Shown one piece after another: positions 1 through 31,714 of a stretch of DNA of 31,714 bases. Source of the stretch: a virus; the IMG/VR virus record IMGVR_UViG_3300042434_000452, positions 1-31,714 of that record. The stretch is one strand, 5' to 3'. A program made the position numbers and the translations under genes. The notes below the pieces were generated by a model. The model saw only the letters and a list, made by a program, of their open reading frames with translations. It did not search any database and had not been told where the DNA came from. Positions within the stretch are counted from its first letter, which is position 1, and the number at the start of each line of letters is the position of its first letter.

Positions 1-231
1 GATGAAGACGTTGGTTTCGTCTGCGCTGCTAGCGGTATACAGCACTTCGCAGGTGCCAGAGCCGCTGATCAGCCCGCCGACATTTGCCCGATAGGTAGCG
101 CCAAGGGCGGTGGTGTCCAGCGATTCCTTTTCAACGGTCAAAGACCAAGAGCGGGTGCTGGTGATGGTTGCAGCAGTGGTGCCCGCGTCGTCGAATTTGA
201 CGGAGCCCTGCTGGCCACGGTAAAAAGCCAT
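1..231 (-). CDS. Major tail tube protein, 3' end cut by window edge
   Basis: The frame opens with ATG at 231 and has no stop before position 1, so only the first 77 residues are seen. They read as a small beta-rich protein with an early GQQGSVKF segment and a Trp-Ser-Leu-Thr-Val strand, typical of phage tail tube or major tail proteins that stack around the tape measure. The gene follows the tail terminator gene by 2 bases in the late operon, which is the usual place for a tail tube gene. The family assignment rests mainly on this position and on composition; a tail-associated Ig-like protein is a less likely alternative. Confidence 0.65.
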   Translation of the reverse strand, partial: MAFYRGQQGSVKFDDAGTTAATITSTRSWSLTVEKESLDTTALGATYRANVGGLISGSGTCEVLYTASSADETNVFI

Positions 232-233
232 GG

Positions 234-659
234 TTACAGATCCTCGAAGGTTTCAAAGGTCAATCTGACCTGTGTTTGGAAGAAACCCTCTGGAGATGGC
301 GTAGCCACCACCTCGGGCCCTGTCGGGGGATCAAAGTGAACCCCACTTACAACGATTCTATTGTAAAGATCGCGGATCCTTTTACCAACGGTGAGGTTGG
401 CGCCGGGTCCAACGCCCTTGGCAGAAAAAATATTGATGACTACAACGCCAATAACGCTGTTGCTGCTGCCGGTTGTGCCGCCCATCGTCAGGAAACTGTT
501 GTTCCCAAATGAGGTCAGGCACTGAACCCAAGTGCCGTTATTGGGCGGGCTGTAGGCCTGATTATGGAAAACGACCGGTATTGTCGGCGACGATGCCAGC
601 TCAGTTGCCAAACGGCTTTCGATGGTGGCGCGGATCGTGTTGAGGTTGACGGCGGCCAT
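234..659 (-). CDS. Tail terminator protein (DUF4128-like)
   Basis: A 141-aa protein with an N-terminal helix (NTIRATIESRLA), a central beta segment and a C-terminal strand ending QVRLTFETFEDL. Length, fold pattern and position between a gp10-like protein and the tail tube match phage tail terminators, which form the ring that closes the tail and binds the head-tail joint. The start ATG overlaps the stop of the upstream gp10-like gene, implying translational coupling. I assign it by pattern and synteny, not by a diagnostic motif. Confidence 0.65.
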   Translation of the reverse strand: MAAVNLNTIRATIESRLATELASSPTIPVVFHNQAYSPPNNGTWVQCLTSFGNNSFLTMGGTTGSSNSVIGVVVINIFSAKGVGPGANLTVGKRIRDLYNRIVVSGVHFDPPTGPEVVATPSPEGFFQTQVRLTFETFEDL

Positions 660-1105
660 CAGTCTTGCCTTCCAATGGAATCAGCTAATTGTCGCGCTCT
701 AGCCGTCATCTGTCTTGCGACAATGTCTAGCCAACCGGCAGGTGCTTGCTTCGAACGTCCGTCGGCAAGTTCTTGGCCGTAACTGATGTTGTTGTGAACG
801 TGATAGGTATTTTTGATTTTTTCTTGCCCAAAGGAATAATTGAGGCCAATACCGGGACCGGGAGCAGGCGTTGCCGGCGGCTGTGCTTTTCCACGATTTG
901 CTCCGGTTGCAGGTTGCTGTTCACCCGCGTCATAATTGCCAGTTGCGTTTTCGCCGATAATCCAGCTAGCGCGGAAGCGCCCTGTATCCACGGGGCTACG
1001 GGCTTTCAGTTCGGCGTCAGTTTCAAAAACAACCACGCGCATCAGTTGATTCAGCTTTTCCTCGCTGTAATCACCGATTTGATCGAGCCTGATGCGCCTA
1101 GCCAT
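659..1105 (-). CDS. HK97 gp10-like neck/tail completion protein
   Basis: A 148-aa basic protein. Residues 1-60 carry the feature most typical of HK97-gp10-like proteins: a helix followed by SPVDTGRFRASW, the 'SPVDTGxLrxSW' signature of the family. It ends in a helical segment (GWLDIVARQMTARARQLADS). A Pro/Ala/Gly-rich insert lies around residues 63-88. Proteins of this family sit at the neck or tail-completion ring. It lies between the head closure gene and the tail terminator gene, the canonical order. Confidence 0.8.
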   Translation of the reverse strand: MARRIRLDQIGDYSEEKLNQLMRVVVFETDAELKARSPVDTGRFRASWIIGENATGNYDAGEQQPATGANRGKAQPPATPAPGPGIGLNYSFGQEKIKNTYHVHNNISYGQELADGRSKQAPAGWLDIVARQMTARARQLADSIGRQD

Positions 1106-1107
1106 CG

Positions 1108-1464
1108 TTAAGCCCTCAGGAACAGTTCAACCGCAATGGCGGTGTTGTCTTGTTCGATGACGTTGATTTTTACAATCTGATGCACGACGCTGCTGATGAC
1201 AACACGATCAGAAAGGCTAGGTGTAATCGTCAGATCAGATGCGGCAATGATCAGTTTTTTATCTTGCTCGTGAACCAGCTCGTTTAATTCTTGTTTGCGA
1301 ACCGCGTCAACAACACCCTTGATGGTTGTATTGGTTTCGGTTTCAACGATTGCACCGGTGGTCGGGTTGTAGGTGCCGCCGCTGACTTGGCGATAGGTCA
1401 CGTCCCCGCCAAAACGGTTAATGACCTTGCTGGCAGTTTTACGAAGCGAAGTTGCAAGTGCCAT
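1108..1464 (-). CDS. Head-tail joining (head closure) protein
   Basis: A 118-aa protein with a helical N-terminus (ATSLRKTASKVINRFG) followed by a run of beta strands that includes TNTTIKGVVDAVRKQE. This layout resembles SPP1 gp16-like or HK97 gp9-like head closure proteins, which stop DNA leakage and present the surface the tail docks to. It lies 2 bases upstream of the gp10-like gene. The call is based on length, predicted beta content and synteny. Confidence 0.55.
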   Translation of the reverse strand: MALATSLRKTASKVINRFGGDVTYRQVSGGTYNPTTGAIVETETNTTIKGVVDAVRKQELNELVHEQDKKLIIAASDLTITPSLSDRVVISSVVHQIVKINVIEQDNTAIAVELFLRA

Positions 1465-1473
1465 GAAAACAGA

Positions 1474-2007
1474 TTAGGCGACCTGAACAGCCGTGACAAT
1501 AATGCAAGGCACGGAGGGATGAGCGGGGCCTGAAGTGGCAGCGGGCAAAGATTGGAGGCTGGCCGCCACGTTAGTTGTTGACCAAATCAATTCGAGATAA
1601 TCATTAGCGGCAAGCTTGAGCACATAGTTCACGCAGCCAATTACGTTGCCATCAACGCCTCCGTGTCTTGCAATGATGCTGAATTTGCTGTCAGATGCTG
1701 TTACGTTGCCGCTAGAGCCGCTGTCGTTTTTACGCAGCCAAACGTTAATGTCGTGAATTTGGGAGTCTGAATTTGTAAATTGAGCTGAATAAGTGATGCT
1801 GTAAACACCAGCGCGAGAAAAGGTAATCCGCGAACCAGAGGCAATGCTGATCCCACGGCTGTCTGGATCTGTTGTATTGATGCCGATGGAATAATCAGTA
1901 TTTGCCGCCACTGCGACCTGATCCGTGGTGTCATAAAACGACCCCCACAGCATCTGATTGCGTACGGTATCAAGCTGACTGGTAAACGGATTGAGCTTAA
2001 AAGCCAT
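1474..2007 (-). CDS. C1q/TNF-like jelly-roll virion protein
   Basis: A 177-aa protein. Residues 1-30 form a short linker (FKLNPFTSQLD resembles the peptide that anchors many phage fibres). Residues about 40-177 have the strand pattern of a C1q/TNF-like trimeric jelly roll: SRITFSRAGVYSITYSAQF, then a WLRK strand, then YLELIWSTT. Such domains occur in phage fibres and head decorations that bind surfaces. It is unusual to find it between head connector and head closure genes; it may be a head- or neck-attached fibre. Confidence 0.6.
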   Translation of the reverse strand: MAFKLNPFTSQLDTVRNQMLWGSFYDTTDQVAVAANTDYSIGINTTDPDSRGISIASGSRITFSRAGVYSITYSAQFTNSDSQIHDINVWLRKNDSGSSGNVTASDSKFSIIARHGGVDGNVIGCVNYVLKLAANDYLELIWSTTNVAASLQSLPAATSGPAHPSVPCIIVTAVQVA

Positions 2008-2010
2008 TGC

Positions 2011-2220
2011 TCAGCTCCGAGTTACGGTCAAAAGATTATTGTTTCCGTCGTAAGTCATCGTGAGTGTTGCCACCACCTTACCGCTAGAGCCACCACGCTT
2101 ATACGTTGCCGTCAAAAGGTTGTTGGCGCCGTCGTAGGTGTTCGCAACATAGTCATGCGACGGGATATTAAAACCGCCGCTAGCCGTTGCATCGCCGCCA
2201 CCAGGAAGGACGTAGTACAT
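2011..2220 (-). CDS. Small protein with two YD-like repeats
   Basis: A 69-aa protein made largely of two similar units, TYDGANNLLTATY and TYDGNNNLLTVT, separated by a Gly/Ser-rich turn. The units resemble single YD repeats of Rhs-like proteins, but two copies are too few to form a shell. The start ATG overlaps the stop of the upstream 78-aa gene, and the C1q-like gene follows 3 bases later, so it belongs to the same translational string. It may be a small adaptor or structural accessory of the C1q-like protein. Function unknown. Confidence 0.5.
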   Translation of the reverse strand: MYYVLPGGGDATASGGFNIPSHDYVANTYDGANNLLTATYKRGGSSGKVVATLTMTYDGNNNLLTVTRS

Positions 2221-2456
2221 CAGATTTTGTAGGCGATGACTTTGCCGCTAGCTAGCGTCACGCTCGTAAACACGCCCTCGATCTGATCACCCTTGCCCAA
2301 GGGAACGGAGCTAAAGGTATTGCCGCTGGCGTTTTGAATCGTTGCAGTGCTGATCACGGCGTCGGCCACGGCATACAGCTTCCAGAAGCGACCGGTATGG
2401 GCCGCAGTGTCGCTGATGTACTCAAAGCCAATGTTGTAAGCGTCGTTGTCGGCCAT
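2220..2456 (-). CDS. Hypothetical virion-region protein (78 aa)
   Basis: A 78-aa, predicted beta-rich protein containing GRFWKLYAVADAVI and ending SGKVIAYKI. It lies between the connector protein and the YD-like repeat gene. The sequence looks like one beta-sandwich or spike module, as in small phage decoration or adaptor proteins whose ligands dock by 'SGKVIAYK'-type strands. I do not recognise a named family. The overlap with the next gene and 2-base spacing to the previous one support real coding. Confidence 0.55.
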   Translation of the reverse strand: MADNDAYNIGFEYISDTAAHTGRFWKLYAVADAVISTATIQNASGNTFSSVPLGKGDQIEGVFTSVTLASGKVIAYKI

Positions 2457-2458
2457 GG

Positions 2459-3025
2459 TCAGCTACGGCGAATGGCAAAGTTGCCCGGTCCACTGATTCT
2501 AAGTCCAGTCAAATACCTTTCATAGATTGGCGGGAGGCGATCAGCACCGGTTGCCGATGCACTGGCACCAGCATTAACCACGCTCAGGCTGCCAATGGTG
2601 ACGGACTTGTAATCCTCCATGCCGCTCAACCCCATCCCATCTTTGTTGTTGTTCAGATAGGTGGCCAGCACGCACTGGGCTTTTTTGATCTGATCGGGAA
2701 TTTCCGTGTCCGTGTAATAGTCCGTGGTAATACGGAACGGGAAACCGACGGCGTAAGTGTTGATATAGGTGTCAGGCTTGCGAACGCCTGTACGTGGCCA
2801 TTGCAGGGCTTGGGTATCAGTAGCCCGAGCGCCAAGGAACCGTTCACGGTCAAGACGTTGGGTTGCCGTATACAGCGCCCGATTTTTCTGATCCGTCGTG
2901 GCAGTAGCCCAAGCCGTTACGTCGTCGTCTTGAACGAAGCCTTCAATGATCAGTTCCGCTGCTGCCAGCGTCAGGTAGGAGTTGGCGTTTGCGCCGCCCA
3001 CCGTTGCGTCGATTGTTATTGCCAT
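2459..3025 (-). CDS. Head-tail connector/adaptor protein
   Basis: A 188-aa protein. The N-terminus has the pattern NSYLTLAAAELIIEGF followed by TTDQKNRALYTATQRLDR and the LQWPRTGV motif seen in a widespread phage family sometimes labelled 'DnaT-like ssDNA-binding', which in virion gene clusters acts as the head-tail adaptor on the portal. A helix (IPDQIKKAQCVLATYLNN) follows at about residues 108-128. It is placed just downstream of capsid and decoration genes, where adaptors belong. The DnaT label should not be read as a replication role. Confidence 0.7.
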   Translation of the reverse strand: MAITIDATVGGANANSYLTLAAAELIIEGFVQDDDVTAWATATTDQKNRALYTATQRLDRERFLGARATDTQALQWPRTGVRKPDTYINTYAVGFPFRITTDYYTDTEIPDQIKKAQCVLATYLNNNKDGMGLSGMEDYKSVTIGSLSVVNAGASASATGADRLPPIYERYLTGLRISGPGNFAIRRS

Positions 3026-3149
3026 CGGTAGACAGCGGCAGTTCTTCTGTTACTTCAAGTTTAGGCGTGGGCTCTGCAATAGGAAAAGAGGCCCCAGCCG
3101 AAGCCAGAGCCTCCATTTCACGCAGTCGCCGGAAAGCGAACAGCCCCAT
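2943..3149 (-). CDS. Short head-region protein overlapping the adaptor gene
   Basis: A 68-aa frame starting with ATG at 3149, overlapping the stop of the decoration gene, and running 83 bases into the adaptor gene in another frame. The first 42 residues (MGLFAFRRLREMEALASAG, then a Pro/Glu-rich tail) look genuine and recall short phage proteins found after capsid genes. The last 26 residues are antagonistic to the adaptor frame and low in complexity (RRNGGRRKR). It may be an assembly or connector peptide. Function unknown. Confidence 0.5.
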   Translation of the reverse strand: MGLFAFRRLREMEALASAGASFPIAEPTPKLEVTEELPLSTDGNNNRRNGGRRKRQLLPDAGSSGTDH

Positions 3150-3568
3150 CAGACGCGCTTGAGCAGAACGCTCAGGATCACGCCGGCCAGAGCGGTGGTA
3201 GTGCCGGTCACGTCAAGCGACAGGCGGTCGCCGGCCTCAAGGGTGAGGTTGGCAGTGGTGCTGGTCAGTTCACCCGAATCAGCCGCATCGAACTTCTGCT
3301 CAGTAAGAGCAGTGCCCTTGAGGTTGATTTTGGTGGTGCCGAGCAGGTCATCGCCAGCGGTGGCGGCTTCGGTGCCTTGGCAACGACGAATCGTGCCGGT
3401 CACATCAGAGCCATCAGAACCAGCAGTGGCGTGCACCTCACGGATGCTGACCACTTCGCACTTCACCGGAGCGGTGAAAAACTGCACATCAGCCACCGAA
3501 GAGGCGATGTAATGAGTAGCAACGATGTACTGCTCAGTTGACAGTTCAAACTGGGAAGGTTGGGCCAT
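3149..3568 (-). CDS. Head decoration-like protein
   Basis: A 139-aa, all-beta, Thr/Ser/Ala-rich protein directly downstream of the major capsid gene (15-base gap), the typical place for capsid cement or decoration proteins. The N-terminus (MAQPSQFELSTEQY) is flexible and the C-terminus has a strand pair ending AGVILSVLLKRV. It has a strong Shine-Dalgarno site (3576-3581), unlike most genes here, which fits a structural protein made in hundreds of copies. The family is not certain. Confidence 0.55.
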   Translation of the reverse strand: MAQPSQFELSTEQYIVATHYIASSVADVQFFTAPVKCEVVSIREVHATAGSDGSDVTGTIRRCQGTEAATAGDDLLGTTKINLKGTALTEQKFDAADSGELTSTTANLTLEAGDRLSLDVTGTTTALAGVILSVLLKRV

Positions 3569-3575
3569 GGTTAGT

Positions 3576-3581
3576 TCCTCC
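3576..3581 (-). promoter_or_regulatory. Strong Shine-Dalgarno site before decoration-like gene
   Basis: On the minus strand GGAGGA lies 7 bases before the ATG at 3568. This is one of the few near-perfect ribosome binding sites in the window and it fixes the start of the decoration-like gene. Confidence 0.75.
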
Positions 3582-3583
3582 TA

Positions 3584-4606
3584 TCAATCAAAGTTGGAGG
3601 TGATGGTGGCACGCACGATTCCAATGTTCTTGGTTTCGTACACCTTGCTCCAGTTGGCCACAGTTGCCAGTTGAGCACGGGTGGGGTTCGTGGTGGTCAC
3701 GGCCCACTTGGCACCAACGGGGTGGTAGATGTAGTGCATGTCCAGCGACATGGCATCCGACTTGGCGAGAATGTCGCGGTCGGTTTCAGTCCGCATTGCA
3801 GCCTGCTCACCGGAGGCGACAGCGCCAGCAGTGAAGAAATAACAGGCATAGTTGCCGGCGCTGTTGGTGATGTCGTCGGACACGATCACGCGCAGACCCA
3901 TGTAGGTCGGAACGGTCACGTCGCCATACGCAGCAGCCACAGAACCGCCAACAGCGTTGATGGTGCTAGCGCCGGTAGCGGGGGTGCTCAGACGGGCTTC
4001 CGTGTTGGTCACGTAGTCAATCGCCTTGCGCTCCACGAGGTCGTAGTAGCAAGCCGAGTGCATGGCCACAGCGGTCAGCTTGTCGCCTTGATCGCCCAGA
4101 ATTGCGCGGGCCTTAGCCACCTGACGGGGACCGAGGGCAGTTGCGCCGCTGGTGTCAAAACGCAGAGCGTCAAAGGCAGGGGAGTCAGAGCCGGTGAGGC
4201 TACCGAACACACCTTCAAGGCACTTGTAGAGGTCAGCCTGCTGCTGGTTAGCAACGTACTCACCAACTTTGGCGCCAATGGCGGCCATGGGGTCGGAGCC
4301 AGCAGCCAGAGCAGCCAGATCGCGGGCCTCAAAGGCACGGCCACGGTGCAGGATCACGCCGACTTGCTTGTCAGCACTGATCTTGCCGGGGGTCAGGCTG
4401 GTGGAGTCGGTAAGGACTTCCAGATCGCCGGACAGGTTGGCCTTCCAGAAAGGCACGTTAACAAAGTCACCACCCTCGGTTGCATTCAGTTCCGCCATGG
4501 GCTGCACAACGCCGCTGGCAAGAAACTGGTTCCGCTGAGTCGATTGCTCGATCACATACGGAGTAAAAATCTCGGGGATGATGACATCAGAGCGAAGAGT
4601 CGCCAT
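3584..4606 (-). CDS. Major capsid protein
   Basis: A 340-aa protein with the N-arm pattern DVIIPEIFTPYVIEQSTQRN, the segment GGDFVNVPFW, and a central HRGRAFEARDLAAL helix. This is the layout of the P22/P2-like and related HK97-fold coat proteins without a protease-cleaved delta domain. Neighbours are a separate coiled-coil scaffold upstream and a decoration-like gene downstream. GAGG lies 10 bases before the ATG. The 82-base gap upstream plus the end of the scaffold gene could hold a weak promoter (TTGAAG-N18-TAATAT on the minus strand), low confidence. Confidence 0.85.
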   Translation of the reverse strand: MATLRSDVIIPEIFTPYVIEQSTQRNQFLASGVVQPMAELNATEGGDFVNVPFWKANLSGDLEVLTDSTSLTPGKISADKQVGVILHRGRAFEARDLAALAAGSDPMAAIGAKVGEYVANQQQADLYKCLEGVFGSLTGSDSPAFDALRFDTSGATALGPRQVAKARAILGDQGDKLTAVAMHSACYYDLVERKAIDYVTNTEARLSTPATGASTINAVGGSVAAAYGDVTVPTYMGLRVIVSDDITNSAGNYACYFFTAGAVASGEQAAMRTETDRDILAKSDAMSLDMHYIYHPVGAKWAVTTTNPTRAQLATVANWSKVYETKNIGIVRATITSNFD

Positions 4607-4688
4607 GATGAATCCTCAGGGAATTTGTTGGTTGCGGGCGTAACCCAATGACGGAGTGGCGTAACCAATCGCGTCTAGCAGTTACATA

Positions 4689-5384
4689 TTAAGCATTGTT
4701 TGCCGCTGCCTTCAAGCGTTCGTACAGATCGCGGTCAGTTCGGTAGAGCCGTGATTGCTCGGTCAGGTTGAAATATTCCCGCGTGAACGGGTTTTTGGTG
4801 CCTGCCGGAACATCAGACGACACGGGCTTGGTGCCAACGGGAGCCCCAGAACCCTTGACGTTCGGAGCCCTGAACAGGTAACCGCGCTCAGCCTTCAGGC
4901 GTTCAACCCATTGATCCATGGGCACTTCGTTGTAGCCATCAACGGCCACGGGGTTGCCGCTTTCGTCTAGTTTCAGTTGATCGCGGACCAGACGAAGGGC
5001 ATCGTGCGGGTTGTGAGCACCCTGTTCAGCAAGGATGGCAACAACGCGATTGTCCAACTGATTGACGGTCAGTTTTGATTCCAGTTCGGCAATGCGTTTC
5101 TTGTAGCCTTCCTCCCGCTCTTGAAATTGTTGGGCGTACTGTTTCAGGGCTTCGTCGTACTTACCCTTTGATTCCAGTTCCTCTTGTTCCTTTTTTCGCT
5201 TGAACTCCAGAAGCTCCTGAATATCAACGCCATCGGGAACGGCAACTGATTTTTCCTTCTGTTCTTTGAGCTTGCCAATCAGTTCAAAGTTTTTACGCTC
5301 CAACGCTTCAATACTGCGCTTGAGCTTTTCCGATTCGTTATCGGTTGCAGTGGGCGTAGCTTCCTGCAGTTGTTCGTCAGACAT
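4689..5384 (-). CDS. Capsid scaffolding protein
   Basis: A 231-aa, highly charged protein. Residues about 18-110 are a long coiled coil (EKLKRSIEALERKNFELIGK and later EQEELESKGKYDEALKQYAQ). The C-terminal third has a flexible Pro/Gly/Val segment and ends with TREYFNLTEQSRLYRTDR, similar to phage scaffold C-termini that bind the coat protein. It lies directly before the capsid gene. This is the standard arrangement for a scaffold that shapes the procapsid and is then lost. Confidence 0.85.
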   Translation of the reverse strand: MSDEQLQEATPTATDNESEKLKRSIEALERKNFELIGKLKEQKEKSVAVPDGVDIQELLEFKRKKEQEELESKGKYDEALKQYAQQFQEREEGYKKRIAELESKLTVNQLDNRVVAILAEQGAHNPHDALRLVRDQLKLDESGNPVAVDGYNEVPMDQWVERLKAERGYLFRAPNVKGSGAPVGTKPVSSDVPAGTKNPFTREYFNLTEQSRLYRTDRDLYERLKAAANNA

Positions 5385-5441
5385 TGTGACCCGTAGGGTT
5401 TACCGCCAAAGTGTATAGGTAAGCCAGCCAAAAGGCACGTC
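5385..5441. promoter_or_regulatory. Divergent intergenic region, weak promoter candidates
   Basis: These 57 bases separate the scaffold gene (minus) from a plus-strand gene. On the minus strand a TATACA hexamer lies about 35 bases before the scaffold ATG; on the plus strand the same segment reads TATAGG. Neither has a convincing -35 box at 16-18 bases. I infer a possible local promoter only. Confidence 0.25.
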
Positions 5442-5636
5442 ATGTCACGGCGGGAATGGAACACGCCAGTTCGTGAGCCTTGGTGCCCAGTGATTTATTG
5501 GCTGCTCAAGGCGATTGACCTACACACCCAGCGGTATCTGGAGACTGGGGAGCGGTGGCATGTTGACGCGGCGAATGACCTGCGCCGTTACGTTGCCGAG
5601 CTAAAAGACCGAATCCACCGCGATGAAGGTCGGTAG
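5442..5636 (+). CDS. Plus-strand small protein inside the late operon
   Basis: A 64-aa protein (MSRREWNTPVREPWCP at the start, then helices DLHTQRYLETGERWHVDAAN and DLRRYVAELKDRIHRDE). It ends one base before the stop of the convergent minus-strand 91-aa gene and fills the only gap in the head gene cluster. Amphipathic helices, codon use like the rest of the window and clean boundaries argue for a real gene. Running against the late operon, it looks like a 'moron' inserted between head genes. Function unknown. Confidence 0.6.
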   Translation: MSRREWNTPVREPWCPVIYWLLKAIDLHTQRYLETGERWHVDAANDLRRYVAELKDRIHRDEGR

Positions 5637-5637
5637 A

Positions 5638-5913
5638 TCACCATTTTTCCTTGTCAGCCCAGTACGCCGCTGACATTTTGCCCTTGGCGATATTCTCCGC
5701 GTGACGTGCCTTGAACGATGCCCTTCTGGCCTTGTCTGCTGCTGACTCTCCTTTTTGCGCTGGTGAGCCTGACACGCCCTGTTGACCGAACCTGATTAAA
5801 CGGATTTTTTCACCCTCTTTCGCCAAAACCGCATGAGATTTGGTCGGGTGGCTTGGCGTGCGCTTCGGCTTGTTGTAGCCGTCGAACTTTTCGCCTCGGT
5901 ATTCAATCGCCAT
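5638..5913 (-). CDS. Conserved small basic phage protein
   Basis: A 91-aa basic protein (MAIEYRGEKFDGYNKPKRTP at the start; KARRASFKARHAENIAKGKM and SAAYWADKEKW at the end). I recognise this pattern as a widespread uncharacterised phage family with the 'YNKPKRTPxHPxKSH' and 'SFKARHAxNIAKGKMSAAYWA' blocks, usually found among head genes. I chose ATG 5913 because the family starts there; an in-frame ATG at 5946 would add 11 residues. It overlaps the upstream gene by 11 bases. Confidence 0.75.
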   Translation of the reverse strand: MAIEYRGEKFDGYNKPKRTPSHPTKSHAVLAKEGEKIRLIRFGQQGVSGSPAQKGESAADKARRASFKARHAENIAKGKMSAAYWADKEKW

Positions 5914-6082
5914 CTTCCCCATCATCCGTGCAGGTAATGACCTCAACGCCTTCGGCCAGCCTGCCCATCAATGCGCCGAGGATTTCTGGGTTGTTGGGCG
6001 TCGGGAAAATAAACCGGCCTTCAATCATGCCGTCAGCACACTTGAGGTAAGTGCAACTGCCTTCCCAAATTCTGCCGTTCAT
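5903..6082 (-). CDS. Hypothetical protein (59 aa)
   Basis: A 59-aa acidic protein (MNGRIWEGSCTYLKCADGMI at the start, Asp/Glu-rich end). Its ATG overlaps the stop of the upstream 55-aa gene (ATGA) and its stop lies inside the start of the next gene. Continuous coupling within a five-gene string is the main evidence. Two cysteines (10 and 15) could be structural. No family recognised. Confidence 0.6.
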   Translation of the reverse strand: MNGRIWEGSCTYLKCADGMIEGRFIFPTPNNPEILGALMGRLAEGVEVITCTDDGEDGD

Positions 6083-6246
6083 TTTTTCGGCTTGCGTTTT
6101 TTGGCGGTTTTAGCTGCTGCCTTGAATGCACCCTTGTCTGGGTAATCGGCTTCACCGGGGCGAGCCTTGCGCTCTTTGGCGCCCTCTTCCATCCGTTTGC
6201 GCTTGGCGTTGATGTTGGCGTACAAGCCGGGCTTTTTAGGTGCCAT
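6079..6246 (-). CDS. Conserved small Lys-rich phage protein
   Basis: A 55-aa, very basic protein beginning MAPKKPGLYANINAKRKRME and ending KTAKKRKPKK. The 'GLYANIxAKRxR' start and the 'FKxAAKTAKK' block mark a common uncharacterised phage family found near portal and capsid genes. The start overlaps the stop of the DUF6496-like gene (ATGA). It may bind nucleic acid through its lysines, but that is inference. Confidence 0.75.
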   Translation of the reverse strand: MAPKKPGLYANINAKRKRMEEGAKERKARPGEADYPDKGAFKAAAKTAKKRKPKK

Positions 6247-6434
6247 CACTTTTTACCTTTGGGTTGCTTGCGGGCCTTACCGGCTTCGCTCAAGGCAATA
6301 GCAATGGCCTGTTTACGGCTTTTGACGACCGGACCTTTGCCGGGACCTTGTTTGCCGCTTTTCAGTGTTCCGGCCTTGTACTCGCTCATCACCTTGCCGA
6401 TCTTCTTTTCGGCTTTGGTCGGTTTCTTGGCCAT
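6246..6434 (-). CDS. DUF6496-like small basic protein
   Basis: A 62-aa protein beginning MAKKPTKAEKKIGKVMSEYK and containing KSRKQAIAIALSEAGKARK. The 'EKKIGKVMxEYKxGxLxSG' and 'RKQAIAIALSEA' blocks are the family pattern known as DUF6496, frequent in phages. Role unknown; abundance of Lys and position near head genes suggest a DNA- or capsid-associated peptide. It starts inside the 3' part of the upstream 96-aa gene, in another frame. Confidence 0.8.
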   Translation of the reverse strand: MAKKPTKAEKKIGKVMSEYKAGTLKSGKQGPGKGPVVKSRKQAIAIALSEAGKARKQPKGKK

Positions 6435-6603
6435 GGGGCAACGGCAAGTGATCCAACTTTAGGCCGGACTTATCCACCCAGCCAATGCTGTCGTCGTCCA
6501 GCTTCTGCAGTCTGGCTTCAATGATTGCCTCGCCGTGTTCGACCTCTACCCAATCGGAATAAACGCGACCGTCTAGGTAATACCTAATCTTTGGGAGGTC
6601 CAT
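6313..6603 (-). CDS. Hypothetical protein downstream of minor head gene (96 aa)
   Basis: Starts with ATG at 6603, 20 bases inside the end of the minor head gene. Residues 1-55 (MDLPKIRYYLDGRVYSDWVE, then an acidic helix) look like a true small protein. The last ~41 residues, rich in Arg/Gln/Lys, are read in a frame overlapping the DUF6496-like gene and may carry little function. No family recognised. Confidence 0.55.
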   Translation of the reverse strand: MDLPKIRYYLDGRVYSDWVEVEHGEAIIEARLQKLDDDSIGWVDKSGLKLDHLPLPHGQETDQSRKEDRQGDERVQGRNTEKRQTRSRQRSGRQKP

Positions 6604-7897
6604 ACAGCCGCTGCAACTCAGCCAGCGTAACCTCGCTGCCATCTTCCCGCACCATTCGTGCCAAGGCGTCCTGCGGACCATATTTGTTGGACAGCTTGGT
6701 GAAATAAGCAGCACGATTTTTACCCAAAACTTCATCTTGGTAAGCCGCAGGCTGTTGCTTGAGCCATTGCCCGTAAGTAAGGCTTCCTTTCACCGGACCA
6801 TCAGCACTGGCGCGAACCGACGGACCTGTACCCCAATCCGGCGGCGGAATGCCCAAGCCTTTGTAATCAATGATCGGGATTGTTGTTGACCGGCAGTTGA
6901 AATGAACAGGCGGAACGGGCCCCTTGCCGTAAACGTATTCCTTGCCATCAAGGCTCCGGCAAATTGCTGAGGTCCGGCTATCCAATGTGGCAACGTACCT
7001 GTACTTTTTGGTTATATCGTCGTTTGCTCGGTAAACCTGTTCACTGGCGGCGTTGGCAACCTGTTGAACGCTCGTGCGAACAACGGTCAGAACCTGATGG
7101 TCAGCCATTCGGGTCAGTTCGCCACCGGCTAGGGCTTGCTGTCGTGCGGTCTTGGCCAGATCACCAAATTCAAGGTTGCCGACAAGGCGATTGGCAATTT
7201 GCGCGGTCGGTTCACCGGTAAGAATTCCAGTCCTGACAATGGCGTTGAACTTCTGCGCCTGTGATTCGGCTAGGCCGCGAAATGCCTTTTCGACTACCTC
7301 ACCATTGGGCAGCGTGATCGCAGCGCCTTGGCCAGCGGTCAAGTTAAAGCCACCGGTGCCGGGCAGGGTGAAGTTCAAGTCGGTGGGGTCAATGGATGCA
7401 ACGCTGGCAGCAAAGTTCGGTGCAACCTCAACGGTATTGATCTGGGCTAAGGCATTGACCTGTGACGGCAGCAATTCGCGCTGATCAACAATTCCGCCAC
7501 TTACGGCCAGCCTGATTTGTTCGGTGACAAATTCACTTTGCAGCTCCGCCAAACCCTGCAGTTCAGTGGCGACATATCCTGTACTGCGACCCGCCCATCC
7601 GTCCAAGGATTCCTTGAGCTGGGCAAGGATCACGCGGAGCCGTTGGGCTTGAACCGAGGCGGGGCTAACAATGCCTGCACCGGCAGTAGCTTGGCCAAAG
7701 TTGATACGGCGTAAGTCATCAACCGCGCTCAGCACTATGTCGTTGTAATCGCGGACAATCTGTTTGGCGACGGCATTGCCGAAGCGGTTTAGATCAATGG
7801 CGTTGCGGTAGATATTGGCAACAGGATCTTTGCGGTTAATACGCCGCTTGAATTGCTCAACGTTGAGCAGGCGAGGTGTAACGCCTGATTGGGTCAT
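6584..7897 (-). CDS. Minor head protein (SPP1 gp7/Mu gpF-like)
   Basis: A 437-aa protein. Residues about 1-240 are helical (FGNAVAKQIVRDYNDIVLSA). Near residues 300-345 is the family signature: YVATLDSRTSAICRSLDGK followed by GPVPPVHFNCRSTTIPI, i.e. the 'T..DxRTxxxCxxLdGk...PPxHxxCRs' motif of the phage Mu gpF / SPP1 gp7 domain, with Cys and His that may bind metal. These proteins bind the portal and a few copies enter the head. Start overlaps the portal stop (TAATG). Confidence 0.9.
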   Translation of the reverse strand: MTQSGVTPRLLNVEQFKRRINRKDPVANIYRNAIDLNRFGNAVAKQIVRDYNDIVLSAVDDLRRINFGQATAGAGIVSPASVQAQRLRVILAQLKESLDGWAGRSTGYVATELQGLAELQSEFVTEQIRLAVSGGIVDQRELLPSQVNALAQINTVEVAPNFAASVASIDPTDLNFTLPGTGGFNLTAGQGAAITLPNGEVVEKAFRGLAESQAQKFNAIVRTGILTGEPTAQIANRLVGNLEFGDLAKTARQQALAGGELTRMADHQVLTVVRTSVQQVANAASEQVYRANDDITKKYRYVATLDSRTSAICRSLDGKEYVYGKGPVPPVHFNCRSTTIPIIDYKGLGIPPPDWGTGPSVRASADGPVKGSLTYGQWLKQQPAAYQDEVLGKNRAAYFTKLSNKYGPQDALARMVREDGSEVTLAELQRLYGPPKD

Positions 7898-9387
7898 TAT
7901 TCAGGCAGGACAACGGGTTCTTGGTCATCTTCCTGCATCATCTCTTCGCTGGTGATGTCTTCACTGCCAAGGTTTTCAGGACCACCCATTTCAATCAACC
8001 CGCCGGTCTGGGTGGCTTCCAGTTCTTCCTCAACGTCGAAGTCATCGCCCAGCACTTCGCCCTCAGCCAGTTGATCCAACAGCGTTTTCTGGCTGATTAC
8101 GCCAGCGGTGTAGGTCTGCAGCAGGGCAAGAATTTCGGCAGGCTCAAGGCGTGCAGCGATGAAGTCGCGATTAACAAAGCTGCTCCCTGATTGCGGCAGG
8201 CCAAGATAATCAGCGTGATACCGCAGGCAGTTGTCGATTAGATCCTGCACCTGCTGGGCAACGACCATCATGGTGCTGTCGCCTTGGCTGCGGTCAATCC
8301 GCTTGGCCTCGGCAGTTTCGGCGCTCAGCTTCTGGCCCAGCACAGCAGACAGACCAAGTTCGTTGATCTGCGCGGCGATCTGCTCAAGGCGGCGGAACTG
8401 AGCCTCAAAGCTCTTGCCACCCGGTTCGATGTACTCAGCGCGACCCTCGGCAGGAAGGGCAAGGGCTTCAGACGGGCCGGCGCTGATTTCCTCGGCGGAA
8501 CTGGGGAAGCCAAACAACGCCAGCATCGGCACGGCGCTGATATGCAGCATGTTGTCCAGATCGCTTTGGATCTGGTAGGTCTTCAGGTTCAGCTCTGCAA
8601 TGTCTTCCAGCGGCGGGCGGGATTCCAGCAGGCCAGCACGGTTTGCGTAGGCAACGGCAAAGGGGATGTAATCAAGGCTGGTGGTGCCGGAAGCAATTTC
8701 AACAAAGGCGCCTTTGGTGTCGTCTTGCCGGAAAATCTGATAGGAGCCCGGACGCAGGACACGAACCTGCTCAACGTACTTTTCGCCAAACTCACCGTCG
8801 GGCACGACCACCCGCTCCATCAGGCGCAGCATGGTCAGACGTTGAGCGCCGTTGGTTACTTCAGAGCGCCACCCCAAAATATCGCGGGGCACATAAGTAC
8901 ACCAGTACGGGCGCAGGCTGGCCGCGTCGGTGATGTTCTGCAGTTCGTCTCCAGAGTCAGAAGGGAAATCAACTAAAACACCGGCGTGACCGTAGCGGAC
9001 CATTTTTCGGGCCAGCTCGTAGACAAAAATATTCAGGTCATTGCCTTGGAGGTCTACATCAAACAGTTGTTCGCGCAGGACATCGGGCACATCGTCAAGA
9101 CGGACTGGCTTACGGGTCAACATGCCGGCCAGCATCCGCTCAAGGCGCTGGTAATACGGCGGGCAAACTGAACGGGCCAAACGGTTGTCGTAGGACTCGT
9201 CTTGTTCGCGGGGTTCCTGCGGCAGGTAACGGCGATGCTTACGCCGCATTCCGTAGGTGCCCTCCAGCAGGTCTTCAATCAATATCCAATGTGCTTCCTG
9301 TGCAGCCCAAGCGCCGTTGGGATCTTGCACCTGCGTTGCTGTGCGCGTCAGCAGCCGGTCATAATGCCGAAAACCGGTGTAGGTCAT
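7897..9387 (-). CDS. Portal protein (DUF4055-type)
   Basis: A 496-aa protein with the start pattern YDRLLTRTATQ..., a W-I-L-I-E-D-L-L-E-G-T-Y helix, RYLPQEPREQDESYDNRLAR, a clip-like GHAGVLVDFP segment (about residue 135), and a C-terminal acidic tail rich in Asp/Glu. This matches the DUF4055 branch of portal proteins: the dodecameric ring at the DNA entry vertex that docks terminase and connector. It lies just upstream of the minor head gene, with which it overlaps by one base. Confidence 0.9.
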   Translation of the reverse strand: MTYTGFRHYDRLLTRTATQVQDPNGAWAAQEAHWILIEDLLEGTYGMRRKHRRYLPQEPREQDESYDNRLARSVCPPYYQRLERMLAGMLTRKPVRLDDVPDVLREQLFDVDLQGNDLNIFVYELARKMVRYGHAGVLVDFPSDSGDELQNITDAASLRPYWCTYVPRDILGWRSEVTNGAQRLTMLRLMERVVVPDGEFGEKYVEQVRVLRPGSYQIFRQDDTKGAFVEIASGTTSLDYIPFAVAYANRAGLLESRPPLEDIAELNLKTYQIQSDLDNMLHISAVPMLALFGFPSSAEEISAGPSEALALPAEGRAEYIEPGGKSFEAQFRRLEQIAAQINELGLSAVLGQKLSAETAEAKRIDRSQGDSTMMVVAQQVQDLIDNCLRYHADYLGLPQSGSSFVNRDFIAARLEPAEILALLQTYTAGVISQKTLLDQLAEGEVLGDDFDVEEELEATQTGGLIEMGGPENLGSEDITSEEMMQEDDQEPVVLPE

Positions 9388-9510
9388 TCTTTGCGCCTAG
9401 CCATACACAAATTCTATGGTTCTAGGTTAGGCCTAAATAATGACTGGGCCTCCGATACCGCCACACACGGCGTCCAGCCTTACGGACAGAACCGACCCAG
9501 CGCGGGCAGT

Positions 9511-9699
9511 TTATTCGGCTTCGTCGGCGCGGGTGATCTCGTCTTCTAGAGCTTCGGCAGCTTCGTCAAAGCCTTCGTCGTAGAGCCACTGTTGAATGGC
9601 GGTGAGCATGGCAGAAGCAGCCTCGTTGAACTCGTAACAGGCGTCGTCAACGGTTGAGTCGAAGGCGGCTTCAAGATCGCGCCAGAGGGGTGCAGACAT
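9511..9699 (-). CDS. Small acidic protein upstream of portal
   Basis: A 62-aa strongly acidic helical protein (LEAAFDSTVDDACYEFNEAA, then FDEAAEALEDEITRADEAE). It lies between a terminator at about 9735 and the portal gene, 123 bases before the latter. No family recognised. Very acidic small proteins in such positions can be DNA mimics or assembly chaperones, but nothing in the sequence proves it. Confidence 0.55.
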   Translation of the reverse strand: MSAPLWRDLEAAFDSTVDDACYEFNEAASAMLTAIQQWLYDEGFDEAAEALEDEITRADEAE

Positions 9700-9730
9700 T
9701 GCGATGTTGCGGCGGCTTCAGGGTAGCGGC

Positions 9731-9755
9731 AAAAGAAAAGGCCCCTTCGGGGGCC
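9731..9755 (-). terminator. Rho-independent terminator after the 56-aa gene
   Basis: On the minus strand a GGCCCC/GGGGCC stem (9740-9745 and 9750-9755) with a four-base loop is followed by a T-rich run (complement of AAAAGAAAA at 9731-9739). It lies 8 bases past the stop of the 56-aa gene. It should end the short transcript from the promoter at 9971-10000 and may reduce read-through from terminase to portal. Confidence 0.85.
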
Positions 9756-9762
9756 CGAGAAA

Positions 9763-9933
9763 TCAGTTGAAAAGACGCTTGACTTCGATGTCGCGGTTGG
9801 TTGCCGAATTGAACTTCATCAGAACGACAATGGCGTCAGGGCGCTCAGCATGGCCACGTTCGGCTGCAGCCATGGCGGCCTTGCGAGTCATCATGCCGGT
9901 CTGAGCGATGCCGTTGACTTCAAGGAAAAACAT
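9763..9933 (-). CDS. 56-aa protein in its own transcription unit
   Basis: ATG at 9933, stop at 9763. The protein starts MFFLEVNGIAQTGMMTRKAA and ends NRDIEVKRLFN, with a likely strand-strand-helix-strand fold; I recognise no family. It has its own sigma70-like promoter (TTGCCA-N18-CATAAT), a hairpin leader and a terminator 8 bases after the stop, so it is probably expressed independently of the flanking terminase and portal genes. Such wiring is typical of highly expressed small effectors. Function unknown. Confidence 0.75.
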   Translation of the reverse strand: MFFLEVNGIAQTGMMTRKAAMAAAERGHAERPDAIVVLMKFNSATNRDIEVKRLFN

Positions 9934-9949
9934 TGGTCTTGTGTGTGGT

Positions 9950-9961
9950 GGGGTCGCCCCC
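9950..9961 (-). promoter_or_regulatory. 5' leader hairpin with GNRA loop
   Basis: On the minus strand GGGG-GCGA-CCCC: a four-pair GC stem with a GCGA (GNRA) tetraloop, starting a few bases after the expected transcription start. The 16 bases between it and the ATG are A/C only apart from one G, with no Shine-Dalgarno site. The same design precedes the genes at 15182 and 19489. Confidence 0.7.
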
Positions 9962-9970
9962 TGTCCCCTA

Positions 9971-10000
9971 ATTATGGGGTATACCCCGTGGGTTTGGCAA
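9971..10000 (-). promoter_or_regulatory. Sigma70-like promoter of the 56-aa gene
   Basis: On the minus strand TTGCCA (9995-10000), an 18-base spacer and CATAAT (9971-9976); five of six matches to each consensus box. The spacer contains the palindrome GGGGTATACCCC (9976-9987 in part), whose left half recurs as TAGGGGTATACT at the two plus-strand promoters at 15.1 and 17.5 kb. Confidence 0.7.
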
Positions 10001-10027
10001 GCACCCCAGTGGCCAGTTCACAAATCG

Positions 10028-11368
10028 TCAGTACAGCCTGATGCCAGTGCTGCGGCCCGCGTTCGCGTGAAGCGGGTTGAACTCACGCCAGACCACGTAC
10101 CCCAAGGCGTCAACCATGTGATCGTGCCCAGCCTCCTTGTCCGGCTCGCCCTTCTCTGTCCAGCTCTGCAGCTCAAGGCATTCGATCAGCCGCGTGCAGC
10201 CCTGCGCCACCGTCAACCGCACCTCGCCCTTCCCGTTTTCCAGCAGTGCCTGAACAGCAGACACCCGATCACGAACAGCAGGGTTAGACCGCCCAGATTG
10301 ATTGCTAAACCCGTAGGACTCCAATATTTGTATGTCAGTCCGGGAGGCGTTGGTGGAGCGATTGCCGCCTGAGGCGTCAGGGTAAACGTAAATACGGTGA
10401 TCGGGATAACGGCGTTTAATTTCTTGCGCCAGTGCATCAGTGTCATGTGCTCCGCTCACTTCATCGACGATGGCCAGTCTGTTGCCATTCCTAACACCAA
10501 TCACGGCAGACATATTCGCAACGTTGAAGTCAACGCCCACGCGCAATGGTTCGTTACTGAAGTCATTAACGGTCGCCACTACATGCTTTGCACGATCAAA
10601 CCTGTCGTACACCTGGCCGGTATTTAGGTTCACCCATTGGCCTTCCAAATACGACTTGATTAACTGCGGCGGATAATTCGCCATCAGGCTGTCAACAAAC
10701 CCGTCGGGCAGGTACGGGTTGTCCATGGTGCGAGCACGGATCAGGGCCGTGTCTTCACCGGCGTTGCGGTCGAACGTATCGAATGCCCAGCCGTAACCTT
10801 CGGGCGTGGTGGCAGCGTAAAACTGCTGCACGTTGCCAGCACGAAGACGGGCCAGAGCCATTCGTGTTGCCTGCTCTGCTACCCGCTTGTTTGCCGTGTC
10901 GGCCTCGTCAAAGCCAATGGCGCAGAGGTTCTGACCACGAATGCGGTTCCACGTCTCCATCGTCCTCAAAAGGATGGTGTGGCTGCCCTCGGCAAAGTGC
11001 AGGGTGTATTCCGGTAGCGGGCTGACGCGGAAATTAAACGGGATCTCCCACTCTTCCAGCAGGTCATCCATGGTGCGCTGGAGGATGTCACGCAACATCG
11101 GGGCGACAGGCTCAAACAGGGCGCTGACGTGGCCGATGTTCAGAGCTGCCATGTGAACGGCCTTGGCTACGAGGCCATGGGTTTTGCCGGCACCGAATCC
11201 GCAGACGAGGGCGAGCTTGCGGTGTTGGGTGTCATCACAAAAGGCCAGTTGATGCGGCAGCAGCGTTTGCCGAATGCGATCTAAGGCCTGTTGGGCTGTT
11301 GGTCCTGAGGCTTGGCTTGACGGTGGATCGAGGAGGAAACCACCGGGAGCGTTGGCGAGGAGGCTCAA
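10028..11368 (-). CDS. terL: Terminase large subunit
   Basis: A 446-aa packaging motor. The ATPase domain has a Walker A GFGAGKT (57-63) and Walker B AIGFDEAD (150-157, Asp154/Glu155). The nuclease domain has the RNase H-like acidic residues in VGVDFN (Asp280), VYPDASG (Asp331) and HDHMVDALGY (Asp420). Length is normal. The start is TTG at 11368, overlapping the terS stop (TTGA); no better in-frame ATG lies nearby before the first conserved helix. It cuts concatemers and pumps DNA through the portal. Confidence 0.95.
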   Translation of the reverse strand: MSLLANAPGGFLLDPPSSQASGPTAQQALDRIRQTLLPHQLAFCDDTQHRKLALVCGFGAGKTHGLVAKAVHMAALNIGHVSALFEPVAPMLRDILQRTMDDLLEEWEIPFNFRVSPLPEYTLHFAEGSHTILLRTMETWNRIRGQNLCAIGFDEADTANKRVAEQATRMALARLRAGNVQQFYAATTPEGYGWAFDTFDRNAGEDTALIRARTMDNPYLPDGFVDSLMANYPPQLIKSYLEGQWVNLNTGQVYDRFDRAKHVVATVNDFSNEPLRVGVDFNVANMSAVIGVRNGNRLAIVDEVSGAHDTDALAQEIKRRYPDHRIYVYPDASGGNRSTNASRTDIQILESYGFSNQSGRSNPAVRDRVSAVQALLENGKGEVRLTVAQGCTRLIECLELQSWTEKGEPDKEAGHDHMVDALGYVVWREFNPLHANAGRSTGIRLY

Positions 11369-11784
11369 GTATCAAGGCCGATGAGTTTGGCTTGAAGCTG
11401 AACGGCGTTGAGGGCGACTTGGGTTTGACCGCGTTTGTAAGCGGACTGTTCGTAGGTACGAAGGCGGCCTAGGGCTTCGGCAATCCATGCCGGACGGGTC
11501 ATGGCGGCGTCTTCTTCTAGGCGGATACGAGCACGTTGGATGTATTCATCGGCCTGCCGCGCAGAGCATTTCCACTGATTGGCTGCAAATTGAACGATCT
11601 GACCACGCGATTGTCCTTCGGTCAAAAGACCGTAAATAGTGTCAACACGGAAGTTGACTTCGGCAGCAGTTGAGCGTGCCAAGTTTGCGGGAAAAAGTGA
11701 TAGGAACAGGATAAACCCAAAAGGTAAAGAATGGAGCGGGTATGTCTCAGATTGGGACACTTGGGACAGCCTTGGGCGAGACAT
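11365..11784 (-). CDS. terS: Terminase small subunit
   Basis: The conserved part, from about residue 35, has a helix-turn-helix-like segment (GQIVQFAANQWKCSARQADE) followed by RARIRLEEDAAMTRPAWIAE and a helical end, as in small terminases of the type found beside this large subunit. Small terminases bind the packaging site and recruit the large subunit. The ATG at 11784 gives 139 aa, but residues 15-34 are hydrophobic and atypical and the DNA there contains direct repeats; a TTG start at 11682 (105 aa) is a serious alternative. Confidence 0.75.
   Translation of the reverse strand: MSRPRLSQVSQSETYPLHSLPFGFILFLSLFPANLARSTAAEVNFRVDTIYGLLTEGQSRGQIVQFAANQWKCSARQADEYIQRARIRLEEDAAMTRPAWIAEALGRLRTYEQSAYKRGQTQVALNAVQLQAKLIGLDT
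11752..11780. repeat. Three direct repeats in the divergent control region
   Basis: TTGGGACAC (11752-11760), TTGGGACAG (11761-11769) and TTGGGCGAG (11772-11780) lie head to tail with 9- and 11-base spacing, on the side of the late operon start. They look like an operator or iteron cluster if the small terminase starts at the TTG at 11682; otherwise they encode the repeat Leu-Ser-Gln/Val-Ser-Gln on the minus strand. Confidence 0.45.
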
Positions 11785-11903
11785 GGCGGTGCGCGGCGCC
11801 GAACCGAAAGACTTTCTGGAGTGTCATAGGGGGCACTTGCGCCCCAGTTAAAAACCGCTAGCTTTTGAAAGCAATTTTCGCAAGGAGCAAATTCCTGCAA
11901 GCC
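11785..11903. promoter_or_regulatory. Early/late divergent control region with GC hairpin
   Basis: These 119 bases separate the rightward early operon from the leftward late operon. They hold a hairpin, GGGGC-N6-GCCCC (11829-11845), and A/T-rich DNA (11848-11880). On the minus strand TTGCTT-N17-TTAACT precedes the hairpin, a weak promoter match. No good plus-strand promoter is visible. Promoters are inferred from layout. Confidence 0.4.
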
Positions 11904-12509
11904 ATGGCAAAAGCCATTTTTCTGCGTTTACCCGACGATTTGGTTTGTGACCTAGAGCGTTACAAACCCAAAACGATGTCCCTGACTGGGTATTGCGCCT
12001 TTCTAATCGAGTTAGGGGTTGACAGGCCAGTTACGCTGGCGGAGCGACCGAAGGGAAGCGAAGCCTCTATTTCTTCTAATAATATTATTGATACTTCTTC
12101 TTCTATTAAAAATATTCCTTTTAATAATATTAATAGTACGGTCGGAAAATCAAAATCCGAAAAGCCGAAAAAGGCCAAGCGACCGGCCTACAGCGACGAG
12201 TTCAACACCTTCTGGAAGCTGTACCAGTCAGCCCCTGATCGTGTCTCATCTCAGACGAAGCCCAAGGCCTACGACGAGTGGAGGGGCATTGTGGCGCTGG
12301 AAGGACCGGAGACCCTCCTGAAAGCCGCTACAAGGGCGATTGAGGAGCAGAAGCGGAAGATGACAGCCGGCGAGTTCGTGGGCAGCCTTCCTGACCTGTT
12401 TCGCTGGCTCCGCGACGGCAAGTACGAGGTTTATCTGGAGGAGCACCAAGCGCAGAAGGCAGGGCGGACATGGAGCGCCGATCTCGGCTGCTGGATTGAA
12501 AATGACTAG
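11904..12509 (+). CDS. Putative replication initiator/replisome organizer
   Basis: A 201-aa protein, ATG at 11904. Residues 1-38 look like a ribbon-helix-helix or small DNA-binding unit (FLRLPDDLVCDLERYKPKTM). Residues 55-80 are a Ser/Asn/Ile linker coded by AT-rich DNA. Residues about 96-190 match the C-terminal module of phage replication proteins: DEFNTFWKLYQSAP, KAYDEWRG, an I-E-E-Q helix, then LPDLFRWLRDGKYEVYLEEH. It is the first early gene. No catalytic motif; host polymerase and helicase would be recruited. An in-frame TTG at 11865 is less likely. Confidence 0.6.
   Translation: MAKAIFLRLPDDLVCDLERYKPKTMSLTGYCAFLIELGVDRPVTLAERPKGSEASISSNNIIDTSSSIKNIPFNNINSTVGKSKSEKPKKAKRPAYSDEFNTFWKLYQSAPDRVSSQTKPKAYDEWRGIVALEGPETLLKAATRAIEEQKRKMTAGEFVGSLPDLFRWLRDGKYEVYLEEHQAQKAGRTWSADLGCWIEND
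12063..12140 (+). other. AT-rich island, candidate replication origin
   Basis: About 78 bases inside the replication-initiator-like gene are nearly pure A/T in an otherwise GC-balanced region. They contain two copies of TAATAATATTA (near 12077 and 12122) and a palindrome AATAATATTATT. An AT-rich unwinding site within the initiator gene is the arrangement of the lambda O gene. No iterons like lambda's were found next to it, so the origin role is inferred. Confidence 0.4.
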
Positions 12510-12542
12510 CCAGCTCGCCCCGCCAACCACTGACGACTCACC

Positions 12543-12830
12543 ATGAAGCTGTATTCACCTGATGCCCGAGGCAAGTACGTCTGGCAGGTGGCTGACGCCA
12601 AGACACGCGCCGTGTCGTACACGGTCACCACGAGCCGTACGCCCCCGCCTGATGCCTGCTACGGGCACCCCATGGGCAAGTACGACGACACCGGCCTGTA
12701 CCTGACCTTTTGCCCGAACGTCGGCGCTGACGATCCGAAGAGCCCACAGGCGGCTCGCTACGTGCTGCACCCCATGGCCGCTGCTGAGCGTGATCGTGCT
12801 GACCGTGAACGGCTCTGGCGCGAAATCTGA
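12543..12830 (+). CDS. Hypothetical early protein (95 aa)
   Basis: A 95-aa protein (MKLYSPDARGKYVWQVADAK at the start, AAAERDRADRERLWREI at the end). The C-terminal helix is charged and amphipathic; the middle is Pro/Gly-rich. It follows the initiator-like gene by 33 bases and its stop TGA overlaps the next start (TGATG). No family recognised. Confidence 0.65.
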   Translation: MKLYSPDARGKYVWQVADAKTRAVSYTVTTSRTPPPDACYGHPMGKYDDTGLYLTFCPNVGADDPKSPQAARYVLHPMAAAERDRADRERLWREI

Positions 12831-13270
12831 TGAGGCTTGCCTTTGACCTAACCGAAGTCCGCCGCCTACTCAGGCGTGGCATTGATGCAAAGCACTGGAC
12901 GCTTCAGGATCTCGATAGCCCTTCGCCGGGCTGGCTGATCACAATGGAAGACGCCAAACGCATTGCCGGTTTTACCCCACCCGTTTATCAAAACCTTCTC
13001 AGAGATGAGCCCACACCAACAGAGCGCGTCGAAATCGTCAGCCCCAGAGACTTCGCGGTGGCTGAAACCCTTGCCGATCCTGTTCAACGAGGAAGCACAC
13101 CGGTATTACCACGAACCGACGGGCACATGGTTGAACCATTCAGTGACGCAGGTTTGCAAGGGCCGGAAAGATGCGTGGGCGATGAAGCGGATTATGGAGA
13201 CCAAGCATATTTGGGAACCTCGGGGGAAGACGGTACACAAGGCGTTGGAGGATTTTCTGACGACTGGTGA
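12830..13270 (+). CDS. Early protein with coupled start; long 3' overlap with nuclease gene
   Basis: ATG at 12830 overlaps the preceding stop. Residues 1-60 are convincing (helix DLTEVRRLLRRGIDAKHWTL, then QDLDSPSPGW and YQNLLRDEPTP) and recall small proteins I associate with cyanobacterial and other phages with a 'WTLEDLDxPxPGF...YRNLLR' pattern. From about residue 60 the frame overlaps the nuclease gene for 266 bases and becomes unconvincing, so the functional protein is probably the N-terminal part. A frameshift joining it to the nuclease is possible but no slippery site is obvious. Confidence 0.5.
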   Translation: MRLAFDLTEVRRLLRRGIDAKHWTLQDLDSPSPGWLITMEDAKRIAGFTPPVYQNLLRDEPTPTERVEIVSPRDFAVAETLADPVQRGSTPVLPRTDGHMVEPFSDAGLQGPERCVGDEADYGDQAYLGTSGEDGTQGVGGFSDDW

Positions 13271-13685
13271 CGCTGGCGACTATCCGGCGGAATACAGCGA
13301 GTGGATTGAGCCGTTGCTGGAGCATTCCGTTTGGCAGACCTACGAGGCCATTGCCTGTGAATACAGGTTGTGCGATGTGGAGCGCAGCATTGCCGGCAGC
13401 TTTGATTGCCTGCTGCGGCGCAAGGATGATCACACACAGTTGGTGCTGGTGGATCTGAAAACGCAGAGCAGGGCGGATGCCAGCCCGTATGACGTGAGCC
13501 CGCAGTTGGGCGGGTATTTGGGGATGCTCAGCCTGCACTGGCCAAAGCTGTACATACAGAAGGCTGGGGTGCTCTGGGCTCGCCCTGGAAACACAACTCT
13601 GCAAAAGATTGACGTTGACGAAGCCGTGATCGAGTGGCAAGGCGTTCGCGATGCGTTCCTGATGCTGAACCAGCCGGAGTTCTGA
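13005..13685 (+). CDS. RecB/Cas4-like PD-(D/E)XK exonuclease
   Basis: A 226-aa protein, ATG at 13005 (an ATG at 12963 would add 14 residues). Motifs of RecB-family nucleases are in order: RGKTVHKALEDF (His78), EYRL (Glu119), GSFDCLLRR (Asp134), VLVDLKTQ (Asp150, Lys152) and QLGGYLGM (Gln167, Tyr171). These make the two-metal nuclease site. In phages such enzymes resect double-stranded ends for a partner annealing protein; the likely partner is the Sak3-like protein at 17612. Its start lies inside the upstream reading frame. Confidence 0.85.
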   Translation: MSPHQQSASKSSAPETSRWLKPLPILFNEEAHRYYHEPTGTWLNHSVTQVCKGRKDAWAMKRIMETKHIWEPRGKTVHKALEDFLTTGDAGDYPAEYSEWIEPLLEHSVWQTYEAIACEYRLCDVERSIAGSFDCLLRRKDDHTQLVLVDLKTQSRADASPYDVSPQLGGYLGMLSLHWPKLYIQKAGVLWARPGNTTLQKIDVDEAVIEWQGVRDAFLMLNQPEF

Positions 13686-14284
13686 TGACTTTTTTCTTGT
13701 CCACGGAAATGATTGATTACCAAACGCGCAACCATCCGTTAGTCAACGGGAAGCGCACAACGAAGACGCAAATTGATGCTGAAAATGAACGACGCGCAAT
13801 GTATTTGTTGTCGCAGGAATTCAGGTCAAAGATTGAGGTTTACAGTGATGATCCGCACTGCAAAATTGACTTTGCGGCCAAATCACCAAACGGCGAAATT
13901 ACCGCATTGTTTGAGTTCAAGAAACGCGGCGGCAAGCACAACGATCCGCAATACAAAAGGGGATGGTGGGTGCCGTGCGAAAAACTAGACGCACTTGTTT
14001 ATTACGGTATTCACTTGAGAAAAGAACAAAACAAACCCTTGATAACAGAGCTGTATTACTGCTGGGGTTTCAACGACGGTTTTTATTACATTAACATTCA
14101 GGAGGCAATGGTTTGGCTTTGTGATTATGAAATTGGCGGTTTAGGTTACTCGGTGAAAGAAAAGAAAAACAATGGCAAAGAGGCCGTGTATCTGGTTCCG
14201 CGCAACAATCCGTTTATTCGTGAAATAAGGGTTGGTTCAGTTGATACCCCGTGGCGATACGCTTCTAACGCGCTGGCGGCATGA
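13685..14284 (+). CDS. Putative PD-(D/E)XK nuclease next to methyltransferase
   Basis: A 199-aa protein whose ATG overlaps the exonuclease stop by one base. A likely nuclease core lies at HCKIDFAAK (Asp62) and ALFEFKKR (Glu77, Lys79), after a helix with Glu35; spacing fits PD-(D/E)XK folds such as restriction enzymes. Its DNA is richer in A/T than its neighbours. It ends 4 bases into the methyltransferase start. It may be a restriction-type nuclease or a repair nuclease; the motif is visible but family membership is inferred. Confidence 0.5.
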   Translation: MTFFLSTEMIDYQTRNHPLVNGKRTTKTQIDAENERRAMYLLSQEFRSKIEVYSDDPHCKIDFAAKSPNGEITALFEFKKRGGKHNDPQYKRGWWVPCEKLDALVYYGIHLRKEQNKPLITELYYCWGFNDGFYYINIQEAMVWLCDYEIGGLGYSVKEKKNNGKEAVYLVPRNNPFIREIRVGSVDTPWRYASNALAA

Positions 14285-15027
14285 CGAAATTAAAACTACT
14301 TGATACCTTTTCCGGCATTGGAGGATTTTCTTACGCCGCCGAAAGAATTGTCGGTGGATTTGAGACGATTCAATTTATTGAATGGGAACCGTATTGCCAA
14401 CGCATCTTGAATCAACACTGGCCGGCAGTGCCAATCCATTCGGACATTCAAGATTTCAACCCACCTGCATTTAGCGCCGATGTCATTTGTGGTGGTTTTC
14501 CATGCCAAGACATCAGCGTTGCCGGCAAGCAAGCCGGAATCAAACAAGGAACCCGCTCAGGACTTTTTTATGAACTCATCCGTGTCATTCGCTTGGTACG
14601 ACCCAAATACGTCGTCTTGGAAAACGTCGCAGCAATCGTTACTAACGGACTTGGAGTCGTACTCGGAGAATTGGCCGAGGCAGGGTATGACGCTGAATGG
14701 TCATGCATACGCGCTTCGGATTTGGGAGCCTGTCACCGTAGAGACCGATGGTGGCTTGTTGCCTACGCCAACGGCAAGGGACCACAAGGATTCGGGGGAG
14801 CGAGTGAATTACGAAAAGCTGGCGCAGAAAAGCCGCCTTGCTGGGATCCTGGTAACCCAATGCTCAGCCCAGAATGGCGGGGCTACGTATCTAAACCCCT
14901 CCTTTTTAGAGGAGATGATGGGCTATCCAATCGGGTGGACCGCATTAGAGCACTAGGAAATTCAGTTGTGCCACAGGTGGCAGCGGTGCCGTTACGGCGG
15001 GTTTTGGAGCTGGAGTCGCTGAAATGA
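14281..15027 (+). CDS. C5-cytosine DNA methyltransferase
   Basis: A 248-aa enzyme with the m5C motifs in order: I DTFSGIGGF (8-16), IV GGFPCQDIS with the catalytic Cys, VI LENV, VIII HRRDRWW, and X RIRALGNSVVPQ near the C-terminus. The region between VIII and X, which holds the target recognition domain, is short (about 60 residues). Methylation by phages usually protects against host restriction. Between 14480 and 14956 the same DNA also encodes a second plausible protein in the +1 frame. Confidence 0.92.
   Translation: MTKLKLLDTFSGIGGFSYAAERIVGGFETIQFIEWEPYCQRILNQHWPAVPIHSDIQDFNPPAFSADVICGGFPCQDISVAGKQAGIKQGTRSGLFYELIRVIRLVRPKYVVLENVAAIVTNGLGVVLGELAEAGYDAEWSCIRASDLGACHRRDRWWLVAYANGKGPQGFGGASELRKAGAEKPPCWDPGNPMLSPEWRGYVSKPLLFRGDDGLSNRVDRIRALGNSVVPQVAAVPLRRVLELESLK
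14480..14956 (+). CDS. Methyltransferase-associated protein fully embedded in the MTase gene
   Basis: A 158-aa open frame (+1 relative to the methyltransferase); an internal ATG at 14570 gives 128 aa. It carries blocks I recognise from phage proteins encoded with or fused to m5C methyltransferases: SSWKTSQQSLL, YSENWPRQGMTLNG, LLPTPTARDHK, and at the end YLNPSFLEEMMGYPIGWTAL, the 'LNPxFVExxMGFPxGWT' block. Such ordered matches are unlikely by chance. The 14480-14570 part is weaker, so I prefer the start at 14570. Its biochemical role is not known to me. Confidence 0.6.
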   Translation: MSFVVVFHAKTSALPASKPESNKEPAQDFFMNSSVSFAWYDPNTSSWKTSQQSLLTDLESYSENWPRQGMTLNGHAYALRIWEPVTVETDGGLLPTPTARDHKDSGERVNYEKLAQKSRLAGILVTQCSAQNGGATYLNPSFLEEMMGYPIGWTALEH

Positions 15028-15116
15028 CTGATCCTGTCTGGTCTGTTGGGGTGCTGCTGGCCGTTGGGCTGCTGGGTGTGATGGTGCTGTTGGCATGGGT
15101 TGGGACGCAGGATTGA
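15024..15116 (+). CDS. 30-aa single-span membrane peptide
   Basis: ATG at 15024 overlaps the methyltransferase stop (ATGA). Residues 6-26 are a continuous hydrophobic segment rich in Val, Leu and Gly, ending GTQD. The stop lies within the -35 box of the next promoter. Coupled translation and a clean membrane helix support it; its size keeps confidence moderate. A role as small inner-membrane effector is inference. Confidence 0.5.
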   Translation: MTDPVWSVGVLLAVGLLGVMVLLAWVGTQD

Positions 15117-15142
15117 CAGCCTGTTGCCCCTAGGGGTATACT
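15113..15142 (+). promoter_or_regulatory. Strong sigma70-like promoter
   Basis: TTGACA (15113-15118), 18-base spacer, TATACT (15137-15142). The spacer ends in TAGGGG, so the -10 region reads TAGGGGTATACTCCTT, shared with the promoter at 17532. It drives the PD-(D/E)XK-like gene at 15182 and the genes after it. Confidence 0.8.
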
Positions 15143-15152
15143 CCTTTTGTCA

Positions 15153-15181
15153 GGGGGAGACCCCACTACCACGCAAAACCA
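15153..15181 (+). promoter_or_regulatory. 5' leader: GNRA hairpin plus C/A linker
   Basis: GGGG-GAGA-CCCC (15153-15164) forms a GC stem with a GAGA tetraloop near the expected 5' end of the mRNA. A 17-base linker ending AAAACCA joins it to the ATG without a Shine-Dalgarno site. It closely matches the minus-strand leader at 9934-9961. Confidence 0.7.
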
Positions 15182-15748
15182 ATGGCAACCACCAGTTCAC
15201 AAGTCAAGCGGACCTACCAGACATCCCTAATAAACGACAAGGAGCGCAAGGATCCCCGCCACGGCCTTGCCTGTGAATATCTTGCGTTTTGGATGATGGA
15301 AAAATTAGTTCAACCATATTATGAGCAACAACGTGGCGGCAAATCTTACCTAGATAATTATGGCGTTTATCAAATTGCCTCAGGCAACTGCAATCGGACG
15401 GAATTTGTCATTTCCGATTATGTATCTAGGCCGATTAAAAACGAAAACAATTCAAGCCGATTTAATCAAGGAATAAAAGGATATGCCGATGTATTATTTG
15501 GAAGCGAATATAACGCAAAATTTCTTGGGGAAGTAAAAATAACCCCGCAATCAGCAGAAGAAATTTTACAGCAAATTAAATTTTATCATTCTTGTATATA
15601 TTGCGTTCATACAGTAATTGCATTGGATTTTGATTGCCCACAACTCGCTCGAATGGTTGAGGGCACAGACATAACCGTGGTTCGCTTGGGCGAAAAGTTT
15701 GAAATGTTTGCCAAAACACGATCCAATCCTTCAATTCTGGAGATTTGA
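15182..15748 (+). CDS. Putative PD-(D/E)XK nuclease, AT-rich
   Basis: A 188-aa protein. A candidate active site is GYADVLFG (Asp103) and FLGEVKI (Glu117, Lys119), with Glu32 in an N-terminal helix; spacing fits restriction-like nucleases. Its DNA after about 15290 is clearly richer in A/T than the rest of the operon, suggesting recent acquisition. It has the strongest early promoter and a structured leader. Position just after the methyltransferase suggests a restriction-modification-like pair, but no family match is recognised. Confidence 0.55.
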   Translation: MATTSSQVKRTYQTSLINDKERKDPRHGLACEYLAFWMMEKLVQPYYEQQRGGKSYLDNYGVYQIASGNCNRTEFVISDYVSRPIKNENNSSRFNQGIKGYADVLFGSEYNAKFLGEVKITPQSAEEILQQIKFYHSCIYCVHTVIALDFDCPQLARMVEGTDITVVRLGEKFEMFAKTRSNPSILEI

Positions 15749-15749
15749 C

Positions 15750-16058
15750 ATGACCGACCACACCGCAATCCTTGCCGACATCGCCAGCGTCAAGCTGGAA
15801 ATTGCCTATCAGGAAGAAAAACTGCAGGCATTGATGGATGACCTAGCCGCGCTCTACGCCAGTGGCGAGCTAGACGACCTCAAAGACGACGACGGCAACC
15901 TGACCCGTGATGGCGTCAAGGCCACCCGTTGCACCCGTACCAGTTGGAATTACAGCAAGGCCGTTAAGGAGCTGCAGCAGCTAGAGCAGTTTGAAGGAGT
16001 GGCCACAAAGAAGGAAACAGAATATTGGAGGGTTTCGCTGCCAAAGGCAGAGTTCTAA
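15750..16058 (+). CDS. Coiled-coil early protein (102 aa)
   Basis: ATG at 15750 directly after the previous stop. Residues 5-45 are a coiled coil (LADIASVKLEIAYQEEKLQA), followed by an acidic DDLKDDDGNL turn, a TRCTRTSWNYSKAVKELQ segment and EYWRVSLPKAEF. The Trp/Tyr-containing end recalls phage siphovirus Gp157-like or small early proteins, without a firm match. Function unknown. Confidence 0.65.
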   Translation: MTDHTAILADIASVKLEIAYQEEKLQALMDDLAALYASGELDDLKDDDGNLTRDGVKATRCTRTSWNYSKAVKELQQLEQFEGVATKKETEYWRVSLPKAEF

Positions 16059-16280
16059 ATGGCTGACCATCCCGTAGACCAACGGATTGACGCCATCCTC
16101 GCCAAGTACGACCTACGGGACAAAGCCCAATACAGAAACGCTGTTGCCGAACTGACCAGTTACCTCATCACGCTCAAAAGACGCGACACCACCAACAGCC
16201 TGTATTACCAAAGCATCAACGAAAAGATCCACCTTGAACGTTGTTTGAAAAAATCAACCGATGACCTGCAACCCACATGA
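16059..16280 (+). CDS. Hypothetical helical protein (73 aa)
   Basis: Starts immediately after the previous stop (TAA|ATG). All-helical, charged protein (VDQRIDAILAKYDLRDKAQY, then an LITLKRRDTT turn and a helix with ERCLKKSTDD). No known domain. Tight packing in the operon supports it. Confidence 0.6.
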   Translation: MADHPVDQRIDAILAKYDLRDKAQYRNAVAELTSYLITLKRRDTTNSLYYQSINEKIHLERCLKKSTDDLQPT

Positions 16281-16401
16281 CCTGACGCTGTTCACACGCT
16301 TTCTGCTGTGGATGCTGTCAACGCGGCCTGATGTCGTCAAGATCAACGTTGGCACACCAGTGAATTACCTAGAACGTTGTTACAGCGGCTCTGGCCGATG
16401 A
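16261..16401 (+). CDS. Small protein (46 aa) before rusA
   Basis: ATG at 16261 lies 20 bases inside the previous gene, and the stop at 16399-16401 overlaps the rusA start (ATGA). The product (MTCNPHDLTLFTRFLLWMLS at the start) has a short hydrophobic helix and ends YLERCYSGSGR. It fills what would otherwise be a 117-base gap in a gap-free operon. Confidence 0.55.
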   Translation: MTCNPHDLTLFTRFLLWMLSTRPDVVKINVGTPVNYLERCYSGSGR

Positions 16402-16808
16402 AGTTTGCCGTACAGGGTATTGAGCCCGCACCGCAGGGCAGCAAGCGCCATGTTGGCAATGGCCGCATGATCGAAGCATCTAAAAAGGTCAAGCCTTGGC
16501 GTTTTGCTGTTAGCCAAGCTGCACTTGAAACTGGTTGGCAACTGGTTGATCGGCCTGTCATGGTGCAGATCACGTTCATGTTCAGCAGGCCAAAATCCCA
16601 TTACAACAGCAAAGGTCAACTGAAGCCCGCTGCGCCGCTCTACAAACAGACCAAGCCCGACCTTGATAAGCTGTGCCGCTCAACCTTAGACGGCCTCACG
16701 AATGTCTTGTTAAAAGACGACTCGCAGGTTGTTAATTTGATCTGCTGCAAGATTTACGCCAACGAAGGCGAACTCCCCGGAGCACTAATCACCATCAATC
16801 CACTGTGA
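16398..16808 (+). CDS. rusA: RusA-type Holliday junction resolvase
   Basis: A 136-aa protein. The RusA signature KPDLDKLCRSTLDGL (87-100) supplies Asp88 and Asp90, and KDDSQV (106-111) the third catalytic acidic residue, matching the three Asp of the RusA active site. N-terminal strand FAVQGIEPAPQGSKR is typical (the family's 'G.P.pk.R'-like entry). It resolves four-way junctions made during recombination and packaging. I chose ATG 16398 because it couples to the previous stop and gives the normal family length. Confidence 0.93.
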   Translation: MKFAVQGIEPAPQGSKRHVGNGRMIEASKKVKPWRFAVSQAALETGWQLVDRPVMVQITFMFSRPKSHYNSKGQLKPAAPLYKQTKPDLDKLCRSTLDGLTNVLLKDDSQVVNLICCKIYANEGELPGALITINPL

Positions 16809-17545
16809 AAGGTTCAAAGTATCTGCGCCGTTGCATTATTTGCGATTCGGTTTTTAGTATTCCAATTCTGCGCGGCAACGTCAAAAGTCCACGGCAGACC
16901 TGCAGTCTTATTTGCCATCGACGGTTCGTTGGTAAAAGAGCAAAACGATGGACAAAAGAAGAGATTGAAATTCTTGAAAGTCTCAGCCTGTCGATGCCAC
17001 CGAAGACGCTGTATACAACCTATTGCCAGTTAGCTGGCAGGGCTGGTTATCCAAAACGCAGTGAAGCAGCTCTGAGGGCAAAACTCAAGTTGATGGGCAT
17101 TCCCTTGATGCCAGAAATTGATTGGTACACCTTGAAGCAACTGGCGGATTTTTTTGGGGCAACAAGACACGCCATGTTCAAGATGGTAAAAATTGGCTTG
17201 AAGGCAAAGAAGGAATCCGACTACCGAAATCAACCGTATTTTGTGAGCCGCGTTGAATTAAAGCGATTCGCACGAAAACATCCGGGGTTATTTCGGGAGT
17301 TCAAGCGCGACGGCCTGTTTGTAGTACTGGAAGATCGAGCGCTGATTGATTTGATCATGGAACAGCCAATACAGCGCCAGCCAAGCCGCTACAACCCGAC
17401 CAAGGTGAAGTGCGTTGAGACTGGCAATGTGTATCCAAGTTGTCGGGCGGCGGCGCGGATATTTTTCGTCGATCCATCGGCTATCCACGGAGCGGCAAAG
17501 AAGGGCCACAGGGTTGCTGGGTATCACTGGGTTGCACTCCGCTGA
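16805..17545 (+). CDS. Multi-domain DNA-binding protein: Zn site, HTH, NUMOD1-like end
   Basis: A 246-aa protein overlapping the rusA stop (ATG/TGA, 4 bases). Residues 10-37 hold CxxC and CxxxC pairs (Cys10, 13, 33, 37), a likely zinc site. Residues 48-60 start with WTKEEIEIL as in Myb/SANT helices. Residues 109-135 look like a helix-turn-helix (LKQLADFFGATRHAMF). The end (about 200-243: VKCVETGNVYPSCRAAARIF, then GYHWVAL) resembles the NUMOD1 domain of homing endonucleases. No nuclease motif is visible, so it may be a regulator derived from a homing enzyme. Confidence 0.6.
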   Translation: MKGSKYLRRCIICDSVFSIPILRGNVKSPRQTCSLICHRRFVGKRAKRWTKEEIEILESLSLSMPPKTLYTTYCQLAGRAGYPKRSEAALRAKLKLMGIPLMPEIDWYTLKQLADFFGATRHAMFKMVKIGLKAKKESDYRNQPYFVSRVELKRFARKHPGLFREFKRDGLFVVLEDRALIDLIMEQPIQRQPSRYNPTKVKCVETGNVYPSCRAAARIFFVDPSAIHGAAKKGHRVAGYHWVALR

Positions 17546-17560
17546 ATTTAGGGGTATACT
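17532..17560 (+). promoter_or_regulatory. Sigma70-like promoter of the annealing-protein operon
   Basis: TTGCAC (17532-17537), 17-base spacer, TATACT (17555-17560), embedded in TTTAGGGGTATACTCCTT. The 12-base core AGGGGTATACTC is identical to the promoter at 15113. It overlaps the end of the upstream gene. Confidence 0.8.
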
Positions 17561-17566
17561 CCTTGT

Positions 17567-17611
17567 GGGTCCGAAGCCCCGTCCTCAATCCGACAACCGC
17601 ACACAACCTCT
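17567..17611 (+). promoter_or_regulatory. 5' leader with weaker hairpin and C/A linker
   Basis: GGGTCCGAAGCCC (17567-17579) can form a short GC stem around CGAA; it is less perfect than the other three leaders. A 32-base C/A-rich linker (ACAACCGCACACAACC near its end) joins it to the ATG at 17612. No Shine-Dalgarno site. Confidence 0.55.
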
Positions 17612-18325
17612 ATGGCCGATTACCCCAACCTCGGGGCTGTCATTACGCAGGCTGACGTATCAACGAAGGGCACTGGCTCTTATGCCGCTGATTACGTCAA
17701 CTGGTGCCGTGTTACCCACCTCCTGCATGACAATGCTCCCGGATGGCAATTTGCTCTCAAAGCTCACGAGGAGACCGGCCACGTTTGGAAGGCTCCCGAC
17801 GGAACCGCTTATGTGGTCGGGTGCTTTGAGCACATCAACGGATCCGATACGCCGCCCTTCCCGCAGGCGATCATGGATAACCGCAATAACGCCATCCTTT
17901 TTGAAAAGGTCACGGCCCGCGATCTCACAGACGCGCATCGCCGCTGCCTCTGCACTGCTGCTGCTGCTCAGTTTGGCCTTGCTTGGCAGCTCTGGGCGCG
18001 AGAGCCAGTAGAAAACCCCCATCGGGATGAAGCCGGTAAGCCTGCCTTACAGCAAGACACGCCGAAGGAAGAACCGTCCCAAGTGCGGGACACTCAGCCC
18101 AAGGCCAAAGCCAAAGGCGAAGCAAAGCCTGAGCCCAAGGTCGTTTTTCTGACCGAAGAACAGGTTGATGAGGTCAAGGCTGCAGTCAAGGCATACGAAA
18201 AACGCGAAGAACTGATTACCGCCTTCAAAAAGCATTTCAAGATCATCGCGCCGCGTATCGCCGACCGCATTCAGTTTCCTGAACATAAGGAGTTCATTGA
18301 CAAGTACATCGCTGAGAACCCATGA
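17612..18325 (+). CDS. Sak3/DUF1071-like single-strand annealing protein
   Basis: A 237-aa protein. Residues 25-45 (DYVNWCRVTHLLHDNAPGWQ) and the helix at about 103-128 (ARDLTDAHRRCLCTAAAAQF then GLAWQLWA) fit the DUF1071 pattern, where a substrate strand is followed by 'd..xRAx.KAiAxFGLGL.LY'. Residues 135-175 are a Lys/Pro/Glu-rich linker; a helical tail follows. Such proteins anneal complementary single strands and work with a phage exonuclease, here likely the RecB-like one. Own promoter and leader. Confidence 0.65.
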   Translation: MADYPNLGAVITQADVSTKGTGSYAADYVNWCRVTHLLHDNAPGWQFALKAHEETGHVWKAPDGTAYVVGCFEHINGSDTPPFPQAIMDNRNNAILFEKVTARDLTDAHRRCLCTAAAAQFGLAWQLWAREPVENPHRDEAGKPALQQDTPKEEPSQVRDTQPKAKAKGEAKPEPKVVFLTEEQVDEVKAAVKAYEKREELITAFKKHFKIIAPRIADRIQFPEHKEFIDKYIAENP

Positions 18326-18504
18326 GGGCGCCCAAGCCCAAATCACCAACCGAAATCAACCGGAAGAAAAACCGCTTTGTTGTAGCGGCCAAACTTTCGG
18401 CTGATCTGCACCGCCAGCTTCGGTCGTACTGCACCAAATCAGGGCAGAACATCAACCAAGCTCTTCGCCACATCATCACTACCTTTTTCGCCACCCATGG
18501 TTGA
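18322..18504 (+). CDS. Ribbon-helix-helix-like small protein (60 aa)
   Basis: ATG overlaps the previous stop (ATGA). Basic N-terminus (APKPKSPTEINRKKNRF), then the strand VVAAKL and helices SADLHRQLRSYCTKSG and NINQALRHIITTFF: the strand-helix-helix layout of CopG/Arc-like regulators. Likely a DNA-binding regulator of the early operon; operator unknown. Confidence 0.65.
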   Translation: MRAPKPKSPTEINRKKNRFVVAAKLSADLHRQLRSYCTKSGQNINQALRHIITTFFATHG

Positions 18505-18778
18505 CTATCCCAAAAACGAGTTCACCCTTTGGTTTAACTGTATGCCTGATCAAAAAAAAGACGGGCACTACTGGGCAGCCGCTGAAATTCCTGTGGAGGA
18601 ACTTGAGAAGCTCTACAACTGGGCGCTCAAGCAAGATCCCGTGCAAAACCAGCGCGGTGAACCATGCGTGAAGCTTCGCGCCAATCTGATGCCTCGCACT
18701 GCCGAATCCTCTGGCCGTGAATACCTGAAACTGGCCATCAGCGAACAGCGCCCCAAAGCCGAAACCGACCTGTTCTGA
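18497..18778 (+). CDS. Possible ssDNA-binding accessory protein (93 aa)
   Basis: A 93-aa protein with strands FTLWFNCMPDQ and YWAAAEIPVEE, a helix, VKLRANLMPRT, and EYLKLAISEQ, ending KAETDLF. The all-beta pattern and the acidic end finishing in Asp-Leu-Phe recall SSB-like proteins, whose tails end Asp-Ile-Pro-Phe. It follows the annealing protein with an 8-base gene overlap, which fits. The match is weak and the function inferred. Confidence 0.5.
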   Translation: MVDYPKNEFTLWFNCMPDQKKDGHYWAAAEIPVEELEKLYNWALKQDPVQNQRGEPCVKLRANLMPRTAESSGREYLKLAISEQRPKAETDLF

Positions 18779-18787
18779 TTTATCACC

Positions 18788-19129
18788 ATGATCATCCTTA
18801 CTGACGCCCAACTCGTCGAACTGACCAATCGAATCAATCAGATTCGCACCATTATTGACAGCGCACAGGTCATTAAGGCCACCGCTGCACAGCCCAAGAC
18901 CGTTACCGAGCCCGCCATTCAGACGCCCAAGCCGGTCGTGAAACAACGCCGCAAGGCTCGTGCTCGTCGTGTCATGCTCAACACCGCTCAGGTCGTAGAG
19001 ATCAAGCGGCGTCTGGCTACTGGTAACGAATCAGCCGCAAAGATTGCTCGGGATTACGGCGTTCATGTCACCACGGTCAACCTGATCAAATACGGGAAGA
19101 CGTGGAAGGAGGTTCAGGTTCCGGCCTGA
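18788..19129 (+). CDS. Helix-turn-helix protein
   Basis: A 113-aa protein. Residues 1-30 form a helix, 35-60 a Pro/Lys/Arg-rich linker, and 64-107 a resolvase-type helix-turn-helix: LNTAQVVEIKRRLATG, then ESAAKIARDYGVHVTTVNLI and the wing KYGKTW. The same fold and ending (I/R-N-G-K-x-W) occurs in the protein at 20101, so the two are paralogous. A transcription regulator is likely. Confidence 0.7.
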   Translation: MIILTDAQLVELTNRINQIRTIIDSAQVIKATAAQPKTVTEPAIQTPKPVVKQRRKARARRVMLNTAQVVEIKRRLATGNESAAKIARDYGVHVTTVNLIKYGKTWKEVQVPA

Positions 19130-19359
19130 CGGTCACGCTCCATCAGTTGCAGTTCTAGGGCTGCGATCCTGTTGGTGGCCTGCTGCAGCAGCGTTTGCTG
19201 CATGTTCCACGCTCTAAATAACTGAGCGGCAATGGGTCCGGCGTTTGGGGTGTTCTCTAGGCGTCGGGCCTCTTTTTCGACGTTGAACGCCGACGAGGGA
19301 TCAGGTTTTAACAGCATCCACTCCCAAGCGTTGTCGTCCACTGGATTGGCGCATAGCAC
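19114..19359 (-). CDS. Minus-strand protein inside the early region
   Basis: GTG at 19359 gives 81 aa; an ATG at 19317 gives 67. The sequence looks coding: CANPVDDNAWEWMLLKPDPS, then ENTPNAGPIAAQLFRAWNMQ and a C-terminal coiled coil (RIAALELQLMERDRQ). The frame stays open upstream to 19737 but that part is implausible (it covers a plus-strand promoter and genes). It converges with the gene at 18788 (16-base overlap) and diverges from the promoter at 19415. No family recognised. Confidence 0.55.
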   Translation of the reverse strand: MLCANPVDDNAWEWMLLKPDPSSAFNVEKEARRLENTPNAGPIAAQLFRAWNMQQTLLQQATNRIAALELQLMERDRQAGT

Positions 19360-19414
19360 ATTAACGCTAGGCGTCGCGTCAAGGTCAAAAATTGCGACAA
19401 GGCAAATTTCCCCC

Positions 19415-19442
19415 TTGCAACCCCTTGCACATCCGTTATCTT
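19415..19442 (+). promoter_or_regulatory. Sigma70-like promoter of the small-gene operon
   Basis: TTGCAA (19415-19420), 16-base spacer, TATCTT (19437-19442). Weaker than the other early promoters and lacking the GGGGTATAC core, but followed by the same kind of leader. Confidence 0.55.
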
Positions 19443-19449
19443 TGACGCA

Positions 19450-19488
19450 CCGGGGCGACCCGGACAACCGATTCACCACACACCAGCC
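19450..19488 (+). promoter_or_regulatory. 5' leader: perfect GNRA hairpin plus C/A linker
   Basis: CCGGG-GCGA-CCCGG (19450-19463) is a perfect five-pair stem with a GCGA tetraloop. A 25-base linker containing ACCACACACC runs to the ATG at 19489 with no Shine-Dalgarno site. The linker motif also occurs in the leader at 9934-9949. Confidence 0.7.
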
Positions 19489-19623
19489 ATGAAGGATCGC
19501 ATTTGCAGCATCTTTGTGTTTCTGCTGCCCGCTGCAATCTTTGCTGTCATCATCCATGACGGCCTCACACTCCAAACCGCTCAACACAGCGGAACCCAGC
19601 AACTCCAAATCAATCAACAATGA
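19489..19623 (+). CDS. 44-aa membrane or exported peptide
   Basis: First gene after the leader. N-terminus KDRICSIFVFLLPAAIFAVI is a basic start followed by a hydrophobic helix, as in a signal anchor, then a polar Gln-rich tail. The stop overlaps the next start (ATGA). It may be an early membrane-acting peptide; function unknown. Confidence 0.6.
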   Translation: MKDRICSIFVFLLPAAIFAVIIHDGLTLQTAQHSGTQQLQINQQ

Positions 19624-19919
19624 GTCTCGTCGTCCTAACCGCTCAGTGCTCCGGCATTGTCGTTTCAACCATTCCGACCGGCCAAAAGACCTACAAGATG
19701 TCGCCCAATGGTCGTGGCGTCCGCGCTGAACGCCCACTTTGGAAATTCAACGCAGGTATGCCCTGCTATGTCCGAGGCTGGCCCGCCTATGAAGCCACCA
19801 TTGTTGACAGGGTTGAAGGTTGCACTTGGCCGACCTACTTGGTCCAAGCCTTTGACTCTGGCGCCGTCTACCGCATTTCTCAGCTTTACCTCTCCAAACG
19901 ACCCATTGAAAACCGATGA
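19620..19919 (+). CDS. Beta-rich early protein (99 aa)
   Basis: A 99-aa protein with strands SLVVLTAQCSGIVVSTI, CYVRGWPAYEATIVDRVEG and TYLVQAFDSGAVYRISQLYL. The last part ('..YxVqa.dsGxvyrIsq..L') resembles a small SH3-like barrel that binds nucleic acid or protein; this is inference. Start and stop overlap its neighbours by 4 bases. Confidence 0.65.
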   Translation: MSLVVLTAQCSGIVVSTIPTGQKTYKMSPNGRGVRAERPLWKFNAGMPCYVRGWPAYEATIVDRVEGCTWPTYLVQAFDSGAVYRISQLYLSKRPIENR

Positions 19920-20101
19920 CCACCAACGAACCCCGCCGCTTTTACTTCCAGATTCCCACTGCCAATGTCTATGACTGGGTGGTAGCAACTGGCTTCACCG
20001 AGGCCAAACAAATTGCCCATCAACAATGGGGGCATTACTACCACGACCTCCAGTGGTTGACCCCAGATCGCCATAGTCAGGTCAAGCTCCCATCCTTTTA
20101 A
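19916..20101 (+). CDS. Hypothetical protein (61 aa)
   Basis: A 61-aa protein with a strand (RRFYFQIPTA), a second strand (DWVVATGF) and a helix (TEAKQIAHQQWGHYY), i.e. a strand-strand-helix unit like the 56-aa proteins at 9763 and 22137. ATGA overlap with the previous gene; its TAA overlaps the next ATG. Confidence 0.6.
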   Translation: MTTNEPRRFYFQIPTANVYDWVVATGFTEAKQIAHQQWGHYYHDLQWLTPDRHSQVKLPSF

Positions 20102-20460
20102 TGGCACGAGTAAGGCAGACCAAGTTAACGCCTGCTGCTGTAACCCACATCTTGCTGTCTACGGAACCCAATTCCGTCATGGCCGCGCAATACGGGGTAA
20201 CACGGCAGGCAATTTCTTTGATCCGCAATGGCAAAAACTGGACCGATATTTCACCAGAACTGCCCCGCGTTCCCATTCGCGTCAAAGAATCAATCCGCAA
20301 GGATTACATCAAACAAACCCAACACTGTTTCAACTGCCTTGAATACCAACAAGGTGAATGCGCCTTTGGCTTCCCTGAGGCCATAGATGAACCAACCTTC
20401 GCCGCCATCTGCGATCTCTACAAGCGAGATCCAAGCCGTTCTGCAGCAGTGTCTAGCTGA
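20101..20460 (+). CDS. HTH plus Cys4 'FPEA' zinc-module protein
   Basis: A 119-aa protein. Residues 9-50 are a resolvase-type HTH paralogous to the protein at 18788 (LTPAAVTHILL, YGVTRQAISLIRNGKNW). Residues 76-104 hold CxxC (Cys76, 79), Cys87 within ECAFGFPEA, and Cys104 in ICDLY: a Cys4 zinc-like module shared with the protein at 21257. Likely a DNA-binding regulator. No named family for the Cys4 part. Confidence 0.65.
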   Translation: MARVRQTKLTPAAVTHILLSTEPNSVMAAQYGVTRQAISLIRNGKNWTDISPELPRVPIRVKESIRKDYIKQTQHCFNCLEYQQGECAFGFPEAIDEPTFAAICDLYKRDPSRSAAVSS

Positions 20461-20584
20461 ATACTGGGCGCCACGGTTCAACGAACTAACCATTGACCAC
20501 TGTGCCCGTATGTACGCTGCACTGCAGCCGTTTATTCGCTATCAACAAGGCAACTGCCCGATAGCCAATGACACCGCCAATTAA
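20387..20584 (+). CDS. Hypothetical protein (65 aa)
   Basis: Starts 74 bases inside the previous gene in another frame. A helical protein (SEIQAVLQQCLAEYWAPRFN, then TIDHCARMYAALQPFIRYQ). Its stop overlaps the next gene by 17 bases. Codon pattern after 20460 is consistent with coding; the first 20 residues are less certain. Confidence 0.5.
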   Translation: MNQPSPPSAISTSEIQAVLQQCLAEYWAPRFNELTIDHCARMYAALQPFIRYQQGNCPIANDTAN

Positions 20585-20768
20585 GGCCACCCAAGAGTTT
20601 TACGACAGCCCTAGGCACCACTGCTACGGGGCCGATTGGGTCGGTTACGGTGTGATGTCCGCCTTTCAGCCTTGGTGCTGGGATGGCACCGCCGTTTGGT
20701 ACGGCCCCCTTTGTGACACCAGATCAGAAGCCCTTGCTATCGCCAAAAATCATGCTGACGCCTGTTGA
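20568..20768 (+). CDS. Hypothetical protein (66 aa)
   Basis: A Trp/Tyr/Cys-rich protein (HHCYGADWVGYG, FQPWCWDGTAVWYGPL) ending in a helix (RSEALAIAKNHADA). A pattern of two strands and a helix with 'G.Y.V...........W.G...dt..eAl.iA' is frequent in small phage and bacterial proteins of unknown role. It overlaps both neighbours slightly. Confidence 0.6.
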   Translation: MTPPIKATQEFYDSPRHHCYGADWVGYGVMSAFQPWCWDGTAVWYGPLCDTRSEALAIAKNHADAC

Positions 20769-21015
20769 ACTTGACCAGCGCCGTGCTGACTTCATGGAAA
20801 TGCTGCACCAGCACTACCAAACTGAAAATTTGTTTACCGGACTTTGGGAACGCTTCGCCTATGACTCCGCCGTCAATCTTCGTGACTTGGATTACAGCGT
20901 TCTGCGCTCTGACCTCATTCGTGCTTTTGGCAGTGCTGACAGTGAGCTGGCTGGCCGGTACGCTGATACTGCTATCACCGTTTTGATTAACCACGTCTTT
21001 CCGCAACAGGGCTAG
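20752..21015 (+). CDS. Hypothetical helical protein (87 aa)
   Basis: ATG at 20752 overlaps the previous gene by 17 bases; an upstream in-frame ATG at 20683 is unlikely. All-helical: LDQRRADFMEMLHQHYQTEN, NLFTGLWERFAY, then LDYSVLRSDLIRAFGSADSE. No motif recognised. Confidence 0.6.
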   Translation: MLTPVELDQRRADFMEMLHQHYQTENLFTGLWERFAYDSAVNLRDLDYSVLRSDLIRAFGSADSELAGRYADTAITVLINHVFPQQG

Positions 21016-21018
21016 GCC

Positions 21019-21255
21019 ATGGCAACAAAAGTTCCATTCCTCAACTGGTTTGAAAATTGGTGCTTCTACTATCTGGCACGTAGCCCTCGTGTTGGCACCA
21101 TTCAGGTGCGCTGGCGCCATACACCCGCCACATTTATTGTGCGTGACCTGAACGATCCCTGCGTCGAAAAAATGGGCGACGAGGAAATGACGCCAGCCTC
21201 GTTTGATCTAGAGCGCATCTTCCATATGCCGTCTTACGGCGAAACGGACGAGTAA
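21019..21255 (+). CDS. Hypothetical protein (78 aa)
   Basis: A mixed protein (KVPFLNWFENWCFYYLARSP, TIQVRWRHTPATFIVRDLND) with an acidic end. It follows the previous gene by 3 bases and precedes a GTG-started gene by one. No family recognised. Confidence 0.6.
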   Translation: MATKVPFLNWFENWCFYYLARSPRVGTIQVRWRHTPATFIVRDLNDPCVEKMGDEEMTPASFDLERIFHMPSYGETDE

Positions 21256-21256
21256 C

Positions 21257-21643
21257 GTGATTAACCTTTTCAACGGCAGGGTTGTTTTAGAACGGCGAAC
21301 GCTTGTTGAAAATTGGCGTGCAAAAGTAAAGCTACCTAAACAGGGCGGAGCGCAAATAACGATTGACCTACAGACGACTGACCTGAAACTGGCCTTCGTC
21401 CGCGCTCAGAATATTTACAGATGCCTTAGAAAAGGCGAACCTTTGGCGGAATTGGACCCACCACCGACCAATCACCTTTCATGCTGGGATTGCGCTCACT
21501 GGTCTGTGTTGCGCGTGAACAATGGAGGCAATGGCTGTGAGTTCCAATTCCCCGAGGCGCGCCAGACTGCATATGGCAAATTCGCATCTCAGTGCCACCT
21601 TTACGACGATGGAACCGAAAATTCTGAGCAGGACCGACTTTGA
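21257..21643 (+). CDS. Arm-binding-like plus Cys4 'FPEA' protein
   Basis: Starts with GTG at 21257, 1 base after the previous stop. Residues 14-63 (RTLVENWRAKVKLPKQGG, QITIDLQTTDLKLAFVRAQN) resemble the three-stranded arm-binding domain at the N-terminus of tyrosine integrases, but no recombinase domain follows. Residues 76-113 hold CxxC, GCEFQFPEA and QCHLY (Cys76, 79, 94, 113), the same Cys4 module as in the protein at 20101. Probably binds DNA. Function unknown. Confidence 0.6.
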   Translation: MINLFNGRVVLERRTLVENWRAKVKLPKQGGAQITIDLQTTDLKLAFVRAQNIYRCLRKGEPLAELDPPPTNHLSCWDCAHWSVLRVNNGGNGCEFQFPEARQTAYGKFASQCHLYDDGTENSEQDRL

Positions 21644-21794
21644 AGACGGTAGCTACATCGAAACGCTAGAGCCGGCTCAAGGCGGTGAAATGTATTACCG
21701 CAGTTGTTACAAGGGGATGTGTAGGTATTCCAGTGATCTTTGGCAGGCACAAATTTATTGCCACCAGATGACCAGTCCTAGTCTTCCCGAGTAA
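21609..21794 (+). CDS. Hypothetical protein (61 aa), end of early operon
   Basis: ATG at 21609, 35 bases inside the previous gene; an upstream ATG at 21522 would deepen the overlap and looks less likely. Contains ILSRTDFEDGSYIETLEPAQ and YYRSCYKGMCRYSSDLWQAQ. The stop overlaps the end of the convergent HNH gene by 17 bases. No family recognised. Confidence 0.55.
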   Translation: MEPKILSRTDFEDGSYIETLEPAQGGEMYYRSCYKGMCRYSSDLWQAQIYCHQMTSPSLPE

Positions 21795-22182
21795 TCCAAT
21801 CCATAATTCTGGCTTCACCTATTTCCGACCAAAAGGGCAAACTTCTGTACCAAACTCGCCAATCTTTATGGCCCTTAGACATATTGCAGCCGAAGCAACA
21901 TGCGACCAAATTGTTCATGTTACTCGTCCCGCCTTTTGCCTTAGGGACAACATGATCAAGCGTTGGTGATCTGCCTAACGGCTCAAAGCAATACGCGCAA
22001 TGATAATTGAAGTGCAACAGCACCTGATCACGAAACCGTTTCTTTGCTTCCCGTTTTGGTACAAGCTCAGAACCGTCGATGTGCTCAACCACCAGGCAGC
22101 CGCTTGGTTCTCTAAACGGTAGCCACCGAAACCGAAATGTCCTACTACGTGAAACTGCCTGACGGTACGCGGGTTGGTCCAT
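21778..22182 (-). CDS. HNH endonuclease
   Basis: A 134-aa frame with HNH motifs: CAYC (62-65), TLDHVVPKAKGG with Asp76-His77, NNL (Asn90-91) and CCFGCNMSKG (Cys96, Cys99), so both zinc pairs and the catalytic histidine are present. It is the only minus-strand gene between the early genes here, suggesting a mobile (homing-type) insertion. The ATG at 22182 lies antisense to the next plus gene; a GTG at 22092 would avoid the overlap and keep the whole domain. Confidence 0.85.
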   Translation of the reverse strand: MDQPAYRQAVSRSRTFRFRWLPFREPSGCLVVEHIDGSELVPKREAKKRFRDQVLLHFNYHCAYCFEPLGRSPTLDHVVPKAKGGTSNMNNLVACCFGCNMSKGHKDWRVWYRSLPFWSEIGEARIMDWITRED

Positions 22183-22307
22183 TCAGAACGACAGCCGCCG
22201 CCCACCACTGGTGCGAACAACGCTATGTGATGGAGTTTTCGTTGCACCTGCTGCAAGACCCCCACGTTCCTTGTTTCATGCGGCATGAACAGGGGCCGGA
22301 CCACTAG
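22137..22307 (+). CDS. Small protein (56 aa) at the end of the early strand
   Basis: ATG at 22137, TAG at 22305-22307. Product: MSYYVKLPDGTRVGPFRTTA, then a helix (AAHHWCEQRYVMEF) and CFMRHEQGPDH. The pattern (strand, 'G..vGpF.T..aA..wce' helix, strand) is common in small phage proteins. Its first 46 bases lie antisense to the longer form of the HNH gene. No family assignment. Confidence 0.6.
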   Translation: MSYYVKLPDGTRVGPFRTTAAAHHWCEQRYVMEFSLHLLQDPHVPCFMRHEQGPDH

Positions 22308-22310
22308 GCA

Positions 22311-22345
22311 ATAAAAAAACCGCCTGCTCCGACAACAAGCGGTTT
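22311..22345 (-). terminator. Rho-independent terminator of the late transcript
   Basis: On the minus strand AACCGC (22339-22345 side) pairs with GCGGTT (22317-22323 side) around a 15-base loop, followed by TTTTTTTATT. It lies 40 bases past the dCTP deaminase stop and should end the late transcript. It has no T-run on the plus strand, so it is mainly one-way. Confidence 0.85.
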
Positions 22346-22384
22346 AGGGTCTCGTCCCAACCAAGGTTAGCCGGACTAAGTGGA

Positions 22385-22918
22385 CTAAGCCTTAAGGGTT
22401 TCCCAAGATGGCATTACAGTTTCGTGTCCGTTGTAGTGGCCCACCTCGGCGTACGAGCGGTCAGGATCGTCAGAAAGTGGCATAAACACCATCTGGCCAA
22501 TCAGCAGTCCGGGCCAAATGCCCACACGATGTTTTTGCCGCACATTTTTAAGCTCTAAGGTCAGGCGGCTACCGTGCCATCCCGGATCGCAAAAGCCGGC
22601 CAGCATGTGTTGAATACCGGAGCGGGCACGGCTTGACTTCAATACAAATTGCGCCGCAATCGCGGGGCTATCGGGCAGGTTAAAAATTTCCTGCGTTTCA
22701 GCCAAGATGAATTCTCCGGGCTTGAGCCAATAGGGATCTTCCTTGCTGTGCGTCTGGATGTTGTGCCTGATCAGTTCTGGCGTCTCCGCCACCTCAATCA
22801 TGATGTTGTCGCCCAAAGCCACGTCGTAACTGGCTGGGTTCAACCGTTCGGGGTCAAAGGGTTGAATGAGGGCTTTTTCTTCGCAAAGGGCGCGGATCTC
22901 TGAATCAGGCAGCAGCAT
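22385..22918 (-). CDS. dcd: dCTP deaminase
   Basis: A 177-aa enzyme. Family motifs: LNPASYDVALG (26-36), KSSRARSGI with Ser95, Ser96, Arg97 and Arg99, the AGFCDPGWHG turn (107-116), and LTLELKN with the catalytic Glu122. The retained Glu supports dCTP deaminase rather than dUTPase, although bifunctional forms exist. It makes dUTP from dCTP to feed dTTP synthesis. Its place as the last late gene, after lysis genes, is unusual for nucleotide metabolism. Confidence 0.9.
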   Translation of the reverse strand: MLLPDSEIRALCEEKALIQPFDPERLNPASYDVALGDNIMIEVAETPELIRHNIQTHSKEDPYWLKPGEFILAETQEIFNLPDSPAIAAQFVLKSSRARSGIQHMLAGFCDPGWHGSRLTLELKNVRQKHRVGIWPGLLIGQMVFMPLSDDPDRSYAEVGHYNGHETVMPSWETLKA

Positions 22919-22924
22919 TAGGCG

Positions 22925-23977
22925 CTAATAATCCCATCGGATCTTAGGTCTGCCCGGACGGATGCCGAGATGCACGAAACCTTTTTGAGCACCGTACCCA
23001 AGTGAATACGGCCAATGAGCATCGCACCAAGCCTGCACGGCGTAGATGTCCGCACCAGCAATGTAAAAATCAATCGCGCCCGTATCAGGTGCGTCGTAAA
23101 GATGTTCTGACCGCGCCGAGCCGCCAACCTGTGCATTGATCTTCGGGGGGCGATAGCCGCTCGTAACCACAACAGGCTTATTACCAAAGGCAGCACGCAC
23201 GCGCTCAGCAAACTGGCAAAGAACCATTGCCGTATCGCACTGAAACTGCTTATTAAAACGTCGTGCCTCTTCGTTTAGCGCCAGCTCGCCATATTTAATA
23301 TTGGGCGTAACGCCAAAGCTAAACGGTTTGTCAGGCGTAAATTTCACATCCGTCGTCAACGGTTTAGCCCCGCCAATAAACAAATCAAGCTCATCACGCC
23401 GGCGACGAACCAAGCCCTCAAGCACTTTGCCATCGCCTTTGTTCCAGCGCGGCAGCTCTTCCATGGCCACCTTCTGCGGATCTTCGCCATTATTCAGCCT
23501 GCGCCGCAATGTGCTTTCCATCAACGCGCCGGCGCCAACATTGAACACAAAGCTGATCAGGGCGCAACGCTGATTGTTGGTCAGCGGCACACGAATCTGA
23601 GTGTCAACGGCGCGGGCAAACTTCTCAAGATCAGACAGCAACAATGCCTCTGCATCGGCCTCGGTAATCTTCATGCCCAGCTTTACGTTTAGCCCCGTAT
23701 GGCCATAACCAATCGTTGGCACACCAGCAGGACAGATGTAAGCATCTAGCCGCAACCCCTCCCACTTTTTAATCAAATCAACTGCCGGTTGTAGATCACG
23801 CTCTGGCTGTTTACCGTTTTGGCTCCAAGTCTTAAACCAAGCCTGATCCCTGCCCAAAATGTTTGGGTTGGCCTTGTTGATAGCCTCTTCCAGCTCCGAT
23901 ACAGCCGCCATTTGATGTGGCAGACCAGAACGGTAAAAGCGAAACAGGTCAATCAGCTTGATTTTGTTCTGGCTCAT
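22925..23977 (-). CDS. Two-domain endolysin: GH24 lysozyme plus M15 peptidase
   Basis: A 350-aa protein. Residues 1-60 are a leader region (LFRFYRSGLPHQMAAVSELE). Residues 65-200 are a GH24 lysozyme with the Glu73-x8-Cys82-x5-Thr88 catalytic pattern and GYGHTG (90-95). Residues 235-350 are an M15-like peptidase: SGYRPPKINAQVGG, SEHLYDAPDTGAIDF (His292, Asp303) and VHLGI (His336), the zinc triad. It should cut both glycan and stem peptide. No signal peptide, so it needs a holin. Confidence 0.9.
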   Translation of the reverse strand: MSQNKIKLIDLFRFYRSGLPHQMAAVSELEEAINKANPNILGRDQAWFKTWSQNGKQPERDLQPAVDLIKKWEGLRLDAYICPAGVPTIGYGHTGLNVKLGMKITEADAEALLLSDLEKFARAVDTQIRVPLTNNQRCALISFVFNVGAGALMESTLRRRLNNGEDPQKVAMEELPRWNKGDGKVLEGLVRRRRDELDLFIGGAKPLTTDVKFTPDKPFSFGVTPNIKYGELALNEEARRFNKQFQCDTAMVLCQFAERVRAAFGNKPVVVTSGYRPPKINAQVGGSARSEHLYDAPDTGAIDFYIAGADIYAVQAWCDAHWPYSLGYGAQKGFVHLGIRPGRPKIRWDY

Positions 23978-24278
23978 CGGACCAAGGGGCGTGAATGCTC
24001 ATTGCGCCGCCCAGCAAGCGGCTTTCCCCAGTCTGCAGCTCCTCGTCAATTTCGTGGTGAACAATGACGGGTTCTGGGGCTTGTGGTTGGCTTGCGTGCC
24101 AATCAGCCTCAGCGCGATCTAACCTCGGACCCAGCGTTTTTTCAAACTTATAGTCCTGCGCTGCCTTACGCAGGTAAGCACGCCAATCCTTGTGGCCAAA
24201 TCGCGCTAGCCATACCGTTTGCCCGCTTAACGCTTTGGGAAGATCATCTTCAGCACTTTGAGCACAAGCTGCACCCAA
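23949..24278 (-). CDS. Hypothetical protein in lysis cassette (109 aa)
   Basis: A charged protein (WLARFGHKDWRAYLRKAAQD, KTLGPRLDRAEADWHASQPQ) with an acidic, Pro-rich C-terminus. ATG at 24278 lies 52 bases inside the holin-like gene; residues before about 20 may not be real but no better in-frame start is seen. Its end overlaps the endolysin start by 29 bases. No transmembrane helix or family recognised; a lysis accessory role is only suggested by place. Confidence 0.5.
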   Translation of the reverse strand: MGAACAQSAEDDLPKALSGQTVWLARFGHKDWRAYLRKAAQDYKFEKTLGPRLDRAEADWHASQPQAPEPVIVHHEIDEELQTGESRLLGGAMSIHAPWSDEPEQNQAD

Positions 24279-24364
24279 GAGTTTTCACGGATGGGCAGCA
24301 GAGCAATGATTTCAGAGCCAGCGGCGATTGCAATGGCAACGACAGCAGCAGTGGTGGGGTCCAT
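24227..24364 (-). CDS. Putative holin (45 aa)
   Basis: ATG at 24364. Residues 4-24 (TTAAVVAIAIAAGSEIIALL) are a transmembrane helix; the tail SWVQLVLKVLKMIFPKR is amphipathic and basic. I recognise the 'AIAIAAGSEIIxLxP...NSWVQLVxxxLKxxFPKR' pattern as a small conserved phage membrane protein near endolysins. Single-span, basic tail and place make a holin or antiholin likely. Confidence 0.65.
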   Translation of the reverse strand: MDPTTAAVVAIAIAAGSEIIALLPIRENSWVQLVLKVLKMIFPKR

Positions 24365-24397
24365 AGTTGAAATGACCTTTAGGCCAAGTCTATGGCC

Positions 24398-24646
24398 TTA
24401 TTTATCCCTGCCAATGGTCATTTCGATTTGCCTAACCCGACCTTCAAGGTCCGCCAACCGCTCCTTTGAGTCGTTCTTCAGCTCTTGGATGTCTTGGGCA
24501 ACAGTGCTAACCGATTGATCCAGCTTGGCTACTTGGATAAACAACCCGCCTAGACCCAATACGGCGGCAGCTAACAAGGCCGGTACTGCTTGGCTAAATG
24601 CGTTCGGGCCCGATGGGCTTACGTGTCCGTCTTCGTGCCCATCCAT
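24398..24646 (-). CDS. Membrane protein with C-terminal coiled coil
   Basis: An 82-aa protein. Residues 1-18 are polar and His-rich, about 19-40 form a transmembrane helix (AVPALLAAAVLGLGGLFIQV), and 45-78 a coiled coil (VSTVAQDIQELKNDSKERL). This layout is found in holin-like and spanin-like small lysis proteins. It lies 33 bases upstream of the putative holin. Topology is clear; the exact lysis role is inferred. Confidence 0.65.
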   Translation of the reverse strand: MDGHEDGHVSPSGPNAFSQAVPALLAAAVLGLGGLFIQVAKLDQSVSTVAQDIQELKNDSKERLADLEGRVRQIEMTIGRDK

Positions 24647-24671
24647 TGCAAGGCGTGCGCCAACCCTCTAA

Positions 24672-24827
24672 TCAGCCTAGCGTCCGCCCCCAATCCTCCC
24701 TGTCAAAGGGATCGGCCTTGCCGCGCACAATTTCTACCGCACGTCGGTAATAGTGGTTGTCTGTTTTACCAGCCGCTTCTAGGGCTTGTTTTATTTTCAG
24801 CCAGTTATCTCGGGTTTGTTTGTCCAT
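24672..24827 (-). CDS. Hypothetical protein (51 aa)
   Basis: ATG at 24827 shares one base with the preceding stop (TAATG). Helical, charged protein (DKQTRDNWLKIKQALEAAGK, then RAVEIVRGKADPFD). A longer frame starting at 25007 would run through another gene and look unnatural, so I chose the coupled start. No family recognised. Confidence 0.65.
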   Translation of the reverse strand: MDKQTRDNWLKIKQALEAAGKTDNHYYRRAVEIVRGKADPFDREDWGRTLG

Positions 24828-24964
24828 TAGCCCTTGCCCTGCCCGCGCATCTTTTTTCTGCCGTGATTTGGCAGGCTGTGTTGTCCTTGGCCTTGGCGGG
24901 TTTTCTTCGGCTTGCCTGGGACGTGTTGGACGCGGGCGGTGCCGGTTTTGGATTTGACCGCCAT
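24827..24964 (-). CDS. Conserved small basic phage protein (45 aa)
   Basis: Begins [20 protein letters not shown] and ends KKMRGQGKG. The 'MAVxSKTGTARVxHVPGKPKKTRQG' start is a well-known small phage family of unknown role. Both ends overlap neighbours by one base (TAATG). Confidence 0.8.
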   Translation of the reverse strand: MAVKSKTGTARVQHVPGKPKKTRQGQGQHSLPNHGRKKMRGQGKG

Positions 24965-25184
24965 TACTGACTCTGTAGCAACGCCAGAATTGCTGCTTTT
25001 TGCTCATCCGTCAACGTAGCCAACGGATCAGGCTCTGGTTCTGGTTGCGGCTCCACATAGATCGGGTGGAGGTTGTCGGGATCCGGCACTGCGGTGCAGC
25101 CTTCCGGTGGTTGCCAGTCGGATTGGCCGTCCCAAAGGACGCGGTTGATGCAACGACCGTCGCTGTTAAGGATTGCGTACTGCA

Positions 25185-25191
<7 letters not shown>
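24964..25191 (-). CDS. Tail-fibre-associated small protein (75 aa)
   Basis: A 75-aa protein: [20 protein letters not shown], a Trp-rich segment ([13 protein letters not shown]), an acidic Pro/Glu linker and the helix [16 protein letters not shown]. The pattern recurs in small proteins encoded after tail fibres (possibly fibre chaperones). Start overlaps the end of the collagen-like fibre gene by 7 bases. Confidence 0.65.
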
Positions 25192-27196
<2,005 letters not shown>

Positions 27197-27200
<4 letters not shown>

Positions 27201-27535
27201 GCCGTATAACCCTCGGACACGTACATGACGCCTTCCAAGTAATACTCTTTGAGGCCGGATCCGTTGGTCAGCAGTACGTCGTAATACGCCTCATTGGGGA
27301 ACAGCGCGGTTTGCTCGTCGGTGAGCGAAATGGTAATCGTTCCCGTGCTGCGGTTTGTATAAACGACGGTGAAATCGGCGTATTTGGTGGTCCGGTCTTG
27401 GTTCCACACCTGTGAGGCAGCGGTATAGCCGGTCAGGTTGATCGGGGTGTCCGTGCTGTCCTTGAACTGCAGTTGGATGCTGTAATCCGCCCGGCGCTGG
27501 AGCGTGATGTTGTAAGTGCCAGGGGAAATGGCCAT
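27197..27535 (-). CDS. Tail/baseplate fibre-attachment protein (BppU-like)
   Basis: A 112-aa beta protein ([20 protein letters not shown], then [13 protein letters not shown]-like [16 protein letters not shown], and [20 protein letters not shown]). This order is that of BppU N-terminal-like domains which hold fibres on the tail ('G.s..l.l.....dG.p.dLtG....'). It directly precedes the collagen-like fibre gene (ATGA overlap), fitting a role in mounting it. Confidence 0.65.
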
Positions 27536-27720
27536 CAGTCCAGACCGAGGAGCTGTTTGAGTTCTTCTACGGTAAGCCCACTAGCAGCCAGCTTCTCGGC
27601 AGCGGTAAGTTCAGGTGCAGGTTCAGGTTGAGGGCGGGATTCGATTTCCGCGATTTCTTCGGCGGTCAGTTCGACGATTTCCTGCTCGCCGGTTTGAACG
27701 TCAACAACGATGCGATGCAT
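27535..27720 (-). CDS. Small acidic fibre-region protein (61 aa)
   Basis: A 61-aa protein (MHRIVVDVQTGEQEIVELTA, acidic Pro/Glu linker, helix LTVEELKQLLGLD). The layout, strand plus 'TGExxxvxLTaeE' plus terminal LKQLLG helix, is common among small phage proteins encoded between fibre genes and may act as a fibre chaperone. Function inferred. Confidence 0.65.
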   Translation of the reverse strand: MHRIVVDVQTGEQEIVELTAEEIAEIESRPQPEPAPELTAAEKLAASGLTVEELKQLLGLD

Positions 27721-27723
27721 GGT

Positions 27724-28338
27724 TTAGCCCTCGTAAAGGATGTTTATGGAACCGGCATCGAACGTGTCGGTGCCGTTGACGGTGGTGATGCGGACGCGAT
27801 CTAGGGTGCCGGCGAGGGTTTTGGAGCCGGCGCTTAGGCAAGGCGCATTCAATGTATTCATTGCCAGTAGACCGGTCAAGGTCCACGCATTAGACGAAAA
27901 AAGTGAAATCGTTGCAGTGCCAGAAAGCGTATTTGCTGCCGCCATTATGTTATAGAGCAGAAAGCCAGACGAGTTGAAGGTAGTTGCTCCACCGCCTCCA
28001 TAGCTAGTAGATCCGATGTAGCCAGATGTTTCGACTCCGGTGCTTATGCCAATCTGAATCTGAAGATTGCTTGTCCCATTAGTACTAACCCCGTTAAACA
28101 TCACCGTCACCCGCTTTACCCAGCTCGGAATTGAAGTGAAATCAATCGAGGTGCCACTGGTCGATGCAACTGCAGTGCCCGACTTGATCGTGCCTTGAAT
28201 TGTGGTGCCGGTGATTGTGGTGCCGGTGATTGTGGTGCTGCTGAGCGTGGCAATCGTGGCACTGCCGTCAGTCGCCAGCACGATATTATTGCTGCCGGAG
28301 CTGGGGTTCTTGAGGTTGGTGGTGGATAGCGTGCTCAT
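27724..28338 (-). CDS. Modular tail fibre protein A (204 aa)
   Basis: Residues 1-50 are a Ser/Thr/Ile-rich beta-solenoid-like stem (TITGTTITGTTIQGTI). Residues about 62-204 are a beta-sandwich: SGTSIDFTSIPSWVKRVTVM at the start and DRVRITTVNGTDTFDAGSIN then ILYEG at the end. The sandwich is shared with the protein at 28341, while the N-terminus is different. Probably a trimeric fibre or fibre tip. Confidence 0.75.
   Translation of the reverse strand: MSTLSTTNLKNPSSGSNNIVLATDGSATIATLSSTTITGTTITGTTIQGTIKSGTAVASTSGTSIDFTSIPSWVKRVTVMFNGVSTNGTSNLQIQIGISTGVETSGYIGSTSYGGGGATTFNSSGFLLYNIMAAANTLSGTATISLFSSNAWTLTGLLAMNTLNAPCLSAGSKTLAGTLDRVRITTVNGTDTFDAGSINILYEG
27764..27800 (-). repeat. 37-bp repeat, copy 1 (fibre C-terminal module)
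   Basis: Identical to 28381-28417. It encodes VRITTVNGTDT near the end of fibre protein A. Confidence 0.95.
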
Positions 28339-28340
28339 GA

Positions 28341-28976
28341 TCAGCCCTCGTACAGGATGTTGATCGACCCGGCGTCAAAGGTGTCGGTGCCGTTGACGGT
28401 GGTGATGCGGACGCGATCCAAGGTGCCGGATAGGGATAAGGTCCCATTGACCAAGCAAGTGTCTCCGTTGCTTGCTGAATTAGTGTGTGACCCTGATAGG
28501 TTCCAGTTATTAGAGGAGACGTTGACCAAATAGAAGACGCCGTATCTTGTAGTTGTTGATGCCTGACCGTCAGAAGTGACAAACCCAGCCGACATAGCTG
28601 TGTAGACGTTGTTCGGAGCAACGCCAAATCTAGTTGCGTAGCCAATGTATCCAGATGTTGTAAAACTACCCGAGCCAATCTGAATTTGAAGAGCAGAACT
28701 ACCGTTGGTACTCACTCCGTTAAACATCACCGTCACGCGCTTCACCCAACTCGGGATCCCAGTGAAGTCAATGCTGGTGCCGCTGGTGCTGTTCTGCGCG
28801 GTGGCAAGCGTCATCCTCCCGCGATCAGCGAAGCTCAGGGTGCCGCTGCCGTTGGTGACCAGCGCCTGATCGGCTGAGCCATTACCAGTCGGAAGCACCA
28901 GCGTGTTCGACCCAGCCACCGCCGGAGCGTCGATCTCGGTGTAACCCGATGTGCTGCCGTTCAGTCTGAGTGTCAT
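28341..28976 (-). CDS. Modular tail fibre protein B (211 aa)
   Basis: N-terminus RLNGSTSGYTEIDAPAVAG is shared almost identically with the protein at 29281; the C-terminal sandwich (IPSWVKRVTVMFNGVSTNG to SINILYEG) is shared with the protein at 27724. The centre is unique. It is a hybrid of the other two, consistent with module exchange. The N-terminal module likely binds the tail, the C-terminal one the host or neighbouring fibre. Confidence 0.75.
   Translation of the reverse strand: MTLRLNGSTSGYTEIDAPAVAGSNTLVLPTGNGSADQALVTNGSGTLSFADRGRMTLATAQNSTSGTSIDFTGIPSWVKRVTVMFNGVSTNGSSALQIQIGSGSFTTSGYIGYATRFGVAPNNVYTAMSAGFVTSDGQASTTTRYGVFYLVNVSSNNWNLSGSHTNSASNGDTCLVNGTLSLSGTLDRVRITTVNGTDTFDAGSINILYEG
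28381..28417 (-). repeat. 37-bp repeat, copy 2 (fibre C-terminal module)
   Basis: Identical to 27764-27800, at the matching position near the end of fibre protein B; the flanking bases are diverged but alignable. Confidence 0.95.
28879..28961 (-). repeat. 83-bp repeat, copy 1 (fibre N-terminal module)
   Basis: Matches 29795-29877 with one mismatch over 83 bases. It encodes the shared N-terminal module of fibre proteins B and C. Confidence 0.95.
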
Positions 28977-29284
28977 GGGGTCACCTCCGTGGGATAGGGA
29001 AAACGAGCACGGATTTCTTCGCGCTTAGCGAGCCACTCGCCTTCATCAACTTCGCCTGCCTGTGCCTTGAAGAACAGCGGGTCAGACTCGGCGGCGTAGG
29101 CAACGGAGCGGTTGCGTTTGGCTGTTGTCAGTGCTTGCTCTTGAGCGACAACAACTGCGGCTGCATCGACCTTGGCTTGATTGAGCTGGACGGGGTTGCC
29201 AGCTGCATCGAAGGCTCCAGTGCCATCGTCGATGGTGACGACTTCTGGGTAAGCCTTACGGATAGCTTCGTGGTTGAGGGTCAT
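28973..29284 (-). CDS. Fibre-associated chaperone-like protein (103 aa)
   Basis: A 103-aa protein (NHEAIRKAYPEVVTIDDGTG, then a helical segment and KREEIRARFPYPTE). The 'IRxAYPxVVTIDDGxGAFDaxGNxV' start is a recognised small protein found after fibre genes. It lies between two fibre genes and overlaps both starts/stops (ATGA). Chaperone role is inferred. Confidence 0.65.
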   Translation of the reverse strand: MTLNHEAIRKAYPEVVTIDDGTGAFDAAGNPVQLNQAKVDAAAVVVAQEQALTTAKRNRSVAYAAESDPLFFKAQAGEVDEGEWLAKREEIRARFPYPTEVTP

Positions 29285-29892
29285 CCTGCTACCTCAATAA
29301 GAGTAATGGATGATGCTGTACGTGCAAATATCCCATTGTCGGTATCCGTGCTCATACGGTTCAAATAGGCTGTTCCGCTTTGAGACCGAACCTGCGCTTT
29401 GTAGGTAATGCTTGAAGTTGTAGATGGACTATCTAAACAAAAAGCTATTGTATTATTGATTTCATTACTCGTGAAACCGCTCGACGTAGATGCGCGTATC
29501 CGACTTCCAGCAGCGTCGCCAATATAAATATCAGTCGAATTCCTGAGAAGTTTTAGCATAGACGCATCAGCGCTACTGTTGCTTAATTTTGCGTCAACAA
29601 TTACTAGTATTGTGCTGCCCGACGAGGCCGGTGTAATACTTGCGCTCAGACCCGTGATGTCTGTGTAGCTGGTAGATGCGACGCTAAAAGTATCGGTTTT
29701 AACTGTCTGAACCACTTGCAGGATCTTGCTGCTGGTTACGGTCGCCCAACTCAGCGCACCACTGCCATTGGTCTGCAGGAACTGCCCACTGGACCCATTA
29801 CCAGTCGGAAGCACCAGCGTGTTCGACCCAGCCACCGCCGGAGCGTCGATTTCGGTGTAACCCGATGTGCTGCCGTTGAGACGGATACTCAT
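29281..29892 (-). CDS. Modular tail fibre protein C (203 aa)
   Basis: N-terminus RLNGSTSGYTEIDAPAVAG as in protein B, then NTLVLPTGNGSSGQFLQTNG and a different C-terminal domain (KILQVVQTVKTDTFSVASTS to SSITLIEVAG) found in phage fibre tips and receptor-binding proteins. The different tip on an identical base suggests alternative receptor binding. Confidence 0.75.
   Translation of the reverse strand: MSIRLNGSTSGYTEIDAPAVAGSNTLVLPTGNGSSGQFLQTNGSGALSWATVTSSKILQVVQTVKTDTFSVASTSYTDITGLSASITPASSGSTILVIVDAKLSNSSADASMLKLLRNSTDIYIGDAAGSRIRASTSSGFTSNEINNTIAFCLDSPSTTSSITYKAQVRSQSGTAYLNRMSTDTDNGIFARTASSITLIEVAG
29795..29877 (-). repeat. 83-bp repeat, copy 2 (fibre N-terminal module)
   Basis: Partner of 28879-28961. 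Near identity at DNA level means recent duplication or ongoing gene conversion. Confidence 0.95.
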
Positions 29893-30302
29893 TGGTTTGC
29901 CTCCAAGGCGGTCTTGATTTCGTCAGGGGTAGACGCGCCTTCAATCACGTCTTGGATAAGGGCGTACTTATCGCGGATCTGCTGGCGGGCTTCTTCTGCT
30001 GCGGTGGCATCAGCACCAGGAATCTGCTTGGCGATCACCTCGTCGTAGGGGACAAACTCTTCAGCGCGTTGTTGGCGGCGATGGTCGTGGCCAATCTCTT
30101 TGCACTTATCGAGGTCGTGCTCCACGCAGCAGTCGCCCATGACCCACGCATTGCGGAAGTAGCGGTCGCTGGGAATGTCAGCTTCGTCCACAATCTCGTA
30201 GGGCACGCCTTCGGGGACATCCTTGAAAGCCAGCTCGACGGACTCGGTGGGGATGATTACCGCGACGCCGCCGGATTCAGTTTGATAGATGATTCTGTTC
30301 AT
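29889..30302 (-). CDS. Fibre-region hypothetical protein (137 aa)
   Basis: A 137-aa acidic protein (NRIIYQTESGGVAVIIPTES, VPYEIVDEADIPSDRYFRNA then WVMGDC) with a helical C-terminus. The 'G.VaviiPt....vk.vP.g.pY.ivd.aDiPsDRyFRnAW' pattern is frequent in phage proteins beside fibre genes, where it probably helps fibre folding. It overlaps the next gene start by 4 bases. Confidence 0.7.
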   Translation of the reverse strand: MNRIIYQTESGGVAVIIPTESVELAFKDVPEGVPYEIVDEADIPSDRYFRNAWVMGDCCVEHDLDKCKEIGHDHRRQQRAEEFVPYDEVIAKQIPGADATAAEEARQQIRDKYALIQDVIEGASTPDEIKTALEANQ

Positions 30303-30307
30303 GGCGG

Positions 30308-30763
30308 TTAGCGGAAGATGGCGACGTTGACGATTGTGGGATCCGTCGCTGCTGCAGCATCGGTAGATGCGCCAATTCGAATAGATCCAGATGTGGGCGT
30401 ATATGTGCTTGCATTGACAATTCCAATCGTTGGAACGTCATCATTTCCGCCACCTGATGCTGTGTATTGACCTGTACCTAAAGTGCAATAATTTGCATCC
30501 GTCAACGCCGTCGCAAAGTTCACTGTGTAGTCTCCAACCCCATTATCCGTAATGCTGCTCACGTTGTAGCTGGCGCGGATTGCTACGGTGCCGGTGCCGT
30601 TAAAGTTCACCCAAGCTTTGCAAAGCTGCCCCTGCTCAGTGGTGCCGATCTTGGCGTAGGTGACGGCGTTGGCAGCCAGCACATCAGTGTCAACCGTGCC
30701 ATCAGGGATACCCCCAACGCTGATGCCGGTGATTGTTCCAGAGCCGTTGATTGCGATTGGCAT
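30308..30763 (-). CDS. Tail fibre protein with 'GSGTITGISVGG' base (151 aa)
   Basis: N-terminus AINGSGTITGISVGGIPDGT followed by an anchor helix (DTDVLAANAVTYAKIGTTEQ) and a beta domain starting KAWVNFNGTGTVAIRASYNV. The pattern is common in cyanophage-like and other environmental phage fibres. It precedes the fibre-region helper gene. Likely a small fibre. Confidence 0.75.
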   Translation of the reverse strand: MPIAINGSGTITGISVGGIPDGTVDTDVLAANAVTYAKIGTTEQGQLCKAWVNFNGTGTVAIRASYNVSSITDNGVGDYTVNFATALTDANYCTLGTGQYTASGGGNDDVPTIGIVNASTYTPTSGSIRIGASTDAAAATDPTIVNVAIFR

Positions 30764-30766
30764 GAC

Positions 30767-31351
30767 TTACACCACCACCCAAGAAGCACCAGAGGGCACC
30801 GTAACGGTCACCCCAGAGTTAATCGTGATCGGACCGGCTGACATGGCGTTTTTGCCAGTGCTCAAAGTGTAATTGGTAGTCACCGTCTGGCCATTCTCGT
30901 AGAAAATGTCATCAGACGATCCACCCGTTGCACCGCCGCCGATGGCGCCCCAGGCGCTGGCTTTGTAGCCCTCGAATTGGTTGAGGGTGGTGTTGTACCG
31001 GATCATCCCGTTGACCGGGGAGCCGGGGCGTTGGCCGGTGGTGCCGTCCGGCAGTTCAAGCGCCGTGGTGGTGCCGAGGATGACGTCGCCGGTGAACGTG
31101 GCGCCAGCCAGAGACGCGAGGCCGAGGTTCGTGGAGGCCAGCGTGCCAACAGTTACCCAAGCCGAGTTCGCGGCATTGCGGATCTTGAGCAGGCCGGTGG
31201 TCGTATCAGGCCACCACTGGTAGGCGTAGGTAGTGGTCGGTTCAGTGGCGCCGCTGTTGTTGGTAACGATTGCCGCAAGCTGACCATTAATGTCGCTTCT
31301 TACGGCCGCTCCGGTTCCGTTGCTGACAACGTAGTCCGCTTGGGGGCTCAC
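30767..31351 (-). CDS. Tail fibre protein with Q-W-W-P-D adaptor (194 aa)
   Basis: A 194-aa protein. Start: MSPQADYVVSNGTGAAVRSD, then YAYQWWPDTTTGLLKIRNAA, a module I associate with fibres of cyanobacterial and environmental phages. Middle: LPDGTTGQRPGSPVNGMIRY, a repeat-type fibre motif. End: a SGVTVTVPSGASWVVV strand. Spacing to neighbours is 3 and 34 bases. Confidence 0.75.
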   Translation of the reverse strand: MSPQADYVVSNGTGAAVRSDINGQLAAIVTNNSGATEPTTTYAYQWWPDTTTGLLKIRNAANSAWVTVGTLASTNLGLASLAGATFTGDVILGTTTALELPDGTTGQRPGSPVNGMIRYNTTLNQFEGYKASAWGAIGGGATGGSSDDIFYENGQTVTTNYTLSTGKNAMSAGPITINSGVTVTVPSGASWVVV

Positions 31352-31385
31352 GAGTTACACCAACCACGACAGTCCTTTTTCAATC

Positions 31386-31714
31386 TTAGCCTTGCCGTCC
31401 ATATCCGGTTGCACTCCATGTAAAGCTGCGGGTGATCGGGTTGGCACTGGAGTCGTAAAAACTGATTGTGAAGCCGGTGCTGGTCACGCCCGTGATCTGG
31501 AAGTAATCGCCAGCCTGCATGTTCTGCGCCGTAACGCCCACGCTCGGCAGATACGCGTTCAATCCCCCGATGCTGGCCGTTCCAGTGAAGAACGGGTAGG
31601 GAAAGGTCACGGCGGTGTTGGTGGTGCCGCTCGCTGCGGCGTTGCTCTGCTCGGTCCGGCGTTGGACGGTGGCGAGGTAGCCCAGCTCATCGACAAGGAT
31701 GTTTTCGGCAACGT
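31386..31714 (-). CDS. Large tail-tip/fibre protein, C-terminal end only
   Basis: The frame is open through the right edge, so 109 codons of the 3' end are visible. It ends in a beta-rich domain (FTGTASIGGLNAYLPSVGVT, TGFTISFYDSSANPITRSFT then GYGRQG), preceded by VAENILVDELGYLATVQRRT. The end resembles the C-termini of phage tail-tip or host-specificity proteins. A GTG at 31610 is in frame but the frame clearly continues upstream. The rest of the gene lies outside the window. Confidence 0.6.
   Translation of the reverse strand, partial: VAENILVDELGYLATVQRRTEQSNAAASGTTNTAVTFPYPFFTGTASIGGLNAYLPSVGVTAQNMQAGDYFQITGVTSTGFTISFYDSSANPITRSFTWSATGYGRQG

Follow-up and report, generated by a model that had tools for sequence, protein, structure and literature searches.

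A conserved DNA box and an AT-rich island inside an initiator-like phage gene form a candidate replication origin

Why does a gene for a probable replication initiator carry, in its middle, a tract of extreme A/T content? The question is posed by a virus record of 31,714 bases (handle G000; hereafter the window, meaning the whole stretch of DNA analysed), in which terminase genes run leftward from 11784 and an early block runs rightward from 11904, encoding the initiator, an exonuclease, a methylase, a RusA-like protein and a Sak-like annealing protein. A preliminary description of this DNA had placed a possible replication origin at the tract. All named-phage homologues of the initiator C-terminal part belong to cyanophages, which makes a cyanobacterium the probable host. 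Elsewhere in the window, 25185-27200 on the minus strand encodes a long protein with collagen-like Gly-X-Y repeats that is probably tail-associated, and the contigs of several relatives seem to stop in this region. The genes that frame the question are:

11904..12509, plus strand: initiator-like gene, 201 aa (phrog_270, E 1.2e-11, residues 59-192)
11365..11784, minus strand: probable small terminase subunit (phrog_34910, an unnamed family; named here from its position)
10028..11368, minus strand: large terminase subunit (phrog_2, E 2e-48; Terminase_6N/6C)

The initiator-like character of the gene, already suggested from the letters alone, is borne out by matches to phrog_270 "replication initiation protein" in 39/39 aligned members, and class-2 relatives match phrog_678 "O-like" in 2/2 scanned (E 7e-4). 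The protein is organized into an N-terminal part with a putative ribbon-helix-helix-like fold, a linker and a C-terminal part that is helical and has relatives among replication initiation and primosomal proteins. A structure model reaches a pLDDT of 70.3 overall and falls below 50 across residues 40-83, the linker, which is accordingly predicted to be disordered; its N-terminal part has a start stretch followed by two short helices, which may be ribbon-helix-helix, going by familiar patterns of that fold. Profile searches with 1+39+10 proteins gave no Pfam match worth naming for the N-terminal part, and the initiator protein itself had no Pfam, PDB-sequence or PDB-fold match. The C-terminal part is homologous to that of the cyanophage MED4-184 and KBS-S-2A initiators (31.9% and 59.5% identity, respectively).

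The linker is encoded by the AT-rich tract, which contains a short repeat:

12066..12139, plus strand: AT-rich island that encodes the linker; candidate DNA unwinding element (from composition, codons, stability and relatives)
12077..12087, plus strand: TAATAATATTA, copy 1 (exact match)
12122..12132, plus strand: TAATAATATTA, copy 2 (exact match)

Positions 12063-12140 are 79% A/T and the best 78-mer, starting at 12061, reaches 82%, so that the earlier wording of about 78 bases of almost pure A/T was right about the extreme and slightly strong about the purity. The island ranks first for A/T in the 31.7 kb at segment lengths of 50, 78 and 100 bp and is marginally exceeded, at 150 bp, by a second place, 15462-15611, inside a gene annotated without function (15182-15748). 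By nearest-neighbour calculation the island has the lowest duplex stability anywhere in the window, whether at 60, 80 or 100 bp (~5-6 sd from the mean), which upholds the physical side of the proposed unwinding element: an easily melted tract would lie within the initiator gene and separate its two functional parts. The two repeat copies reported earlier are present exactly, at 12077 and 12122, and allowing up to one mismatch gives six matches, all within the island, against 0.08 expected by shuffling. The palindrome reported with them exists in imperfect form (arms 12076-12089 and 12123-12136, 93% complementary), and the single-strand fold of the island is no more stable than that of shuffled sequences (z -0.5). 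At the protein level the island reads SISSNNIIDTSSSIKNIPFNNINS. All 24 codons of 12066-12137 end in A or T, where the window's own codon usage predicts 10.5 (P ~8e-10 for such a run), and none of 20,000 synonymous recodings attained the island's A/T content.

Directly 5' of the island lies a GC-rich block, box A, which the preliminary description had overlooked and which is preceded by a conserved hexamer:

12030..12065, plus strand: box A, GTTACGCTGGCGGAGCGA-N9-AGCGAAGCC (DNA-level conservation, single copy)
12019..12024, plus strand: TTGACA hexamer (conserved at near-fixed spacing from the box)

An initial search for relatives used linker-peptide probes, which favour the island; counts were therefore taken from a linker-blind search with the C-terminal part as probe, whose best 80 of 82 loci yielded 57 distinct ORFs, 41 with the window's linker (type A) and 16 with another (type B). 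One type-A ORF (L060) is truncated by its contig end, leaving 40 of the 41 for codon comparison. The later set comprised 95 distinct genes, ORFs running off the locus, shorter than 150 aa or without a fitting start being left out; three further genes were added for the codon-identity and TTGAC analyses, and two more listings of relatives covered the best 80 of 210 and the best 80 of 231.

Across 49 distinct type-A genes, the 60 bases 3' of the box are 68-87% A/T, and A/T-ending codons are more frequent in the island than in the rest of the gene in every one (49/49; mean 0.91 vs 0.31). The encoded peptides diverge, with a mean identity of ~29% among 35 distinct 20-residue linker pieces, yet the A/T content persists, which indicates that A/T richness is kept and the peptide is not. 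The proposal that DNA function, rather than protein sequence, maintains the island is thereby supported. Box A and the island co-occur in 49/49 genes, are common to several N-terminal types and one unrelated C-terminal class (L161), and the richest 100-bp A/T segment of near-complete box-A genomes falls at the island in 5/6. Relatives that carry the gene and lack the island, which the preliminary description had named as evidence to the contrary, do occur in part: 16 of the 57 ORFs have the other linker, and a 60-mer of 70% A/T lies no more than 330 bp from the box in only 2/46 genes with a second box type, box B, versus 49/49 with box A. The island thus goes with box A and is not required by the gene family.

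Conservation of the boxes themselves extends to synonymous sites. When nine diverse genes with 25-79% identity are compared, the same codon is used at conserved residues in 327/340 comparisons inside the near-invariant box A versus 1322/2246 elsewhere; taken singly, three of the four independent pairs reach significance (P 0.002 to 0.03) and the fourth does not (0.17). Box B, CCGCGTACYGTGTCGGTGCGGG, is equally frozen in other relatives (485/496 inside versus 1362/2748 elsewhere; P <0.03 in 6/6 independent pairs). Pattern scans of the viral collection located box A in 73 contigs and box B in 59, with one copy per long record throughout (18/18 for box A, 19/19 for box B). Two kinds of C-terminal part occur with box A and three with box B, and the latter is also joined to many different N-terminal pieces. 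L182 translates box B in a different frame (AYPRTVSVRE instead of PAYRVGAG), and in L177, a locus on which a search for relatives of the C-terminal domains found none, the box is noncoding and lies between genes. TTGAC stands 5' of the box core in 98/98 genes, 91 in one codon register and seven in another, and the gap to the core shifts by one base between the two registers. Drifted versions of box B occur in five relatives that are more distant, and TTGAC is absent from one of these (L433). Constraint at the DNA level on box and island is hence established about as firmly as sequence allows, and the box beside the island is the more informative signal of the two.

Other readings were discarded. 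For an RNA element there was no Rfam match at gathering score; the box-B core folds better than shuffled sequences (z -3.0) and box A does not (z 0.5), and the box-B stem is, by eye, not kept in divergent box-B relatives. As a host-derived element, box B gave two matches in 84,980 species genomes, both in unrelated bacteria and taken as chance, ~0.5 being expected by our estimate. An argument from helical turns, built on L446, fell when its spacing was recounted. Separately, many box-B linkers contain a recurring protein piece, G[DE]GVG[RK]ESE.[TG]PRK, seemingly across C-terminal classes (L102, L172, L175, L187, L205, L222 and L224).

A further set of conserved blocks, likewise overlooked in the preliminary description, stands immediately upstream of the gene:

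11857..11903, plus strand: blocks before the start codon, candidate protein-binding sites (conserved within N-terminal domain type)

These extend from GCTAGC (11857-11862) to TGCAAGC (11896-11902) in the window. Thirteen genes with an MAK-type N-terminus have common GCTAGC/GCAAGC blocks, and ten MRLEL-type genes have a different set, of CCCGG-type repeats, independently of box type; the MAK blocks are kept in 4/4 MAK-type genes with box B. Upstream DNA of 20 genes with different N-terminal types shows mean z values of 2.66, 1.25 and 1.12 at lags of 10, 20 and 30, compared with 0.38, -0.38 and 0.20 for a coding control, and lag 10 or 11 ranks top in 15/20; the blocks of the window's own N-terminal type show no significant 10-bp period. 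We infer that the N-terminal part binds the repeats 5' of the start codon and that a different factor reads the box.

These features suggest a composite cis-acting element in the initiator gene, most likely the replication origin of the phage with the island as its unwinding part, to which we assign a probability of roughly 0.5. The repeats before the start codon would be recognized by the N-terminal DNA-binding part, the invariant box with TTGAC at near-fixed distance would serve as the core conserved at the DNA level, and the strands would open at the island, as its low stability suggests. The C-terminal part, to judge from its family names, would bring in the replicative helicase. Being disordered, the linker would let the protein tolerate whatever the DNA needs there. 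Across relatives the element stays with the initiator gene and not with the terminase; this association, the gene family and the low duplex stability favour an origin.

It is unlikely that the box, TTGAC and the upstream repeats instead control early-operon transcription, as an operator of the N-terminal domain or a host-factor site, with the island bending or softening the DNA and replication starting elsewhere. The element does sit in the first gene of a rightward operon, its repeats lie directly 5' of the start codon, where autoregulatory sites are common, and these repeats swap along with the N-terminal domain. TTGACA also matches the -35 consensus; however, no -10-like hexamer is found at promoter spacing 3' of TTGACA in either box A or box B, and a promoter at TTGACA was dropped on inspection by eye. 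Transcription control further offers no reason for an operator in the middle of a protein and finds no Rfam match, and box B of L177 lies where a rightward block of genes ends and faces the terminase gene.

Exchange of N-terminal parts is directly visible in the comparison of the window with L005: starting at GTTACGCTGG the two are base-for-base identical over 176 bp, their preceding N-terminal parts differ, and the small-terminase gene beyond is again 99% identical. Seven such pairs were examined and the break lies near the box in all of them (7/7). The box might accordingly be a mere recombination junction and the island a tolerated spacer. We regard this as improbable, since exchange alone would not freeze a 36-bp block between divergent flanks, in two frames and in noncoding DNA, nor would it select A/T-ending codons in 49/49 genes.

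A packaging (cos) site was considered as well, because the record of a 41,864-bp relative (G001) is broken within the box, where it lacks 8 nt (TTACGCTG) and its ends do not overlap, and because the box lies ~250 bp from the terminase genes in the window's clade. G001 (L271-L273) thus starts and ends inside box A, although related phages with the same box end elsewhere. Two box-A records, G003 and G006, end in a 13-bp repeat of their own that precedes a different large terminase by ~650 bp and is separated from the box by 8.5-9.1 kb, and the repeat is likewise placed in G019 and G021, which carry box B; on this ground the cos reading was rejected and is very improbable. The terminase of class-2 relatives is moreover 5-8 kb away, and of the 74 related contigs that the right half-box brought up, only one begins at that point. 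The 13-bp sequence, GGTAATTTCGAAC, occupies L276:1-13 and the end of L277, L280:1-13 and the end of L281, and occurs also in L284 and L286; it is the probable cos site of the G003/G006/G019/G021 clade. A second protein encoded in +1 through box and island, with a basic start and a hydrophobic end, was rejected as scarcely credible: the frame is open for 100 aa in the window with a Leu/Ile-rich stretch, but its hydrophobic part varies from 0 to >20 residues among 40 genes, a stop precedes that part in L061, and box substitutions frequently leave the initiator's residues unchanged while altering those of the +1 frame.

For the replication origin itself, several observations weigh on the other side. 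Only 2/46 box-B genes reach 70% A/T, box B is present in L177 though no C-terminal-domain relative was found at that locus, and the N-terminal type varies while the box does not. A cumulative GC-skew minimum at the island had been suggested as a check, and it lies elsewhere: at 26936 in the window (maximum 15159) and more than 8 kb from the box in 14/14 near-complete relatives, all of which have the maximum within 3.5 kb. A maximum near the box is the reverse of the usual origin polarity. Gene orientation and codon bias may dominate the skew here, and it lends the origin no support. Iterons inside the gene were not found, the box being single-copy and a repeat search of 11600-12700 returning AT-rich repeats and chance-like pairs only. 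A literature search found no paper on this element, subscription journals being mostly outside its coverage.

More tentatively, the origin could be a plug-in unit: an invariant box (A or B), held in frame within the initiator gene, would be read by a factor common to these phages, perhaps the host's, while N-terminal domains with their own repeats and C-terminal helicase-recruiting classes exchange freely and the core stays. The reading frame would then follow the DNA and not the reverse. Origins of uncultured phages are rarely located, and here conservation pinpoints a short, cloneable and testable element inside a gene. The locus also illustrates how an initiator protein can be reassembled from interchangeable halves while the DNA core between them stays constant, and offers a clear case of a disordered protein linker written by the needs of the DNA.

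An origin inside an initiator gene is a known arrangement. As described in PMC7466680, initiator gene O holds the lambdoid origin midway along its length, adjoining an AT-rich unwinding tract; the origin DNA of lambda encodes the region between the DNA-binding and helicase-recruiting parts of O, and iterons within the gene, four in lambda and six in Stx phages, are bound by the O protein. The window resembles lambda in its AT-rich tract midway in an initiator gene, between the two functional parts, and in an initiator of the O / replication-initiation family; it differs in having one invariant box and no in-gene iterons, with domain-type-specific repeats before the start codon. Its N-terminal part is, in addition, not recognized as the lambda type. 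In SPP1, as described in PMC6316719, oriL lies within initiator gene 38 and consists of direct repeats and an AT-rich DNA unwinding element, and a second copy, oriR, is found ~13 kb away. Unlike in SPP1, the element here is present once per genome (37/37 long records), and the two are likened by layout, not sequence. The MED4-184 and KBS-S-2A initiators have another N-terminal part and, unlike the window, no box in the gene. If the element is an origin, for which we see an even chance, its form here, a box plus an island, would be a variation on this known arrangement.
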